Assembly: GCF_019428685.1 (NCBI RefSeq)
Contig: NZ_CP080095.1
Location: forward strand, 1,178,001-1,242,000
Origin: Paraburkholderia edwinii
GTDB taxonomy: Bacteria; Pseudomonadota; Gammaproteobacteria; Burkholderiales; Burkholderiaceae
Direction: 5' to 3'
DNA length: 64,000 bases
The translations under genes were made by a program, and so were the position numbers. The notes below the pieces were generated by a model, which was not told the DNA's origin, did not search any database, and saw nothing but the letters and a program-made list of their open reading frames with translations. Below, in pieces: positions 1 to 64,000 of this stretch (within the stretch, counting starts at the first letter, position 1; each line of letters starts with the position of its first letter).

Positions 1-175
1 CGACGATCGGCGCGCCGATCGTGACGCCGAGCGCATAGGCTGAGACGAGCATGCCGGCGGCCGGAATCGATACCGCGAGATCGCGCGCGACGTCGGGCAA
101 CAGCCCCATGATGACAAATTCAGTCGTGCCAATGCCGAATGCGGCAATGGCCAGAGCAAAGAGGGGCAGAGGCAT
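1..175 (-). CDS. MFS transporter, DHA1/AraJ-like, N-terminal part (runs off the window)
   Basis: Reading the minus strand from the ATG at 175 gives a hydrophobic N-terminus that starts MPLPLFALAIAAFGIGTTEF and continues with a segment ending GVTIGAPIV at the window edge. The pattern GIGTTEFVIMGLLPDVA followed by SxPAAGxLVSxYALGVxxGAP is typical of DHA1 drug/sugar efflux permeases of the AraJ/YdhP type in the inner membrane. About 58 of an expected 390-400 residues are present, covering TM1 and the start of TM2. The substrate cannot be told. The ATG was chosen because the family consensus begins there; the frame stays open upstream. Confidence 0.75.
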   Translation of the reverse strand, partial: MPLPLFALAIAAFGIGTTEFVIMGLLPDVARDLAVSIPAAGMLVSAYALGVTIGAPIV

Positions 176-360
176 GATCGGAGCGTCGGTGCGCCGCGCT
201 TGCGCGCCTTCGGGACGAAGCGCGTCGGGGCGGACAGGGAAAGTCAGTAGGGGATTGTACCTAAGCCCAAACCGGCGTAATGGCCAATGTAAGCGAATGT
301 TGTTTTTTAATAGGCAACGAACAGAAGTGACTAGGAAGCAGCGAAGAAGGCGGGCGGGCC

Positions 361-1170
361 TTAACCTTCCGATGAATCGAGCGCGCTGCCGTGCCTGCCG
401 GCGCCATCGGCGAAGCGCGCGGCGAGCGCCATGCCTTCGCTGAACACAGCCGCATAGCCGCCCGCGCCTTCGCGGCGCAACGCGTCGGCGAGATCGTCGA
501 GCATGCTGTTTTCATAGGCCGAACGGCGGTCGGCGAGTAAAGCGGCCTGCGGCAGGGCGGCCAGTTCCGCGGCGAGCCGCTCGGCGGCGGCGCGCGCCGC
601 GCCGTCGTCGACGATGCGATTCGCGAGTCCAAACGCAAACGCTTCGTCTGCGCCGAGCGCGCGGCCCGTCAGAATCAGATCGAGCGCACGCGATAAACCG
701 ATCAGCCGCGGCAGCCGGATCGTGCCGCCATCGATAAGCGGGATGCCGACGCGCCGGCAGAACACACCGAGCACTGCAGAACGTTCGACGACGCGCAGAT
801 CGCACATCGCGGCTAGCTCGAGCCCGCCCGCGACCGCGTGCCCCGATATCGCGGCGATCACGGGCTTCGAGAACGGCGTGCGCGTCGGACCCATCGGGCC
901 CGGACCGCTACCGTCCGCATGCAACTCGTTGCGGCGTGCATCGTCGTTGAGCGCAGTGAGGTCGGCGCCCGCGCAGAACGTGCCGCCCGCGCCGAACAGC
1001 ACGGCGACGCGCCAGTCCGCGTGGTGTTCGAAACGCGCGAACGCTTCGGACAGCGCGTTCGCCGTCGGGCGATCCACCGCGTTGCGGCGCGCGGGTCGAT
1101 CGAGCACGATCGTTGCGACCGCATCGATCGCTTCGATGCGGACATGCTCGCCGAATGTTTCGAGGGTCAT
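361..1170 (-). CDS. Crotonase-family enoyl-CoA hydratase/isomerase
   Basis: A 269-residue crotonase fold protein, the usual length for the family. The start at 1170 is preferred over upstream in-frame codons because a GGAGACGACG ribosome site sits just before it and the fold begins right after. Visible family features are the CoA/oxyanion segment FCAGADL and the AVAGGLELAAMCDLRV helix, whose Glu corresponds to the first catalytic Glu of rat hydratase. Where the second catalytic Glu is expected the sequence reads GVFCRRVGIPLIDGG, so that residue is absent. This places it in the 'crotonase/enoyl-CoA hydratase family' subgroup with a C-R-R-x-G-x-P-L-I-D-G-G signature, whose reaction is not settled. 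It probably acts on an acyl-CoA in the cytoplasm; it stands alone, without other beta-oxidation genes. Confidence 0.88.
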   Translation of the reverse strand: MTLETFGEHVRIEAIDAVATIVLDRPARRNAVDRPTANALSEAFARFEHHADWRVAVLFGAGGTFCAGADLTALNDDARRNELHADGSGPGPMGPTRTPFSKPVIAAISGHAVAGGLELAAMCDLRVVERSAVLGVFCRRVGIPLIDGGTIRLPRLIGLSRALDLILTGRALGADEAFAFGLANRIVDDGAARAAAERLAAELAALPQAALLADRRSAYENSMLDDLADALRREGAGGYAAVFSEGMALAARFADGAGRHGSALDSSEG

Positions 1171-1393
1171 CGTCGTCTCCCGATGCAAGTCGATCAGAGT
1201 CGTTGCAACACTTGTTGTCATTTGCTCGAAATACCACAAGTGCCTGGTGAAAACGCTTGCCTAAGTGACACGGCCTTTTCACAATCGACTCGTAGCGTAA
1301 TCGTCTTTTACATGCCCGCTCGATCGGCGCTGCGCACGTGGTGTGCCGGCATGTCGGAGGCGACCCACTGTTCGTTTTCATCTGAAGCCGTCG

Positions 1394-2023
1394 ATGTCGA
1401 ATTCAGCACTGTCCCCTAGTGAACCTGTCTGGGTCGTCCAGTTGCACGACCACGAATGGTATGACCATGTGCGGCTCAAGCGCGTGTTCGCCGTCGACGG
1501 AACGCGCCATGAAGTCGTCCTCGTCGATGCGCGCAAGCTGCTGCAGTGCGCCTCGCGCGACGACACGGACTACGTGCTGCGCCCGGTGGACGAATGGCAC
1601 TCCGGCAAGGTGCGCGGCATTCGCGAGTTTCTCGATCCGGCCAGTTCGCGTATTCCCGAAATGCCCTACGTGACCATTACCGCGAAGCGCGCGCCGGGAC
1701 TGATCGGCTGGCTCGGCCTCGAGCGCGAAGGCGTGGTCGCGTTTCGCAACGGACAGCACCGCGCGCGTTATCTCGCATCGGCCGGCGCGCGCTGGTTTCC
1801 GGTCGAAGTGCATGAGCGCGAGGCCGCCTTGCTGCGCCAGTACTGCGGCGCGCCCGACGATGCGCGCACCGCGCTGCGGCCGACCATGAGCATTGCGCCG
1901 GGCGTCATCGGCGACCCCAACGACGACTTCGCGGACGACGACGACCCCGCAGACGGCGATGACGTCCCGCTCAAACGGGGCAGCGAGCGCACGCGGCACG
2001 ACGGCTTAAGCAAGGGCCTCTGA
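1394..2023 (+). CDS. Plasmid fertility inhibition factor-like hypothetical protein
   Basis: A soluble protein of 209 residues. The ATG at 1394 is favoured because the recognisable part (VWVVQLHDHEWYDHVRLKRVF) follows shortly after it. Features are a conserved-looking block RNGQHRARYLASAGA followed by FPVEVHEREAALLRQYCGAPD, and a very acidic tail (DDDDPADGDD) ending basic. From memory this resembles the FiwA-type 'plasmid fertility inhibition factor' proteins found on IncP plasmids and also on Burkholderia chromosomes. I could not confirm this by search. No conjugation genes lie nearby, so the role here is unknown. There is no signal peptide or membrane segment. Confidence 0.5.
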   Translation: MSNSALSPSEPVWVVQLHDHEWYDHVRLKRVFAVDGTRHEVVLVDARKLLQCASRDDTDYVLRPVDEWHSGKVRGIREFLDPASSRIPEMPYVTITAKRAPGLIGWLGLEREGVVAFRNGQHRARYLASAGARWFPVEVHEREAALLRQYCGAPDDARTALRPTMSIAPGVIGDPNDDFADDDDPADGDDVPLKRGSERTRHDGLSKGL

Positions 2024-2081
2024 CGCGCGCATGGCGCGCGGCCGGTTATTCATTGCGCACCGTTTCCCATACGCCGTTACT

Positions 2082-2137
2082 CCCGCGCCGTCATCTACGC
2101 GCCGTCACCCCCGCGCCGTCATCTACGCGCCGTCACC
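2082..2137. repeat. Two tandem copies of a 28-bp unit
   Basis: A 26-bp block beginning CCCGCGCCGTCATCTACGCG occurs at 2082-2107 and again at 2110-2135, a 28-bp period. Each unit itself contains the shorter motif GCGCCGTCA twice. The second copy ends inside the 3' end of the D-lactate dehydrogenase gene. Confidence 0.8.
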
Positions 2138-3140
2138 CTCGCGCCGGCGCGTGCCGCACCACATTGACCGGCGCGCCGTCGCTCCACGCTTTCACATTGC
2201 CAAGGGTTGTCTGTGCGATCTCGTTCATCGCCTCGCGCGTGAAGAACGCCTGGTGCGCGGTGACGATCACATTCGGGAACATCAGAAGACGCGCAAGCAC
2301 ATCGTCCTGCAGCGGCGTATCCGAGTGATCCTCGAAGAAGAGACCGCCTTCCTCCTCATAGACGTCGAGCCCGAGATGGCCGAGCTGCCCGCTCTTCAAC
2401 GCGCCGACCAGCGCATTGCTTTCGACGAGCCCGCCGCGCCCGGTGTTGATGAGCATCGCGCCGCGCTTCATCTTCGCGAGCGCGGCCGCATCGATCATAT
2501 GGTAGGTGGCCGGCACGAGCGGGCAGTGCAGGCTGACGATATCGGCGCTGGCGAGCAGCGTATCGAGCGGCACATATTGCGCGCCGAGCGCGAGCAGTTC
2601 GGCGGCGGGCGGACCCGGGTCGTACGCAACTACCTGCATGCCGAAACCCGCCATGATGCGGCCGAAGGTACGGCCGATCACCCCGGTGCCGATGATGCCG
2701 ACGGTCTTGCCGTGCAAATCGAAGCCGAGCAGGCCGGTCAGCGAGAAGTCGCCTTCGCGCGTGCGCGCAACCGCGCGCGGCAGACGCCGGTTCAGCGCGA
2801 GAATCAACCCGGCCGCGTGCTCCGCAACCGCATGCGGCGAGTATGCCGGCACGTGCAGCACCGGCAGCCCGAGGCGTTCGGCTGTTACCAGATCAACATG
2901 ATTGACGCCGGCCGAGCGCAGCGCGATGAGCCGCGTGCCGCCCGCATGCAGCTGTTCGAGCACGGCGGCATCGACGGTGTCGTTGACGAACGGGCAGACG
3001 ATGTCGTAGCCATGTGCGAGGATCGCGGTCTCGCTATCGAGGTACGACTCCTGGAAATGCAGTTCGAAGTGAAATGACGCGTTGGCTTCGTTGAACGTAT
3101 CGCGGTCGTACTGACGGCTGCTGAACAGGATCATGCGCAT
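2133..3140 (-). CDS. ldhA: D-2-hydroxyacid dehydrogenase, D-lactate dehydrogenase type
   Basis: A 335-residue NAD-dependent dehydrogenase that would interconvert pyruvate and D-lactate in the cytoplasm. The Rossmann motif GTGVIG lies at about 151-156. The catalytic triad is visible as Arg235 (INTGRGG), Glu264 (LDVYEEE) and His296 (VTAHQAFF), the same arrangement as in E. coli LdhA. The VYEEEGGLFFEDHS segment is characteristic of the fermentative D-LDH subgroup rather than of phosphoglycerate dehydrogenases. ATG 3140 is chosen over longer in-frame starts because the family N-terminus begins there and GGGAG precedes it. It is transcribed away from the aspartate cluster, with which it shares a 440-bp divergent region. 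Confidence 0.88.
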   Translation of the reverse strand: MRMILFSSRQYDRDTFNEANASFHFELHFQESYLDSETAILAHGYDIVCPFVNDTVDAAVLEQLHAGGTRLIALRSAGVNHVDLVTAERLGLPVLHVPAYSPHAVAEHAAGLILALNRRLPRAVARTREGDFSLTGLLGFDLHGKTVGIIGTGVIGRTFGRIMAGFGMQVVAYDPGPPAAELLALGAQYVPLDTLLASADIVSLHCPLVPATYHMIDAAALAKMKRGAMLINTGRGGLVESNALVGALKSGQLGHLGLDVYEEEGGLFFEDHSDTPLQDDVLARLLMFPNVIVTAHQAFFTREAMNEIAQTTLGNVKAWSDGAPVNVVRHAPARG

Positions 3141-3580
3141 CGCGGCTCCCGAAGTGAGCGCGCCGTTCCGCTGGGCCCGGGGGCCGGCGTCAGGCATGCG
3201 GAACGGCGTGCAAGCGTTCAGTATCGCACCATGCGGTGCGCGGCAACGGTGCGAAGCCGTTCCACCTTGAAAATAACATTGACAGCCCTGCCTGATTTTC
3301 ATATCTATTAAAGCGGCACGACGATTCCATGCATGTAATAAATCCGCATCGCGCACGCGATGCGCTCACGCACTGATGTAAATCGATTCCGCATAGATTG
3401 GATGGACAGAATCAGGCCGCTCGCCTGTTCGCGGTTCCCACGCGTTGTTCCACAACCTGACGAGGAAGCGATGTCTGTCATTAAAGCCAATAGCCAATAG
3501 CCAAGGCCGATAGCGGTTGAACGCTGTTCCGGATGCACCGCCCGATGTGTGCCATGCATGTCAATTCGGGATGCAAATCA
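3141..3580. other. Divergent intergenic region between ldhA and the aspartate cluster
   Basis: 440 bp without a convincing gene. A perfect -35 hexamer TTGACA lies at 3279-3284 on the plus strand, followed by AT-rich sequence around 3297-3312; the best -10 candidate (TATCTA at 3302) is poor. A GC-rich palindrome at 3345-3364 is listed separately. A minus-strand reading frame at 3308-3559 has no protein-like character. Confidence 0.4.
3345..3364. promoter_or_regulatory. Palindrome, candidate operator upstream of the antiporter cluster
   Basis: CGCATCGCG-CA-CGCGATGCG: two perfect 9-bp arms with only 2 bp between them. Such a short centre suits a dimeric DNA-binding protein better than an RNA hairpin. 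It lies about 60 bp downstream of the TTGACA hexamer and about 215 bp before the antiporter start. The regulator is unknown. Confidence 0.45.
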
Positions 3581-5263
3581 ATGATTGTCGAACTGCTCAG
3601 GTCCCAACCTGAAATCGCATTATTCGTCAGCCTTGCGCTCGGTTACTTTATCGGCTCGTTCCGTCTCGGGCCCATCCAGCTGGGCGGCGTGTGCGGCACG
3701 CTGATCGTTGCGCTCGTGCTCGGTCAGACCGGCGCGCGCATCTCGCCTGACCTGAAGAACATCGCGTTTGCGCTGTTTATCTTTGCACTCGGTTTCACGG
3801 GCGGTCCGCAGTTCTTCGCGAATATCGGACGCGGCTGGCGCTACGGCCTGCTATCGGTGGTCGAAGTCGTGTCGGTGCTCACGCTCGTGATGATTGCGGT
3901 GTCGATGATGAATCTCGATCCGGGCACCGCGGCAGGCTTGCTCGCCGGCGCGGCAACCGAATCGGCGGTGATCGGCACCGCGTCCGAAGCGATCGCGCGG
4001 CTCGGCTTCGCCGATGCCGAGACCACGCGGCTGCAGGCGAATATCGTCACGGCTTACAGCGTCAGCTATCTGTTTGGTCTTATCACCATCGTGCTGTTCT
4101 GCAGCCAGATCGCGCCGCTTCTGCTGCGCGTCAATCTGCGCACGGAGGCCGAGCGCGTGTGGCGCGAACTGGGCGGCGGCGATGCGCTCGACGAAGGACA
4201 GCGCCTCGCGGCGCCCGCGCTGGTCGGCCGCGCGTTTCGCGTCGGGCCGGCGGCGGGCGCGACGATCGGCGTATTCGAACAGCAGTACGGCAACAACCTG
4301 ACGTTCGAGCAGATCGAGCGCGGCGGCGTGCTGATGGCGGCCGAACCGCAGGCGAAGCTCGAGGAAGGCGACGTCGCGCTCGTGGTCGGCCGGCGCGCGG
4401 CGCTCGTCGCGGCGGCGCCGCATATCGGCGAGGAGGTGACGGGCGGCGGCTTCAACGTCGTGATGGGCGAGCGTGTGGACGTCGTGCTGACGCGCCGCGA
4501 CCTGCATGGCCTCACGATCGCGCAGGTGCGCGAGCAGGCGTCGCGCACGGAAGGGCGCGGCGTCTATATCGCCGCCGTGACGCGGCTCGACGCGCGCATT
4601 CCCGCGCTACCCGGCACGGTGCTCAATCGCGGCGACGTGCTCACCATCGTCGGGGCCAAAGACGACGTCGCGCGCGGCGTGAAGCGCCTCGGCTATGAAC
4701 TCGTGCCGACGCAGAAAACCGACTTTGTCTATCTCGGTCTCGGCGTGCTGATCGGCATGGCGCTCGGCCGGCTGTCGGGCACGATCGGCGGCGTGTCGCT
4801 CGCGCTCGGCACCGGCGGCGGGTGTCTGTTGTCGGGGCTGCTGTTCGGCTGGATCCGCTCGCGTCATCCGCTGGTCGGCTCGCTGCCGTCCGCGGCCGCG
4901 CAGATTCTCAAGGACTTCGGCCTCGCCACCTTCATCGCCGCGGTGGGTCTTTCCGCCGGACCCGACGCGATCAAGCTCGTGCGCGAATACGGTCTGGCGC
5001 TGCCCATCGTCGGCATTCTGATGGTGCTCGTGCCGGGGCTGCTGTCGCTATGGATCGGCCGCACGCTGCTCAAGCTCGATACGCCGATGCTGCTCGGCGC
5101 GATTGCCGGCCAGCAATGCAGCACGCCGGCGATCAGCGCACTGGTTGGCGTGACGGGCAACTCGACGCCGGTGATCGGCTACACGATCACATACGCGCTC
5201 TCGAATATCTTTTTGCCGTTGATGGGGCCGGTCGTCGTCGGATTGGCCAGCAAGTTTGGATAA
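3581..5263 (+). CDS. AspT-like aspartate:alanine antiporter (first paralogue)
   Basis: A 560-residue inner-membrane transporter of the AAEx family (AspT is about 540 residues). Layout: an N-terminal membrane half with about five helices (residues 1-185, containing AGAATESAVIGTASEA), a large cytoplasmic part with two RCK_C/TrkA_C-like domains (about 215-385; VLMAAEPQAKLEEGDVALVVGRR is the tell-tale segment), then a second membrane half containing LGTGGGCLLSGLLFGW and IAGQQCSTPAISALV. AspT exchanges aspartate for alanine electrogenically. The start at 3581 is the ATG directly before the hydrophobic part; an upstream in-frame ATG at 3533 adds 16 unlikely residues. It is first in a co-directional set with a second AspT-like gene and aspartate decarboxylase. 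Confidence 0.88.
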   Translation: MIVELLRSQPEIALFVSLALGYFIGSFRLGPIQLGGVCGTLIVALVLGQTGARISPDLKNIAFALFIFALGFTGGPQFFANIGRGWRYGLLSVVEVVSVLTLVMIAVSMMNLDPGTAAGLLAGAATESAVIGTASEAIARLGFADAETTRLQANIVTAYSVSYLFGLITIVLFCSQIAPLLLRVNLRTEAERVWRELGGGDALDEGQRLAAPALVGRAFRVGPAAGATIGVFEQQYGNNLTFEQIERGGVLMAAEPQAKLEEGDVALVVGRRAALVAAAPHIGEEVTGGGFNVVMGERVDVVLTRRDLHGLTIAQVREQASRTEGRGVYIAAVTRLDARIPALPGTVLNRGDVLTIVGAKDDVARGVKRLGYELVPTQKTDFVYLGLGVLIGMALGRLSGTIGGVSLALGTGGGCLLSGLLFGWIRSRHPLVGSLPSAAAQILKDFGLATFIAAVGLSAGPDAIKLVREYGLALPIVGILMVLVPGLLSLWIGRTLLKLDTPMLLGAIAGQQCSTPAISALVGVTGNSTPVIGYTITYALSNIFLPLMGPVVVGLASKFG

Positions 5264-5340
5264 CCGGTCGATACCGGCGGACCTGGGGCAAGCATCGCGT
5301 ACCGCACATTGCACACCGCGCACCGGACAGAGACATCCCA

Positions 5341-7026
5341 ATGGACTGGCTGCACTCCATCTTCCAGAAATCCCCAGAAATCGCGCTATTTCTGTCGCTG
5401 GCCATTGGCTATCTGATCGGGCAGATCAACTTCGGCAAGTTTCAGCTCGGCGGCGTCGGCGGTTCGCTGCTCGCGGCGGTCGTGATCAGCCAGGCGGGCG
5501 TGTCGATCGACAACGGCGTCAAAGCCGTGATGTTTGCGGTGTTCATCTATGCGGTCGGCTACGACTCGGGGCCTGGCTTCTTCAACTCGCTGAACCGCAA
5601 GACGCTGCGCGAAATTGCGATGGCCGTGTTTCTCGCGGTCAGCGCGCTCGTCACGGTGCTGGTCTGCGCGAAGCTGTTCCATCTGAACAAGGGGCTGGCC
5701 GCCGGATTGGCGGGCGGGGCGTTGACGCAGTCCGCCATCATCGGCACCGCGGGCGACGCGATCGCGCGCCTCGGCCTCTCCGCCGAAGAAACGAAGACGC
5801 TGCAATCGGACGTCGCGATCGCCTATGCCGTGACCTATGTGTTCGGGTCGCTCGGCGCGATCCTCGTCTGCGTGAATCTGCTGCCGAAATTTATGGGACG
5901 CGGTCTGCACGAGGCGTCGCTCGATGCGGAAGCCGAACTCGCGGGCGGCGCGCCGGCGCGTGGACCGGGGCAACTTGCCGCGCTGCCCGAACTCGTCGGG
6001 CGGGCGTTTCGCGTCGCGCAGGCGGCGGGGCGCAAGGTCTCGGAGCTCGAGGTGAGCCAGCAGGATAGGGTGACGATCGAGCGTATTCATCGCGACGGTG
6101 AAGCGCTCGATCCGGCCGAGGACATGGTGCTCGCGAACGGCGACATCGTGCTCGTGATCGGGCGCCGCGCGGAGATGGTCGGCATCGCGCCGCTGATCGG
6201 CCCCGAAGTCGCGGATACGAGCGACGTCGTGCTCGTCATGCAAACGCGCGACGCGGTGTTCACGCGCAAAGGCATGAACCGCATGACGGTCGCGCATGTG
6301 CGCGAAACCGTCGATCGCGAGATGCGGCACGGCGTGTTTCTCGAAGGCATCTCACGGATCGGCAAGCCCGTGCCCGTGTTGCCGCACACGCAGCTCGAGC
6401 ACGGCGACGTGCTCACGTTTTACGGCACCGCAAAAGATACGAAACGGGCGGTCACGGCGGCCGGCTACGAGCTGCCGTATTCGATCAAGACGGATTTCAT
6501 CTATATGGGCGTGGGGATCGTGCTCGGTCTGCTGATCGGGCTCGTGGTCGTCGACGTCGCCGGTGTGCCGCTTACGCTCGGTTCGGGCGGCGGGTGTCTG
6601 CTCGCGGGCCTGCTGTTCGGCTGGATGCGCGGCAAGCATCCGATGTACGGCGTGATGCCGACGGCCGCATCGCAATTGCTGAAGGATTTCGGGCTTGCCG
6701 CATTCGTTGCGGTGGTCGGGTTGAACTCGGGCCTGCAGGCGGTCGTCACGGTCAAGCAGAGCGGCATGACGATTTTTCTCGCCGGCGTGCTCGTGACGCT
6801 GGTGCCGTTGCTGCTCACGATGCTGTTCGGCCGCTACGTGCTCCGCTACGACAACGCGGCGATTCTGGCCGGTGCGCTGACGGGCTCGCGCAGCGCGAAT
6901 CCGGCCTTCGGCGGCGTGCTCGACAAGGCGGAAAGCGCCGTGCCGACCGTGCCATTCGCCATCACCTATGCGATTGCGAATGTGCTGCTGACGCTGCTCG
7001 GGCCGCTTGTCGTGGGGCTCGTTTGA
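5341..7026 (+). CDS. aspT: AspT-like aspartate:alanine antiporter (second paralogue)
   Basis: 561 residues with the same architecture as the gene 77 bp upstream: membrane half (IGYLIGQINFGKFQLGGVGG, GGALTQSAIIGTAGDA), two RCK_C-type domains (VLANGDIVLVIGRR), and a second membrane half (LGSGGGCLLAGLLFGWMRGKHP, GALTGSRSANPAFGGVLD). The two proteins align end to end but differ at many positions, including the helix before the C-terminus (SRSANPAF here, QQCSTPAI upstream), so this is an old duplication rather than a recent copy. The decarboxylase starts 71 bp downstream. Whether the two act as separate carriers with different substrates or as a heteromer cannot be told. Confidence 0.88.
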   Translation: MDWLHSIFQKSPEIALFLSLAIGYLIGQINFGKFQLGGVGGSLLAAVVISQAGVSIDNGVKAVMFAVFIYAVGYDSGPGFFNSLNRKTLREIAMAVFLAVSALVTVLVCAKLFHLNKGLAAGLAGGALTQSAIIGTAGDAIARLGLSAEETKTLQSDVAIAYAVTYVFGSLGAILVCVNLLPKFMGRGLHEASLDAEAELAGGAPARGPGQLAALPELVGRAFRVAQAAGRKVSELEVSQQDRVTIERIHRDGEALDPAEDMVLANGDIVLVIGRRAEMVGIAPLIGPEVADTSDVVLVMQTRDAVFTRKGMNRMTVAHVRETVDREMRHGVFLEGISRIGKPVPVLPHTQLEHGDVLTFYGTAKDTKRAVTAAGYELPYSIKTDFIYMGVGIVLGLLIGLVVVDVAGVPLTLGSGGGCLLAGLLFGWMRGKHPMYGVMPTAASQLLKDFGLAAFVAVVGLNSGLQAVVTVKQSGMTIFLAGVLVTLVPLLLTMLFGRYVLRYDNAAILAGALTGSRSANPAFGGVLDKAESAVPTVPFAITYAIANVLLTLLGPLVVGLV

Positions 7027-7097
7027 ATCTCGCGCATTGCCGCCCGTCATCGCCGGGCGGCCAACCGGATTTCTGTCATCCACCAGGAGACGACACC

Positions 7098-8780
7098 ATG
7101 GCAAAGGGCAAATCGGGCAACGGCACAGGCAGCAGCGCGACGCACAACGGCGGCGCACAGGCGAAGCTCGCGGCGCTGAGCCCGTTCGAACTGAAGGACG
7201 AGCTGATCAAGGCGGCCGGCGGCGGGGCGGTCGAGCGTCCGGCGAATACCGCGATGCTCAATGCGGGCCGCGGCAATCCTAACTTTCTCGCGACCATTCC
7301 GCGCCACGGCTTCTGGCAGCTGGGCCTGTTTGCGATGCGCGAAGCGGAGCGCTCGTTCGCGCATATGCCGGAGGGCATCGGCGGCTTTCCGAAGCGCGAC
7401 GGGCTGACCGAACGCTTCGAACTGTTTCTGCGCGAAAACAGGGGCGTGCCCGGTATCGACTTTCTGCGCGGCGCGGTGTCGTATGTGCGCGATCAGCTCG
7501 GGCTGTCGGCCGGCGACTTCCTCTACGAAATGTGCGAGGGCATTCTCGCGTCGAACTATCCGGTGCCGGACCGCATGCTGAAGCTGTCGGAGATCATCGT
7601 CGGGCAGTACTTGCGGCGCGAGATGATCGGCAAGCATCCGTTTGTCGGCGAGTTCGATATCTTCGCGGTCGAAGGCGGCACCGCGGCGATGACCTATATC
7701 TTCAACACGATGCGCGAAAACCGGCTGATCAAGGCCGGCGATACGATCGCGCTCGGCGTGCCGATCTTCACGCCGTACATCGAGATTCCGCGGCTGAACG
7801 ACTATCAGCTCAACGTGATCAACCTGAACGCGGACGTCGAAAACAACTGGCAATACCCGGAGGCCGAACTCGAAAAGCTGCGCGATCCGAGGGTGAAGGC
7901 GTTCTTCCTTGTGAATCCGAGCAACCCGCCGTCGGTGAAGATGAGCGACGAGAGCCTTCAGCAGATTGCGGACATCGTGAAGGAACGGCCCGATCTGATC
8001 CTGCTCACCGACGACGTGTACGGCACGTTCGCCGACAACTTCGTGTCGCTGTTCGCGCTCGCGCCGAAGAACACGATTCTCGTCTATTCGTATTCGAAGT
8101 ATTTCGGCGCGACCGGCTGGCGCCTCGGCACGATCGCGACGCATCGCGACAACGTGCTCGATCGTCTGATTGCCGAACTGCCGAAGGACGTGAAAAAGGA
8201 GCTGCACGGGCGTTACGAATCGATCACCACCGAGCCCGACAAGCTCAAGTTTATCGACCGGCTCGTCGCCGACAGCCGCACGGTCGCGCTCAATCACACT
8301 GCGGGCCTGTCGACGCCGCAGCAGGTGCAGATGGTGCTCTTCTCGCTGTTTTCGCTGATGGACACGCCCGACGCATACAAGTGCGCATTGAAGCGGCTGA
8401 TCCGCAACCGCAAGCGTGCGCTTTACGAAGAGGTCGGCATCTCGTTCGAAGACGACGATCCGAATCAGGTCGACTACTACACGATCCTCGATATGGAATT
8501 TCTCGGCGAGCGCGCCTATGGCCGTGAGTTCGTCGAGTGGATCAAGAAGAACACGCAGCCGTCGGAACTGTTGTTCCGACTCGCGCGCGAAGCGCGTGTC
8601 GTATTGCTGCCGGGGCGCGGCTTCGGTACGGCGCATCCGTCGGGGCGTGTCTCGCTTGCGAACCTGAACGAATCGGACTACCGCGCGATTGGCCGCGCGG
8701 TGCGCAAGCTGATCGAGGAATATGTCGAGCGCTTCAATGCGGCGACCGGCAAAAGCCTCGACAAGAACAAGGTGAAGTGA
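7098..8780 (+). CDS. asdA: Bifunctional aspartate aminotransferase/aspartate 4-decarboxylase
   Basis: A 560-residue class I/II PLP enzyme, close to the roughly 530 residues of characterised L-aspartate beta-decarboxylases. It converts L-aspartate to L-alanine and CO2, with some transaminase activity. The PLP lysine is Lys334 in SYSKYFGATGWRLGT; the NPSNPPSVKM and LLTDDVYGTF segments line the cofactor site. The first 30 residues are Gly/Ser/Ala-rich and look disordered. ATG 7098 has a clear AGGAGA site. Together with the two upstream AspT-like carriers, this completes the known aspartate-in, alanine-out cycle in which proton-consuming decarboxylation plus electrogenic exchange generates a proton motive force. 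Confidence 0.92.
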   Translation: MAKGKSGNGTGSSATHNGGAQAKLAALSPFELKDELIKAAGGGAVERPANTAMLNAGRGNPNFLATIPRHGFWQLGLFAMREAERSFAHMPEGIGGFPKRDGLTERFELFLRENRGVPGIDFLRGAVSYVRDQLGLSAGDFLYEMCEGILASNYPVPDRMLKLSEIIVGQYLRREMIGKHPFVGEFDIFAVEGGTAAMTYIFNTMRENRLIKAGDTIALGVPIFTPYIEIPRLNDYQLNVINLNADVENNWQYPEAELEKLRDPRVKAFFLVNPSNPPSVKMSDESLQQIADIVKERPDLILLTDDVYGTFADNFVSLFALAPKNTILVYSYSKYFGATGWRLGTIATHRDNVLDRLIAELPKDVKKELHGRYESITTEPDKLKFIDRLVADSRTVALNHTAGLSTPQQVQMVLFSLFSLMDTPDAYKCALKRLIRNRKRALYEEVGISFEDDDPNQVDYYTILDMEFLGERAYGREFVEWIKKNTQPSELLFRLAREARVVLLPGRGFGTAHPSGRVSLANLNESDYRAIGRAVRKLIEEYVERFNAATGKSLDKNKVK

Positions 8781-9104
8781 CGTCGTTGCGGTAACCGTGC
8801 TGAGCGTGGTGTCAGGACATGACGGGCGGGTTGGGGTCGCACGGGAATCGCACGGGAAACGCGCTGAAATCGCGCGCTCGCGAAGCACACGCGCTGTCAA
8901 AAAACTTGCACATTCGCGCGGATCGGTGAATGATCGGACGAAGCGGTAAAAATCGGCCCGCCGGCGGTCTATCGGCGGGTCCATTTTTTCCGGCTGTTTT
9001 CAAAGCGTGTGGGTCGTGCTTTGACCCGTGCATTGCCCCGTGCTTTACCCGCGCTTTATCTGTTTCTGTCTGTTCCCATTCGCTTGCTCGCCTGCCTACC
9101 GATC
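8781..9104. other. Intergenic region between asdA and the class V aminotransferase
   Basis: 324 bp. It holds a good intrinsic terminator (listed separately) in the middle. After it the sequence is rich in repeats of TGCTTTxCCC and ends without a clear ribosome site for the next gene. Confidence 0.6.
8955..8989 (+). terminator. Rho-independent terminator after asdA
   Basis: GGCCCGCCG (8955-8963) pairs with CGGCGGGTC (8973-8981), one G-T wobble, around a 9-nt loop. A run of six T follows at 8984-8989. It would end the antiporter/decarboxylase transcript. Confidence 0.8.
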
Positions 9105-10358
9105 ATGTCAACTACAACGTCCACCGTTCCCTGTCCCGAGGTCGAGTCGCTCGACGCCATCCTTCCCGAAGAACCGCTGCTGATGATGGGCGCCGGCCCC
9201 GTGCCGATTCCCGCCGCGGTGGCCAAGGCGAATGCGATCGTGATCAATCACCTCGGCGGCACGATGTCGAAGGTGGTCGGGCAGGTGAAGACGATGGCGC
9301 GCTACGTGTTCCAGACGAATTCGAAGTGGGTGCTCGGCGTTGCGGGCCCGGGCTCGGCCGCGATGGAAATGGCGATCTCGAATCTCGCGTGGCCCGGCAC
9401 GCGCATGCTCAGCATCAAGAACGGCTTTTTCAGCGAGCGGATGGCCGAGATGGGCCGCCGCGTCGGCGCGAACGTGTCGGTGCTCGAGGTGCCGGACCGC
9501 ACGGTCGCGAGCCTCGAAGAGGTCGCTGCGGCGATCGGACGCGAGCGTCCGGAAGTCGTCACGATCGTGCAGGGCGAGACGTCGAATACGGTGTGGAATC
9601 ACCATCTGCAAGATATTGCCGCGCTCGCGAAAGCAGCCGGCGCGCTGGTCATTGTCGATGCGGTGTGCACGCTGAGCACGATGCCGCTCGATATGGATGC
9701 GTGGGGCATCGATGCGGTGATTACGGGCGGGCAGAAGGGTCTGTCGTCCATTCCCGGCGTGTCGCTGATCGCGTTTTCCGATGCCGCGTGGGAGCGCGTG
9801 AAGGCGCGCAAGGATCCGGGCCCGCACTGGTGTCTCGATGCGTCGCTGGCCGAAAACTTCTGGCACAACGCCGGGTATCACTACACGGCGCCGGTGTCAG
9901 GCGTGCTCGCGCTGCACGAGGCGCTGCGGCTCGTCTGCGCGGAGACGCTGGAGAAGCGCTTCGCGCGTCATCAGAAATGCTCGCTTGCGTTGCAGGAGGC
10001 GATTACCGCGATGGGCCTGCAACTGTATACGCCGCAGGAATGCCGGCTCAATTCCGTGATCGGCATCGAAGTGCCGGGCACGCTGAGCCCCGGCGATATC
10101 TGCGGGCATATCTCGCGCAACCATCAGGTCGAGATCTCGGGGTCGTTCGGTTTGCCGATCGTGCGGATCGGGCAGATGGGCGAGCAGTGCCGCGCCCATA
10201 ACCTGTTTCGCACCGTGCACGCATTCGGACGGACGATGGTCGATCTTGGCGTCGGCGTCGATTTGCCGGCAGGCGTCGCAGCGCTCGAGAAGTCGTTGTC
10301 GAATGGGACGAAGGCGGGGACGAAGGCGAGCGCGAACGCGGAATTACTCACGCATTGA
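9105..10358 (+). CDS. Class V aminotransferase, alanine-glyoxylate/serine-pyruvate type
   Basis: A 417-residue fold-type I PLP enzyme. The PLP lysine is Lys211 in ITGGQKGLSSIPG, and the SNTVWNH and DAVCTLSTMP segments match alanine-glyoxylate, serine-pyruvate and ureidoglycine-glyoxylate aminotransferases. Sequence alone does not choose between these. The neighbourhood offers two readings: it could handle the alanine made by the upstream decarboxylase, or (S)-ureidoglycine/glyoxylate given the purine enzyme xanthine dehydrogenase downstream. ATG 9105 lacks an obvious Shine-Dalgarno, and the upstream in-frame ATG at 9009 gives an odd Leu/Arg-rich extension, so the start is uncertain. The C-terminus contains a short repeat (NGTKAGTKASANA). 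Confidence 0.85.
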   Translation: MSTTTSTVPCPEVESLDAILPEEPLLMMGAGPVPIPAAVAKANAIVINHLGGTMSKVVGQVKTMARYVFQTNSKWVLGVAGPGSAAMEMAISNLAWPGTRMLSIKNGFFSERMAEMGRRVGANVSVLEVPDRTVASLEEVAAAIGRERPEVVTIVQGETSNTVWNHHLQDIAALAKAAGALVIVDAVCTLSTMPLDMDAWGIDAVITGGQKGLSSIPGVSLIAFSDAAWERVKARKDPGPHWCLDASLAENFWHNAGYHYTAPVSGVLALHEALRLVCAETLEKRFARHQKCSLALQEAITAMGLQLYTPQECRLNSVIGIEVPGTLSPGDICGHISRNHQVEISGSFGLPIVRIGQMGEQCRAHNLFRTVHAFGRTMVDLGVGVDLPAGVAALEKSLSNGTKAGTKASANAELLTH

Positions 10359-10366
10359 GCCGGATG

Positions 10367-10389
10367 GGCGCGCCGGTTTGCGGCGCGCC
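10367..10389 (+). terminator. GC-rich hairpin after the aminotransferase gene
   Basis: Two GGCGCGCC arms (10367-10374 and 10382-10389) around GGTTTGC form an 8-9 bp stem just after the stop codon. No T-run follows, so it may be a Rho-dependent pause or a stabilising hairpin rather than a true terminator. Confidence 0.35.
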
Positions 10390-10450
10390 GCCCGGGCGCG
10401 GTTGACTGAAGGTCACACTACCGGTCAAACCGTCGTTCAAACCGCGGGTC

Positions 10451-10493
10451 ACCCCGCGGGTCAAACCGCAGACCACCCCGCGGGTCAAACCGC
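10451..10493. repeat. Direct repeat, 19 bp at a 24-bp period
   Basis: ACCCCGCGGGTCAAACCGC occurs at 10451-10469 and 10475-10493; a partial copy (CCGCGGGTC) lies just upstream at 10442. The repeat sits between two convergent genes and runs into the 3' end of the MFS gene. Confidence 0.8.
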
Positions 10494-11699
10494 CGCTGAA
10501 GGCCCGGTCACACCGCGCACATAGCGCTGATAAAGCACCATGGTCAGCGCAATCGCCGCCGCGGCTGCAACGGCCGCGAACAGATAGACGGACCCGTAAC
10601 CGAATTCACCCGCGATATACCCGGCAAGCGGCCCGGTCACGCCCAGCGACAGATCGAGAAACACCGAGTACGCGGACAACGCCGCGCCGCGGCTTGCCGG
10701 CGGCACGAGCCCGACCGCCTCGACGCCAAGCGCCGGGAACACCAGCGCGAAGCCGAAGCCCGTCAGCGCGGCGCCGGCCAGCGCGACATGCGGCACCGGC
10801 GCAAGCCACAACATCAGCAGCCCCACGCATTCGAGCGAAAACGACGCGATCGCCACGCGAAAGCCGCCGTAGGTTTTGATCGTGTTCGCGAACAGCAGGC
10901 GTGCGCCGATAAACATCGTGCCGAATAGCGTCAGCGACAGCGCCGCGTTCGGCCAATGCCGCGCCGCATAGAAGAGCGTAATGAAGGTCGCGATCGAGCC
11001 GAAACCGACGGAGCCGAGCGCGAGCCCGAGGCCGTGCGGCAGCACGCGCGCGAACACGCTGCGATACGACATGCGCTCGCCATGCACGAGCGGCACCGAC
11101 GGCACAAGCCGCGCGAGCGCATAGCCCGCCGCGGCAAGCACGATGACCGCGACGCCGAGCGAAGCAAAGCCGATATGGCGCGCGATCACGACGCCGAACG
11201 GCGCGCCGATCGCGAGCGCGCCGTAGGTCGCGATGCCGTTCCACGAGATCACGCGCGCATTGTTCGCGGTCCCGACGCGGCCGATGCCCCAGAGGATCGC
11301 GCCTGTACCGCACAGGCTTTCACCGACGCCGAGCACAAGGCGGCTCACGACCAGCAAGGTGAGGCTCACCGCCGGCCAGTGGGTGGTCAGCGCGGCAAGC
11401 AGCAGGCCGACGCCGCTCACGCCGCTTGCAATCAGCCCGTTCGACACGGTCTTTTTCGGCCCGAGCGTATCGGCCGAGCGGCCCGCGAGCGCGCGCGACG
11501 CGAGCGTGGCGAGGTACTGAACGCTGATCGCGAGACCGGCGATCACCGCGCTGAAGCCGAGTTCGCCGTGCACATAGCCCGGCAGCACCGCAAGCGGAAT
11601 GCCGATATTCAGGTAGCAAACGAACGTGAAGAAGACGACCGGAATGATCTGCAACGTGGTCGCAAATTCACTGCGCGGCGAGGCGGAGTCGGCGGACAT
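10485..11699 (-). CDS. MFS transporter, YhhS/YfcJ (UPF0226) type
   Basis: A 404-residue major facilitator protein with twelve predicted helices. The N-terminal [32 protein letters not shown] and the loop 2-3 motif [21 protein letters not shown] segment (here [16 protein letters not shown]) fit the YhhS/YfcJ subgroup. [20 protein letters not shown] is also typical. These are exporters of poorly known substrate in the inner membrane. The gene is divergent from xdhABC, separated by 400 bp. No clear Shine-Dalgarno precedes the ATG. The 3' end overlaps the intergenic repeat, so the last residues (VTGPSAAV) are encoded by repeat-derived DNA. Confidence 0.85.
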
Positions 11700-12099
11700 G
11701 GGGAAAACGAGACTTGAAAACGGCGGAAGACCGTGATTTTCCCATGGAACTGGTTGTCATGCAGCGAATGCTTAAAAAATATTCAGCATCAGGGTGCCAG
11801 ATCATGGCGGCCGAATCCATCACGGCACAGTTCGATGCACTCGCGTACCAGCCGCAATTGGCCGAAACGGCGTATTCAAATCCGAAGCGCGTCACAACGG
11901 ACGCGCCGTCATAAGCAACGCTATCCCGTTTGGCTATCTCAATATCTTGCTGGCGATATGAGCTGCATGGTTTTCGCGCTATGGGTTGCATGAATTGTCG
12001 GTGATAGCTTTCCAACCATACCCGCCGCATCGCCCGCATGTTCCCCGCGCGGGCGCGAAAAACCGCCGCAAGTCGGACCCGACACGAGAGACACGAGAC
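11700..12099. other. Divergent promoter region between the MFS gene and xdhA
   Basis: 400 bp, noticeably more AT-rich (around 11770-11960) than its surroundings, as expected for divergent promoters. A plus-strand frame at 11714-11914 would give 66 residues, but it lacks a ribosome site and recognisable features, and I do not call it a gene. No clear operator was identified. Confidence 0.45.
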
Positions 12100-13698
12100 A
12101 TGAGCCAGCCGATCCGCTTCTATCACCGCAACGCGATCCGCGAAATCAGCGACGCGCCGGTCACGCGCACCGTCCTGCAGTACCTGCGCGAAGACGCGCG
12201 CTGCACGGGCACCAAGGAGGGCTGCGCGGAAGGCGACTGCGGCGCGTGCACGGTGGTCGTCGGCGAGCGCGACGAACTGGGCGGCGTCAGCTTCAAGGCG
12301 GTCAACGCGTGCATCCAGTTTCTGCCGACGCTCGACGGCAAGGCGCTTTTCACGGTCGAAGACCTGCGCCAGCCGGACGGCTCGCTGCATCCCGTGCAGG
12401 AAGCGCTGGTCGAATGCCACGGCTCGCAATGCGGGTTCTGCACGCCGGGCTTCGTGATGTCGATGTGGGCGATGTACAAGAAGCATGGTCATGAATATGG
12501 CTACAAGCCTGGCCAGCAGCTGTGCCAACAGTCCGGCGAACAGCGCCATGAGCCGGCGCACGGCCACGCCCACGCCTGCGGCGCGAACTGCACGGTGCCG
12601 ACGCGCGAGGAAGTGAGCAACGCGCTGACCGGTAATCTGTGCCGCTGCACGGGTTACCGGCCGATCATCGACGCGGCAATGCGGATGTTCGAGTTGCCCG
12701 CGCCGGCCGCACCCATCGACACCGCCGCGCTGTCGCGCACGCTGCTGTCGCTCGAGCGCGACGCGACCTTCGAATACGAGCACGCGGGCCAGCGCTTTGC
12801 CGCGCCGCGCACCGTCGACGCGCTCGCGCGCCTCAAGGAAGCGCAGCCCGCCACGCGCATTCTCGCCGGCAGCACCGATGTCGGCCTGTGGGTCACGAAG
12901 CAGATGCGCGCGCTCGGCGACATCGTCTACGTCGGCCAGATCGGCGAACTGCAGAAGATCGAAAGCGCCGACGGCTGGCTGCGCATCGGCGCGGGCGTGA
13001 CCGTCGAAGCCGCGTATACGGAGCTAGCGACGCATTACCCGGAGCTCACCGAGATGTGGCAGCGCTTCGCCTCGCTGCCGATCCGCAACGCGGGCACGCT
13101 CGGCGGCAATGTCGCGAACGGCTCGCCGATCGGGGATTCGATGCCGGGACTCATCGCCCTGGGCGTGCGCGTCGTGGTGCGCGGCGGCAACGTCGAACGC
13201 GAGATGCCGCTCGAAGACCTCTACCTCGCGTACCAGAAGAAGGACATTGCCGAACACGAGTTCGTCGTCGCGGTGAAAGTGCCGCTGCGCATCGGCGCGC
13301 GCGCGAACCTGCGTTTTCGTACGTACAAGATCTCGAAGCGTTTCGATTCCGATATTTCGGCCGTGTGCGCGGCGTTCGCATTTATCGCGGACGGCGACGC
13401 GATTCGCGAGCCGCGCATCGCGTTCGGCGGCATGGCCGCGACGCCGAAGCGGGCCACGCATGTGGAAAGCGTGCTGCAGGACGCGCACTGGCACGAAGCA
13501 ACCGCGCAGGCCGCGATGGCCGCGCTCGCCAAAGACTACGCGCCGCTTTCCGATATGCGCGCCACCGACGAATACCGCCTCGAAACCGCGAAAAACACGC
13601 TTTACCGGTTCTGGCTCGAAACGCGTGCACATGATCCGTTGCCGAAGTCGGCGCTCGATGTACGTGCGGTTCAAGCCGCGACCGCTGTGACCGCGTAA
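12100..13698 (+). CDS. xdhA: Xanthine dehydrogenase small subunit (2Fe-2S and FAD)
   Basis: A 532-residue small subunit that passes electrons from the molybdenum site to NAD during hypoxanthine/xanthine oxidation. The plant-type 2Fe-2S cluster ligands are Cys42, Cys47, Cys50 and probably Cys71. The second cluster uses CGFC (111-114) and CRC (181-183). The FAD part shows ILAGSTDVGLW and IRNAGTLGGNVANGSPIGD. Between the CGFC helix and LTGNLCRCTGY there is an insertion (about 128-168) rich in His and Gln with three extra Cys, not usual in the family. ATG 12100 is the first plausible start of the recognisable protein. It heads xdhABC. Confidence 0.93.
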   Translation: MSQPIRFYHRNAIREISDAPVTRTVLQYLREDARCTGTKEGCAEGDCGACTVVVGERDELGGVSFKAVNACIQFLPTLDGKALFTVEDLRQPDGSLHPVQEALVECHGSQCGFCTPGFVMSMWAMYKKHGHEYGYKPGQQLCQQSGEQRHEPAHGHAHACGANCTVPTREEVSNALTGNLCRCTGYRPIIDAAMRMFELPAPAAPIDTAALSRTLLSLERDATFEYEHAGQRFAAPRTVDALARLKEAQPATRILAGSTDVGLWVTKQMRALGDIVYVGQIGELQKIESADGWLRIGAGVTVEAAYTELATHYPELTEMWQRFASLPIRNAGTLGGNVANGSPIGDSMPGLIALGVRVVVRGGNVEREMPLEDLYLAYQKKDIAEHEFVVAVKVPLRIGARANLRFRTYKISKRFDSDISAVCAAFAFIADGDAIREPRIAFGGMAATPKRATHVESVLQDAHWHEATAQAAMAALAKDYAPLSDMRATDEYRLETAKNTLYRFWLETRAHDPLPKSALDVRAVQAATAVTA

Positions 13699-13723
13699 GC
13701 GCGCGAGACAGGCTGCGAGACTC

Positions 13724-13771
13724 GCCGCACTACAGGCCGCACTACACGCCGCAATAAGGGCCGCAATAAGG
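13724..13771. repeat. Four tandem 12-bp units between xdhA and xdhB
   Basis: GCCGCACTACAG, GCCGCACTACAC, GCCGCAATAAGG and GCCGCAATAAGG follow one another without gaps. The first pair and the second pair each look like a local duplication of a common GCCGCAxTA ancestor. They lie 25 bp after the xdhA stop. Confidence 0.8.
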
Positions 13772-13844
13772 GCCCCGAGAGCGACATAAGACAGACGCAA
13801 GACCGCCACAAGCCGCAAGACAAGAGACACGGAGAATCATCCGC

Positions 13845-16229
13845 ATGAACCAGCAAGCCGAACCGTTCCTGAAAGACGCCCAGGAACTCGCCGAACTCGA
13901 CAAGTTCACGCAGGTGCACGTGTCGCGTCCGCACGAGTCCGCGCATCTGCACGTAGCCGGCCGCGCGACCTACACCGACGACATTCCGCTCGTGGCCGGC
14001 ACGCTGCACGCGGCGCTCGGACTATCGCAGAAGGCGCACGCGAAGATCGTGTCGATGTCGTTCGACAAGGTGCGCGCGACGCCCGGCGTGGTCGCGGTCT
14101 TCACTGCCGGCGATATTCCCGGCCACAACGATTGCGCGCCGATCGTCAAAGGCGACGATCCGGTGCTGGCGGATGGCGTCGTGCAGTACGTGGGCCAGCC
14201 GATGTTTATCGTCGTGGCGACGTCGCACGACACCGCGCGTCTTGCCGCGCGGCGCGCGGAGATCGTCTACGAGGAATGGCCCGCGGTGTTGACCGCGCAA
14301 CAGGCGCGCGCCGCGAACCAGAGCGTGATTCCGCCGATGAAGCTGGCGCGCGGCGACGCCGGCGCGCAAATCGCGCGCGCCGCGCATCGCGAGGCCGGCG
14401 AGATGCTGTTGGGCGGCCAGGAGCAGTTCTATCTCGAAGGGCAGATCGCCTACGCGGTACCGAAGGACGACGACGGCATGCACGTCTGGTGCTCGACACA
14501 GCATCCGACCGAAATGCAGCATCTGGTCGCGCATGTGTTGAACGTGGCGTCGCATAACGTGCTCGTCGAATGCCGGCGCATGGGCGGTGGCTTCGGCGGC
14601 AAGGAATCGCAGTCGGGGCTGTTCGCATGCTGTGCGGCGCTTGCCGCATGGAAGCTGCTGTGCCCGGTCAAGCTGCGCCCCGATCGCGACGACGACATGA
14701 TGATCACGGGCAAGCGTCACGACTTCCACTACACGTTCGACGTCGGCTACGACGACGACGGTATGCTCGAAGGCGTGTCCGTCGACATGACGTCGCGCTG
14801 CGGTTTTTCCGCCGATCTGTCCGGCCCGGTGATGACGCGTGCCGTATGCCACTTCGATAACGCGTACTGGCTGCCGGACGTCTCGATCGCGGGCTTCTGC
14901 GGCAAGACCAATACGCAGTCGAACACCGCGTTTCGCGGCTTTGGCGGTCCGCAGGGCGCGTTCGCGATCGAATACATCATCGATAACGTCGCGCGCTCGC
15001 TCGGGCTCGATCCGCTCGACGTGCGGCGCCGCAATCTGTACGGCAAGACCGAACGCAACCAGACGCCGTATGGGCAGATCGTCGAAGACAATGTGCTGCA
15101 CGAACTGATCGGCGAGCTTGAAACCACGAGCGACTATCGCGCGCGCCGCGCCGCGATCCGCGAATTCAACGAGCACAACGAAGTGCTGAAAAAGGGCATT
15201 GCGCTGACGCCGGTGAAATTCGGCATCGCGTTCAACGTCACGCACTTCAATCAGGCGGGCGCGCTCGTCCATATCTATACCGACGGCTCGGTGCTCGTGA
15301 ATCACGGCGGCACGGAGATGGGGCAGGGGCTCAACACGAAGGTCGCGCAGGTCGTCGCGCACGCGCTTGGTATCCGCTTTAGCCGCGTGCGCGTGACGGC
15401 GACCGATACGAGCAAGGTGGCGAATACCTCGGCGACGGCCGCATCGACCGGCACGGACCTGAACGGCAAGGCCGCGCAGGATGCCGCGCGCCAGTTGCGC
15501 GAGCGGCTTGCGGCGTTTGCGGCGGAACGCTACGGCGCGGGCCAGGTGACGGCTGCCGCGGTGCGCTTCGCGAACGACAACGTGATCGTCGGCGAGGCCG
15601 TTGTGCCGTTCGACGAAGTGATCGCGAAGGCGTATCTCGCGCGCGTGCAGTTGTGGTCCGACGGTTTCTACGCGACGCCGAAGCTCTATTGGGATCAGGC
15701 GAAGCTGCAAGGCCGGCCGTTCTTCTACTACTCGTACGGCGCGGCCGTTTCGGAAGTGGTGATCGACACGCTGACCGGCGAAATGCGTGTGCTGCGCGCC
15801 GATGCGCTGCATGACGTGGGCGCGTCGCTGAATCCGGCGCTCGATATCGGCCAGGTGGAAGGCGCGTTTGTGCAGGGCATGGGCTGGCTCACCACCGAGG
15901 AACTGTGGTGGAACCAGGGTGGCAAGCTGATGACGCACGCGCCGTCGACCTACAAGATTCCGACTGTCAACGACATGCCACCGGACTTCCGCGTGAGCCT
16001 GTTCAAGAACCGCAACGCGGAAGACAGCATTCACCGCTCGAAGGCGGTCGGCGAGCCGCCGCTGTTGCTGCCGTTCTCGGTGTTCTTCGCGATCCGAGAC
16101 GCGGTCGCAAGCGTCGCCGATTATCAGGTGAACCCGCCCCTGAATGCGCCGGCAACCGGCGAAGCGATTCTCAAGGCAGTCGGCGCCGTGCGTGCGATGC
16201 GCACTCAGGCGCAAGGATGGCAGCGATGA
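13845..16229 (+). CDS. xdhB: Xanthine dehydrogenase large subunit (molybdenum cofactor)
   Basis: A 794-residue molybdopterin subunit, the usual size, that oxidises hypoxanthine to xanthine and then urate. Cofactor-binding segments visible are RRMGGGFGGKES, TAFRGFGGPQG and GTEMGQGLNTK. The catalytic base is Glu737 in KAVGEPPLLLPF. The FGGPQG motif with Phe preceding corresponds to the substrate-stacking region. ACACGGAGAATCATCCGC before the ATG gives a good ribosome site. It lies 146 bp after xdhA (tandem repeats between) and its stop overlaps the start of xdhC by ATGA, so B and C are translationally coupled. Confidence 0.95.
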   Translation: MNQQAEPFLKDAQELAELDKFTQVHVSRPHESAHLHVAGRATYTDDIPLVAGTLHAALGLSQKAHAKIVSMSFDKVRATPGVVAVFTAGDIPGHNDCAPIVKGDDPVLADGVVQYVGQPMFIVVATSHDTARLAARRAEIVYEEWPAVLTAQQARAANQSVIPPMKLARGDAGAQIARAAHREAGEMLLGGQEQFYLEGQIAYAVPKDDDGMHVWCSTQHPTEMQHLVAHVLNVASHNVLVECRRMGGGFGGKESQSGLFACCAALAAWKLLCPVKLRPDRDDDMMITGKRHDFHYTFDVGYDDDGMLEGVSVDMTSRCGFSADLSGPVMTRAVCHFDNAYWLPDVSIAGFCGKTNTQSNTAFRGFGGPQGAFAIEYIIDNVARSLGLDPLDVRRRNLYGKTERNQTPYGQIVEDNVLHELIGELETTSDYRARRAAIREFNEHNEVLKKGIALTPVKFGIAFNVTHFNQAGALVHIYTDGSVLVNHGGTEMGQGLNTKVAQVVAHALGIRFSRVRVTATDTSKVANTSATAASTGTDLNGKAAQDAARQLRERLAAFAAERYGAGQVTAAAVRFANDNVIVGEAVVPFDEVIAKAYLARVQLWSDGFYATPKLYWDQAKLQGRPFFYYSYGAAVSEVVIDTLTGEMRVLRADALHDVGASLNPALDIGQVEGAFVQGMGWLTTEELWWNQGGKLMTHAPSTYKIPTVNDMPPDFRVSLFKNRNAEDSIHRSKAVGEPPLLLPFSVFFAIRDAVASVADYQVNPPLNAPATGEAILKAVGAVRAMRTQAQGWQR

Positions 16230-16966
16230 TCAACTCGTGCTTCGCGTTCCAATCTTTGCGCGAACTGTCGACGCAAACGCGGACGGGCCCGGGAACGCAA
16301 ACGCGCGCCGAAACGCTGATCGAATCGCGGACAGACGCGACAACGGAAACCGCGCCGCGGCAAATCGGCCGGCGCAGCGGCCATCGCGCAAACCCGCCGC
16401 CGATGCATATCGTGCTGTTTGGCGCGGGCCATGTCGGTCATGCGCTCGTCACCTTGCTCGGCAGCCTGCCGTGCGTCGTGCAATGGGTCGACGAACGCGA
16501 CGAACTGTTCCCTGACGAAGTGCCGGCAAACGTGCAGGTCGAAGCGACCGACACGCCCGATGCGATCGTCGATCACGCACCGGCCGGCGCATATTTTCTC
16601 GTGATGACGCACAACCACGCGCTCGATTTCGCGCTCGCGTCGCGGATCATGCTGCGGCGCGACTTCACATACTTCGGCATGATCGGTTCGAAGACGAAGC
16701 GCGTGAAATTCGAACGGCGGCTGGTCGAGCGCGGCGTCGATCCGGCGCGGATGGCCGAGATGATTTGCCCGATCGGCGTCGACGGCATTACCGACAAGGC
16801 GCCGCACGCGATTGCGCTTGCGGTCTGCGCGGAGCTGCTGCAGGTGCGATGTGCGGGTCTCGCGGCCGGGGCGGCGTCAGCGCGATGGAGTGATGCGCGG
16901 TCGGGCGACATCGAATCCGGCGCGCTGACCAGCACCGGCATTGCCGCTCGCGCCTCCGTCTTCTGA
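16226..16966 (+). CDS. xdhC: XdhC-like molybdenum cofactor insertion protein, N-terminal domain missing
   Basis: XdhC binds sulfurated molybdenum cofactor and inserts it into XdhB. Only the C-terminal Rossmann domain is recognisable here (from residue 60: HIVLFGAGHVGHALVTLLG, then FLVMTHNHALDF, YFGMIGSKTKR, CPIGVDGITDKAPHAIA). The usual N-terminal XdhC/CoxI domain of roughly 100-130 residues is replaced by about 59 residues of Thr/Arg/Ala-rich low-complexity sequence. No other reading frame between the xdhB stop and 16400 encodes it. The start at 16226 overlaps the xdhB stop (ATGA) with AAGGATGG upstream; a later ATG at 16403 would make only the Rossmann part. Total length is 246 against about 300 for characterised XdhC. 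The last 90 bp overlap the convergent LysR gene. Confidence 0.85.
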   Translation: MINSCFAFQSLRELSTQTRTGPGTQTRAETLIESRTDATTETAPRQIGRRSGHRANPPPMHIVLFGAGHVGHALVTLLGSLPCVVQWVDERDELFPDEVPANVQVEATDTPDAIVDHAPAGAYFLVMTHNHALDFALASRIMLRRDFTYFGMIGSKTKRVKFERRLVERGVDPARMAEMICPIGVDGITDKAPHAIALAVCAELLQVRCAGLAAGAASARWSDARSGDIESGALTSTGIAARASVF

Positions 16967-17962
16967 CTGCGTAGCCGGGGCACCGGTAGACGTAGCGGTC
17001 GAGGCAACCTCATCGTCGCTCCGCGTGCGCCGCGCCTTATGCGCGACGAGGTTCGCCGATACCTGCGCGAGCAGTTCGCGCAACCAGCCCAGATCGCTTG
17101 GCCGGTCCGTCTGCGGATGCCACATCTGATAGCAGCGAATGCGCGGAAACGGAATCGGCACGTCGACGACCGCGAGCGGCAGCAGGTTCGCGTAGTGCAT
17201 CGCAAAGCGGCGCGTCGTCGTAAAGATCAGATCCGATTGCAACAGCACATGCGGCACGAGCCCGAAATACGGTAGCGTCGCGACGACACGGCGTTGTGCG
17301 TTCGCGCGCGCGAAGCCCGCGTCGATAGCGCCGCTGCGCCCGCCGCTATACGGCGTCGGCGTCAGATGCGGCGCGGCGAGATACGCATCGCGCGAGAGCG
17401 GCGCCTGCGCCAGCGGATGGTCCGCGCGCATCATGCAGACGACGGTGTCCGAAAACAGGTCGCTGCGCTCGAAGCGCTCGTCGGGCTTCGGCCAGTTGCC
17501 GATCACGAGATCGAGCTCGCCTTTCTCGAGCGCCGCCGCATGATCGAGCCGTGGTCCGAGCGACTCGATCTCGAGCCGCGCATGCGGCGCCGCATCGCGG
17601 AATTGCGCGATCACGGTCGGCATGAAGAAGTCGTTCAGGTAGTCCGGCGCGGCGATGCGGAACGTGCGGCGCGAGCGCGCCGGATCGAAGTCGCCGTGCG
17701 GCGTCGCGACGAAATCGACGTCGCGCAACACCTTCTGCGCGGCGGCAAGCAGCGACTCGCCGTATTCGGTCGGCACCATCCCCGACTTGCCGCGCACGAG
17801 AATCGGATCGTTCAGCGTCTCGCGCAGTTTGCGCAACGCGGTGCTGATGGCCGGCTGAGTCTGGTTCAGGCGCAGCGCGGTCTGCGTCACGCTGCGCTCG
17901 ACCAGCAGCGTGCGCAGCACGCGCACGAGCCAGATGTCGAGGGTAGCGGTGTTGTCATCCAC
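16877..17962 (-). CDS. LysR-family transcriptional regulator
   Basis: 361 residues. The N-terminal winged helix-turn-helix shows LLVERSVTQTALRLNQTQPAISTALRKLRETLNDPILVRGKSGMVPTEYG-type sequence (positions 18-67), standard for LysR. The effector-binding domain follows, to about residue 300. A Ser/Thr/Gly-rich tail of about 45 residues (TSTGAPATQSEDGGASGNAG) is longer than usual and lies partly in the overlap with xdhC. It is convergent with xdhABC, so control of that operon is possible but not shown by position. The target and effector are unknown. Confidence 0.88.
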   Translation of the reverse strand: MDDNTATLDIWLVRVLRTLLVERSVTQTALRLNQTQPAISTALRKLRETLNDPILVRGKSGMVPTEYGESLLAAAQKVLRDVDFVATPHGDFDPARSRRTFRIAAPDYLNDFFMPTVIAQFRDAAPHARLEIESLGPRLDHAAALEKGELDLVIGNWPKPDERFERSDLFSDTVVCMMRADHPLAQAPLSRDAYLAAPHLTPTPYSGGRSGAIDAGFARANAQRRVVATLPYFGLVPHVLLQSDLIFTTTRRFAMHYANLLPLAVVDVPIPFPRIRCYQMWHPQTDRPSDLGWLRELLAQVSANLVAHKARRTRSDDEVASTATSTGAPATQSEDGGASGNAGAGQRAGFDVARPRITPSR

Positions 17963-18114
17963 GGTTGTCGCGCCGGTCGGGTCGTTCCTGCGTAACCTTA
18001 AGCTTTTCCGCGTGCATCAGGCATAGCGCACACGGTATGGCCGGCATCAGCGTCGCCCGCCTGCGCGCTTGCCGTCATGCTTGTGTCAGGACGTGAAAAC
18101 CACGGTGCCGCACA

Positions 18115-18759
18115 TCACGGCTTCAGGAATGCCGAAGGCAGCCCCGAGATCCGCTTGACCTCTTTCGACTCGAGCCAGTTCGGCGTGCGCGCGCAATAGA
18201 GCACCATCGGCAACGCGTCTTCGCCCCAGAACAGCTGCTTGTTAAGCCAGAACGTCGGCACGCCGAATACGCCGAGCGCGATCGCATCGGCGTTATTGCG
18301 CTTCAGCTGAGCCTTGGCTTCCTCGCGTTCGACGAGCTCGGGGCCGTCTTTGATCCCGAGGCGCTCGCACAACAGCGCGAAGCCGTCGGGCGTCGACGGG
18401 TCGCGGCCTTCGCGCCAGATAAAGCGGAAGATCTCGCGCACCGTGTTCACGTCCGCGTGAATCGAAGCAGCAAGGCGCATCGGCTTGGTCGAGTCGAACG
18501 GATGCACGGGCGGCATCTTGAACGGAATGCCGAGCTGTTCCGCGCGAAACAGCGCGTAGCGATACATAAAGACGCGCTTGGCCGGCACGTCGTACGCGAG
18601 ACGTTCCCGCCAGTGGCCGTACAACTCGTTCAGCGTGGCTGGCGTCATTACGAATGGAAGGCCCGGCCATTTGTCGTATTGCTCGAGCAGCAGATACGAA
18701 AACGGCGAGACAAAGTCGTAAAACCACAGCGGCTGCGTGGCGTCGATGCCATCGGTCAT
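18115..18759 (-). CDS. 2-hydroxychromene-2-carboxylate isomerase family protein (DsbA fold)
   Basis: 214 residues with the kappa-class glutathione transferase-like thioredoxin fold. WFYDFVSPFSYL at residues 12-23 carries the active-site Ser typical of NahD-type isomerases in place of a CxxC pair, and GVFGVPTFWLNKQLFWGEDALP is the conserved cis-Pro region. Family members isomerise 2-hydroxychromene-2-carboxylate in naphthalene degradation using glutathione, but many chromosomal homologues stand outside such pathways, and no aromatic degradation genes are visible here. Cytoplasmic. A GGGAGACATC site precedes the ATG. Confidence 0.85.
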   Translation of the reverse strand: MTDGIDATQPLWFYDFVSPFSYLLLEQYDKWPGLPFVMTPATLNELYGHWRERLAYDVPAKRVFMYRYALFRAEQLGIPFKMPPVHPFDSTKPMRLAASIHADVNTVREIFRFIWREGRDPSTPDGFALLCERLGIKDGPELVEREEAKAQLKRNNADAIALGVFGVPTFWLNKQLFWGEDALPMVLYCARTPNWLESKEVKRISGLPSAFLKP

Positions 18760-18992
18760 GATGTCTCCCGGGATTTCCAGTGTGGCACGGCCGCATTATC
18801 GAACGTCTGAAGGATGGGCGCCGTGCCGGTTGCCCTCGATCTTACGCAAAGCCGGAGCGCCGCGCACCACCGGCAGGCGGGCGAGGCGCTAAATGTGTGG
18901 GGAATGCGGGTTTCGCCTGAGGCCTTGCGTGACGGCGGCGTGACCGGGTTGACCGGATGGCCCCGCTTGACCGTCGACGCGCGAGCCGAGGC

Positions 18993-20642
18993 TCAGGCGA
19001 TATGGGTGGGCCCCGTTTGCCCGGCGCGCGGCGCATCGCTCGAGGTCGGCTCGTCGCGCGCCGTGTCGGCGGTCGGGTTTTGCTCTGTTTCCCGCGCCGC
19101 TGCTTGCCGCGCGTCTCGCGCGGGCTCGTCTGAGGGCTCGTCCGAGGACTCTGCCGCGGCGGCCGGCGGCTCGCCGGACGGCGGTGCGGTCCCCTGTGCG
19201 TCCGCAGGTGCTTCGCGCGCTCGCGTGAGCCGCTCGCGCACGAAGCCGATATGCTCGCGCAGCACGTAGAACTGGTCCGCATAGGCAAGCGGCATCTTGA
19301 GCCCGTTAACCGCTTCCTCGATCGCATCGAGTCGCTCGATCAGCGTGTCGCGTTCGGCCTGCGAGGTTTCGCTCAATGCGCCGCGCTCGATTGCGATCAG
19401 CGCGCCATACCAGCGGTAGATCCGCGAGCGCACGCGCCATGCGTACAGCGACGGCACGAGCCGCAAGCCCGGAATCAGCACGACGATGATCGGCACGAGC
19501 ACGACCAGCAGCCGGTCCGCGAGGCTCGCGATCCAGAACGGCAGCGTGCGGTACAGGAAGCTCTTGCCCGACTTGTAGTAGCGCGCCGCATCGTCGCTGA
19601 TCGGGAAATCATGCGCGAGCGGGGCGGGGAAGTCGCCTGCGCGCTGCAGCACGCTCGCCTTGCCGTGCACCTCGCGCGCCGCTTCGATCAGCAGGTCCGA
19701 CAGGGCCGGGTGCAGCGACGTGCGCGCGACGAGCTCGGCGGTCGGCGCGACCATTTGCAGCGTCTGCGACGGGATGTTCTTGCCGAGATCGAGCGAACCC
19801 ATCGGCAGCTCGATGCGCGTCAGGTACGGAAAGCGTCCTGCATAGGCGTGCGCCTGCGTAAAGTCGTAGAACTGGATATTCGGCGTACGGAACAGCTTGA
19901 CCATCACCGGCGGCTGCGCGGAGTCGCCGGTCAGAAAGGCGGCGTCGACCTTGCCCTCGACGAGCGCCTTCGCCGCATCGTCGCCCGATAGCGGCAGCAG
20001 CTTCGTCGGACCGCCCGGCGTGATGCCGTTCGCCGCGAGCAGCGCGAGCGCGAGTTCGCGCGTGCCGCTGCCTTCGGCGCCGATCGCGATGCGCTGACCT
20101 TTGAATTGCGACAGCCATTCGACGGTCGGCCCGTGATAGAAGATCGCGACCGGCACGTACGCGACGCTGCCAAGCGACATGAGGCCGTCGGTTTTGCCAT
20201 GCGCAATGCCGTCCTGCACGAACGCGACATCGACCTTGGCATTCGGATCGAGCAGCCGCCGCAGATTTTCCGCTGAGCCTTCGGATTCAAGCACATTGAG
20301 CGTGACGCGGTTGCGGGCGAGGATGTCCTTGTAGCGCTGCGCGGCATTCCAGAATGTGCTGCCACGCGGACCGGCGCTAATCGTCAGCGTATCGGGCGGC
20401 GCGGGCTGGATCAGGCGCACGGCGGCCCAGATCGCGAGGGCGCTGACGAGCAGAATCGGCACGAACGTCACTGCGAGATCGCGCCACGAGATGGCGACGA
20501 AACGCGCGACGAGGCGCGGCCGCTTGCCGGCCGCTTTTGCGCCGCGCCTGGAGTTGGCGCCTGGGTTGGCACTTCCGTCGGCACCTTGGCCGGCGCTTCG
20601 GTCGACGTTCGGGTCGGGATCGGGGCCGTTGGGTTCTGTCAT
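18993..20642 (-). CDS. Membrane-anchored TAXI-type solute-binding protein
   Basis: 549 residues. After a disordered Gly/Pro/Asp-rich start, a membrane anchor (about 54-76) leads into a TAXI-type binding domain (about 85-360; TISAGPRGSTFWNAAQRYKDIL, VDVAFVQDG, IAIGAEGSGTRELALALLAANG). A second membrane segment (about 372-398, LLVVLVPIIVVLIPGLRLVPSLYAW) is followed by a cytoplasmic part that ends in an Ala/Pro/Ser/Asp-rich tail. Typical TAXI proteins are about 320 residues, periplasmic and exported. No TRAP membrane subunit (DctQM type) is next to it. It may sense or tether a ligand instead of feeding a transporter; the substrate is unknown. Confidence 0.83.
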   Translation of the reverse strand: MTEPNGPDPDPNVDRSAGQGADGSANPGANSRRGAKAAGKRPRLVARFVAISWRDLAVTFVPILLVSALAIWAAVRLIQPAPPDTLTISAGPRGSTFWNAAQRYKDILARNRVTLNVLESEGSAENLRRLLDPNAKVDVAFVQDGIAHGKTDGLMSLGSVAYVPVAIFYHGPTVEWLSQFKGQRIAIGAEGSGTRELALALLAANGITPGGPTKLLPLSGDDAAKALVEGKVDAAFLTGDSAQPPVMVKLFRTPNIQFYDFTQAHAYAGRFPYLTRIELPMGSLDLGKNIPSQTLQMVAPTAELVARTSLHPALSDLLIEAAREVHGKASVLQRAGDFPAPLAHDFPISDDAARYYKSGKSFLYRTLPFWIASLADRLLVVLVPIIVVLIPGLRLVPSLYAWRVRSRIYRWYGALIAIERGALSETSQAERDTLIERLDAIEEAVNGLKMPLAYADQFYVLREHIGFVRERLTRAREAPADAQGTAPPSGEPPAAAAESSDEPSDEPARDARQAAARETEQNPTADTARDEPTSSDAPRAGQTGPTHIA

Positions 20643-21338
20643 TGGAGGTCGTGGCGGCTAAGGCGGCATGCTGTCGACAAAGCAGACGAAAACGCGGTCG
20701 ACGATGTTCGCGCCGATGGTACATGAGATTGCCGGCGCGGCGGCGCGCGAGCGGCCGCATCGAGGCCACAAACCCGTAACAATTCGTGAGTGCGAAGTGC
20801 ACGCGCGCGCGGCCTGCGCGAATCAGACAAGCTCGCGCGCTGGCGGCTTATTTCCGCGGGCTCACGCAAGCGCCTATTCGTCGGCGACACAACATTTGCG
20901 CCGATCGGCGCCGTTTTCGTCGCTAAAAGCTTTGCGATTTTTGCCGCGCTAGATTAAATTGGCGGCGCTGCCGCGCATCCGCGCTCGCATGCGCGATCCG
21001 GTCACAAGAACCGGGCACGCTGCAGAGCCGCGCGGCACCGGGCCGGTCCGCTCCCCCCGCGCGTCATATTGCCGTGCTGCTGTTTTCCCGTGGCCGTTCC
21101 GCTGTCGTCTTGTTCCCGCCTCTCGTCTCTCGCCTGCCGTGTCAGCCGTCAATCGGCCGACGCCGCGTCAGGCGCGCTCCGCTCGCGTGTCGTCGACCGC
21201 AAGCGGTGTGCGCTATGGCGCGCGCGTCGGTTTGTTTGAACGAAGTCGTAACGAAGCCGCAATGCGGTCTGCCCGACCGGGTCACGCTCGACGTGGTCTG
21301 GCCGGCCGCGTCCAATCCGAAGTGAAAAAGGAGAAATC
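20643..21338. other. Long intergenic region before the BON-domain gene
   Basis: 696 bp with no convincing gene. Open frames across it (such as 20959-21342 plus) are Arg/Ser/Pro-rich and lack domain features. The stretch around 20930-20960 is AT-rich and may hold a promoter, but no clear hexamers stand out. No RNA gene was recognised. Confidence 0.5.
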
Positions 21339-21683
21339 ATGAAATCGGCAGTTCTGAAGGCGTTGGGTGGTGTGGTGGCAGTGATGGTCGCGTGCAATGT
21401 CTACGCGCAGGCAAGCGATGCGGCTGCGGGTGCGCAAACCGCGCAAACGGGCGTGAAGGCTGAGAAGAAGGCGAATCGCCAGCTGGGCCACAAGGTCCGC
21501 GCAGCGCTCGCGAAAGCCAAGGGTCTCGACGTGTCGAGCATCGCCGTGCGCGCCAAGGGCGGCGCGGTCACGCTGACGGGCACGGTGCCCGACCAGGGCC
21601 AGATCGACCTCGCCGGCACCACGGCGAAGGGCGTGGCCGGCGTGGCGTCGGTGTCGAACAAGCTGAACGTGCAGCAGCAGTAA
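21339..21683 (+). CDS. BON-domain periplasmic protein
   Basis: 114 residues. Residues 1-23 are a signal peptide (MKSAVLKALGGVVAVMVACNVYA). A single BON domain follows (about 48-112): NRQLGHKVRAALAKAKGLDVSSIAVRAKGGAVTLTGTVPDQGQ and then AGVASVSNKLNV, matching the OsmY-like BON pattern. Such small BON proteins sit in the periplasm and are often stress-induced; a binding partner is not known. AAAAAGGAGAAATC gives a strong ribosome site. It stands alone, closed by a strong terminator. Confidence 0.88.
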   Translation: MKSAVLKALGGVVAVMVACNVYAQASDAAAGAQTAQTGVKAEKKANRQLGHKVRAALAKAKGLDVSSIAVRAKGGAVTLTGTVPDQGQIDLAGTTAKGVAGVASVSNKLNVQQQ

Positions 21684-21738
21684 GCGCACCAGCCGCGCAC
21701 CAGCCGCGCACCGGCCGCGCACCGGCCGCGCACTGGCC
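21684..21738. repeat. Five tandem 11-bp units after the BON gene
   Basis: GCGCACCAGCC twice, GCGCACCGGCC twice, then GCGCACTGGCC, gapless, starting immediately after the stop codon. The step-wise single changes suggest repeated slippage and drift. Confidence 0.9.
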
Positions 21739-21749
21739 GGTTAGATCGG

Positions 21750-21785
21750 AAAAACGGGCTTCGGCAAACGCCGAAGCCCGTTTTT
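21750..21785. terminator. Strong intrinsic terminator after the BON gene
   Basis: A perfect 16-bp stem, AAAAACGGGCTTCGGC (21750-21765) with its complement at 21770-21785, around a 4-nt loop AAAC. The T-run at the 3' side (21781-21785 and beyond) makes it efficient on the plus strand, and the A-run on the 5' side lets it act on the minus strand too. Confidence 0.92.
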
Positions 21786-21924
21786 CTTTTATGCGTCGCG
21801 CCTGGTGTGTTCGCTGACGTGTGCGGCGCCCCTTTGTGCGCGGCGTTTCGTCTCCTACGCTCTCGATGTGCAGAGATGCAATGCGCCGCCGCTGATTCCG
21901 CGGACGCGTGCAGAGGAGACAACA

Positions 21925-24027
21925 ATGCCGGCAACGATGTCCTTGCGTTTCGCGTCGATTGCGTGCTGCTCCGCCGCATTCGTCTGCGGCTGCGGCAACG
22001 GCGGCGGCGATGGCGGCAGCGGCTCGACGATCAACGTGCTGCCGGCCTTCGTCGTGACGAGCAGCATGACGACGGTTTCCTACGACGGCAACACCGACGA
22101 TCTTCTCACCGCCGGTCTCGGCAAGACCGGTCTCGCCGGCGACGCGCCCGGTTTTTCGAACCCGGCCGCGCCGACCGCGGCCGAATTGCGGCGTCTCGCG
22201 ATCTGGTCGAACTACCGCGCGCTGGTCGATATCACCGCGAACGGCGGATACGGCCGCTTCTGGGGGCCGAATATCGACCTCAACGGCAACGACACGCTCG
22301 GCGAAGGCAAGATCGCCGGCACCGAAACCATCGCCTACGCCGACAACGGCAGCGGCCTGCAGAACGTTACGCTGATGATCCAGGTACCGGTCAGCTTCGA
22401 TCCGGCGAATCCATGCATCGTCACGGCCACGTCGTCGGGTTCGCGCGGCGTGTACGGCGCGATTTCGGCGGCCGGCGAATGGGGCTTGAAACGCGGCTGC
22501 GCGGTCGCGTACACCGACAAGGGCACCGGCAACGGCGCCCAGGAGCTGATGACCAATCTCGTCACGCTGATCGATGGCCGGCTTGCCAGCACATCGATTG
22601 CCGGCACAAAAAGTACCTTTACTGCAAACCTGCCGCTGTCCAGTCTCGCGATCTTCAATCAGACCTTCCCGAACCGCTACGCGTACAAGCACGCGCACTC
22701 GCAGCAGAACCCCGAACAGGACTGGGGCAAGAACACGCTCCAGGCGATCCAGTTCGCGTACTGGGTGCTCAATCAGCAGTTCGCGCCGATCGTCAACGGC
22801 AGGAACCATGGCGTGCGCTACCGCGCGGGCAGCATCACGACGATCGCCGCCTCGGTCAGCAACGGCGGCGGCGCGTCGCTCGCGGCCGCCGAGCAGGACA
22901 CGCAGGGATGGATCACCGCGGTCGTCGTCGGCGAGCCGCAGATCAACCTCAATATGTCGCCGAACGCGCAGGTGTTCGAAGGCGGCGTGCGCATTACGGC
23001 GGCCGGCGCGCCGCTGGCCGACTACATCACCTACGCGAACTTGCTGCAGCCCTGCGCGGCGGCGGCCCCTTCGGTGATCGGCGCGCCGTATCTGTCGACG
23101 CTGCCGCCGGCCACCACGCTGGCCATCCGCACGGCACGCTGCGCGTCGCTGGCGGGCAGCGGGTTCGTGAACAGCGGCGATCTCGCGACGCAATCGAACG
23201 ACGCGCTGAACCGGCTGCATTCGGCCGGTTACGAAACCGACTCCGACCTGCTGCAAGCGGCGATGTGGGATTCGCAGGCGGTGCCGGCCGTCGCGGTCAC
23301 TTACGTGAACGCGTACACGACTTCGAGCGTCGGCGACAACCTCTGCGGCTTCAGCTTCGGCACAACGAACGCGCAAGGCGCGGCCGGCGTGCCGTCGCTC
23401 GCTGCGCCGATGCTGTCGATCTTCGGCCTCGGTAACGGTGTGCCGCCGACCAACAACATCAACCTCGTGTACAACCTGCCGCCGTTCGGCTTCGATCACC
23501 GGCTCGCGACCGCCGATGCGAGCCTCTCCGGCGCGGTGTGCCTGCGCGGACTCTGGACCGGCGGCGATCCGCGGATGCAGACGAGCGTCAACGCGATTCG
23601 CGTGAACGCGAACCTGCGCGGCAAGCCCGCCATCATCGTGCAGGGCAGAAGCGACACGCTCGTGCCGGTCAATCACGCGTCGCGCCCGTATCTCGCGATG
23701 AACAGTCTTGCCGAAGGAGGGAGAAGCCAGTTGTCGTTTTACGAAATCACGAACGCCCAGCATTTCGATGCGTTCCTCAGCGTCGCCGGTTTCGATACGC
23801 GCTACTTGCCCCTGCAGTACTACAACCTTCAGGCGTTGAACCTGATGTGGAGTCATCTGAAAAGCGGCGCCGCGTTGCCGCCGTCGCAGGTGGTGCGCAC
23901 GGTGCCGCGCGGCGGCACGCCCGGTTCGGCGCCCGCGCTCGGCACGGCGAATCTGACGCCGATCGCCGCGAGTCCGGGATCGAATGCGATCAGGGTGGGT
24001 TTCGGTACGATCAACGTGCCGCGTTAG
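21925..24027 (+). CDS. D-(-)-3-hydroxybutyrate oligomer hydrolase
   Basis: A 700-residue secreted or lipid-anchored enzyme of poly-3-hydroxybutyrate turnover that cleaves 3HB oligomers to monomer. The N-terminus is a signal sequence with a possible lipobox (AFVCGC, Cys at about 23). Ser173 in TSSGSRGVYGAIS is the likely nucleophile; GRSDTLVPVNHASRP and NAQHFDAFL near the C-terminus supply candidate Asp and His. DLNGNDTLGEGKIAGTETIAY and FPNRYAYKHAHSQQNPEQDWG are highly characteristic of the family. ATG 21925 follows AGAGGAGAC. It presumes PHB metabolism elsewhere in the genome, as is usual for Burkholderiaceae. Confidence 0.93.
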   Translation: MPATMSLRFASIACCSAAFVCGCGNGGGDGGSGSTINVLPAFVVTSSMTTVSYDGNTDDLLTAGLGKTGLAGDAPGFSNPAAPTAAELRRLAIWSNYRALVDITANGGYGRFWGPNIDLNGNDTLGEGKIAGTETIAYADNGSGLQNVTLMIQVPVSFDPANPCIVTATSSGSRGVYGAISAAGEWGLKRGCAVAYTDKGTGNGAQELMTNLVTLIDGRLASTSIAGTKSTFTANLPLSSLAIFNQTFPNRYAYKHAHSQQNPEQDWGKNTLQAIQFAYWVLNQQFAPIVNGRNHGVRYRAGSITTIAASVSNGGGASLAAAEQDTQGWITAVVVGEPQINLNMSPNAQVFEGGVRITAAGAPLADYITYANLLQPCAAAAPSVIGAPYLSTLPPATTLAIRTARCASLAGSGFVNSGDLATQSNDALNRLHSAGYETDSDLLQAAMWDSQAVPAVAVTYVNAYTTSSVGDNLCGFSFGTTNAQGAAGVPSLAAPMLSIFGLGNGVPPTNNINLVYNLPPFGFDHRLATADASLSGAVCLRGLWTGGDPRMQTSVNAIRVNANLRGKPAIIVQGRSDTLVPVNHASRPYLAMNSLAEGGRSQLSFYEITNAQHFDAFLSVAGFDTRYLPLQYYNLQALNLMWSHLKSGAALPPSQVVRTVPRGGTPGSAPALGTANLTPIAASPGSNAIRVGFGTINVPR

Positions 24028-24040
24028 GCGTCCGCCTGGT

Positions 24041-24079
24041 CAGTCCGCTTAGCCAGTCCGCTTAGCCAGTCCGCTCAGC
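24041..24079. repeat. Three tandem 13-bp units after the hydrolase gene
   Basis: CAGTCCGCTTAGC twice and CAGTCCGCTCAGC once, gapless, 14 bp after the stop codon of the oligomer hydrolase. Confidence 0.88.
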
Positions 24080-24255
24080 CGCGCAGTTCAGCCGCTCGAT
24101 TCACGCTCAATTCATTGGGCATCAACGAGCCCGTTGCGTGCGCTACAGCGCACGATTTACGCGATAAACGCTTCGGATACATAGGCTGCCTGTGCGCGAT
24201 GACACATAATTTACCCACGTGGTGTCGTACTGTGCGGTATCGGAATCGGAGTCGC

Positions 24256-24513
24256 ATGATGGACACGATGCTTTTGAGGTACACCGACTTGCCGATCGGC
24301 GAACGGGCAGCTTTCGAACTGGTGTGCGCGCGGCACGGCTTCGCGCCCGCGCATTTCGATGTGAGCGCAACGATCGATGCGCACGACACCGCGCGGGAAC
24401 GGCGGCTCGTGACCGTGCGGCGTGGCGGCTGGGCGCAGTCGTATCACGAGGACAGCGCCGGGCATTGGGTTCGCGAGTTCGAAACGGATCTGAACTGCCG
24501 GTTCTTCAAGTAA
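24256..24513 (+). CDS. Small conserved-looking hypothetical protein
   Basis: 85 residues beginning MMDTMLLRYTDLPIGERAAF. The ATG at 24256 has GGAG four bases upstream; a longer in-frame start at 24115 would add unstructured sequence. No membrane segment or signal peptide. The protein reads as a small alpha/beta domain with an evenly charged composition (RERRLVTVRRGGWAQSYHED, WVREFETDLNCRFFK). I have an impression of similar short hypothetical proteins in Burkholderia but cannot assign a function. It is convergent with the TauE gene, 16 bp away. Confidence 0.7.
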   Translation: MMDTMLLRYTDLPIGERAAFELVCARHGFAPAHFDVSATIDAHDTARERRLVTVRRGGWAQSYHEDSAGHWVREFETDLNCRFFK

Positions 24514-24529
24514 CTTCCGTCGTTCCCGT

Positions 24530-25333
24530 TCAGGCCAGCACGAGCCTCACGCCGACCGCGGTCAGCGTGGCGGCAAGCACATGGCGCAGCAACTTCTCCG
24601 GCGCTTTCGCGGACAGCAGGCTCCCCGCGACGATGCCCGGCAATGACCCCACCAGCAGCGACAGCAGCACCGACCAGTCGATCGATCCGAGCAGCCAGTG
24701 CCCCGCGCCGGCCAGCAGCGTGAGCGGCACCGCATGCGCGATATCGGAGCCGACGATGCGCGAAACCGGCAGCGCCGGATACAACAGCAACAGCACCGTT
24801 ACGCCGATCGCACCCGCGCCGACGGACGTCAGTGTGACAAGCGCGCCGAGCACGGCGCCCGTCAGCATCGTTAGCGCGAGCGTGTTGCCGTATGCGGGCG
24901 TCGGCCGATGGCGCGACGCGAATGCCGCGAGCTGCGGGCGAAACACGAGCGCGGTCGCGGTGATCAGCAGCGCCGCGCCGAGCACGACCTGAATCAGATA
25001 GCTGCCGCGCGGCGTGTCCATTCCATATCGATGCAGCAGGATCAGCGTAATCGTCGCGGCCGGCACGCTGCCCGCGGCAAGACGCAGCGTGACGCCCCAG
25101 TCGACCGAACCCTTGACGCCGTGCACGAGCGTGCCGGTCGCTTTCGTCACCGACGCATAGAGCAGGTCGGTGCCGACCGCGGTGGCCGGGTGCACGTTGA
25201 ACAGCAGCACGAGAATCGGCGTCATCAGCGAACCGCCGCCGACACCGGTCAAACCGACGAGAAAACCGACGAAAAGCCCGGAGGCGGAATACAAAAGATC
25301 AATGTGCGGAAGAGACATCGGGGGGAATGACAT
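24530..25333 (-). CDS. Sulfite exporter TauE/SafE family membrane protein
   Basis: 267 residues, about eight membrane helices. The duplicated family motif is visible: GFLVGLTGVGGGSLMTPILVLLF with NVHPATAVGTDLLYASVTKATGTLVH in the first half, and GALVTLTSVGAGAIGVTVLLLLYP with RIVGSDIAHAVPLTLLAG in the second. Members move sulfite, sulfoacetate or other organosulfur anions across the inner membrane; the substrate is not deducible. Two in-frame starts (25333 and 25318) are equally plausible, neither with a good ribosome site. No sulfur genes are adjacent. Confidence 0.88.
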   Translation of the reverse strand: MSFPPMSLPHIDLLYSASGLFVGFLVGLTGVGGGSLMTPILVLLFNVHPATAVGTDLLYASVTKATGTLVHGVKGSVDWGVTLRLAAGSVPAATITLILLHRYGMDTPRGSYLIQVVLGAALLITATALVFRPQLAAFASRHRPTPAYGNTLALTMLTGAVLGALVTLTSVGAGAIGVTVLLLLYPALPVSRIVGSDIAHAVPLTLLAGAGHWLLGSIDWSVLLSLLVGSLPGIVAGSLLSAKAPEKLLRHVLAATLTAVGVRLVLA

Positions 25334-25513
25334 CAGGCGGACGGCGGACCGTCCTTAAGATTGGCCGATTGCACCGGATCGGCGATTTCTTTGCGGAAAT
25401 TGACGAGCGCGTATGCCGAAAGACCCGTATTGTCGCAAAATCGGCAATCTTGGGTATTGGATCGTGTGACTCGAAGCTTACAATACGATTCGCTCGATCT
25501 TGCATTAATCACA

Positions 25514-26389
25514 ATGAACTACGGCGTCGTCTACGCATTTCTCGCCTTCACCATCTGGGGGCTCTTTCCCGTTTACTTCAAATCGCTGCATCAGATCGCG
25601 CCGCTCGAGATTCTCGCACACCGCATGGTCTGGTCGATGCTGTTCCTGTTTATCGTGCTGACCGCGCGGCTGCAGTGGCGCTGGCTTGGGCCCGTGCTGC
25701 GCGACAAACGCCTGCTCGCGCGCTTCGCGGCGAGCGCGGCGCTGCTGTCGGCGAACTGGGGCACTTATATCTGGGCCGTGAACGCCGGGCATATCGTCGA
25801 GGCGAGCCTTGGCTACTTTGTCACACCGCTGGTCAGCGTGCTGTTCGGTCTTGCGTTTCTCGGCGAACGGTTGCGGCCCATGCAATGGTTTGCGGTGGCC
25901 ATCGCCACGTCGGGCGTGCTATGGCTCACGTGGGAAAACGGCCGGCCGCCATGGATCAGCATTGCGCTAGCGCTGACGTTCGGCGGCTATGGGCTCTTGC
26001 GCAAGACCGCGAAGCTCGGCGCGCTCGAAGGGCTCACGCTCGAAACGATCCTGCTGCTGCCGATTGCCGTGCTGTACCTCGCGGTCTTGCCGCTGCATGG
26101 CGATAGCGGCTTCGGCGCGGCGCCGACCGGTTTGAAGGTGCTGCTTGCACTCGCGGGGCCGATTACGGCGATTCCGCTGTTGCTGTTTGCCGCGGGCGCG
26201 CGGCGCATTCCGCTGTCGACGCTCGGACTGCTGCAATATGTGACGCCGACATTACAGTTGCTGATCGGTGTGCTGATTTATCGCGAGCCGTTTAGCGGCA
26301 TGCAACTGATCGGCTATGGCGCCATCTGGATTGCGCTTGCCGTGTATTCGCTCGAAGGGCTCGCGCGTGTGCGGCTCGTGCGGCAGTAG
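25514..26389 (+). CDS. rarD: EamA-family transporter RarD
   Basis: 291 residues, ten membrane helices of the drug/metabolite transporter type. The opening YAFLAFTIWGLFPVYFKSLHQIAPLEILAHRMVWS is characteristic of RarD, as are LSANWGTYIWAVNAGHIVEASLGYFVTPLV and LLQYVTPTLQLLIGVLIYREPF. Inner-membrane permease with unclear substrate (linked to chloramphenicol sensitivity in older work). The start at 25514 is the ATG directly before the hydrophobic protein; no clear ribosome site is seen. Divergent from the TauE gene with about 180 bp between. Confidence 0.92.
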   Translation: MNYGVVYAFLAFTIWGLFPVYFKSLHQIAPLEILAHRMVWSMLFLFIVLTARLQWRWLGPVLRDKRLLARFAASAALLSANWGTYIWAVNAGHIVEASLGYFVTPLVSVLFGLAFLGERLRPMQWFAVAIATSGVLWLTWENGRPPWISIALALTFGGYGLLRKTAKLGALEGLTLETILLLPIAVLYLAVLPLHGDSGFGAAPTGLKVLLALAGPITAIPLLLFAAGARRIPLSTLGLLQYVTPTLQLLIGVLIYREPFSGMQLIGYGAIWIALAVYSLEGLARVRLVRQ

Positions 26390-26526
26390 CGATAGCGCAA
26401 TAGCGCGATAGCGAGCGGTGAGGCTCGCCGCTTCGTTTCGTGATTAAACTACCGGTCTTTGGTCTTTAGCAGGTCGACACTCCGGTCTTCAAGCTGGCGA
26501 ATCGGTCCGCATTAAGTCAGGTTTGC

Positions 26527-28125
26527 ATGAATCACGATTTCGAACCCACGCTGTCTGAGGCGCAAAAGCACTATGCGGCCGGCCGATTCGACGAAGCCGC
26601 GCGTCTGTTGCAAGGCGTGCTGGCAAGCGCGCCCGATCATGGCGAAGCGCACGCCGGTCTCGGTTTTATCGCTGCACGGCAGGGTGATCACGCGCGCGCG
26701 GCAGAACACCTCGTAGCGGCATCGACACGCATACCAATGCCTGTCGACGACCTGAACTTTGCTGCACAGGTATGTCAATCGGCACAACGCCACGATGATG
26801 CGATCGCTTTGTTCGAGCGGTGTCTCGCGCAGTTCCCGAACCATATCGCGTCGCTGCATGGCGTTGCGATGTCGCTAGTTCAGGCCGGCAACTTGCCGCG
26901 CGCGCTCGAGAAGCTCGAGCAGCTGTGCAAGCTCCAGCCGCAGTCCGCCGAAGCGCATTACAACCGCGGAAATCTGCTTGGCCAGATGGAGCGCTTCGAC
27001 GACGAACGCATGGCGTACGAATACGCAATCAAACTGAAGCCTCGCTTCGTTCCCGCTTACACGAATCTCGGCGTGGTGTTGCGCGATCTGGGGCGCTTCG
27101 ACGACGCCATGCTTCAGTTCAAGAAGGCGCTGGCGATCGATCCGAACGACGCGGGCGCCCGAACCAATCGCGCGCAGACGAATTTGCTGCGCGGCGAATT
27201 CGAGCATGGCTGGCGCGAATACGAATGGCGCTGGCGCGACGGCACGATGAGCCATGGCTTGCCGGACAGCACGCAATGGACGGGCACGCAGCCCGTCGCC
27301 GGCAAGACCGTGTTCGTTCATCAGGAGCAGGGCTTCGGTGACACGCTGCAGTTCGTGCGCTTCGTCGACCGGCTGACGGAAAGCGGCGCGCGCGTCGTGC
27401 TGCGCGTGCAGAACGCGCTGCTGCCGCTGTTGCAGCACTATCGCGGCGCGGCCGAGGTGATCGGCGAGCGCGCGCCCGTGCCGGCATTCGACTTCCACAT
27501 TCCGCTGTTGAGCTTGCCGCTTGCGCTGAAGCTTCGCGAAGCCGATTTCGCCGCGACCGGTCCATACCTGCATGCGCCGGAATCGCTCGTCGCACAATGG
27601 GACGACCTGTTTGCCGGTGCGACCGAACGGCCGCGCGTGGGTCTCGTCTGGTCCGGAAGCCGGATGCTGCTCAACGATCGCAACCGGAACCGGGCGATCG
27701 CGCTCGAACAGTTGCAACCGTTGCTCGACGCGCAGGCCGATTTCGTTTCATTGCAGCACGACGTGCGCGAAAGCGATCGCGCGTATCTCACCGAACTCGA
27801 AGCCCGCGGCGTGCTACGCGATGTGTCGTCGCGTCTCGCGACGTTTGCCGATACGGCGGCGCTGATCTCGCGACTCGATCTCGTTATCGGTGTCGACACA
27901 GCGGTCGCGCATCTGGCGGGCGCGCTCGGCAAGCCCGTCTGGATCGCCTTGCCGTTCATGCCGGACTGGCGATGGCAACTCAACCGAAGCGACAGTCCGT
28001 GGTACGCAACGGCCCGGCTCTTCCGGCAGACCGCGCGCGGCGATTGGGCCAGCGTGATCGCCGCGCTTCGCGCGCAACTCGATGCGGGTACGCCGCATGC
28101 TCAGGCCACGAAGCCGGCGCGATAA
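26527..28125 (+). CDS. TPR-repeat protein with C-terminal glycosyltransferase-9-like domain
   Basis: 532 residues. The N-terminal half (about 8-235) is a tetratricopeptide array (HYAAGRFDEAARLLQGVL, YNRGNLLGQMERFDDERMAYEYAIKLKP, AYTNLGVVLRDLGRFDDAMLQFKKALAIDP). The C-terminal half resembles heptosyltransferase-type GT9 enzymes: GKTVFVHQEQGFGDTLQFVRF, RVGLVWSGSRMLLNDRNRNRAIAL and GVDTAVAHLAGALGKPVWIALPFMPDWRW. This combination is common in Burkholderiaceae, where it is thought to modify surface structures, but the acceptor is unknown. No signal peptide. Not in an operon. Confidence 0.88.
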   Translation: MNHDFEPTLSEAQKHYAAGRFDEAARLLQGVLASAPDHGEAHAGLGFIAARQGDHARAAEHLVAASTRIPMPVDDLNFAAQVCQSAQRHDDAIALFERCLAQFPNHIASLHGVAMSLVQAGNLPRALEKLEQLCKLQPQSAEAHYNRGNLLGQMERFDDERMAYEYAIKLKPRFVPAYTNLGVVLRDLGRFDDAMLQFKKALAIDPNDAGARTNRAQTNLLRGEFEHGWREYEWRWRDGTMSHGLPDSTQWTGTQPVAGKTVFVHQEQGFGDTLQFVRFVDRLTESGARVVLRVQNALLPLLQHYRGAAEVIGERAPVPAFDFHIPLLSLPLALKLREADFAATGPYLHAPESLVAQWDDLFAGATERPRVGLVWSGSRMLLNDRNRNRAIALEQLQPLLDAQADFVSLQHDVRESDRAYLTELEARGVLRDVSSRLATFADTAALISRLDLVIGVDTAVAHLAGALGKPVWIALPFMPDWRWQLNRSDSPWYATARLFRQTARGDWASVIAALRAQLDAGTPHAQATKPAR

Positions 28126-28359
28126 AAGCGCGCTTACCCCCGCAGCTGTGACCCCATTCTGGAATAGTTCGATTCCCTGGTTGTTGTATCTGGCGTCGTG
28201 ACGGTCGGACGCGGTCCGATTTCGACGGTCACGACGATTTCGGTCTTGCAAACCGCGATCATCAACCGGGCCGGACAACAACGCGATGGTAACTATCCGG
28301 GAACCACGCCGCGGCCAGGCATCTTGTTGACATTCGGTCATCAATCAAGCGAGGGCGCG

Positions 28360-29034
28360 ATGAGAGTTGAACAAATCTACGATTTCGCGGCGGGTTTTTA
28401 CGATTACCTGTTTGGGCGCGCGTTCCAGCAGGGCCGCGAGCGCAGTACCGATCGCATCAATGCCAGGGCCGAGGAGGGCGCAAAGATCCTCGAGGTTGGG
28501 CTCGGTACCGGGCTTTCGCTGCCGCTTTACCGTTCCGATCTGCAGATTACCGGTGTCGATATTTCAGAGAAGATGCTCGATCGCGCGCGGCGCCGTGTCG
28601 AATCGCAATGCGCCGGCAACAAGATTCGTATCGTGAACATGGACGCCACCGACTTGCAGTTTGAAGACAACAGTTTCGATTTCGTTGTCGCGATGTATGT
28701 CGCTTCGGTCGTGCCCGATCCCGCTGCTTTCCTGAGTGAAATCTCGCGCGTATGCAAGGTGCGAGGCGAAGTGATCGTCGTCAATCACTTCGCTTCAAGT
28801 AACCGGTTCGTGCGCGCGTTCGAGCGCTTGCTGGCGGGACTCGAATCGGTGATTGGTTTCAAGTCCGATTTCCCGCTCGAAGAAGTGCTGAATTTTTCCG
28901 ACTTTCAGTTGATCCGCTCGGAGCGCGTCAACGCATTCCGCTATTGGCATCTGCTGCATTTCCGCAATGCGCCAACGCCTGTCGCCGTTCCCGCGCCGCA
29001 GCTCGCGTACTCATCGGCGATGTATGGACGGTAA
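28360..29034 (+). CDS. Class I SAM-dependent methyltransferase, possibly PmtA-like phospholipid methyltransferase
   Basis: 224 residues. Motif I is ILEVGLGTGLSLPLY (about 45-57), followed by ITGVDISEKMLDRARRRV (acidic SAM contact) and MDATDLQFEDNSFDFVVAMYVASVVPDP. The start of the protein, YDFAAGFYDYLFGRAFQQGRER, is like bacterial phosphatidylethanolamine N-methyltransferases of the Rhodobacter/PmtA type, which make phosphatidylcholine at the membrane. The GEVIVVNHF segment fits too. The exact substrate is inference. ATG 28360 has GAGGG upstream. Closed by a strong hairpin terminator. Confidence 0.8.
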   Translation: MRVEQIYDFAAGFYDYLFGRAFQQGRERSTDRINARAEEGAKILEVGLGTGLSLPLYRSDLQITGVDISEKMLDRARRRVESQCAGNKIRIVNMDATDLQFEDNSFDFVVAMYVASVVPDPAAFLSEISRVCKVRGEVIVVNHFASSNRFVRAFERLLAGLESVIGFKSDFPLEEVLNFSDFQLIRSERVNAFRYWHLLHFRNAPTPVAVPAPQLAYSSAMYGR

Positions 29035-29063
29035 AAGCACACAGTAAAAGCGAACGAAAAAAA

Positions 29064-29098
29064 GCAGGCGGCGCGCCGTGTTCCGGCGTGCCGCCTGC
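29064..29098. terminator. Bidirectional intrinsic terminator between methyltransferase and RND genes
   Basis: A 14-bp stem (29064-29077 with 29085-29098, one G-T wobble), loop GTGTTCC. An A-rich run (29057-29063) on one side favours minus-strand termination of the RND operon; a weaker TTACGTTT follows on the plus side. Confidence 0.8.
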
Positions 29099-29139
29099 CT
29101 TACGTTTGCTGTGCGCTAACCGTATATCGCGTCGTGCGA

Positions 29140-32100
29140 TCAGGCGACGCTCGGCGTTTGTTTATCGCCGCGGCGATCCCGGTGGTGATCGGCGCCGATA
29201 AACATATACATCGCCGGCACGACGAACAGCGTAAACAACGTGCCGATCGACAGCCCGGTAAAGATCACGAGGCCCATCGCGTTGCGGCCCGCCGCGCCCG
29301 CGCCCGAGGCGATCACGAGCGGCAGCACGCCGAACACCATCGCGGCGGTCGTCATCAGAATCGGCCTTAGACGAACCGCGGCCGCTTCTTCTAGTGCCTC
29401 GCGCTTCGATTTGCCCGCGCGCTGCAACTGGTTCGCGAACTGCACGATCAGAATGCCGTGCTTGCTGACGAGCCCCATCAGCGTGACGAGCCCGACCTGC
29501 GTGTAGATATTGAGCGTCGACAGCCCGAGGTTGATAAAGATCAGCGCGCCGAAGAGCGCCATCGGCACCGATACGAGAATCACAATTGGATCGCGGAAGC
29601 TCTCGAACTGCGCGGCCAGCGCGAGAAAGACGATGATCGTCGCGAACAGCAGCGTGACGACGAAGCCGCCCGACTCCTGCACGAACTGGCGCGAGAGCCC
29701 CGCATAGTCGGCTGCATAGCCGGATGGCGCGGCTTCGGCCGTCGCCTTGCGCAGGAAGTTCAGCACTTCGCCTTGCGAGACGCCGGGCACGACGACGCCG
29801 GAGATCGTCGCCGAGTTCAGCTGCTGGAAGTGGTTGATCGACTCCGGCACGACCTGCTGCTTCAGATGCGTGACCGTCGAGGCCGGAATCACGCTGCCGT
29901 CGGGCGTGCGCAGATAGTAGTCGAGCACCTGCGACGGATTTAGGCGGTCCGTTTGCAGCACTTGCGGAATCACCTTGTACGAGCGGCCCGCGATCGAGAA
30001 GTAGTTCACGTAGTTGCCGCCCAGCGCCGCACCGAGCGCCGCGCCGACATCGGCTTGAGTCATGCCGAGCGACGCGACCTTGTCGCGGTCGACGACCAGC
30101 ACGCTTTCGGGCTTGTCGAGCTTGAGGTCGGCGTCGACATAGAAGAACATGCCGCTCTGGTACGCCTTCGCGAGCACCGACTGCGCGACTTCGTTGAGGT
30201 TCTCGAACGGCTCGGTCGTCGTGATGACGAACTGCACGGGCAAGCCCTGCGCGCCCGGCAGCGGCGGAAACTGGAACGCGGCGACACGCGCGCCCGCGAT
30301 GCTATTCCACTTCTGCTGCAACTCCTGCTGCAATTGCGTCGCGCCTTTCTTGCGCTTGTCCCAGGTTTTGAACAGCACGCCGCCAATGCCCTGGTTTAAC
30401 GTCGGCGCGCCGGTCAGCTGGAACATCTGCGAGTATTCGGGCAACTGCTTCGAGATCTCGAATACCTGGTCTGCGTACGTCTGCATCTGCTGGATCGTCG
30501 CGTTCGGCGGACCCTGGATCTGCGATAGCACGATGCCCTGATCTTCCTGCGGCGCCAGTTCCGATTGCGACGTCATAAAGAGGTACACGGTGCCGCCGAG
30601 CAGCAGCGCGCCCATCACGATAAATACCGGCCACGTGTCGAGCGTCGCATGCAGGATGCGCGAATAGCCGCGGTGTACGCGGTCGAACTGCCGGTCGACG
30701 AAGCGCACGAAGCGGTTCGACTCCTGTTCGGCGCTAAAAAAGCGCGAGCACATCATCGGCGAAAGGCTCAAGGCGACGATGCCCGATACGGTCACCGCAC
30801 CCGCCAGCGTGAACGCGAACTCGGTAAAGAGCGCGCCTGTGAGGCCGCCCTGGAAGCCGATCGGCGCGTACACGGCGATCAGCACGACCGTCATCGCGAG
30901 AATCGGGCCGCCCAGTTCGCGCGCCGCGATCAGCGCCGCTTCGAACGGCGGCCGGCCTTCCTCCTTCATATGCCGGTCGACGTTCTCGACGACGATAATC
31001 GCGTCGTCCACCACCAGGCCGATCGCCAGCACGAGCGCGAGCAGCGTCAGCAGGTTGATCGAGTAGCCGAGCGCCTGCATGACGAAGAACGTGCCGATCA
31101 GCGACAGCGGCATCGCGACCACCGGAATGATCACCGCGCGCAGGCTGCCGATAAAGAGGAAGATCACGACCGTCACGATCAGCAGCGCTTCGACGAGCGT
31201 CTTGATCACTTCCTCGATCGACGTGTTCACGAAGTCGGTCGCGTCGTAGACGATGTCGCCGGTCATGCCGGTCGGGAACTGCGACTGCAAGCCCGGGAAG
31301 GCGGTGCGCACGCGCTTCGCGACATCGAGAATGTTCGCGTCCGGCGCCACCTTGATGCCGATAAACACCGAGCGCTTGCCCGAAAACGCGACGTTGAAGT
31401 CGTAGCTGTCGGCGCCGAGCACGACGTTTGCGACATCTTCGAGCCGCACGATGGCGGTGCCTTTCTGCTTGACGACGAGCTTCTTGAAGTCGTCGACGGT
31501 ATGGAGATCCGTGCCCGCGTTGAGGTCGACCGATACCATCTGGCCTTTGGTGGTGCCAAGCGTCGCCAGATAGTTGTTATTGCCGAGCGCGGCGTAGACG
31601 TCCTGCGCCGTCACGTTATGCGCGGCGAGGCGCGCCGAATCGAGCCAGGCGCGCAATGCGAACTGCCGGCCGCCGAGCACTTCGGCGGTCTGCACGCCTT
31701 CGATCGAATCGAGCTTCGGCTTGACCACGCGCAGCAGATAGTCCGTGACGTTATTGCTCGGCAGCACACTGCTGTAGAAGCCCATATACATCGCGTCGGT
31801 TGTCTCGCCCGTCTGCACGGTCAGCACCGGCTGCTGCGCCTGCGGCGGCAACTGGTTGCGCACCGACGCGATCTGCGTATTGATTTCCGTCAGCGCGCGG
31901 TTCGAGTCGTAGTTCAGACGCAGCGTGACGGTGATCGTCGACACGCCGGTCGTGCTGGTCGACGACATATAGTCGATGCCCTGCGCCTGAGCGATCGCGG
32001 CTTCCATCGGCTGCGTGATGAAGCCGGCGATCGTGTCGGCGCTCGCGCCGTAGTACGCGGTCGTGACGGTGACCACGGCGTTTTCGGTCTGCGGATACTC

Positions 32101-32205
32101 GCGCACCTTGAGCGAGATCAGCGCGCGCACGCCGAGCACGAGAATCAGCAGGCTGACGACGGCCGCGAGCACCGGCCGCTTGATAAAAATATCGGTGAAA
32201 TTCAT
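29140..32205 (-). CDS. RND efflux pump inner-membrane permease (HAE-1 type)
   Basis: 1021 residues, the usual size of AcrB/MexB-like pumps. It starts MNFTDIFIKRPVLAAVVSLLILVLG. The proton-relay aspartates are in LVLAIGLVVDDAIIVVENV (about residue 405). The second half repeats the layout, ending with LVTLMGLVSKHGILIVQFANQ and RPILMTTAAMVFGVLPLVIASGAGAAGRNAMG. It works as a proton-driven trimer exporting drugs, solvents or other small molecules through the adaptor and outer-membrane partners encoded just upstream in the same operon. The substrate range cannot be read off the sequence. The adaptor stop lies 10 bp before its ATG. Confidence 0.95.
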   Translation of the reverse strand: MNFTDIFIKRPVLAAVVSLLILVLGVRALISLKVREYPQTENAVVTVTTAYYGASADTIAGFITQPMEAAIAQAQGIDYMSSTSTTGVSTITVTLRLNYDSNRALTEINTQIASVRNQLPPQAQQPVLTVQTGETTDAMYMGFYSSVLPSNNVTDYLLRVVKPKLDSIEGVQTAEVLGGRQFALRAWLDSARLAAHNVTAQDVYAALGNNNYLATLGTTKGQMVSVDLNAGTDLHTVDDFKKLVVKQKGTAIVRLEDVANVVLGADSYDFNVAFSGKRSVFIGIKVAPDANILDVAKRVRTAFPGLQSQFPTGMTGDIVYDATDFVNTSIEEVIKTLVEALLIVTVVIFLFIGSLRAVIIPVVAMPLSLIGTFFVMQALGYSINLLTLLALVLAIGLVVDDAIIVVENVDRHMKEEGRPPFEAALIAARELGGPILAMTVVLIAVYAPIGFQGGLTGALFTEFAFTLAGAVTVSGIVALSLSPMMCSRFFSAEQESNRFVRFVDRQFDRVHRGYSRILHATLDTWPVFIVMGALLLGGTVYLFMTSQSELAPQEDQGIVLSQIQGPPNATIQQMQTYADQVFEISKQLPEYSQMFQLTGAPTLNQGIGGVLFKTWDKRKKGATQLQQELQQKWNSIAGARVAAFQFPPLPGAQGLPVQFVITTTEPFENLNEVAQSVLAKAYQSGMFFYVDADLKLDKPESVLVVDRDKVASLGMTQADVGAALGAALGGNYVNYFSIAGRSYKVIPQVLQTDRLNPSQVLDYYLRTPDGSVIPASTVTHLKQQVVPESINHFQQLNSATISGVVVPGVSQGEVLNFLRKATAEAAPSGYAADYAGLSRQFVQESGGFVVTLLFATIIVFLALAAQFESFRDPIVILVSVPMALFGALIFINLGLSTLNIYTQVGLVTLMGLVSKHGILIVQFANQLQRAGKSKREALEEAAAVRLRPILMTTAAMVFGVLPLVIASGAGAAGRNAMGLVIFTGLSIGTLFTLFVVPAMYMFIGADHHRDRRGDKQTPSVA

Positions 32206-32215
32206 GCGCGGCCCC

Positions 32216-33418
32216 TTATTGTTCCTGAGGCTGCGGATTCGGGCTGTCGGCCGGCTGCACGCGGTTGTCGATCACGAGCGGCGTGCCGTTCTTCAGCTTC
32301 AGCTGTCCGCTCGTCACGACCTGCATGTCCGCTTCGACGCCCTTCAGAATCGCGACCTGGTCGCCGCGCGTCGGCCCGGGCGTGACGAACACCTGCTGCG
32401 CGACCGGCATGGTCTTGCCTTGTGCGTCCGCTTTGTCGCCGGGCTTCACGACGAAGACCGTCGCGCCGTACGGGTTGTACGTGATCGCCGTTTGCGGCAG
32501 CGTCAGATATCGCTGTTCGCCGCCCGCATCGATCTTCACGTTCGCGTACATGCCGGGCAACAGCTTGCGCTCGCGGTTGTCGACGGTCGCTTCGATCTGC
32601 ACATTGCGCGTCGTGTTGTCGACGCGCGGGTTGATCGAGCGGATCTTGCCGCTGAAGGTGCGGCCATCGAACGCGTTGATATCGATTGCGATCTGCTGGC
32701 CGACCGCGAGCTGGCCTAACTGCTGCTGCGGCAGATAGAAGTCCGCATAGATCGGATCGATGGCCTGCAGCGTGACGATTGCATCGCCCGGATTCAGATA
32801 CTGGCCCGGATTCACCGTCGTGATGCCGACGCGGCCCGCGAACGGCGCGCGGATCGTCTTCTTTTCGACGAGCGCCGCCTGCTGCGCAACCTGCGCGGTT
32901 TTGGCTTTCAGGTCCGCCGCGTCCGCGTCGAGCTGCGCCTTGGCGATCGCCTGGATGTCGAACTGCGCCTTGTCGCGCTTATAGACCGTTTGCGCGAGCT
33001 CGGCCGCGGCCTGCAGCGAATGCAGCAGCGCGACGTCCGAATCGTCGTTCAGACGCACGAGCACCTGGCCCGCTTTCACGTCTTGTCCCGACGAGAACGC
33101 GATCTCGCGCACGAGGCCCGGCACTTCGGTCGTCACGTCGACGCCGCGCACCGCGCGCAGGCTGCCGACCGCCGTAAGCTGCGGCTGCCACGTCTGGTAT
33201 TTCGCCACGGTCGCGGTGACCGTGGCGGGCGGCAGTGCGTTGGACGCCATGAACTTCGCGATCATGTGCGCCTTGAACAGATTGAAGCCGACAATCGCGC
33301 CAAGCAGCAGCAAGACGCAGATCAGCATGATGATCATGCGCTTCGTCATGCGCCGTCTGTGACGCGCGGGCGTATCCACGGTTTCGATCTGATTTGCGGT
33401 CGGTCCTTTTGTGCTCAT
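32216..33418 (-). CDS. RND efflux periplasmic adaptor (membrane fusion protein)
   Basis: 400 residues. A single N-terminal membrane anchor (about 27-48, RMIIMLICVLLLLGAIVGFNLF) and no lipobox, then a split lipoyl domain (VPGLVREIAFSSGQDVKAGQVLVRLN and KKTIRAPFAGRVGITTVNPGQYLNPGD) around a short coiled-coil hairpin (DVALLHSLQAAAELAQTVYKRDKAQFD). Beta-barrel and membrane-proximal domains follow. It joins the RND permease to the outer-membrane channel. A Pro/Gln-rich tail ends the protein. Second gene of the efflux operon, 193 bp after the outer-membrane component and 10 bp before the permease. Confidence 0.93.
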   Translation of the reverse strand: MSTKGPTANQIETVDTPARHRRRMTKRMIIMLICVLLLLGAIVGFNLFKAHMIAKFMASNALPPATVTATVAKYQTWQPQLTAVGSLRAVRGVDVTTEVPGLVREIAFSSGQDVKAGQVLVRLNDDSDVALLHSLQAAAELAQTVYKRDKAQFDIQAIAKAQLDADAADLKAKTAQVAQQAALVEKKTIRAPFAGRVGITTVNPGQYLNPGDAIVTLQAIDPIYADFYLPQQQLGQLAVGQQIAIDINAFDGRTFSGKIRSINPRVDNTTRNVQIEATVDNRERKLLPGMYANVKIDAGGEQRYLTLPQTAITYNPYGATVFVVKPGDKADAQGKTMPVAQQVFVTPGPTRGDQVAILKGVEADMQVVTSGQLKLKNGTPLVIDNRVQPADSPNPQPQEQ

Positions 33419-33611
33419 CGTTATGTCCTTGCACGTCTCAATCGTGAAGCGCCGGCGTTGGCTCGCCTCCGGCCGTTTCTCTGGCCGATGCTCTGGCCGA
33501 TCAGGGCGCTTCGTGCTTATCCGGTGGTCGAAGCGATCGTGGCTTCGCCGGGTTTTGTTGCAGGCTTCAATGCAGGGCCTGTTTAGTGATTCGGGCGATG
33601 ACGGGTATACC

Positions 33612-35213
33612 TCATTGCACCGCGGCTGATTCCGGCAGCGGATCGTTCCACCAGCCGCCGCCGAGCGACTGGAAGAGCGCGGCGGTATCCGCGTAGCGCG
33701 CCGCCTGCGCCTGCGCGAGGTCGACCACGGTCTGCTGATACTGGCGCTGCGTCACGAGCAGCGACAGATAGCTGATGCCGCCGAGCTTGAACTGGCCGCG
33801 CGCCATATCGAGCGCGTCGCTGGCCGATTGCCACGCGTCGGTCTGCTCGCGCAGGCCGCTTGCATCGTGATCAAGCGCGCGCAGCGAATCCGCCACGTTC
33901 TGGAACGCTAACAACACGGTTTGACGGTATTGCGCATCGGCCTGCTCGTACGCGGCCACGGCCGCGCGCTTTTCCGCGAGCAGCTGGCCGCCGCGGAAAA
34001 CCGGCTGCAGCACGCCCGCGCCAATAGCCCATACCGTGCTTTCGGCGCGGAACAGTTCGGCGGGTGTCAGCGACTGCGTGCCCCAGCTCGCCGACAGCGT
34101 GATCTGCGGATACATGTTCGCGGTCGCGACGCCGATCTGCGCGCTGGCCTGATGCAGCGTCGCGTCGGCCGCGAGAATATCGGGCCGCTGCCGGACCAGC
34201 GCGGACGGCACGCTGACCGGCAGCGTCTGCGGCAGCGAGAACATCGCGAGACGGAACTCGGGCAGTGTCGGATCGTTCGGCGGACTGCCCGACAGCACCG
34301 CGAGCTGATGGCGAGTCTGATCGAGCTGTTGCCGCAGCGGCGGCAGCGTCGCGCGGGTTTGCGCGAGCAGCGTCTGCTGCGTGAGCACGTCCGTTTTGCC
34401 GATGCCGCCGAGCTCGAACTGCTGTCGCAGCACCTTGAGCTGCGAGGCTTCTTCCGTCGCGATTTCTTCGGTCGCCTCGATCTGCGCGCGCAGCGACGCT
34501 TCCTTGACCGCCGCGGTGACGATGTTCGCAGTCAGCGCGAGCCATGCCCCCTGCAACTGGTAGCGCTGATAGTCGACCTGCGAGCGCGCCGCTTCGACGC
34601 CGCGGCGCGCACCGCCCCAGATGTCGAGCGCATACGACACGCTAACCGACGAGTTGTACAGGTTCAGATCTTCGGTGAACTGCGGCTGGCCGAACGTGAT
34701 GCCGTTGAATTTCTCGCGCGTCGCGTTCAGTTGCGCGTCGACGCGCGGCAGCAGCGAGCCGCCGAACTGCGCGCTGAGGTTCTCGCGTGACTGGCGCAGC
34801 GCGGCGCGCGCCGACGCGATATTCGGACTGTTCGCGAGCGCTTTGCGAACCAGCGTATCGAGCGGCTCGCAGTGGTACAGCGACCACCATGCGGCCGGGA
34901 TGTCTTCACCCGTTGCGAAGTGCTGCGGCACGCCCGACGCGCCCGGCGCCGATGCGGTTTGATCCGGTAACGGTGTGGTCGTGTAGCTGTCGGTTGCGGG
35001 CGGCGCCGGTGTGCGGTAATCGGGACCGACCATGCAGCCCGTCAGGAGTACTGGCAGCAGCACCGCCGACGCCGCGGCGGGCAAACGCGTGGCGCGCAGA
35101 AGCGGAGTCCGCGGCGCGGCGTGCCGCGCAATAAACGCGGGCGGCGCGGCACTGCGAAGCGCCGCGCATAGAAGGTCTCGTAACAGGTAGAGCGGGTTAT
35201 TGTCCTTTGTCAT
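33612..35213 (-). CDS. Outer-membrane efflux lipoprotein, NodT/OprM family
   Basis: 533 residues. After a longer than usual N-terminus comes a lipobox VLLTGC followed by MVGPDYRTPAPP, the hallmark of NodT-family channels; the mature protein would be a lipid-anchored trimeric tunnel. The two TolC-like repeats are present, including LPEFRLAMFSLPQTLPVSVPSALVRQRPDILAADATLHQASAQIGVATANMYPQITLS. ATG 35213 has GGTGG upstream; a longer frame to 35333 is not needed. First gene of the tripartite pump operon, which is unusual in that the outer-membrane gene leads. No divergent regulator of the pump is next to it. Confidence 0.92.
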   Translation of the reverse strand: MTKDNNPLYLLRDLLCAALRSAAPPAFIARHAAPRTPLLRATRLPAAASAVLLPVLLTGCMVGPDYRTPAPPATDSYTTTPLPDQTASAPGASGVPQHFATGEDIPAAWWSLYHCEPLDTLVRKALANSPNIASARAALRQSRENLSAQFGGSLLPRVDAQLNATREKFNGITFGQPQFTEDLNLYNSSVSVSYALDIWGGARRGVEAARSQVDYQRYQLQGAWLALTANIVTAAVKEASLRAQIEATEEIATEEASQLKVLRQQFELGGIGKTDVLTQQTLLAQTRATLPPLRQQLDQTRHQLAVLSGSPPNDPTLPEFRLAMFSLPQTLPVSVPSALVRQRPDILAADATLHQASAQIGVATANMYPQITLSASWGTQSLTPAELFRAESTVWAIGAGVLQPVFRGGQLLAEKRAAVAAYEQADAQYRQTVLLAFQNVADSLRALDHDASGLREQTDAWQSASDALDMARGQFKLGGISYLSLLVTQRQYQQTVVDLAQAQAARYADTAALFQSLGGGWWNDPLPESAAVQ

Positions 35214-35492
35214 CAATCCACCATAATTCGCCGCGCGCCCTCTGTGGTGAGGCGAACGGATGCCGATAGTCAATGCAACTAATCTGGTTTTTTCGGGATG
35301 CAAAATGCCTGACGGCATGCCGAATTGGCGCATAGCCTAGCATGGGTCGAGCACGTGCCGACAATCGGGCACAGGTCGCGCAGGGCTTTGTTCGCATGTA
35401 TTGCAGCGGGAATCCACCAGGCGGTCGCGCATCGCAAATCGCCTATGCTGATTCCACGCGGCTAGCGTGGCCACCGCATCGGGGAACGAATC

Positions 35493-36251
35493 ATGAAAAT
35501 GCCGGCGAATCTGCGGTTCGAACGGGCGCGGGTGTCGATGCCGCAAATGCGACTAACGCTACTGACCCTGCAAACGCTGTTCATGCGATCGAAGATGCGC
35601 ACGGCATCGCTTATCGTCGGCGCGGTGCTGGTCGTGCCGTTTGCATTGCATTGCGGCGCCGCGCGCGCCGACTATCTGATACCGGACAGCGTGCAACTCA
35701 CGCCCGTTGCGCAATTCCCCGGCACGAAGGGCTACATGGCGCCCGATTACGCCGCGCAGCGCGCCCGGCTGCACAGCGTCTACCTGGTGCCGGTCGAAGT
35801 ATTTCTCGCACCGGATTCGCCGTACAAAGGCATCGACCCCGAAGAAATGGCGCAGGTCACGCGTACCTTCGCGCAAATCCTGACGCAGGAAGTGATAAAG
35901 GACATGACGGTGGTCGATACGCCGCAACCCGATTCGCTGATCCTGCAGATCGCACTGACCGACGTGCGCCTTGAAAAGCAGGGCTTCCGCCTGCGCAACC
36001 TGACGCCGGTCGGCGTCGCGATCAATGGCGTGAAACGCGTCGCGGGCATCAGCAAGATCTCGTTCAAGACGATGACCGTGCAGGCGATCGGCGCATCGGG
36101 CGACAACGAGACGCTGCTGTTCGCCATCGACAATCCGCCGCGGCCCGGCGACGTGCAGGAATCAGTGCGGCTCGACGAAATACCGAAAGTGCTGGCGACG
36201 AAAGCGCGAAACCTGCGGGCCGTGTTCCAGACGATACGCGATGCGCACTAG
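35493..36251 (+). CDS. DUF3313-type secreted protein
   Basis: 252 residues from ATG 35493 (GGGGAACG just upstream). A signal sequence begins at an internal Met (about residue 35): MRTASLIVGAVLVVPFALHCGAARA, so a shorter start at 35595 is also possible. The mature part (YLIPDSVQLTPVAQFPGTKGYMAPDY, YLVPVEVFLAPDSPYKGIDPEEMAQVTRTFAQILTQEV) matches the DUF3313 pattern: a periplasmic or outer-membrane-associated alpha/beta domain of unknown role. It is divergent from the efflux operon with 279 bp between; a functional link is only guessed. Confidence 0.75.
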   Translation: MKMPANLRFERARVSMPQMRLTLLTLQTLFMRSKMRTASLIVGAVLVVPFALHCGAARADYLIPDSVQLTPVAQFPGTKGYMAPDYAAQRARLHSVYLVPVEVFLAPDSPYKGIDPEEMAQVTRTFAQILTQEVIKDMTVVDTPQPDSLILQIALTDVRLEKQGFRLRNLTPVGVAINGVKRVAGISKISFKTMTVQAIGASGDNETLLFAIDNPPRPGDVQESVRLDEIPKVLATKARNLRAVFQTIRDAH

Positions 36252-36292
36252 ATTGCCGCTATCGTCTGCATGTCGGTGTACACGCAACAAAA

Positions 36293-36643
36293 TCAGTGCG
36301 GCGCGTCGATGGCGGAAACCGTAACGGCCGGCACCGCGTGCACAGGTTGTGCATAGACGATATTGCGTGCGGGTACGGCAGGCGCAACGACGCCGCAAGG
36401 CACCGGAATCGGTACCGCGGCATAGGGCAAAGACCTGACCGGCGGCGCGACGGTCGCCGCAGCTGTCACGGAGGCCTGCACGACATAAGCGGGAGACGGC
36501 GCATAAACCGGATGCGGCGGCGGGCAAGCGGGCACATAGGCGGCGTGCACGAACACGGTCCCCGCAAACGCGCTCGACGACCATGCGGACCAGCCGATGC
36601 CGAGCGCGGCGGCAGCAGACGAACAGACTGAACGGATATTCAC
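36293..36643 (-). CDS. Small secreted Pro/Val/Ala-rich protein
   Basis: 116 residues starting at a GTG codon, supported by a near-perfect GAAGGAGTGTT site. A signal peptide of about 27 residues (ending SSAFA) leads to a low-complexity mature chain rich in Pro, Val and Ala (FVHAAYVPACPPPHPVYAPSPAYVVQ, then AAVPIPVPCGVVAPAVPARN). Three or so Cys might form a disulfide. No known domain was recognised; likely periplasmic or surface-associated. Convergent with the DUF3313 gene, 41 bp away. Confidence 0.65.
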   Translation of the reverse strand: MNIRSVCSSAAAALGIGWSAWSSSAFAGTVFVHAAYVPACPPPHPVYAPSPAYVVQASVTAAATVAPPVRSLPYAAVPIPVPCGVVAPAVPARNIVYAQPVHAVPAVTVSAIDAPH

Positions 36644-36932
36644 GCAACACTCCTTCTATCGATGATCCGGAAGGCGAACACGCGCAGCGTTACGGCGCGC
36701 GCCGGATCGGTGAAAACGGTATGAACCTGCGACAAACGATACGGAGCGCTGCACGGGAAAACCAGCGAAAACATGTTTCATCCGATGTCGTCGCGCAGTC
36801 CGGATGCGTGACATCGAATGACATGGTTTTCGCGTTGCGTTGAGCGCGGCGAGCGACAAGAATTCGCCCTGTCACCGAACGGATCGCGGCACATCGCCAG
36901 CGACGCAGGTGAGCGACTCAACGGAGAGTGAT

Positions 36933-37295
36933 ATGAAGAAGTGGATTGCGATGCTGGCGCTGTGCTTTGCATCGGCGAGCGTATTTGCGCAGCAATCGTC
37001 GACGCAAAATGCGCAGACTCAAAATGCACAGACCCAGGCGATGCCCGCGCAGAACGCGCCGTCGATGCAAGGCATGGGTATGGGCGGTTCGGCCCATATG
37101 CAACAGATGATGCAGCAATTGCAGGAGCGCTTTACGGCTGCCAACACGACGCGCGACGGCAAGCTCACGAAGCAGCAGGCGCAACTCGGCATGCCGCGTG
37201 TCGCGCAGCATTTCGACCAGATCGACACGCAAAAGGTCGGTTATGTAACACTGCCGCAGATCGAGCAGTTCCTCGCGACACAGCGGCGTGAATAG
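36933..37295 (+). CDS. Small periplasmic EF-hand-like protein
   Basis: 120 residues. Signal peptide MKKWIAMLALCFASASVFA, then a Gln/Met-rich linker with a repeated NAQTQ motif, then a helix-loop-helix region (RFTAANTTRDGKLTKQQAQLGMPRVAQHFDQIDTQKVGYVTLPQIEQFL) like a pair of EF-hands. The first loop is degenerate: Asn at position 1, Thr at 3, Asp at 5 and Gln instead of Glu at 12, so calcium binding is doubtful. CGGAGAG precedes the ATG. It lies 22 bp before the response regulator and is probably co-transcribed with it, which suggests a sensory or envelope-stress role. Confidence 0.78.
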   Translation: MKKWIAMLALCFASASVFAQQSSTQNAQTQNAQTQAMPAQNAPSMQGMGMGGSAHMQQMMQQLQERFTAANTTRDGKLTKQQAQLGMPRVAQHFDQIDTQKVGYVTLPQIEQFLATQRRE

Positions 37296-37317
37296 CGTGT
37301 TTTCAAAGGAGTCTTGC

Positions 37318-38028
37318 ATGGACCGGTCCCCCCGCATCATCGTGCTCGACGACGAAGCCGAACTGCGCAATATGCTGCAGCGCTTTCTGACGTCGCAGGG
37401 TTTTTCGGTGCGGGTGGTCGAAAACAGCGCGCGCCTTAAGCGCTATCTCGAGCGCGAGCCCTTCGACCTGCTCGTGCTCGATCTGATGATCGGCGAAGAA
37501 AACGGTCTCGAGATCTGCGCGCGTCTGCGTGCCGAAGGCGAGACCTTGCCGATCCTGATGCTGACCGCGAAGGGCGATCCGCTCGATCGCGTGGTCGGCC
37601 TCGAAACCGGCGCTGACGACTATCTCGCGAAGCCGTTCCTGCCGCAGGAATTGACCGCGCGCATCAACGCGCTATTGCGCCGGCAGAAGATCGCGTCGGG
37701 CGACCCGACCGTCACGACGCAAACGCTGCGCTTCGGCGACTTCCGGCTCGACATCGGCAAGAATCTGCTGTTTCGCGGCGACGAACCGATTGAACTGCAT
37801 TCCGCGCAAATGCTGTTGCTGACCGCGCTCGGCTCGTCGCCGAATCGCGCGGTGAGCCGCGACAACCTGATCGCGCGCGCCCGCGGGCGCGACCACGATG
37901 CGCTCGATCGCAGTATCGACGTGCAGGTGCTGCGGCTGCGCCAGGTGATCGAAAGCGATCCGTCGAAGCCGCGCTTTATCAAAACCGTCTGGGGCGTCGG
38001 CTATATGCTGATCGCCGACGTCGAATAA
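37318..38028 (+). CDS. OmpR/PhoB-family response regulator
   Basis: 236 residues. Receiver domain with acidic Asp11/Asp12, phospho-acceptor Asp55 (LLVLDLMIGEENGLE) and Lys105 (YLAKPF). A winged-helix output domain follows (LRFGDFRLDIGKNLLFRGDEPIELHSAQMLLL, RSIDVQVLRLRQVIESDPSKPRFIKTVWGVGYML). The loop after Asp55, MIGEENGLEI, is close to E. coli OmpR. AAAGGAG before ATG 37318 decides the start over an upstream in-frame ATG at 37288. It is followed two bases later by its sensor kinase. Confidence 0.93.
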   Translation: MDRSPRIIVLDDEAELRNMLQRFLTSQGFSVRVVENSARLKRYLEREPFDLLVLDLMIGEENGLEICARLRAEGETLPILMLTAKGDPLDRVVGLETGADDYLAKPFLPQELTARINALLRRQKIASGDPTVTTQTLRFGDFRLDIGKNLLFRGDEPIELHSAQMLLLTALGSSPNRAVSRDNLIARARGRDHDALDRSIDVQVLRLRQVIESDPSKPRFIKTVWGVGYMLIADVE

Positions 38029-38030
38029 CG

Positions 38031-39362
38031 GTGCGCCCGATGCCGAGCCTGATACCGCGCTCGTTACTCGCCCGCAATATCGTTCTGTTGTTCGCGCTCG
38101 TCGTGGTCAGCGAAGCGTGCTCGCTGAGCGTGCTGCTTCACTATGTGCAGCGGCCTCGCGTCGAACGCGCGGCGGCCGTGTTCGGCAGTTACATCACGAC
38201 GCTCGACACGGTGCTCGCCGCGACGCCGCGCGCATCGCGCGACGTGACTGTCGCGCGCATCGGCGCGCGCGCCGACGTACCACCCGATGCGCTGGCGGCG
38301 CCGCCGGTCAAAGCGCTCGAGTTCTATCGCACGCACGAACTCGGCATTTTTCTCGACACGTTGCGCCGCCATCTGCCGGCCGGCAGCGACGTGCGCTGGG
38401 AGGCCGAGCACGTGCGCGGCGCGCCGCAAACGATGTGGCTGCGCGTGCATATCGCCGACGCGCCGTACTGGATCGCGCTAATGCTGCCCGAAGAGGCGCA
38501 AGGCGGCAGAATCCTGAGCGCGCTGCTGCTGGCCTTAAGCCTCGGCGTGCTCGCCGCGTTGACCGGCTTCCTGCTTCAGCTGCATCTGAACCGGCCGCTC
38601 AAGCATCTGGCCGATGCCGCGCGGCGCATCAGCGCGGGCGACGCACCCGCGCCATTGCCCGTCGACGGGCCGACCGAAATCGCGCAGGTCAGCACGGCGT
38701 TCAACCAGATGACGCAGGCGCTGCAGCAAGCCGAGGCAACACGCGCAGTCATGCTTGCCGGTATTTCGCACGATATCCGCACGCCGCTCACCAAGCTGCG
38801 GCTTGCGATGGCGATGGCCGGCGCGCCGCGCGATGCGCCGTTCACCGATGCCGCCGAGTCATACCTCGATCAGATCGACACGATCCTGCAGCAGTTCATG
38901 GACTATGCGGGCAGCGGCGAGCGCGAAGCCGCGCAGCCCGGCGATCTGAACGCGCTCGTCGAGCAGCTGGCTGCGGATTTCGCAGGGCTCGGGCATGATT
39001 TCGAACTGTCGCTCGCGGACCTGCCGCCGGTCGCGTTCCGCCCGATCAGCATGATGCGGCTGCTCATGAACCTGATGCAGAATGCGATCAAGTACGGCCG
39101 CAGCGGGTTCGCGGTGCGCACGTGGCGCGATGCGCATGCGGCGTATGTCGCGGTCGGCGATCGCGGCACCGGTCTTTCGGCCGCCGAACTCGAGGCGCTG
39201 AAGGCGCCGTTTCAACGCGGCAGAAACGCACATAGCGGGACCAGCGGCACGGGCCTCGGCCTTGCGATCGTCGAACGGATCGCGCGTCTGCATGGCGGCA
39301 CGCTGCAGTTTCATGCGCGCGACGGCGGCGGGCTCGAAGTGTGGGTCGTGCTGCCGCAGTGA
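38031..39362 (+). CDS. EnvZ-like sensor histidine kinase
   Basis: 443 residues. Two membrane helices (about 13-37 and 160-182) enclose a periplasmic sensor domain of about 120 residues. Then a HAMP domain (LQLHLNRPLKHLADAARRISAGD), His247 in the H-box (ISHDIRTPLTKLRLAM), an N-box (MNLMQNAIKYG) and a G2 box (SGTSGTGLGLAIVERIA). The start is GTG 38031, 2 bp after the response regulator stop; ATG 38040 would remove only three residues. It phosphorylates the adjacent regulator; the signal is unknown. The pair is followed within 30 bp by the GH133 gene, so read-through into the carbohydrate block is possible. Confidence 0.93.
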   Translation: MRPMPSLIPRSLLARNIVLLFALVVVSEACSLSVLLHYVQRPRVERAAAVFGSYITTLDTVLAATPRASRDVTVARIGARADVPPDALAAPPVKALEFYRTHELGIFLDTLRRHLPAGSDVRWEAEHVRGAPQTMWLRVHIADAPYWIALMLPEEAQGGRILSALLLALSLGVLAALTGFLLQLHLNRPLKHLADAARRISAGDAPAPLPVDGPTEIAQVSTAFNQMTQALQQAEATRAVMLAGISHDIRTPLTKLRLAMAMAGAPRDAPFTDAAESYLDQIDTILQQFMDYAGSGEREAAQPGDLNALVEQLAADFAGLGHDFELSLADLPPVAFRPISMMRLLMNLMQNAIKYGRSGFAVRTWRDAHAAYVAVGDRGTGLSAAELEALKAPFQRGRNAHSGTSGTGLGLAIVERIARLHGGTLQFHARDGGGLEVWVVLPQ

Positions 39363-39392
39363 AACCAGTAAAAGGAGAGAGAGGGCATATCG

Positions 39393-41420
39393 ATGACGAC
39401 CATCGCACGGCCGATCGACCGCGAGCATCTCCAGGACGAATGGCTCGAAGCCGACGGCTTCGGCGGTTTTGCATCGGGCACGGTCGGCATGCCGCGCACG
39501 CGCCGCTACCACGCGCTGCTGCTCGCGGCGACACGGCCGCCTGCGGGGCGCATCGTGCTCGTCAACGGCTTCGAGGCATGGGTCGACGTGAATGGCGAAC
39601 GCTATCCGCTGACGACGCAATGTTATGCGCCCGATCTGACCGTACCCGATATCACCGATCGTCTGCTGGGCTTTACGACCGAACCGTGGCCGACGTGGCG
39701 CATCGCGGTCGGCGTGGGCGGGGAAATGAGCGGGGAAACAAGTGCTGAAGTGAGCGCGGAAGTGTTCGTCGTGAAAGCGACCGGCGAAACTGTGTTGCGC
39801 TGGCGTCTGCATGCTGGCGCGGAAGGCGCATCAAATCCATCGACCGCATCGAACAGCCGCGCGAATGACGAGCCCCCGCGCGGCGACTTTACGCTGCACG
39901 TGCGTCCGCTACTGTCGGGCCGCGACTATCACGCACTGCACCATGAGAACGGCGCATTCGACTTCACCGCAGACATCAGCGGCACCTGCGTAAGCTGGCG
40001 CCCGTATGGCGACCTGCCGGCGATTCGCGCGGCATCGAACGGCGCCTATGAGCATGCGCCGGACTGGTACCGCAACTTCTGCTATCCGGTCGAACGCGAA
40101 CGCGGGCTCGAATTCACCGAAGATCTCGCGACGCCGGGCATTTTCTCGTTCGATCTCGCAGCCGGCGATGCGGTGCTGATCCTGAGCGCGGACGGCGTGC
40201 CGCGCACTCGCGAATCCTGCACATCCGACGCATTCGCGCATGCGCAGCAGCTCGAGCGTGTGGAACGCACGCGCCGCGCGGCATTCGCGTCGCGCCTTCA
40301 TCGTTCCGCCGATGCATACGTCGTTGCGCGCGAGGGCGGCCGCACGATCGTGGCCGGCTTTCCGTGGTTCACTGACTGGGGCCGCGACACGTTTATCGCC
40401 ATGCGCGGGCTGCTGCTCGCATGCGGCCGCCACGACGAAGCGGCCGCGATTCTGCTGCAATGGTCCGCGACCCTCTCCGAAGGCATGTTGCCGAACCGCT
40501 TCCCCGATTACGGCGACACGCCCGAATACAACTCGGTCGATGCATCGCTGTGGTTTGTCGTCGCCGTGCACGACTATCTTGCTGTGCAGCATGCCTCGGA
40601 TGAAACCCGCGGGCGCCTGCAGCAGGCAGTCGACGAGATCCTCGCGGGCTATACGCGCGGCACGCGCTTTGCCATCGGCGCCGACGAAGACGGTCTGTTG
40701 CGCGCGGGCGTGCCCGGCGTGCAGCTCTCATGGATGGATGCAAAGATCGGCGATTGGGTGGTCACCCCGCGCATCGGCAAACCGGTTGAAATTCAGGCGC
40801 TGTGGATCAACGCATTGCGCATCGCATCAAACTGGAACGCGCAGTGGCGCGACCCGGCCCGGCGCGCGACGCGCGCATTCGTCGAACGATTCGTCGATCC
40901 GGCCGGCGGCGCGCTATTCGATGTGGTCGACGTCGATCATGTGCGCGGCAGATTCGACCGTTCGATTCGCCCGAACCAGATTTTCGCGGTCGGCGGGCTG
41001 CCGTTTCAGATTATCGATGGCGCCGTCGCGCGCGCCGTGGTCGACCAGGTGCGCATCCATCTGCTCACGCCGCTCGGCCTGCGCACACTCGCGCCGTCGG
41101 ATCCCGCGTATCGCGCGCACTATGCGGGGGGCCCGCGCGAGCGCGATGGCGCCTATCATCAAGGGACGGTGTGGCCGTGGCTGCTCGGTCCGTTCGTCGA
41201 AGCGTGGCTGCGCGTCGAAGCGCCCGACGCGGCGGCGCGCGCGGCGGCCCGCGAGCGCTTTATCGCGCCGCTCGATGCGCATCTGGACCGCGCGGGTCTC
41301 GATCACATCAGTGAAATTGCCGACGCAGACGCGCCGCATCGGCCCGCGGGCGCGCCGTTTCAGGCGTGGTCGCTCGGCGAGCGGCTGCGGATCGGCGCGC
41401 TGCTAGCCGCGCGGGACTAG
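39393..41420 (+). CDS. Amylo-alpha-1,6-glucosidase (GH133-like glycogen debranching enzyme)
   Basis: 675 residues. The N-terminal beta-rich domain begins EWLEADGFGGFASGTVGMPRTRRYHALLLAA, the classic opening of bacterial and archaeal debranching enzymes. The C-terminal (alpha/alpha)6 barrel has FPWFTDWGRDTFIAMRG (with a candidate catalytic Asp), EYNSVDASLWFVVA, VTPRIGKPVEIQALWINAL and GAYHQGTVWPWLLGPFVEA. It removes alpha-1,6 branch stubs from glycogen or similar glucans in the cytoplasm. GGAGAGAGAGG gives the ribosome site. A repeated GEMSGETSAEVSAEV stretch (about 110-124) is a linker expansion. Followed by a GH63-like gene. Confidence 0.9.
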   Translation: MTTIARPIDREHLQDEWLEADGFGGFASGTVGMPRTRRYHALLLAATRPPAGRIVLVNGFEAWVDVNGERYPLTTQCYAPDLTVPDITDRLLGFTTEPWPTWRIAVGVGGEMSGETSAEVSAEVFVVKATGETVLRWRLHAGAEGASNPSTASNSRANDEPPRGDFTLHVRPLLSGRDYHALHHENGAFDFTADISGTCVSWRPYGDLPAIRAASNGAYEHAPDWYRNFCYPVERERGLEFTEDLATPGIFSFDLAAGDAVLILSADGVPRTRESCTSDAFAHAQQLERVERTRRAAFASRLHRSADAYVVAREGGRTIVAGFPWFTDWGRDTFIAMRGLLLACGRHDEAAAILLQWSATLSEGMLPNRFPDYGDTPEYNSVDASLWFVVAVHDYLAVQHASDETRGRLQQAVDEILAGYTRGTRFAIGADEDGLLRAGVPGVQLSWMDAKIGDWVVTPRIGKPVEIQALWINALRIASNWNAQWRDPARRATRAFVERFVDPAGGALFDVVDVDHVRGRFDRSIRPNQIFAVGGLPFQIIDGAVARAVVDQVRIHLLTPLGLRTLAPSDPAYRAHYAGGPRERDGAYHQGTVWPWLLGPFVEAWLRVEAPDAAARAAARERFIAPLDAHLDRAGLDHISEIADADAPHRPAGAPFQAWSLGERLRIGALLAARD

Positions 41421-41502
41421 CGACGCCCCACTAATTGCGCAACGCCGCGCAAAGCGCGCTACGATGTGACTCCTGCTGCCTTGTCAAAAGGAGGACGCTG
41501 TT

Positions 41503-44256
41503 ATGCCCTGCCTTCGTGCCTGCAATCTGCTCGACACCGTCGAGGGCGCCCGTCTGCATTCCGCCGACAGCGCGCACTGGCAACGCTGGGGCCCGTATCT
41601 GAGTGAACGCCAGTGGGGCACGGTGCGTGAGGACTACAGTCCTAACGGCACCGCATGGGACTACTTCCCACACGATCACGCACGCAGCCGCGCCTACCGC
41701 TGGGGTGAAGACGGTATCGCCGGCTTCGGCGACGACATGCTGAACTGGTGCGTGTCGCTCGCGCTGTGGAACCGGCGCGACCCGATCATCAAGGAGCGGC
41801 TGTTCGGGCTCACGAACTCGCAAGGCAATCATGGCGAGGACGTGAAGGAGCTGTATTTCTATCTCGACGGCACGCCCACGCATTCGTATATGCGCATGCT
41901 GTACAAATATCCGCATGCCGCGTATCCGTACTCCGATCTCGTCGAAGAAAACGCGCGCCGCGGCGCCGATATGCCCGAATACGAAGTGCTCGATACCGGC
42001 GTATTCGACAATTCGCGCTACTTCGACGTGACGGTCGAGTATGCGAAACACACGCCCGAAGACATCGTGATGCGCGTGACCGTCGAGAATCGCGCGGACG
42101 AAGCCGCGTCGCTCGATGTGCTGCCGCAGATCTGGGCGCGCAACAAATGGTCGTGGAAGGGGCTCGAAGAGAAGCCCTCGCTGATGTTCGAACGGATGCG
42201 CGACCGCACCTATCTGTTTGGCCGCCATCCGGGCTACGAATCGATCATCGTCGCCGCGTGGCGCAAGGATCTCGAGCGCGAGAATACCGGCTATGGAACC
42301 GGCGTCGAGTGGCTCTTCTGCGAGAACGAGACGAACCCGCGCCGCCTGTACGGCACGGAAGACGCGATCGGCCCGTTCAAGGACGGCTTCAACGACTACC
42401 TCGTGAATGGCGATCGCGAAGCGGTGCGCCGCGATTCCGGCACGAAGGCGGGTGCGCATGTGTCGCTCGAACTCGAGCCGCACGGCACCGCGGTCGTTTA
42501 TATGCGCTGGCGCGTCGCGTCGTCGCCCGATGAAGTGCCGCTCGACTGCGAGGCGCTGTTCGCGCGCCGGATCGCTGAAGCGGACGAATTCTACGGCGTG
42601 CTGCAGCGCGAGATCGAAGACGCGGATGAACGGCTCGTGCAGCGCCAGGCGCTGGCCGGCATGCTGTGGTCGAAGCAGTTCTACCAGTTCGACGTGCAGC
42701 GCTGGATGGACGGCGACCCCGCGCAACCGGTGCCGCCCACGGGCCGCCGGCGCGGCCGCAATGCGGACTGGCGGCATCTGTGCAATGCGGACATCGTGTC
42801 GATGCCGGACAAGTGGGAGTACCCGTGGTACGCATCATGGGACCTTGCGTTTCATGCGGCTGCGTTCGCACTGATCGATCCCGCGTTTGCGAAGCGCCAG
42901 CTGCTGCTGCTCGTGAAAGACCGTTATCAGCATCCGAACGGCCAGTTGCCCGCCTATGAGTGGGCCTTCAGTGATGCGAACCCGCCCGTGCATGCGTGGG
43001 CCGCATGGCGCGTCTACGAAATCGATCGCGCGCTGACCGGCAAGGGCGACCGCGATTTTCTGGAGCTTGTGTTTCACAAGCTGCTGTTGAATTTCTCGTG
43101 GTGGGTGAACCGCAAGGACGCGGACGGCCGCAATATCTTTCAGGGCGGCTTTCTCGGGCTCGATAACGTCGGCATCTTCGACCGTTCGTCGCCGCTGCCG
43201 ACGGGCGGCCATATCGACCAGGCCGACGGCACTGCGTGGATGGCTGCCTATGCGCTCGACCTGATGCGCATCGCGCTTGAACTCGCGTATGAAAACCATG
43301 TGTTCGTCGATATCGGCGTGAAGTTCTTCGAGCACTTCCTGTATATCGCCGAAGCGGTCAGTTGCGAGGACGGCTGCGAAACGGGCCTGTGGGACAGCCA
43401 GGACAGTTTCTTCTACGACAAGCTGCGCTTGCCGGACGGCGGCAATGTGCCGATGCGCGTGCGCTCGATCGTCGGGTTGATTCCGCTCTTTGCGGTGCAC
43501 GCGCTCGAACACCGGTTGCACGGCACGCTGCCCGGCCTGCACGAACGCCTGATGTGGTTCTTCCGGCATCGGCCCGATCTCGCCCGGCTCGTGTCGCGCT
43601 GGAACGAGCCCGGCAAAGGCAACACGTTGCTGCTGTCGCTGTTGCGCGGGCATCGCATGAAGGCGCTGCTGCGCCGCGCACTCGACGAAACCGAGTTTCT
43701 GTCCGATTACGGCGTGCGCGCGCTGTCGCGTGTGCATTGCGACGACCCGTTCGTGTTCAAGTTCGACGGCAAGGAGTTCTGCGTCAAGTATTTGCCCGCG
43801 GAATCGGATTCGCGCGTGTTCGGCGGCAACTCGAACTGGCGCGGGCCGATCTGGATGCCGGTCAACTTTCTGCTGATCGAATCGCTGTACGAATTTCACC
43901 GCTACTACGGCGACGATTTTCGTATCGAGTATCCGACCGGCTCCGGCGAGCGGCTGTCGTTGCGCGAGATCGGCGATGAGCTCGCGCGCCGTCTCACGAA
44001 ACTGTTCATGAAGGACGCGCACGGCAAACGGCCCGTCATGGCTGCGTATCCGCAATTGCAGGCGGACCCGCGTTCAAAGGATCTCGTCCTGTTTCACGAG
44101 TACTTCCACGGCGATACCGGCCGCGGCGTCGGCGCGTCGCATCAGACGGGCTGGAGCGGGCTCGTCGCGCTGCTGTTGCAGCCGCGTGAATCTGCGACGT
44201 CGGGCCTGGTGCCGGCGACCAGCGAAACCGAGCAGGCAGCTGTGGCGGTCAAATAA
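41503..44256 (+). CDS. GH63/MGH1-like glucosidase
   Basis: 917 residues. Opens SAHWQRWGPYLSERQWGTVREDYSPNGTAWDYFPHDHARSRAYRWGEDG, which is very characteristic of large bacterial 'MGH1-like glycoside hydrolases'. The (alpha/alpha)6 core includes YPWYASWDLAFHAAAFALIDPAFAKRQLLLL, LPAYEWAFSDANPPVHAWA, PTGGHIDQADGTAWMAAYALDLM and GNSNWRGPIWMPVNFLLIESL; GASHQTGWSGLVALLL ends it. Known GH63 enzymes hydrolyse alpha-glucosides (mannosylglycerate, trehalose-like or oligosaccharide ends). No signal peptide, so cytoplasmic. AAAAGGAGGACGC is an ideal ribosome site. Substrate not deducible; context suggests storage or osmolyte glucoside breakdown. Confidence 0.88.
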   Translation: MPCLRACNLLDTVEGARLHSADSAHWQRWGPYLSERQWGTVREDYSPNGTAWDYFPHDHARSRAYRWGEDGIAGFGDDMLNWCVSLALWNRRDPIIKERLFGLTNSQGNHGEDVKELYFYLDGTPTHSYMRMLYKYPHAAYPYSDLVEENARRGADMPEYEVLDTGVFDNSRYFDVTVEYAKHTPEDIVMRVTVENRADEAASLDVLPQIWARNKWSWKGLEEKPSLMFERMRDRTYLFGRHPGYESIIVAAWRKDLERENTGYGTGVEWLFCENETNPRRLYGTEDAIGPFKDGFNDYLVNGDREAVRRDSGTKAGAHVSLELEPHGTAVVYMRWRVASSPDEVPLDCEALFARRIAEADEFYGVLQREIEDADERLVQRQALAGMLWSKQFYQFDVQRWMDGDPAQPVPPTGRRRGRNADWRHLCNADIVSMPDKWEYPWYASWDLAFHAAAFALIDPAFAKRQLLLLVKDRYQHPNGQLPAYEWAFSDANPPVHAWAAWRVYEIDRALTGKGDRDFLELVFHKLLLNFSWWVNRKDADGRNIFQGGFLGLDNVGIFDRSSPLPTGGHIDQADGTAWMAAYALDLMRIALELAYENHVFVDIGVKFFEHFLYIAEAVSCEDGCETGLWDSQDSFFYDKLRLPDGGNVPMRVRSIVGLIPLFAVHALEHRLHGTLPGLHERLMWFFRHRPDLARLVSRWNEPGKGNTLLLSLLRGHRMKALLRRALDETEFLSDYGVRALSRVHCDDPFVFKFDGKEFCVKYLPAESDSRVFGGNSNWRGPIWMPVNFLLIESLYEFHRYYGDDFRIEYPTGSGERLSLREIGDELARRLTKLFMKDAHGKRPVMAAYPQLQADPRSKDLVLFHEYFHGDTGRGVGASHQTGWSGLVALLLQPRESATSGLVPATSETEQAAVAVK

Positions 44257-44288
44257 GACAAACGCGAACCGCGCACGCGCGCAAGCGT

Positions 44289-44326
44289 AGCCCGATGAAG
44301 CGCAGCTTGATGCGCTTTATCGGGCT
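44289..44326. terminator. Long hairpin between GH63 and zwf genes
   Basis: A 16-bp stem (44289-44304 with 44311-44326, one G-T wobble) around a 6-nt loop, about 30 bp after the GH63 stop. There is no T-run after it, so it may slow or partly end transcription or protect the 3' end rather than terminate strictly. Confidence 0.5.
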
Positions 44327-44513
44327 GTACAACTTGCTCGCCGTCGCGCATTCCGGGGCGCAGTTCTTGCCGCGTCGATGCAATGCTTGCGCGGCGGCTT
44401 TACAGAAGTCTTGCGAAAGCGCGCCGCCGCGCGATCCGATGGAACTGTATGGCCGTGCGGCGGGTCATCCTGGTAACGCCAGTCATGTGGGTCACCATCT
44501 GCGAGGGAATGCC

Positions 44514-46133
44514 ATGCCGTCCGATACCAATGCCACCGCCGAACTGAATCCGTCCACGGCAACCTCGGCCGCTGCCGGTAAGAAAGTGCCTGCGGCGCCG
44601 CCCGCCGCGCTCGCACGCGGCGAAGGTCCGTGCGGACCCGCGGGCGAATGCAAGGCGCCGCCGTGTTCGCTCGTGATCTTCGGTGCGGGCGGCGATCTGA
44701 CCAAGCGGCTGCTCGTGCCCGCGTTGTACAACCTCGTTGTCGACGGCTTGCTCGACGACGGCATGCAGGTGATCGGCGTGAATCGCGGCGAGCGCGGCAC
44801 CGACGATTGGCGCGACGATCTGCATGCATCGCTGCAGCAGTTCGCGGCCGAGCGCTCGAGCTCGGGCAAGGCCGACGAAGCATCGTGGAACTGGCTCGCG
44901 CAGCGGCTGCAATATATTGCCGGCGACTTCTCGACGCCCGACACGTTCGAGCGCGTCAAGCAGGCGATCGGCAAGAGCGGCTGCAGCAATGCGATCTTTT
45001 ACCTCGCGGTCGGCGAGCGCTTCTTCAAGCCGGTCGTCGAACAGCTCGGCAAGGCGGGCCTGCTCGACGAAGAGGGCGCGGGCGGCTTCAGGCGCGTCGT
45101 GATCGAAAAGCCGTTCGGCAACGATCTCGCGTCGGCGCGCGACCTGAACCAGCACATCCTGACTTACGCGAAAGAAGAGCAGATCTACCGGATCGATCAC
45201 TTCCTCGGCAAGGAAACGGTGCAGAGCATTCTCGCGGTGCGCTTTGCGAATGCGCTGTTCGAGCCGGTGTGGCGGCGCGAGTATATCGACAGCGTGCAGA
45301 TCACCGCGGCCGAAACGCTTGGCGTCGAAGGGCGCGGCGCGTTCTACGAACATACGGGCGCGTTTCGCGACATGGTGCCCAACCACCTGTTCCAGCTGAT
45401 GGCGATGGTCGCGATGGAGCCGCCGAACTCGTTCGATGCCGAAACGGTGCGCGACAAGAAAGCCGAAGTGTTCGAAGCGATCCAGCCGCTGCGCGCCGAG
45501 GATGTCGTCTTCGGGCAGTACGAAGAAGGGCCCGCCGGTGTCGGCTATCGCAAGGAGCCGAATGTCGCGCCCGACAGCACGACCGAAACCTACGCGGCCG
45601 CGCGGGTTCATATCGACAACTGGCGCTGGGGCGGCGTGCCGTTTTATCTGCGTACGGGCAAGCGCCTCAACGTGCGCCGCACCGAGATCGCGGTGCAGCT
45701 CAAGCGCGTGCCGTTCCTCATGTTCCGCGATACGCCCGTCGATTCGCTGACGCCGAACGTGCTGACGCTGCGCATCGATCCGACGCACGGCACGCGTTTC
45801 GACTTCAACGTGAAGGTGCCGGGCCCGACGATGAGAATGGGCCACGTGCGCTCGACATTCGACTACAACGATTTCTTCAAGGAGCAGGCGAACGTCGGCT
45901 ATGAAACGCTGCTGTACGACTGCATGCTCGGCGACGAGACGTTGTTTCAGCGTGCCGACAGCATCGAGGGAAGCTGGGCGGCGGTGGACGCGGTGCTGCA
46001 TCCGACCGCCGGCGGCGCGATGCGCGTGCACGGCTATGCGGCGGGCGGCAGCGGACCGGCTGAGGCCGATGCGCTGCTCGCGCGCGACGGACGCACGTGG
46101 CGGCCGCTCGACGATGAACCGAAGCGGCGCTGA
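44514..46133 (+). CDS. zwf: Glucose-6-phosphate 1-dehydrogenase
   Basis: 539 residues. The NADP-binding motif is FGAGGDLTKRLL (about 57-68), preceded by an unusual Ala/Pro/Gly-rich leader of about 50 residues containing two Cys. The substrate-binding signature is YRIDHFLGKETVQ, with VVIEKPFGNDL before it. It oxidises glucose 6-phosphate to 6-phosphogluconolactone, feeding the oxidative pentose phosphate and Entner-Doudoroff routes. The core carries a PNVAPDSTTETYAAARVHIDNWRWGGVPFYLRTGKRL stretch typical of the family. GAGGGAATGCC before ATG 44514. The following gene is a glucokinase-like protein that would supply its substrate. Confidence 0.95.
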   Translation: MPSDTNATAELNPSTATSAAAGKKVPAAPPAALARGEGPCGPAGECKAPPCSLVIFGAGGDLTKRLLVPALYNLVVDGLLDDGMQVIGVNRGERGTDDWRDDLHASLQQFAAERSSSGKADEASWNWLAQRLQYIAGDFSTPDTFERVKQAIGKSGCSNAIFYLAVGERFFKPVVEQLGKAGLLDEEGAGGFRRVVIEKPFGNDLASARDLNQHILTYAKEEQIYRIDHFLGKETVQSILAVRFANALFEPVWRREYIDSVQITAAETLGVEGRGAFYEHTGAFRDMVPNHLFQLMAMVAMEPPNSFDAETVRDKKAEVFEAIQPLRAEDVVFGQYEEGPAGVGYRKEPNVAPDSTTETYAAARVHIDNWRWGGVPFYLRTGKRLNVRRTEIAVQLKRVPFLMFRDTPVDSLTPNVLTLRIDPTHGTRFDFNVKVPGPTMRMGHVRSTFDYNDFFKEQANVGYETLLYDCMLGDETLFQRADSIEGSWAAVDAVLHPTAGGAMRVHGYAAGGSGPAEADALLARDGRTWRPLDDEPKRR

Positions 46134-46174
46134 CGGGTCGAGTAGATAGAACAACTTCAAAAGGGACGATGACT

Positions 46175-47140
46175 ATGCCTACACGAAAAAAGACGGCGGC
46201 GAGCAGAAAGACGAGTGCGAAGAAGGTTGTGGCGAAGAAGGCTGCTGCGAAGAAGGTCGCCGCGAAGAAGGTCGCAGCGAAGAAGGCCGCGGCGACCAGA
46301 AGGCCGAATGCTGCCGCGAGTAAAAAGGCCACTGCGTCGCGCAAGTCCGCCCCAGCGGCGCGGCAACCCGCCGGCGGGCTCAATGCGCGCGATCGGATTC
46401 TCGCAATCGATATCGGCGGCACGGGCTTGAAGGCTGCGGTTATCGACGGCAACGGCAAGATGCTGAGCGAACGCGTTCGTGTCGCCACGCCGCATCCGTG
46501 CACGCCCGAGCAGATGGCCGATACGCTTGCGAAGCTCGTCAAGCCGTTGCTCGAGCAACATCATCCGACGCGGATGTCGATGGGCTTTCCTGGCGTCGTG
46601 CGCGAGAACCGCGTGCTGACGGCGCCGAACATCGGCGACGAGGGCTGGCATGGCGTGCCGCTTGCCGACATGCTGGCGAAGCGCGTCGGCGGCTTGCCGG
46701 TACGGATGATCAACGATGCGGAGATGCAGGGGCTTGCGGCGATCGAGGGGCACGGCCTCGAATTCGTGCTGACGCTCGGCACCGGCGCGGGCACGGCGCT
46801 CTTTCGCGACGGCGAACTGATGCCGCATCTTGAACTTGCGCATCACCCTGTCAGCAAGAATCGCACGTATGACGAGTACATCGGCGGACACGCGCGCGAG
46901 TCAGCGGGAGACAAACAGTGGAACAAGCGCGTCGAGAAGATCATTGGCGTGCTCGAGCGGCTCGTGAACTATGACCGGCTGTGGATCGGCGGTGGCAATG
47001 CGGCGAACCTGAAGTTCGATTTGCCGGCGAACGTGGCGATCGTGTCAAACGCGGCGGGCATCGAAGGTGGGGCCAGACTATGGCATCCGCGTTCGGTGCG
47101 TGAAACCCGGCAGTTTTCGGATGCGGATTTGCGCAAGTGA
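46175..47140 (+). CDS. Polyphosphate-glucokinase-like ROK protein with Lys/Ala-rich N-terminal tail
   Basis: 321 residues. Residues 1-70 form a basic tail made largely of AAKKV-type units, like histone H1 or AlgP tails. The kinase core starts at about 75: ILAIDIGGTGLKAAVIDGNGK (phosphate loop), MGFPGVVRENRV, MINDAEMQGLAAIEG (candidate catalytic Asp) and TLGTGAGTALFRDGE. The short length of the core (about 245 residues) and the PNIGDEGWHGVPL segment match polyphosphate/ATP glucokinases, which make glucose 6-phosphate. AAAGGGACG is correctly spaced for the ATG at 46175, not the one at 46169. It lies 41 bp after zwf and would provide its substrate. The tail is absent from the well-known enzymes. 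Confidence 0.85.
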   Translation: MPTRKKTAASRKTSAKKVVAKKAAAKKVAAKKVAAKKAAATRRPNAAASKKATASRKSAPAARQPAGGLNARDRILAIDIGGTGLKAAVIDGNGKMLSERVRVATPHPCTPEQMADTLAKLVKPLLEQHHPTRMSMGFPGVVRENRVLTAPNIGDEGWHGVPLADMLAKRVGGLPVRMINDAEMQGLAAIEGHGLEFVLTLGTGAGTALFRDGELMPHLELAHHPVSKNRTYDEYIGGHARESAGDKQWNKRVEKIIGVLERLVNYDRLWIGGGNAANLKFDLPANVAIVSNAAGIEGGARLWHPRSVRETRQFSDADLRK

Positions 47141-47260
47141 AGGTTGGCCGGAAGGTTTTGGGCTAGCAGGCGCTAGCTAGTGCGCTAACCCCATGCGCTG
47201 GCCGATTTCGCGCGAAGCCGCATAGCGGGTTGACGTCGGGGTGACAGCGCGTTGACGCGC

Positions 47261-47288
47261 GTGGCGGAGGCAAGGCTGTCTCCGCCAC
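47261..47288. terminator. Hairpin between the convergent glucokinase and coiled-coil genes
   Basis: GTGGCGGAG (47261-47269) pairs perfectly with CTCCGCCAC (47280-47288) around a 10-nt loop, lying 120 bp after one stop codon and 4 bp from the other. Only a short TTCT follows on the plus strand. Confidence 0.5.
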
Positions 47289-47291
47289 TTC

Positions 47292-48065
47292 TCACGCACT
47301 ATAAGTGGAGACCCACACCCAGATCGGCTTCCACCCCAAGGTAACGCCGAGCACCGCCACGATTCCAGTCCCGGTCCAGAACAACCGATGGACGAAGTCC
47401 TTCAGCGACGAGAGTTTGTCTTCGGTCGTCTTCACCCGCTCGAGTGCGCTGGTTTCGAGTTTCTCGACGCTCTCCTCAACCTTTTCGACGCGCCTCGCGA
47501 ATCGCTCCTCGGATTCGCGGCCTAGTTGGGTCAGACGCTTCTCAGACTCTTCGCTCGATCTGGCCCAGCGCTTCTCAGCCTCCTCGCACGATTTAGCCCA
47601 ACGCTTATCAGCCTCCTCGCTCGATTTGGCCGAGCGCTGCTCCGCCTCTTCGCACCATTTGGCCCAGCGCTTTTCCGCATCTTCGCTCAACTTTGTTAAG
47701 CGCTGCTCGGCTTCTTCGCACCATTTAGCCGAGCGCATCTCCGCTTCTTCGCACCATTTGGCCCAGCGCTTTTCCGCATCTTCGCTCAACTTTGTCAAGC
47801 GCTGCTCGGCTTCTTCGCCGGCCTTTGTCAAACGCGACTCAGATTCGCGGGCGAGGTCGGTGAGGCGAATTTCCGATTCCTTGACGTACGCGTCCAACTG
47901 GACTTGGGCCATTGACAAAGCGCCGAGCTCGCGGTGGATTTGTGCGAGCTGTGTGTACACCGCGAAAGTGAAGTTGCTTCCGGTTTCATTGCCCATTGTC
48001 TGAGCCTGAACTGGCAGATCGGGCGCGTCGCGGACGGCGCCTTGTGTCGAGAGAGTTTGCATCAT
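47292..48065 (-). CDS. Membrane-anchored coiled-coil protein of 11-residue repeats
   Basis: 257 residues, not recognised as a known family. After about 63 residues (possible helix QLAQIHRELGALSMAQVQLD) come twelve consecutive 11-residue units, 64-195, with the pattern (A/S)E-x-R-(W/L/S)-(A/T)-K-x-x-E-E, for example AEKRWAKWCEE and AEQRLTKLSED. Eleven-residue periodicity gives a right-handed or nearly straight coiled coil. Several units carry Cys in the same place. A membrane segment near the C-terminus (about 228-252, FWTGTGIVAVLGVTLGWKPIWVWV) anchors it with the coil inside or outside. The start (ATGATG at 48065/48062) overlaps the stop of the upstream small gene, so the two are co-translated. 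The units recur at DNA level, so the array is prone to length change. Confidence 0.85.
   Translation of the reverse strand: MMQTLSTQGAVRDAPDLPVQAQTMGNETGSNFTFAVYTQLAQIHRELGALSMAQVQLDAYVKESEIRLTDLARESESRLTKAGEEAEQRLTKLSEDAEKRWAKWCEEAEMRSAKWCEEAEQRLTKLSEDAEKRWAKWCEEAEQRSAKSSEEADKRWAKSCEEAEKRWARSSEESEKRLTQLGRESEERFARRVEKVEESVEKLETSALERVKTTEDKLSSLKDFVHRLFWTGTGIVAVLGVTLGWKPIWVWVSTYSA
47481..47876. repeat. Twelve in-frame 33-bp units inside the coiled-coil gene
   Basis: The stretch encodes the twelve 11-residue units. A two- or three-unit block (AEQRLTKLSED, AEKRWAKWCEE) occurs twice with almost identical DNA (47664-47729 and 47763-47828), pointing to a recent internal duplication. Confidence 0.8.
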
Positions 48066-48328
48066 GTCTTACTCAGCTGCAGTCCTATAAATTCCCAAAT
48101 TGACTTGGGTGCGCGGCCATGAAACGCCGTTACACGCAATAAGATGCCCATTCCGGTCTGGCCTCCGTTAATGCCGAGTTTTTCTCCCAACTCGATTGTC
48201 GTGCCATTGAAGGACAGAAAGAATTTATCGTTGGCCACTTCGTGAAAATCACGAGCGGAAACGAGCTGTTTTGCTGCTGCTACGACCTTGTCCGGATTGG
48301 ACAGCGCTGTGATGAAGTACAGAGCCAT
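48062..48328 (-). CDS. Small protein of unknown function, first gene of the coiled-coil module
   Basis: 88 residues from ATG 48328 (MALYFITALSNPDKVVAAAK), ending FIGLQLSKT. An upstream GTG at 48382 with AGGAAG eight bases before it would add 18 residues and is also credible. It reads as a compact alpha/beta domain (VANDKFFLSFNGTTIELGEKLGI, GMGILLRVTAFHGRAPKSIWEFI) without membrane segments. I do not recognise the family. Its TGA overlaps the ATG of the coiled-coil gene, implying coupled translation and a joint role. The gene and its upstream region are clearly richer in A and T than the neighbours, which suggests acquisition by transfer. Confidence 0.72.
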   Translation of the reverse strand: MALYFITALSNPDKVVAAAKQLVSARDFHEVANDKFFLSFNGTTIELGEKLGINGGQTGMGILLRVTAFHGRAPKSIWEFIGLQLSKT

Positions 48329-48426
48329 GGGTGAGTTCGATCTTTCCTGCTGTGGATAGGCGTCCAATAAATCGTACCTCACCTGCCTATCTTCCTGGTA
48401 ATTCTTTTTATTTTAATATGCGTGAC

Positions 48427-48486
48427 TGCCTTAAAAGCGCTCGATATATTTAAATTTATTCTCTATTAATCTTTAGCGCTAAGGCA
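48427..48486. promoter_or_regulatory. Inverted repeat flanking an AT-rich core upstream of the two-gene module
   Basis: TGCCTTA-AA-AGCGCT (48427-48441) and AGCGCTAAGGCA (48475-48486) are inverted copies apart from a two- to three-base bulge, around 33 bp of A/T-rich sequence that contains TATATTTAAATTTA. It could be a promoter with two operator arms or a recombination-site scar. Confidence 0.45.
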
Positions 48487-48612
48487 TGCACAAGTGCGTC
48501 GGTATGAATAAGCAAGGAAATTCCGAATCAGTCCTACAGCAGTTCGCTGTTGACCGAGGAGCGCTGCGCTCGTCTCCCCGGTCCGTCTTTCGGTTGCCGA
48601 TGAAATCGGAAC

Positions 48613-49611
48613 TTACCGTGCCGCGTCGCCCCACCGGTACTCGACGGTTGCCTCATCGAGTTGCGCCTTCAGTTCCGGATCGAGCTTCAGATCGATAGCC
48701 GCGAGCGTCTCGTCGAGCTGGTCGGGCCGGCTCGCACCGATGATCGCCGACGTCACGACCGGATTGGCAAGCACCCATGCCAGCGACGTTTTCGCCAGCG
48801 ACAGCCCGGCCTTGTCGACGATGCCGCGCAGCTTGTCGATCGTCTGGAACTCGCGCTCGTGCCAGTAGCGCTCCTGATACATCGTGCCGGCCTTGCCGAC
48901 CGTCGCCGACGTGAAGCGTCCTTCGGCGGGCTTGGCATCGTGCCGATGCTTGCCGGTCAGAAGGCCGCCTGCGAGCGGGTTATACGGCATCACCGCGAGT
49001 TTTTCCTCGGCGGCGAGCGGCAGCAGTTCGCGCTCGATCTGACGGAACAGCAGGTTATAGCGCGGCTGCACCGACACGAAGCGCACGACGCGCATCACAT
49101 CCGCGCGTCCGAGCGCGCTTGCGAGCCGGTAAGCGAGGAAGTTCGACACGCCGACATATCGCGCCTTACCCGAGCGCACGATCGTATCGAGTGCCTCGAG
49201 CGTTTCTTCGAGCGGCGTCTCGCGATCGTCGTTATGCAGCTGGTAGAGATCGACATAGTCGGTGTTCAGGCGCCGCAGCGAGTTGTCGATCGCATTGAGC
49301 AGATGCTTGCGCGATGAACCCTGATCCCACTCCGACGGGCCCACCTTGTTGAATGCTTTGGTCGCGACGATAAAGCGTTCGCGCTTGCCCTTGAGCCATT
49401 GCCCGATGATTTCCTCGGTACGGCCGGTCTGTTCGACCGTCGCGCCGAGCGGATAGGCATCGGCCGTATCGATAAACGTGACGCCTGCATCGCTCGCCTT
49501 GTCGAGAATGGCGCGCGATACCGCTTCGTCGGTCTGAAGGCCGAATGTCATCGTGCCGAGGCACAGACGCGAAACCGTCAGGCCTGTGCCGCCGAATTTG
49601 CAATATTGCAT
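48613..49611 (-). CDS. Aldo/keto reductase
   Basis: 332 residues, a TIM-barrel NADPH oxidoreductase. The catalytic tetrad is visible: Asp48 and Tyr53 (FIDTADAY), Lys85 (IVATKAF) and His126 (YQLHNDD). The NADPH-binding end shows SAIIGASRPDQLDETLAAIDLKLD. This is the YajO/Gpr-like branch that starts MQYCKFGGTGLTVSRLCLGTMTFG. It reduces aldehydes or ketones in the cytoplasm; substrate unknown. GGAGACACGTCC precedes ATG 49611, so the 27 residues possible upstream are not needed. It is not obviously linked to its neighbours. Confidence 0.92.
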   Translation of the reverse strand: MQYCKFGGTGLTVSRLCLGTMTFGLQTDEAVSRAILDKASDAGVTFIDTADAYPLGATVEQTGRTEEIIGQWLKGKRERFIVATKAFNKVGPSEWDQGSSRKHLLNAIDNSLRRLNTDYVDLYQLHNDDRETPLEETLEALDTIVRSGKARYVGVSNFLAYRLASALGRADVMRVVRFVSVQPRYNLLFRQIERELLPLAAEEKLAVMPYNPLAGGLLTGKHRHDAKPAEGRFTSATVGKAGTMYQERYWHEREFQTIDKLRGIVDKAGLSLAKTSLAWVLANPVVTSAIIGASRPDQLDETLAAIDLKLDPELKAQLDEATVEYRWGDAAR

Positions 49612-49837
49612 GGACGTGTCTCCGCAATGTGAACGTAAGGGAAAGAAAGGCGCACGACATCGTGCGAAATGCTGACTGGAGGGGGCGCGCACCGATCAGG
49701 ATGCGAAAACACGAAGCATAGCGGGTATCACAACTTCGCGTCGGAGGCCGCGCATGGACGCGGCCCCTTTGAAAAAAATTCAATCCGTGCGCATCGTGCT
49801 CAAACGGGCCGACGAGCGAGGGCGATACCGTGATTGC

Positions 49838-50977
49838 TCAGCCACGCCGCGCCTTTTTAGTGGGCCCACCCTTGCTACGCGGTGCGCACGTCGAACCACG
49901 CACCATCAGCCGCGGCTCCGATGTCACGCAGACGCGCGGTGCTTCGCTCGCGCGCTTTTGCGCGCCTCCGCGCGAGTCGTTACGCAGGTCATGACGTGTC
50001 TCGTTGCGGGTTCCATTGCGCGCCGCACCGCGCAGATCGCCGGGCCGCTCGACAAGCTCCCGCAGCAGCGACACCGCCAGTTCCGCGGCTTCGACGGTGG
50101 GCACCGCGACTGTCGTCAAAGGCGGCCGCGACTGCTGCGCAAGCTGAATATCGGTGATGCCGATCACCGACAAATCCGTCGGCACGTCGCGCCCGAGATC
50201 GAATGCCGCGTTGATCGAACCGAGCGCCGGCAGATCGTTCGTCGCGAAGATCGCCGTGGTGTGCGGATGCGCTTCGAGCAGATCGCGCGCGGCCGCATAG
50301 CCGCCTTCGATCGTATCGGGTGCGTGCCGCACGCACGTGCGCGGCAGCTTGACGCCCGCGGCGCGCAACGCATCGACGAAGCCTTCGTAACGCGCCGCAT
50401 GAATACCCGCGCGCTTGCTGCCGACAATCGCGACGATATGCCGATGACCAAGTTCGAGCAGATGTTGCGCGGCAAGCTCGCCCGCGCGCCGGAAATCGAC
50501 AGCCACGCACGGCAGACCGGGCGGATCGTGCGGCCGCTCCCACATGCACAGCACGACCGGCGTGCCGCGCGCTTCGGTCTGGTGCAAATCGGCGAAGTCG
50601 AGATTCGCGTTCATGACGAGCACGCCTTCGGATAGCGTGCCGGCAATCTGTTCGAGATACTTGCGGCCCGCAAGCGGATCCTGGTTCGTATTGCAGACGA
50701 TCACGAAATGCCCGCTTGCGCGCGCTGCACGCTCGACCGCGAGCGCGAACTCCGGATAGAACGGATTCGCGATGCTCGACACCATCAGCGCAATCGTTGG
50801 CGCGCGGCCTTCGGCGAGCGCGCGCGCGGCCAGATGCGGGCGATAGCCGAGCGCGGCGACCGCTTCGAGCACGCGCTTGCGCGTTTGTTCGCCGACGCGG
50901 CCGCGATTGCGCAGCACGTTCGATACGGTCGCCGAGGTGACGCCGGCGTGCGCCGCGACTTCGCTCAAAGTGGACAT
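49838..50977 (-). CDS. LacI-family transcriptional regulator
   Basis: 379 residues. The helix-turn-helix is TLSEVAAHAGVTSATVSNVLRNRGRVGEQTRKRV (3-36), followed by the hinge LGYRPHLAARALAEGRAPTIAL. The periplasmic-binding-like effector domain covers about 60-325, including ANPFYPEFALAVERAARASGHFVIVCNT and AIFATNDLPALGSINAAFDLG. A basic, low-complexity tail with a repeated NGTRNETRHDLRNDSR pattern and about 45 residues follows, longer than usual. It is divergent from the ABC/GH42 block, and a perfect LacI-type palindrome lies 38 bp before that block's first gene, so repression of these sugar genes, relieved by a beta-galactoside or its product, is likely. Confidence 0.92.
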   Translation of the reverse strand: MSTLSEVAAHAGVTSATVSNVLRNRGRVGEQTRKRVLEAVAALGYRPHLAARALAEGRAPTIALMVSSIANPFYPEFALAVERAARASGHFVIVCNTNQDPLAGRKYLEQIAGTLSEGVLVMNANLDFADLHQTEARGTPVVLCMWERPHDPPGLPCVAVDFRRAGELAAQHLLELGHRHIVAIVGSKRAGIHAARYEGFVDALRAAGVKLPRTCVRHAPDTIEGGYAAARDLLEAHPHTTAIFATNDLPALGSINAAFDLGRDVPTDLSVIGITDIQLAQQSRPPLTTVAVPTVEAAELAVSLLRELVERPGDLRGAARNGTRNETRHDLRNDSRGGAQKRASEAPRVCVTSEPRLMVRGSTCAPRSKGGPTKKARRG

Positions 50978-51100
50978 GGAATAGACATAGGGGATCGTGT
51001 CGCCAGTATGTGGGATGCTTTCTCAGAATTTGCGTTGCTGCCCGGCGCGCGGCACCATTCCCGCACAAACAGAATGAGATCGGAGACGAAGCTTCACGCG

Positions 51101-51126
51101 AACGATCGCGCTTGCGATCGTTTTTT
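51101..51126 (+). terminator. Hairpin with T-run in the divergent LacI/ABC region
   Basis: AACGATCGC (51101-51109) pairs perfectly with GCGATCGTT (51114-51122) around GCTT, and six T start at 51121. It has the form of an intrinsic terminator on the plus strand but sits upstream of the operator and the ABC gene, where it could attenuate or insulate. Confidence 0.6.
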
Positions 51127-51137
51127 GAAGCCCCGCT

Positions 51138-51153
51138 GATTAAGCGCTTAATC
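51138..51153. promoter_or_regulatory. LacI-type operator of the ABC/GH42 genes
   Basis: GATTAAGCGCTTAATC is a perfect 16-bp palindrome with the central GCGC step usual for LacI/GalR-family operators. It lies 38 bp before the ABC ATPase start and 160 bp from the divergent LacI-type gene. Confidence 0.8.
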
Positions 51154-51190
51154 TCCGGCTCCCGTCGATTTAAACATGGAGTGGAGACGA

Positions 51191-52366
51191 ATGGCGAGCA
51201 TTTCGTTACGCGGCGTACAGAAAGCGTACGGCGATAGCGCGCCGGTGATTCGCAACGTCGATCTGGAGATCGGCGAAAACGAGTTCTGCGTGTTCTTGGG
51301 CCCGTCCGGCTGCGGCAAGTCGACACTGCTGCGCATGATCGCGGGCCTCGAAGATGTCACTGACGGCGACCTGTCGATCGGCGGGCGCCTCGTGAACGAT
51401 ATCCCCGCGGCCGAACGCGGCGTCGCGATGGTGTTCCAGAGCTACGCGCTGTTTCCGCATATGAGCGTCTACGAGAATATGGCGTTCGGGCTCAAGCTCG
51501 CGAAAGTGCCGAAGAGCGAGGTCGACCGCAAGGTGCGCGAGGCCGCGCGCATTCTGCAACTCGAAGCGCTGCTCGAGCGGCGGCCGCGCGCATTGTCCGG
51601 CGGCCAGCGGCAGCGCGTGGCGATCGGCCGCGCAATCGTGCGCGAACCCGGTGTGTTTCTGTTCGACGAGCCGTTGTCGAATCTCGATGCGACCTTGCGC
51701 GGCCAGACGCGTATCGAGATCGCGAAGCTGCACCGGCAGTTCGCGAAGGCGAGCGTCGTTTACGTGACGCACGATCAGACCGAGGCGATGACGCTGGCCG
51801 ATCGCATCGTCTTGCTGCATGCGGGCAAAGACACTGAGCGCCACGGCAGCATCGCGCAGATCGGCGCGCCGCTCGAGCTTTATCACCGGCCGGCGAGCCG
51901 CTTCGTCGCCGGCTTTATCGGCTCGCCGCGCATGAACTTTCTGCCGGCGACGGTCGCATCCGCCGATGCTCAAGGCGTGACTGTCACGCTTGCGCAGAGC
52001 GGCGAGCGCTTGCGCGTCGAAGCCGATGGCAGCGGCTTGCAGAATGCGCAGACGGTCACGTTCGGTGTGCGTCCGGAGCATCTCGAACTGATCGATGCAG
52101 ATGCGAACGGCACAAGCGGCACAAGCGGCAACACCGACACCACACTCACGCGCGGCGTCCAGCTCGTCGAGCATCTCGGCGAGCACAGCTATGTGCACCT
52201 CGATCAGCCAGGCGGCGACACGCTAATCGCGAAAGTCCCCGGCGGCGCGCAGGTCTCGATCGGCGAGCGCGTGACGTTTCGCGCAAACCCGGCTGCCTGC
52301 CATCTGTTCACCGAAGACGGTTTCGCGGTGCCCGCGCGCGGCGCCGCTGTCCCTCTCAACGCATAA
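51191..52366 (+). CDS. Sugar ABC transporter ATP-binding protein (UgpC/MalK type)
   Basis: 391 residues. Walker A GPSGCGKST, Q-loop VFQSYALFPHMSVYENMAFGLKL, signature LSGGQRQRVAIGRAIV, Walker B VFLFDEPLSNLDA and switch VTHDQTEAMTLAD are all intact. The C-terminal regulatory OB-fold region (from about 235: GAPLELYHRPASRFVAGFIGSPRMNFLPA, VTFGVRPEHLEL, GVQLVEHLGEHSYVHL) marks the MalK/UgpC class that powers carbohydrate uptake. A short repeat GTSGTSGNT lies in the regulatory domain. ATG 51191 follows GTGGAGACGA. It starts a three-gene set with GH42 and a binding protein but without permeases. Confidence 0.93.
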   Translation: MASISLRGVQKAYGDSAPVIRNVDLEIGENEFCVFLGPSGCGKSTLLRMIAGLEDVTDGDLSIGGRLVNDIPAAERGVAMVFQSYALFPHMSVYENMAFGLKLAKVPKSEVDRKVREAARILQLEALLERRPRALSGGQRQRVAIGRAIVREPGVFLFDEPLSNLDATLRGQTRIEIAKLHRQFAKASVVYVTHDQTEAMTLADRIVLLHAGKDTERHGSIAQIGAPLELYHRPASRFVAGFIGSPRMNFLPATVASADAQGVTVTLAQSGERLRVEADGSGLQNAQTVTFGVRPEHLELIDADANGTSGTSGNTDTTLTRGVQLVEHLGEHSYVHLDQPGGDTLIAKVPGGAQVSIGERVTFRANPAACHLFTEDGFAVPARGAAVPLNA

Positions 52367-52377
52367 GGAACGAAACG

Positions 52378-54372
52378 ATGCGCCTCGGAGTTTGCTACTA
52401 CCCCGAACACTGGCCTGAGTCGATGTGGGAAGACGACGCCCGCCGGATGAAATCGCTCGGCATCGAGCAGGTGCGGATCGCCGAGTTCGCGTGGAGCCGG
52501 ATGGAACCGGCGCCCGGCGAATACAACTGGGCATGGCTCGACCGCGCGGTCGACGTGCTCGGCAACGCGGGCCTGAAAGTGGTGATGTGCACGCCGACCG
52601 CGACGCCGCCGAAGTGGCTGATTGACCGCCATCCGGACATTCTGCCGGTCGGCGCCGATGGCCAGCCGCGCGGGTTCGGCTCGCGTCGTCATTACGATTT
52701 TTCGTCGCCGTCGTTTTTCGAAGCATCGCGAACGATTTGCACCGCGGTCGCCGAGCGATACGGCAAGCATCCGGCCGTCGCGTACTGGCAGACCGATAAC
52801 GAATACGGCTGCCACAACACCGTGGTCAGCTATTCGCCGGCGGCGGTCGCGCGTTTTCGCGAGTGGTTGAAGGCGCGCTACGGAACGGTCGATGCATTGA
52901 ACCGCGCGTGGGGAACCGTATTCTGGAGCATGGAATACCGCAGCTTCGACGAAATCGATGCGCCGGTCGGCACCGTCACCGAAGCGCATCCGTCGCACCG
53001 GCTCGACTACCGGCGATTCGCCTCGGATGAAGTCGCGCGCTACAACCGCATGCAGGTCGACATCATCCGCGCGCATTCGCCGGGCCGGCCCGTTGCGCAC
53101 AACTTCATGCAACTCTTTACCGAGTTCGATCACTACAAGGTCGCGGCCGATCTCGATGTCGCGACGTGGGACAGCTACCCGCTCGGCGCGCTCGAACAGC
53201 AATGGTTCGAACCGGAACTGAAAGCGAAATGGCTGCGCACGAGCCATCCGGATTTCGCGTCGTTCAATCACGACGTCTATCGCGGCATGTCGAAACTGCC
53301 GTTCTGGGTGATGGAGCAGCAGCCGGGGCCAGTCAACTGGGCGCCGTGGAATCCGGCGCCGCTAGCGGGCATGGTCCGGTTGTGGAGCTGGGAAGCGTTT
53401 GCGCACGGCGCGGGCTGCGTGTCGTACTTCAGATGGCGGCAGGCGCCGTTTGCGCAGGAGCAGATGCATGCAGGGCTCAACACGCCCGATAACCAGCTCG
53501 ATGTCGGCGGGCACGAAGCGGCGCGCGTCGCCGAAGAAATCCGCGCGGTCGCTGCGGCCCATGCCGATGCCGACGCTGCAGTGACCACAAAGGTCGCCCT
53601 CGTCTACGACTATGAAGCGAAGTGGCTGTTCGAGATTCATCCGCAAGGCGCCGATTTCGCCTATCCGCGCTTTGCGTTTGAGTATTACTCGGCGTTGCGC
53701 GCGCTCGGTTTCGATGTCGACGTAATCCCGGCGACCGCGCCGCTCGACGGCTATGCGCTGGTCGTCGTGCCGCCGCTGCCCGTGGTGCCCGACGACTTCG
53801 CCGCGCGCGTCGAAGCGAGCGGCACGCATGTCGTGTTCGGTCCGCGCAGCGGATCGAAGACGCGCGACTTGCAGATTCCCGCGCACTTGCCGCCCGGTCC
53901 GCTTGCCTCGTTGCTGCCGATGCGCGTGTGGCGCGTCGAATCGTTGCGGCCGAATGCGGGAGAACGCGTGAGCGTCGACGCGAAGACTGAAGGCGACGCA
54001 CGCCATTGGCGAGATCTGATCGACACCGGTAACAACACGGGTAACAACACAGCCGCCGACACGGCGCTCGAGATTCGCGCGCGCTTTGCCGACGGACATC
54101 CAGCATATGTCCGCCGCGGCGCCGCGCACTATTTCGCGAGCATTTTCGACGAGCGGCTGACCGAACAGCTATTCGCGCGCATTGCGTCCGAAGCGGGCCT
54201 CACGCCGCATGCGCTTGGCGACAGCTTGCGTGTGAGCCGCCGCGGCGCGCTGACCTACGTGTTCAACTACGGCGAGCGTGTGCACACGGTCGACAACGTC
54301 GATGCAGCCGACTTCGTGATCGGCGCGCGCGAGGTCGAACCGCAGGGCGTAGCCGCATACCGAACGCGTTAA
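52378..54372 (+). CDS. GH42 beta-galactosidase
   Basis: 664 residues. Begins MRLGVCYYPEHWPESMWEDDARRMKSLGI, the standard opening of family 42. The acid/base is Glu142 (YWQTDNEYGCHN) and the nucleophile Glu313 (FWVMEQQPGPVNW). A trimerisation/A4-like domain and a small C-terminal beta-domain follow. No signal peptide, so it acts in the cytoplasm on imported beta-galactosides, releasing galactose. AAGGAACGAAACG precedes ATG, only 11 bp after the ABC gene, so the two are one operon. A repeated NNTGNNT stretch around 548 is a linker expansion. A mutarotase for galactose lies 7 kb downstream. Confidence 0.94.
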   Translation: MRLGVCYYPEHWPESMWEDDARRMKSLGIEQVRIAEFAWSRMEPAPGEYNWAWLDRAVDVLGNAGLKVVMCTPTATPPKWLIDRHPDILPVGADGQPRGFGSRRHYDFSSPSFFEASRTICTAVAERYGKHPAVAYWQTDNEYGCHNTVVSYSPAAVARFREWLKARYGTVDALNRAWGTVFWSMEYRSFDEIDAPVGTVTEAHPSHRLDYRRFASDEVARYNRMQVDIIRAHSPGRPVAHNFMQLFTEFDHYKVAADLDVATWDSYPLGALEQQWFEPELKAKWLRTSHPDFASFNHDVYRGMSKLPFWVMEQQPGPVNWAPWNPAPLAGMVRLWSWEAFAHGAGCVSYFRWRQAPFAQEQMHAGLNTPDNQLDVGGHEAARVAEEIRAVAAAHADADAAVTTKVALVYDYEAKWLFEIHPQGADFAYPRFAFEYYSALRALGFDVDVIPATAPLDGYALVVVPPLPVVPDDFAARVEASGTHVVFGPRSGSKTRDLQIPAHLPPGPLASLLPMRVWRVESLRPNAGERVSVDAKTEGDARHWRDLIDTGNNTGNNTAADTALEIRARFADGHPAYVRRGAAHYFASIFDERLTEQLFARIASEAGLTPHALGDSLRVSRRGALTYVFNYGERVHTVDNVDAADFVIGAREVEPQGVAAYRTR

Positions 54373-54428
54373 AACACAGCGATCAACCAAACAGCAGTGC
54401 CACAGAAAGTAAAACCAAGGAGACAGGA

Positions 54429-55703
54429 ATGACCGTAAAAGCACTGAAGGCTCGCGGCACGCGCATCGCCGTTGCGCTCGCGCTTGCCGCCGCGGCGACG
54501 TCGGGTGTGTTGTCTTTCCCGGCTGCCGCGAACGCCGACACGATGACCATCAATATCGCGTTCAAGGGCGCGAACCAGCGAGCCGTCTGGCAGCAGGTCC
54601 TCGAGGAGTTCAAGAAGGCGCATCCGAATGTCGACGTGAAGGTGTCGTTTATCGATGAGGAAGCGTACAAGGTGCAACTGCCGGGCTGGCTGACCACGGT
54701 TGCGCCGGATATCGTGAACTGGCACAACGGCGAGCGCATGGCCTACTATGCGCGGCGCGGTCTGCTCGAAGACCTGAGCGGCGACTGGAAGAAAAATGGC
54801 TGGGACAGCATGTACGCGTCGACGAAGGAAGCGTCGACCGTCGAAGGCAAGCAGTACGCGGCGCCGACCGTCTATTACGCGTGGGGGATGTTCTACCGCA
54901 AGGACCTGTTCCAGAAGGCCGGTATCGCCAGCGAGCCGAAAACATGGGACCAGTTGCTCGACGCGTGCCGCAAGCTGAAAGCCGCCGGCATCACGCCGTT
55001 CGCGGTCGGCGGCCGCGATGCATGGACGCTTGCCGGCTGGTTCGATTACCTGGATCTGCGTATCAACGGCAATGCGTTTCACCAGAAGCTGATGGCCGGC
55101 GAAATTCCGTACACGGACCCGCGCGTCAAGAAGGTCTACACGACGTGGAAGCAGCTGCTCGACGATCACGACTTTATCGATAACTCGCTGTCCTACGATC
55201 TCGACGCCGCACAGCCGTTCCTGTTCCAGGGCAAGGCCGCGATGATGCTGATGGGCACGTTTATCACCGGCGGCTTTCCGGCGAACGTGAAGCCGCAGAT
55301 GGGCTTCTTCCAGTTCCCGATTATCGATGCGAAGGTGCCGACCGCCGAAGACGGTCCGGTCGAATCGCTGCATATTCCATCGCGCGCGAAGAACAAGGCC
55401 GACGCGCATACGTTCCTCGCCTTCGTCGAAACGCCGGAGATCGGTGCGCAGATCGCGAAGGGGCTCGGCTCGCTGTCGGCGAACAGCAAGTCGCCGGAGC
55501 CCGAGGATCCGATCTCGAAGATCGGCTTTCAGATTCTCGCGAATACGAAGGGCGGTATCGCGCAGTTCTACGATCGCGATATGACGAAGGAAATGGCCGA
55601 CGAAGGGATGAAGGGCATGCAGCAGTTCGTGTCCGATCCGACGAAGCTCGATTCGATTCTTGCGCAGCTCGAACAGGCGCGTAAGCGGATCTACAAGAAG
55701 TGA
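54429..55703 (+). CDS. Sugar ABC transporter substrate-binding protein
   Basis: 424 residues. Signal peptide of about 36 residues (basic start, Ala-rich core, ANA before DTMTINIAF). The mature protein is a type I extracellular binding protein of the cluster that takes up oligosaccharides: WQQVLEEFKKAHPNVDVKVSFIDEEAYKVQLPGWL, APDIVNWHNGERM, GITPFAVGGRDAWTLAGWFDYL and AAMMLMGTFITGGFP. It would deliver a sugar, plausibly a beta-galactoside, to a membrane permease. AAGGAGACAGG is the ribosome site, 56 bp after GH42. A GC-rich hairpin follows the stop, and the expected permease genes do not. Confidence 0.92.
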   Translation: MTVKALKARGTRIAVALALAAAATSGVLSFPAAANADTMTINIAFKGANQRAVWQQVLEEFKKAHPNVDVKVSFIDEEAYKVQLPGWLTTVAPDIVNWHNGERMAYYARRGLLEDLSGDWKKNGWDSMYASTKEASTVEGKQYAAPTVYYAWGMFYRKDLFQKAGIASEPKTWDQLLDACRKLKAAGITPFAVGGRDAWTLAGWFDYLDLRINGNAFHQKLMAGEIPYTDPRVKKVYTTWKQLLDDHDFIDNSLSYDLDAAQPFLFQGKAAMMLMGTFITGGFPANVKPQMGFFQFPIIDAKVPTAEDGPVESLHIPSRAKNKADAHTFLAFVETPEIGAQIAKGLGSLSANSKSPEPEDPISKIGFQILANTKGGIAQFYDRDMTKEMADEGMKGMQQFVSDPTKLDSILAQLEQARKRIYKK

Positions 55704-55713
55704 GGGCAGGACG

Positions 55714-55740
55714 GGCAGCGCGTAGGCAGGCCGCGCTGCC
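55714..55740. other. Hairpin after the binding-protein gene
   Basis: GGCAGCGCG (55714-55722) pairs with CGCGCTGCC (55732-55740) around a 9-nt loop, 10 bp after the stop. No T-run follows. In many sugar ABC operons such a hairpin protects the abundant binding-protein mRNA end from decay before the permease genes. Confidence 0.5.
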
Positions 55741-55838
55741 GGCAAGGAACTGATCGACCGCGGCGGATGACACTACCTTATTGAGAGAGAGGCGACGCAG
55801 GTTCGCGTAAATTCGGCCCCTTTAATGGGAGTCGTTTC

Positions 55839-56213
55839 GTGAACCTGTGTTTTCTGATTCTGGCAGTGCCTGTCTGTGTATGTGTCGGTCTTTACGCCCG
55901 CAACAAGGGAAGACGTTTCTGGCAGTGGGCCATACTTTCAGCCATCGTGACGCCGCTTGTCACATGGCTGATCCTGCTTTTCATGAAGGATTTGCGGACG
56001 CCCGAACAGCGCGCAATACCGGTGAGCGTCAGCAACTGGCTTTTGCTGATCGCCGGCGTGTTATGTGCGGGCGGCGCGCTGTACCTTGCCAGCCCGACCG
56101 GTATCGGCGCGTCGTGGGATTTCTCCATGAACTTCAAGGTGAAAACGCCAGACGACAGCGTCAGCGACGATAAAGACAGCGACGACAAAGACAGCAAGCG
56201 GTCCGGTCATTAG
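55839..56213 (+). CDS. Small membrane protein with acidic tail
   Basis: 124 residues starting at GTG 55839, supported by AATGGGAG. Three hydrophobic stretches: about 4-20, 30-50 (FWQWAILSAIVTPLVTWLILLFM) and 67-86. They are followed by a hydrophilic tail with a repeated D-D-K-D-S pattern ending KRSGH. The first stretch followed by ARNKGRRFWQWAILSAIVTPL recalls small phage-like or envelope proteins of unknown function. No relation to the ABC operon is visible and it does not look like a permease. Confidence 0.68.
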   Translation: MNLCFLILAVPVCVCVGLYARNKGRRFWQWAILSAIVTPLVTWLILLFMKDLRTPEQRAIPVSVSNWLLLIAGVLCAGGALYLASPTGIGASWDFSMNFKVKTPDDSVSDDKDSDDKDSKRSGH

Positions 56214-56312
56214 CCGCACGGCCATCGCGGCCGGTCCGATCGTTGCCGCCACTGTCTGCCAATCGAGCGGCTATCGAGCGGTGCACAACGTGCGCCGGCG
56301 AGCACAAACGCT

Positions 56313-56642
56313 TCACTCCATTTTTTGCCCGGAAGGCGGCGGCGTCACGTTGTTGCGCCAGCCTGCAAGCGGCGCGCCATAGCCGCCCGCTTCCGCATTG
56401 TTCGGCAGGCCATTGGCAAGCTGCGCGCGCGGGTCGGTCGGGTTCAGATCGAGTTCACCGGCCTGGCGATTGCCATGCGTCGGATACTCGCTGCCAAGCG
56501 GTGCGTTCGGCATCAGTTTCGTGCTGTTTTGCGGCGCATGGACGTCGTCGTAGACGGACAGTCCTTGCGCATTCGCGATGCCGGCAGCGCCCGCTAAAGC
56601 AAGCGCGGCGGCGAGATGCAGCGTAGCAGTGAACTTGTGCAC
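56313..56642 (-). CDS. Small secreted protein of unknown function
   Basis: 109 residues starting at GTG 56642, chosen because AGGAG lies a few bases upstream and a signal peptide begins right there (FTATLHLAAALALAGAAGIANA). The mature part is polar and Pro/Asn-rich with no membrane segment (LSVYDDVHAPQNSTKLMPNAPLG, ELDLNPTDPRAQLANGLPNN, GGYGAPLAGWRNNVTPPPSG). It looks like an extended periplasmic or surface peptide; family not recognised. A longer frame up to 56744 lacks a ribosome site. Confidence 0.68.
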   Translation of the reverse strand: MHKFTATLHLAAALALAGAAGIANAQGLSVYDDVHAPQNSTKLMPNAPLGSEYPTHGNRQAGELDLNPTDPRAQLANGLPNNAEAGGYGAPLAGWRNNVTPPPSGQKME

Positions 56643-56956
56643 GATCAGCTCCTCATCAGATGAAAACCAGTGCGCGCCACATCGGATGCGCGGCGCGCAC
56701 GTCGTTCTACTATTGGCGATCGAGACAAGGAGTGCAATGCGCATGATGCAGTTTTGAGTTTTGTCGGGCGATTGCAGGGGCTTTGTCGGGCCGCCTTGTC
56801 GAGTGCCTTGTCGGGTATTACCGGGCTGTGCGCTTTTTTATTGCAATGGCGCGCTTTTTACCGGCCCCTACGCGCGGCTGCGATAACGGTATAGTGCGCA
56901 ACATCGTCAACCGACCCTCGGTTTCCATTCGACATTCGATATTCGACGGCGAATTC
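56643..56956. other. Intergenic region before the HD-GYP/LuxR gene
   Basis: 314 bp with no convincing gene. TTGTCGG occurs four times between 56760 and 56818. GATAACGGTATAGTGCGCAA near 56880-56900 could contain a -10 box (GGTATAGTG) for the downstream gene. Confidence 0.45.
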
Positions 56957-58489
56957 ATGAACGCATCGTCAACGGCGCCAGACCCGGGCGCCGCACTGCG
57001 CGTCTTCGACGCGGTCAAGGCGCTCGCCTTTATCGGCGACCTCAGCATGGGACAGCCCACCGATCACTCGCTGCGCACGGCGTGGCTCGCCGCGCAATTC
57101 GCGCGCGCGGCCGGCGCCGACGACGCCACGCGCTGCGCGGTGATCGAAGCGTCGCTGTTGCGCTGGTCCGGCTGTACCGCGAACGCATCCGGTTTTGCCG
57201 ACGTGCTCGGCGACGACGTCGGCGGTCGCGTGGCGATGCTCGAAAACCGGCCCGACTGGGCTCAGCCGCTCGCCGCGCAAGGCGGCGTGAGCGCCGCGTT
57301 GACGCCGCTTGCGCAGATTCATTGCGAAGTGTCCGGCGAAGTCGCGCGCATGCTGGGTCTCGCCGACGGTACACAAGCCGCGTTGCGGCATATCTTCGAA
57401 GCGTGGGATGGCGGCGGTCTGCCCGACAAGCTTGCGGGCGAAGCGGTGCCGGTTGCCGTGTACCTCATCGCGCTGGCCGGCGACCTCGAAATCTTCGCGC
57501 GCGTCTATGGCGTCGAACAGGCGCTGCAGTTGATCGCGCAGCGCGCGAACGCGCGCTATCCGGCCGCGCTTGCGGCACTCGCCGATGCGCATGGCCAGCG
57601 ATGGCTCGATGAACTCGCGGCGCTCGACGCACTCGATCCCACGCAAGTCGACGACGCGTTGGCGACGCCGCATATGTCCGATACGACGTCGGCCGAACTG
57701 ATCGCCGACGTCATCGATCTGAAGCTGCCCTGGATGACCGGCTATTCGCGCGCCGTTGCGCAGACGGCTGCCCACTGCTGCGCACAGCTGATCGCCGATC
57801 CGCTGGTTCAGCAGCGCGTCTATCGCGCGGGTCTGTTGCATGGCATCGGCCGCGCGGCGGTGCCGAACGCGCTGTGGGATACGCCGGGGCGCTTGCCGGC
57901 GTCCGCGTGGGAGCGCGTGCGCCTCGTGCCGTACTGGACCGCGCGCGCGGGCCGGCAGACCGGCGCGCTTGCCGATGCGGCCGAACTCGCGTCGTATGCG
58001 TACGAGCGCGGCGATGGCTCCGGTTATTTTCGCGGCGTTGCGCGCGATGCGGTGCCGCTCGAAGCGCGTGTGCTCGCGGCGTCGGTAGCGTGGGTTGCGC
58101 TGCGCGCGGCGCGGCCGTGGCGCGCCGCGTTCGGCGTCGAGGAAGCATCGCAACTGTTGCGCGACGAAGCGGCGAGCGGGCGCTACGATCCCGAGGTGGT
58201 CGAGACGCTGCTTGCGTGCGTGTGCGGACCGGACGCGCCGCGCGTGGCGGCACCGGGTGTGACACAGCGCCGGCTAGCATCATCAGCCTCTGCAGCAGCG
58301 CGCCTGTCCGCGCGTGAGACCGATGTGCTGCGTTCGATCAGCCGCGGCGCAAGCAACAAGGAAGTGGCGCGCGAACTCGATCTGAGCCCGAGCACCGTGC
58401 GCACGCACGTCGAAAGCGTGTTTCGCAAGCTCGAGTGCTCGACGCGCGCGGCCGCTACGCTGAAGGCGTCGGCGCTGGGACTGTTGTAG
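56957..58489 (+). CDS. Two degenerate HD-GYP-like domains fused to a LuxR helix-turn-helix
   Basis: 510 residues. The first half (about 15-200) and second half (about 240-420) each resemble HD-GYP phosphohydrolases: FEAWDGGGLPDKLAGEAVPVAVYLIALAGDLEIF, and AGLLHGIGRAAVPNALWDTPGRL followed by YERGDGSGYFRGVARDAVPLEARVLAASVAWVAL. The metal-binding pairs are altered: the expected HD is W-S in the first (LLRWSG) and H-G in the second, so c-di-GMP hydrolysis is doubtful. The C-terminus (about 440-510) is a LuxR-type helix-turn-helix, RLSARETDVLRSISRGASNKEVARELDLSPSTVRTHVESVFRKL. Hence a DNA-binding regulator that may sense a nucleotide. The ATG at 56957 lacks a strong ribosome site. It overlaps the convergent TetR gene by 35 bp. 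Confidence 0.85.
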   Translation: MNASSTAPDPGAALRVFDAVKALAFIGDLSMGQPTDHSLRTAWLAAQFARAAGADDATRCAVIEASLLRWSGCTANASGFADVLGDDVGGRVAMLENRPDWAQPLAAQGGVSAALTPLAQIHCEVSGEVARMLGLADGTQAALRHIFEAWDGGGLPDKLAGEAVPVAVYLIALAGDLEIFARVYGVEQALQLIAQRANARYPAALAALADAHGQRWLDELAALDALDPTQVDDALATPHMSDTTSAELIADVIDLKLPWMTGYSRAVAQTAAHCCAQLIADPLVQQRVYRAGLLHGIGRAAVPNALWDTPGRLPASAWERVRLVPYWTARAGRQTGALADAAELASYAYERGDGSGYFRGVARDAVPLEARVLAASVAWVALRAARPWRAAFGVEEASQLLRDEAASGRYDPEVVETLLACVCGPDAPRVAAPGVTQRRLASSASAAARLSARETDVLRSISRGASNKEVARELDLSPSTVRTHVESVFRKLECSTRAAATLKASALGLL

Positions 58490-59108
58490 GCTCGTCTGCC
58501 GTATCCGCTTGCGTCTCGCCGCACGGGTGCGCCGCGATCGCATTGATCGAATGCCGGACCGCATGCAGAATTTCGTCGGCGAGGTCGGGCCGCGCCTTCA
58601 TCACCGCGCGCGAAGCGGAAACCGCGCCGATCATCGCGACGGTCATCGTCACCGCATGCTCGCGCCGCGTCGTATCGGCCTGCTGATCGCCGAGCTTTGA
58701 CGCGAACACGCTGACCATCTGCTCGAAGCCTTCGGCAAACCGCTCGCCGACCGATACGTCCTGGCGTCCGATCTCGCTGACCGAGGCGGCCATCGCGCAG
58801 CCATCCGCGATGTCGTTGCGCTTTTCCTCCGACAGATAACCGTCGAGCAGTTCGCCGAGTTCGGGTAAGCGCCCGTTGCGCGGCGCGGTCAGACGCCGAT
58901 GACCGAGCTCGAGGCCGAACGCGAGCGCCTCGGCGGCGAGCGCGTCCTTCGATGGGAAATGCGCGTAGAGCGCGCCGTGCGTGAGCCCGGCGGCCTTGCC
59001 GATTTCGGCGACGCCGACGCCGTCGATGCCGCGCTCACGCATCAGGCGCGCGGCCGTTTCGATAAGCTTGGCGCGGTTCTGCGCCGCCTGCTCCTTGCTG
59101 ACTTTCAT
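58455..59108 (-). CDS. TetR-family transcriptional regulator
   Basis: 217 residues. Helix-turn-helix MRERGIDGVGVAEIGKAAGLTHGALYAHFPSKDALAAEAL (23-63), typical of the TetR family; the ligand domain covers about 75-200 (NDIADGCAMAASVSEIGRQDVSV, the class of repressors near SDR enzymes). An Ala/Thr/Pro-rich tail ends it. ATG 59108 has GGGAG upstream. The 24-bp palindrome 71 bp upstream is very likely its operator. It is divergent from the SDR gene, which it probably controls. Overlaps the HD-GYP/LuxR gene at its 3' end. Confidence 0.92.
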   Translation of the reverse strand: MKVSKEQAAQNRAKLIETAARLMRERGIDGVGVAEIGKAAGLTHGALYAHFPSKDALAAEALAFGLELGHRRLTAPRNGRLPELGELLDGYLSEEKRNDIADGCAMAASVSEIGRQDVSVGERFAEGFEQMVSVFASKLGDQQADTTRREHAVTMTVAMIGAVSASRAVMKARPDLADEILHAVRHSINAIAAHPCGETQADTADEPTTVPAPTPSA

Positions 59109-59178
59109 GGACGAACTCCCAACCTGCCTCGATCCGGCGCACGCTTCAGGCAACCGGACCGGGTGACGACGAGCATAT

Positions 59179-59202
59179 TTATAATTGCATATGCAATTAT
59201 AA
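59179..59202. promoter_or_regulatory. Perfect 24-bp palindrome, presumed TetR operator
   Basis: The half-site TTATAATTGCAT (59179-59190) is followed directly by its exact complement (59191-59202). It is far more AT-rich than the surroundings and lies 71 bp before the TetR start, the usual place for autoregulation. Confidence 0.88.
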
Positions 59203-59473
59203 GGCTTCTGATCCCCGCAAGTCTCAACAATTCCCTTGCACCGGCGCGGGGCCGTCCGCGGCGAGGTGATCGTCAATTTACTGTCGATTCTTTCGACTGC
59301 GACGACACCGATGACGGCCACGTATAAGCGGGCGAAGGTAGCCCCATCGTTACCGGTCCTCATCGATGTTCTGAGGCGAAGCGGGTGCGTTCGCATAGCC
59401 ACCTGGCATATTTCTTTCATTTCCCTTTTGTCTTTGCCAGCCGAACACAGTGTTCTTTCAGGGTCGTTTGATC

Positions 59474-59526
59474 TTATTCATTGCGGTCAGTATCATTACA
59501 GTTATGATTGCGGTTGCAATGAATAA
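59474..59526. promoter_or_regulatory. Inverted repeat around the presumed SDR promoter
   Basis: TTATTCATTGC (59474-59484) and GCAATGAATAA (59516-59526) are exact complements separated by 31 bp. Between them ATCAT (59493-59497) and ATGAT (59504-59508) form an inner pair, and TATGAT at 59503-59508 would serve as a -10 box. The ATTGC core is shared with the TetR palindrome. Confidence 0.6.
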
Positions 59527-59576
59527 CGCCGAATCAGTCGATTCAGCGCAAATGAACGGTTCCCAAGGAGAACACC

Positions 59577-60356
59577 ATGCGTTTCCAGAACAAAACGGCC
59601 CTCGTGACGGGCGGCAACAGCGGTATCGGCTTCGCGACGGCAAAGATGCTGATCGAGCAGGGCGCGCGCGTCGCGATCACCGGCCGCGACGCGAAGAAGC
59701 TCGATCAGGCGCTGACTGAGCTTGGCCCGAACGCGATCGGCATCGACGCCGACCTGAACGACGCCGACGCGCTCGAGCGTGTCGTCCAGAAGGTGAAGAA
59801 TGAATTCGGTTCGCTCGACGTGGTGTTCGCGAATGCGGGCGTGAGCGGCGCGACGCCGCTCGGCCAGACGACCGCCGCCGCTTTCGAGGCAATCACGCGC
59901 ACCAATCTGACTTCCGTGTTTCTGACCGTGCAAGCCGCGCTTCCGCTGATGCAAGAGGGCGGCGCGATCGTGCTCAACGGCTCGGTGATGCGCAGCGAAG
60001 GCATCGCCGGCTCGGCCGCTTACTCGGCGTCGAAGGCGGGTGTGACGGGGATGGCGAAGGTTTTCGCAGCGGAACTGGCGCCGCGAGGGATTCGCGTGAA
60101 TACGGTGATTCCGGGCCCGACGCGCACGCCGATCTGGACGCGCAACTCGCGCGCCGGTCAGACGCTCGACGATACGGAAAAGGCGATCGCGCCGCGCATT
60201 CCGATCGGCCGCCTCGCTGACCCCGAAGAAACGGCGCGCGCAGTGCTGTTCCTCGCATCCGACGACGCGGTGGGTATTACGGCGACGGAAATCGTTGTCG
60301 ATGGCGGACTGACGGGCGCACCGAGCGGCGCACCGGTGTTCCGCGCGCCGCATTGA
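59577..60356 (+). CDS. Short-chain dehydrogenase/reductase
   Basis: 259 residues, a classical SDR. NAD(P)-binding TGGNSGIG (11-18), NAG motif FANAGVS, catalytic Ser136, Tyr149 and Lys153 (YSASK), and the C-terminal DPEETARAVLFLASDDAVGITATEIVVDGGL. The Arg37 after the second strand (TGRDAKK) suggests NADP preference. Oxidoreductase in the cytoplasm; substrate unknown. AAGGAG precedes ATG 59577. It is probably repressed by the divergent TetR protein, a common layout for detoxifying SDRs. Confidence 0.93.
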   Translation: MRFQNKTALVTGGNSGIGFATAKMLIEQGARVAITGRDAKKLDQALTELGPNAIGIDADLNDADALERVVQKVKNEFGSLDVVFANAGVSGATPLGQTTAAAFEAITRTNLTSVFLTVQAALPLMQEGGAIVLNGSVMRSEGIAGSAAYSASKAGVTGMAKVFAAELAPRGIRVNTVIPGPTRTPIWTRNSRAGQTLDDTEKAIAPRIPIGRLADPEETARAVLFLASDDAVGITATEIVVDGGLTGAPSGAPVFRAPH

Positions 60357-60403
60357 ACGGCGCCGAATGTCGACGGGCGGCGCCTGAACTGCGCTAAACC
60401 GCG

Positions 60404-61138
60404 CTACGCCAGCCCGACAGACACCGCGGCCACGATCGACCCGATCACGAGCACTGCGCCGATCGTGCGCCGCGTATTCAGCTGTGTCCACAGCAGCACG
60501 CCCGTCAGCGACAGCAGGATGATGCTGCCCGCGAGCGTATCGATCAGCAGCACCCACCCGACGCTTAAGCCTACGCCCTTGTGCAGATTGGTCAGCGTCG
60601 CGAGGAACGTGTTGCCGGTGCGTTTCACGGTGACGTAGCCGCTGCCGACCCAGTAGTCGGCGGACGTCATCTGTTGCGGCGACGCGAACGTCAGTTGCCA
60701 GTGCTCGGGCTGAACCGCGCTGCGATCGCCCCACGCGACCGCATGCGCCGGTTCCTTCTGCACGCGGCCAGGCTTGCCGGCGAGCTTCAGTTCACCCTTG
60801 AGCCACGCGGCCAGCTCGCGCGGCGACTCGGGCGCCGGCTGGGGCAGCGGCACCTGCAGTTCAGAGACCTGCGGCGCGCCCGTCGAGATGCGCAGCGGTC
60901 CCGCGCGGTGGTTCAGAAAGAAGCCGGTGGTGCCGAACAGCAGTCCGAGTGCCGCGCCCCACAGGCCGATCCAGCCGTGAATCTTGCGCAGCCAGCGGAT
61001 AAAGGTGATCCGCCGCGGCCGCTTCTGCTGCGCATCAACGCCGGAAGTGCCGGAAGCCCCGGCAACGGTTGCCGATGCATGCGGTGCGAGCGGTGCGAAA
61101 TCGGCGGCGCCCGAGTCGAGGGTGTCGGTGGTGTTCAA
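60404..61138 (-). CDS. PepSY-type inner-membrane protein
   Basis: 244 residues starting at TTG 61138: the sequence before it has GCGGAGCC, and no ATG in frame gives a protein-like start (the frame to 61303 is Arg-rich). After about 40 polar residues come a first helix (WLRKIHGWIGLWGAALGLLFGTTGFFLNH), a periplasmic part with PepSY character (ELAAWLKGELKLAGKPGRVQKE, HWQLTFASPQQMTSADYWVGSGYVTVKRTGNTFLATLTNLHKGVG) and two final helices (GWVLLIDTLAGSIILLSLTGVLLW, TIGAVLVIGSIVAAVSVGL). PepSY proteins of this layout are often linked to iron uptake or cytochrome-type electron transfer. Role here unknown. Confidence 0.75.
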   Translation of the reverse strand: MNTTDTLDSGAADFAPLAPHASATVAGASGTSGVDAQQKRPRRITFIRWLRKIHGWIGLWGAALGLLFGTTGFFLNHRAGPLRISTGAPQVSELQVPLPQPAPESPRELAAWLKGELKLAGKPGRVQKEPAHAVAWGDRSAVQPEHWQLTFASPQQMTSADYWVGSGYVTVKRTGNTFLATLTNLHKGVGLSVGWVLLIDTLAGSIILLSLTGVLLWTQLNTRRTIGAVLVIGSIVAAVSVGLA

Positions 61139-61590
61139 GATGGCTCCGCGAATCGAATAGCGTTGGGTCGTGAATGGTCGTAACCGGTTGTGATGCCGGG
61201 AAAGCGCGATGCGGCGGCCGGCAGACGTTCGCCGTCGGCGGGCGCGCGCTCGCTTGCCTGTTGCACTGCCTGGAGTGGTCTGGACACCGTCGCGATAACG
61301 CACAAAAGCAGTGCGCCGAGGTGCGGCCGGCAGTCCGGGCTGGCTGGCCGTCTGGCCTACGCGGCCGTACGTCGTACGGAAATGGCCGCGGAGCAGGAGG
61401 GTTGGCTGGCGCTCAGATGAGAACCGCTATCATTTCACGTCGTTGTGAACGCCGCAAGAATCGCAAGCAAACCGAACCGTCCCGAAATGTTTCTGGCGGT
61501 TACGGATGCTGCGCGTGGCCGACCGGTATTCAACGCGAGCCGGCGCCTGGAAAAGCCCGCCTGTGAGCGGGATGCAAGCGGGCAAATTGC
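61139..61590. other. Intergenic region between galM and the PepSY gene
   Basis: 452 bp with no convincing gene; frames across it are Arg/Gly-rich without domain features. Around 61421-61460 the sequence is more AT-rich and may hold the promoter of the PepSY-type gene. No terminator was seen after galM. Confidence 0.5.
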
Positions 61591-62733
61591 CTACCGGACG
61601 CCGAGCCGGTAAACGGTCGTATGCCGATACCGTTCGCCGGGGCGCAATACCGTTTGCGCGGCCGTATCGTCCATATTGATCTGATTCGGGTAGCCGCCGG
61701 TTTCGAGGCACAGCGCCGCGTGCTTGCGCAACTGTTCTCCGCCGCGCCCGACGACGCCTTCCAGATAATTGCCCGAGTAGAACTGCAAGCCGTTCGCGTC
61801 GGTATCGACGGTGAGTTCGCGGCCGCTGCCCGGGTCGTACAGTACGGCCACGCGCCGCACCGCGCCGGGCGGATTGGACGACGCACCCGCGGCACCCGGG
61901 GCACCCGCGGCGCCCGACGTGCTGCGCAGCAGATAGCAATGATCGAAGCCCTTGCCGCGCACCAGTTGCGTATGCGGCCAGTCGAGGCGCGCGCCGATCG
62001 GCGCGCTCGTGCGAAAGTCGAATGCGTTGCCGGTCACGCTTGCACGCGCAATCGGAATCAGCGTGTCGTCGACTTCCCAGAATTCGTCGGCGTCGATTTC
62101 GATCATATGGCCGCGAATGTCGGCCGATCTGTCGGCCGATCCGCCGGACAGATTGAAATACGTGTGATTCGTCAGGTTGACCGGTGTCGGCGCGTCGGTG
62201 GCCGCGTCGTAGTCGATCGTCAGCGCGCCGTTGTCGTCGAGCGTGTAGCGCACGGTTGCTTCGAGCGTGCCCGGAAAGCCCGCGTCGCCTTCGGGCGATT
62301 CGTGCGCGAAAACCAGCGTGCCGTCCACTTCACGCGCATCCCAGAGCGCGCGATGGAAGCCGGTCGCGCCGCCGTGCAGCAGGTTGTCGCCCTGATTGCG
62401 ATCGAGCTGGTACGTGACCCCATCGAGCGCGAAGCGCGCATGCGCGATGCGGTTCGCCCAGCGGCCGATTGTGCCGCCGAAGTACGAGGTGCTCGCGAGA
62501 TATTCGGCCGGCGTGTCGTGCCCGAGCACGACATCGGCGATGCGGCCGGCGCGGTCGGCCGCATGCCACGAGACGAGCGTCGCACCGAGGTCGCTGATCA
62601 CCACGCGCATGCCATGCGCGTTGCGCAGCGTGAAAAGACGGACCGCATCGCCGCCGGGCAGCGTACCCCAGCGTTCGACGGTGACATGCGCGTGAGGAGC
62701 GCGATCGGTGCTGCGCGAGTCTGCAAGATTCAT
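61591..62733 (-). CDS. galM: Aldose 1-epimerase (galactose mutarotase)
   Basis: 380 residues. Converts beta- to alpha-galactose (or the equivalent for other aldoses) in the cytoplasm. GATLVSWHAADRAG and SYFGGTIGRWANRI open the fold; the catalytic acid pair is His120 (LLHGG) and His190 (NLTNHTYFNLSG), and the catalytic base is Glu344 (LETGGYPNQ). A Gly/Ala-rich insertion (STSGAAGAPGAAGASS) lies before the last third and lengthens the protein by about 20 residues. It ends 62 bp downstream of the XylR-type gene on the same strand and would serve the galactose freed by the GH42 enzyme or a pentose system beyond the window. Confidence 0.92.
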   Translation of the reverse strand: MNLADSRSTDRAPHAHVTVERWGTLPGGDAVRLFTLRNAHGMRVVISDLGATLVSWHAADRAGRIADVVLGHDTPAEYLASTSYFGGTIGRWANRIAHARFALDGVTYQLDRNQGDNLLHGGATGFHRALWDAREVDGTLVFAHESPEGDAGFPGTLEATVRYTLDDNGALTIDYDAATDAPTPVNLTNHTYFNLSGGSADRSADIRGHMIEIDADEFWEVDDTLIPIARASVTGNAFDFRTSAPIGARLDWPHTQLVRGKGFDHCYLLRSTSGAAGAPGAAGASSNPPGAVRRVAVLYDPGSGRELTVDTDANGLQFYSGNYLEGVVGRGGEQLRKHAALCLETGGYPNQINMDDTAAQTVLRPGERYRHTTVYRLGVR

Positions 62734-62794
62734 GGATGAAAAATCGAAGTCTGGGGTTCAGCCGATGGGGTTAGCCGGTTTTTCAGCGAGCGTG

Positions 62795-64000
62795 TCAGCC
62801 GGGTTGCGATGCCTGGGTGGACTGCAGGCGCTCATGGTACTCGCGCGGGGTACAGCCGAGTTCACGGCGAAACACCGCGTACATGTACTGCAACGACGTG
62901 AAGCCGCAGCGAATCGCGACCTCGGTGCTCGATATGTCTGGTTGCGCGAGCAACCGTTTCGCGACCTCGAGCTTGTGGTTGAGAATCTCCTGATGCACGG
63001 TGCAGCCGAGTTCGCGGCGAAAGTGTTCTTCGAGCGACGACCGCGATACGCCGACATAGTCGGCGACCTGCTCGGTCTTGATGCCCTGGCAGCCGTACTG
63101 GCGGATGTAATGGCGTGCGCGCATCACGTACGGACTCGACACCGGCTGATGCCGCGTCGATTCGAGCACATTGATGCCGACCGGCGGCACGAGAATGCGC
63201 CGTCCCGCAAAGCGCGCGCCGCCCAGCATCTGATGCAGCAGGTGCGCGGCCGTGCGGCCCATTTCCTCGGTCCCTTGAATCACCGAAGACAACGGAATGC
63301 GCGTGAGCGAACGCGTTAAAGGGTCGTTGTCGATACCGATGATCGCGACTTCCTCGGGCACTGCGATGCCGGAGATCAGGCACACCTGCAGGAGCTGACG
63401 TGCGCGCGCATCGGTCACCGCGATAATGCCGACCGGCTTCGGCAAGCTTTGCAACCACGCGGCCAATTGTTCGCTGGCCTGGTTCCAGACCGGCGCGCTG
63501 GTCGGCAGCCCGCGATGCACATCGCCGGTCAGGCCGTCTGCCTCGAGCAGCGCATTGAAGGCGAGTTCGCGTTCCTGCGCCCAGCGGTTCGTCGGCGCTT
63601 CGGGCAGGCTGTAGAGCGCGAAGCGCTGCAAGCCCGCGCCGATCAGATGCGTGTACGCCAGCGAAACGAGCTTGCGATTATCGGTGGCGATATATGGCAG
63701 GTTTTCCGGATACCGCGACGCCTCTTCGTACGACGAGCCGACCGCGACCACCGGCAGCGGACAATCGGAGAGCGCTTCGCACACGGCGGGGTCGTCGAAG
63801 TCGGCAATGATGCCGTCGCCTTCGAAGTGTTCGATGCCGTTCAATCGCGCGCGAAAGTCCTCCTCGAGAAACAGGTCCCATGCAACGCGAGTCGACAGCA
63901 GGTACTTGCCGATGCCGGTAATGATCTCGCGGTCATAGACCTTGTTCGCGTTGAAGAGCAGCGCGATTCGATGCGTACGTTGAGCAGGTTGCTGGCGTGT
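62795..64000 (-). CDS. xylR: Xylose operon activator XylR (N-terminus beyond the window)
   Basis: 402 residues are present; the frame is open to the window edge. The N-terminal periplasmic-binding-like domain begins close to the edge with RIALLFNANKVYDREIITGIG and WDLFLEEDFRARL, almost matching E. coli XylR, and continues with GDGIIADFDDPAV and IIGIDNDPLTRSLTRIPLSSVIQGTEEMG. The C-terminal AraC-type DNA-binding domain (about the last 110 residues) shows YVGVSRSSLEEHFRRELGCTVHQEILNHKLEVAKRLL and IAIRCGFTS-like sequence. Only a few N-terminal residues should be missing. It is expected to bind D-xylose or a related sugar and activate uptake and isomerase genes, which would be outside the window. 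Confidence 0.9.
   Translation of the reverse strand, partial: TRQQPAQRTHRIALLFNANKVYDREIITGIGKYLLSTRVAWDLFLEEDFRARLNGIEHFEGDGIIADFDDPAVCEALSDCPLPVVAVGSSYEEASRYPENLPYIATDNRKLVSLAYTHLIGAGLQRFALYSLPEAPTNRWAQERELAFNALLEADGLTGDVHRGLPTSAPVWNQASEQLAAWLQSLPKPVGIIAVTDARARQLLQVCLISGIAVPEEVAIIGIDNDPLTRSLTRIPLSSVIQGTEEMGRTAAHLLHQMLGGARFAGRRILVPPVGINVLESTRHQPVSSPYVMRARHYIRQYGCQGIKTEQVADYVGVSRSSLEEHFRRELGCTVHQEILNHKLEVAKRLLAQPDISSTEVAIRCGFTSLQYMYAVFRRELGCTPREYHERLQSTQASQPG

Follow-up and report, generated by a model that had tools for sequence, protein, structure and literature searches.

A conserved gene pair encoding a probably non-catalytic Cas2-like protein and a putative membrane-anchored partner with a stalk of variable length

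The window, a stretch of 64,000 nucleotides from Paraburkholderia edwinii, contains two overlapping genes that appear to constitute an accessory module, often borne by prophages or integrase elements. In the reading that we prefer, to which we assign a probability of about 0.4, the module consists of a non-catalytic protein of the Cas2 fold and a partner that would tether it to the membrane, and its role is most likely directed against phages. The features of the locus are as follows.

48062..48328, minus strand: gene for the small protein (88 residues), predicted to adopt a Cas2-like (ferredoxin-like) fold that lacks the catalytic Asp and the Ser-Thr turn.
47292..48065, minus strand: gene for the partner (257 residues), seen as an open reading frame, with an AlphaFold2 model and homologous partners.
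48383..48490, no strand assigned: AT-rich upstream region, the presumed promoter of the pair (GC content 0.48 in 48000-48499).
47487..47882, minus strand: twelve consecutive 11-residue units (residues 62-193 of the partner), seen in a unit table, by autocorrelation and as tandem repeats.
47883..47978, minus strand: N-terminal helical segment of the partner (residues 30-61), onto which we propose that the small protein docks, from an alignment of 11 partners.
47310..47366, minus strand: hydrophobic C-terminal segment of the partner (residues 234-252), the proposed inner-membrane anchor (Kyte-Doolittle value 1.54).

Both open reading frames lie where the earlier note had placed them, with the ATG of the partner gene sharing bases with the TGA stop codon of the small gene (an ATGA overlap). 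The small gene could also begin with a GTG at 48382, which would yield a protein of 106 residues, but we favor the ATG start because a methionine is present at residue 1 in 71 of 72 aligned relatives. The AT-rich character of the region likewise held up in comparison with the flanks: 500-bp windows of 42000-53999, leaving out those that overlap 47250-48750, have a GC content of 0.59-0.68. Simple consensus searches revealed no minus-strand σ70-like promoter and no terminator.

Single-sequence searches were too weak, returning one protein from a set of 5.8 billion and no match among genome contigs, and alignments of distant matches were needed. Searches with alignments yielded 71 clusters of the small protein. 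None of these contains a Pfam domain, and the sole functional name among them is a label that was assigned automatically to P0033 ("sarcosine oxidase gamma subunit"). For the partner such searches gave at least 173 clusters (the best 7997 candidates were scored), the best 120 of which all lack a Pfam domain. The earlier note had proposed a coupled module of a small globular protein and a coiled-coil-type membrane partner, and we find this arrangement at 15 of 17 distinct small-protein loci with readable surroundings. A partner was called when an open reading frame had a hydrophobic stretch (Kyte-Doolittle value of 1.4 or more) and was judged by eye to have the partner layout; with the earliest start codon taken, it starts no more than 34 bases ahead of the end of the small gene and no more than 6 bases past it. 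(The count leaves out L009, which has the same open reading frames as G133; L011, L012 and L013, which are the same contigs as G182, G219 and G446; and, as repeats of counted loci, L001, L005, L015-L019, L027, L028, L068-L072 and L077-L082.) The pair is conserved together, and neither protein matches a described family of known role above noise, so neither of the outcomes that the earlier note named as refuting its reading was observed. The hosts are Paraburkholderia, other Burkholderiales, Rhizobium tumorigenes, Methylocystis, an Acidobacteriaceae MAG, a further genome of the phylum of the window (G843) and a viral contig. Two observations count against the preferred reading. Both loci without a partner belong to Pararobbsia alpina (G219/L021), and the divergence of the small protein correlates weakly with that of the first 75 residues of the partner (Mantel rho 0.21, p 0.04, 15 pairs; rho 0.18, p 0.09 for 13 pairs after removal of near-duplicates).

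The pair is sparsely distributed. The small-protein alignment (A1) matched 5 of 144 genomes of the same genus, that of the window among them, and the partner alignment (A6) matched the same five (E ≤ 1e-8, best 26 candidates per genome), with no orphan partner in any of the 144 under these settings. As rows of A1 came from three of the five genomes and rows of A6 from all five, most of these matches were expected, and the informative part is the absence of orphans. Taking the best 13 candidates per genome, and with the window genome included each time, the small protein was present in at least 4 of 398 genomes of the family, at least 4 of 399 of the order and at least 2 of 398 of the phylum. 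With relatives as queries, phage records contained no match to the small protein or to the partner, and plasmid records contained a single match, from Rhizobium; a second scan of viral contigs yielded none. The partner gene of the R. tumorigenes plasmid record (L004:6264-6578) is absent from the gene table distributed with that record. A literature search of titles and the openings of abstracts returned no description of the pair. The conserved pair is thus far undescribed in the libraries and literature searched, and on present evidence it represents, instead of an altogether new kind, a new variant within a known fold group.

That fold group is the Cas2-like/BPSL1038 group, of which the small domain is a divergent and probably non-catalytic relative. 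The earlier note had called the domain unrecognized; indeed, it matches no described family of known role above noise, but it can be placed by fold. The predicted structure is of the Cas2 type, an assignment made by re-examination among the matches listed by Foldseek, families outside that list being possible as well. At the profile level, homology to Cas2/BPSL1038-like nucleases was detected by hhalign against six Cas2-like sequences (E 1.4e-8, with 60 shuffled controls) and by the match of the small-family HMM to one of them, L065 (E 3.4e-11). On the other side, the HMM directly matches just two of the six (L065 and L067), and hhalign with a two-sequence template returned a probability of only 21. 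Fold matches in a viral library were weak (best E 0.017). Matches of the family profile to PPR (best 1.5e-5) were set aside, as no single stretch passes alone.

BPSL1038 of Burkholderia pseudomallei (PDB 7vxr), a member of a Cas2/VapD-like nuclease sub-family, shares 10% identity with the small protein in a structural alignment. It is reported to be a DNase, and Cas2 has been hypothesized to descend from the VapD toxin-antitoxin system (both in PMC10491678, whose main text lacks the words operon, membrane and coiled). Its active-site motif, D11 plus SST, is not conserved in the 72 relatives of the small protein. Where strand 1 ends and the catalytic Asp would be expected, no column of residues 7-14 has Asp in more than 14 of the 72, and the window protein has Asn at position 11. 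The Ser-Ser-Thr (S-x-W) turn that would connect strands 2 and 3 is likewise not conserved, Ser occurring in 7, 10, 1 and 4 of the 72 at positions 32, 33, 34 and 35. A second Cas2-like group, phrog_1090, comprises solitary proteins of phages and plasmids, for which we found no literature. It is homologous to the small protein at the profile level; unlike the small family, all six of its aligned examples retain Asp13 and Ser41, and no partner-type gene lies directly downstream at the eight loci checked (two of them near-identical). In L060 an open reading frame with a hydrophobic stretch, judged unrelated by eye, lies 53 bp downstream of a gene of this type. Cas2-like genes of the phrog_1090 type that retain the motif Asp and Ser were seen in 3 of 117 genomes of the same genus (L060, L061 and L062).

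By autocorrelation over residues 55-215 of the partner, identity is 0.48, 0.48 and 0.46 at lags of 11, 22 and 33, as against 0.16 or less at other lags from 2 to 39, and the 11-residue periodicity is thus far above background. The unit table and these lag identities bear out the twelve successive units counted in the earlier note, and the DNA of the array consists of 33-, 66- and 99-bp tandem repeats, the 33-bp period spanning 47536-47818. AlphaFold2 predicts a disordered start followed by a single helix from residue 30 to 243 (pLDDT 80.7, pTM 0.37), with low confidence (54-59) in the blocks of the anchor region. The 15 partners have in common a start that bears Pro and is probably disordered, a helical segment near the N terminus and a hydrophobic segment, with a stalk that varies: the window copy has 12 units against 9 in that of a sister species (G026), which amounts to exactly 33 residues, the copy on the viral contig (L008) has about three unit-like stretches by eye, and most others have none. 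The array may form either a coiled coil or an amphipathic helix lying on lipid. Residues 30-61 resemble several distant partners by eye (F-[TV]-[FL]-x-[AV]...G-x-L), in an alignment of 11 partners with a mean column identity of just 25%, and we propose this segment as the docking site for the small protein.

A hydrophobic segment does follow the units, as had been claimed, and its value over 19 residues is borderline in the window copy and in G026 (1.52), whereas it is 1.77-2.54 in 13 other partners. The segment is C-terminal in 14 of the 15 and central in G843, an exception that counts against the preferred reading. The four Cys (residues 105, 116, 138 and 160) each occupy the last position of a unit, as noted earlier. 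The suggestion that they cross-link the coil is not supported and was rejected, Cys in the array being private to the window copy among the 15 partners; L014 and L075 have a single Cys each, inside the hydrophobic segment, and no Cys occurs in the remaining 12, G026 among them.

The best Pfam match of the partner was Apolipoprotein (PF01442, E 1.5e-9), a family of 11-mer lipid-binding helices, at 38.2 bits far under the cut-off of 90. In a Pfam scan of 11 partners, 21 families were matched up to E 0.1; We discounted the Pfam and PHROG matches, which are spread over coiled-coil-type families, together with some weak ones in NCBIfam. The coil and C-terminal hydrophobic anchor resemble those of DUF1640/CCDC90, a coiled-coil, tail-anchored architecture, and one partner relative (P0116) is so named by its source; no Pfam DUF1640 match was found among the 11 partners up to E 0.1.

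Mobile-element genes lie nearby at 9 of the 17 loci. Pfam phage-integrase domains above the cut-off are present in L008, L023 (where a 209-residue open reading frame has just the catalytic domain), L024, L025 and L075, and L076 has an integrase arm domain, also above the cut-off. The distance from the pair to the integrase open reading frame is 37 bp in L023 and L024, 83-96 bp in L076 and L008, 1.5 kb in L075 and 5 kb in L025; on its other flank in L023 and L024 is a gene that we take to be dusA. By PHROG matches, tail genes adjoin the pair in L004, L020 has a tape-measure or transglycosylase-like gene at a distance of 5 kb, L022 an endolysin-like gene (E 6.4e-8) and L025 a phage family of unassigned function; Pfam identifies a phage lysozyme in L075. 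Counting against an anti-phage module, the remaining 8 of the 17, the window included, have no integrase or confirmed phage gene among neighbors read or searched in part. Also against it, no PADLOC-DB family matched the window small protein up to E 1 and no system model was matched, while the partner matched just parts of ZorA, LeoBC and similar proteins (best 2.2e-5), which we took as coiled-coil similarity. Among 18 neighbors from nine loci compared with PADLOC, candidate defense genes were PDC-M02A (a short match) and PDC-M02B, between the two partnerless small genes of P. alpina (L021:8077-10242), a PDC-M36A-like gene about 1.4 kb from the G843 partner (L073:4551-6017, 2.7e-19) and a PDC-M41B/PDC-M30B-like gene of the G133 element, some 2 kb from its pair (L024:4251-5525, E 1.8e-52); two neighbors in L008 matched weakly (best 4.1e-7), and the remaining 12 had no match. 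In the G027 element, a presumed HicA/HicB-like pair roughly 3 kb from the module (L023:3733-4489) also had no PADLOC match. The mobile setting fits the earlier guess of a defense or toxin-antitoxin system but does not choose between the two.

We envision the module as follows. The first gene would encode a small protein of the Cas2/BPSL1038 fold, from a family that has lost its catalytic residues, which, judging from the fold, is probably a homodimer that binds instead of cutting. Translational coupling would bring it together with the partner, on whose N-terminal helix it probably docks. The stalk, from no to 12 regular 11-residue units, would set the distance from the inner membrane, in which nearly all copies of the partner would be anchored by the C terminus, and the small protein would thereby be held at the cytoplasmic face. 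Expressed as lysogen cargo, the complex would most likely act on incoming phage, by superinfection exclusion or abortive defense. The adjacency to integrases in several elements and the patchy spread of the pair fit the cargo reading, and cargo beside integrases is often anti-phage. A more specific version, that a catalytically dead Cas2-fold dimer serves as a sensor or adaptor tethered to the inner membrane on a length-adjustable stalk, and that temperate phages thereby possess an anti-phage or exclusion system not described before, we regard as rather doubtful. Were it true, the Cas2 fold would have a further role outside CRISPR that does not depend on nuclease activity. A family with the fold kept, the active site lost and a membrane stalk genetically linked would show a route from that fold to a structural adaptor, which Cas2 itself is in the Cas1-Cas2 complex. 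An anti-phage role would add a small, readily tested prophage-borne system. Among the closest known systems are membrane-anchored abortive-infection proteins of prophages such as PdpSau and AbiP; PdpSau is a membrane-anchored prophage accessory protein with an abortive function, encoded beside lysis genes (PMC10127798). These systems share with our pair the accessory prophage gene, the membrane anchor and a domain of nucleic-acid-binding type; PdpSau differs in being a single protein with an N-terminal anchor and an OB-like fold, as against two proteins and a Cas2 fold.

Could the pair instead be a toxin-antitoxin system that stabilizes mobile elements, the partner being toxic by membrane perturbation and the small protein neutralizing it? 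Two small coupled genes, a hydrophobic helix and the mobile elements would suit such a system, and so would the absence of orphan partners in the genus and the lone small proteins of P. alpina, which could be orphan antitoxins. We consider it unlikely: a pore-forming toxin would have no need of an ordered stalk with as many as 12 units, and no toxin-antitoxin family was matched above noise. In VapD-type systems the nuclease itself is the toxin, and nuclease residues are not conserved in the small family.

Nor do we think it probable that the pair is a host or prophage membrane organizer that plays no part in phage competition, for example one anchoring DNA or a protein complex at the membrane with the length of the array as a spacer. 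In its favor, known Cas2-fold members bind nucleic acid, the stalk would be anchored C-terminally, the two closest copies differ by exactly three units, and the copies of the window and G026 are isolated on the chromosome. The patchy presence described above argues against a housekeeping role, however, and the near-neutral charge of the small proteins (mean -1.5, n = 72; +2 in the window) gives no sign of DNA binding.

Very unlikely is a part in a phage lysis cassette: a short helix with a C-terminal hydrophobic segment does recall XhlA (PF10779) or a holin, and lysis-type genes lie near the pair in L022 and L075, but those genes are on the opposite strand, the pair is less than 100 bp from an integrase open reading frame in L008, L023, L024 and L076, and XhlA was matched by 1 of 11 partners at noise level (E 0.067). 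We would be equally surprised if the small protein were a still-active nuclease with a shifted active site that the partner directs to the membrane, as its kinship to BPSL1038 might suggest, and as might the fact that 29 of the 72 members have an Asp at one position or another within residues 7-14, which also tells against the non-catalytic reading; positions 5-14 contain no conserved acidic residue (the commonest are Glu13 in 17 and Asp11 in 14 of the 72), and the invariant residues, Gly71 and Trp78, are not acidic.

Finally, we note that the copies of the window and G026, both isolated on the chromosome and without an integrase in the window, share their flanks, presumably genes for a polyphosphate glucokinase (ppgK) and an aldo-keto reductase. 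The reductase gene is present in 30 of 39 same-genus genomes searched, and the pair accompanies it in just these 2 of the 30. The gap between the two neighbors, in 22 measurable loci, is 64-139 bp in 6, 315 bp in 1, 654-788 bp in 13, 1311 bp in 1 and 1388 bp in G026, and in the five gaps that were read (L033, L037, L042, L053 and L054) it holds what we take to be a PEBP-like gene or a fragment of one. The slot thus seems to be a variable site. The presumed glucokinase gene of the window (46169-47140, plus strand) encodes a protein whose first 60 or so residues form a tail rich in Lys and Ala that resembles histone H1.
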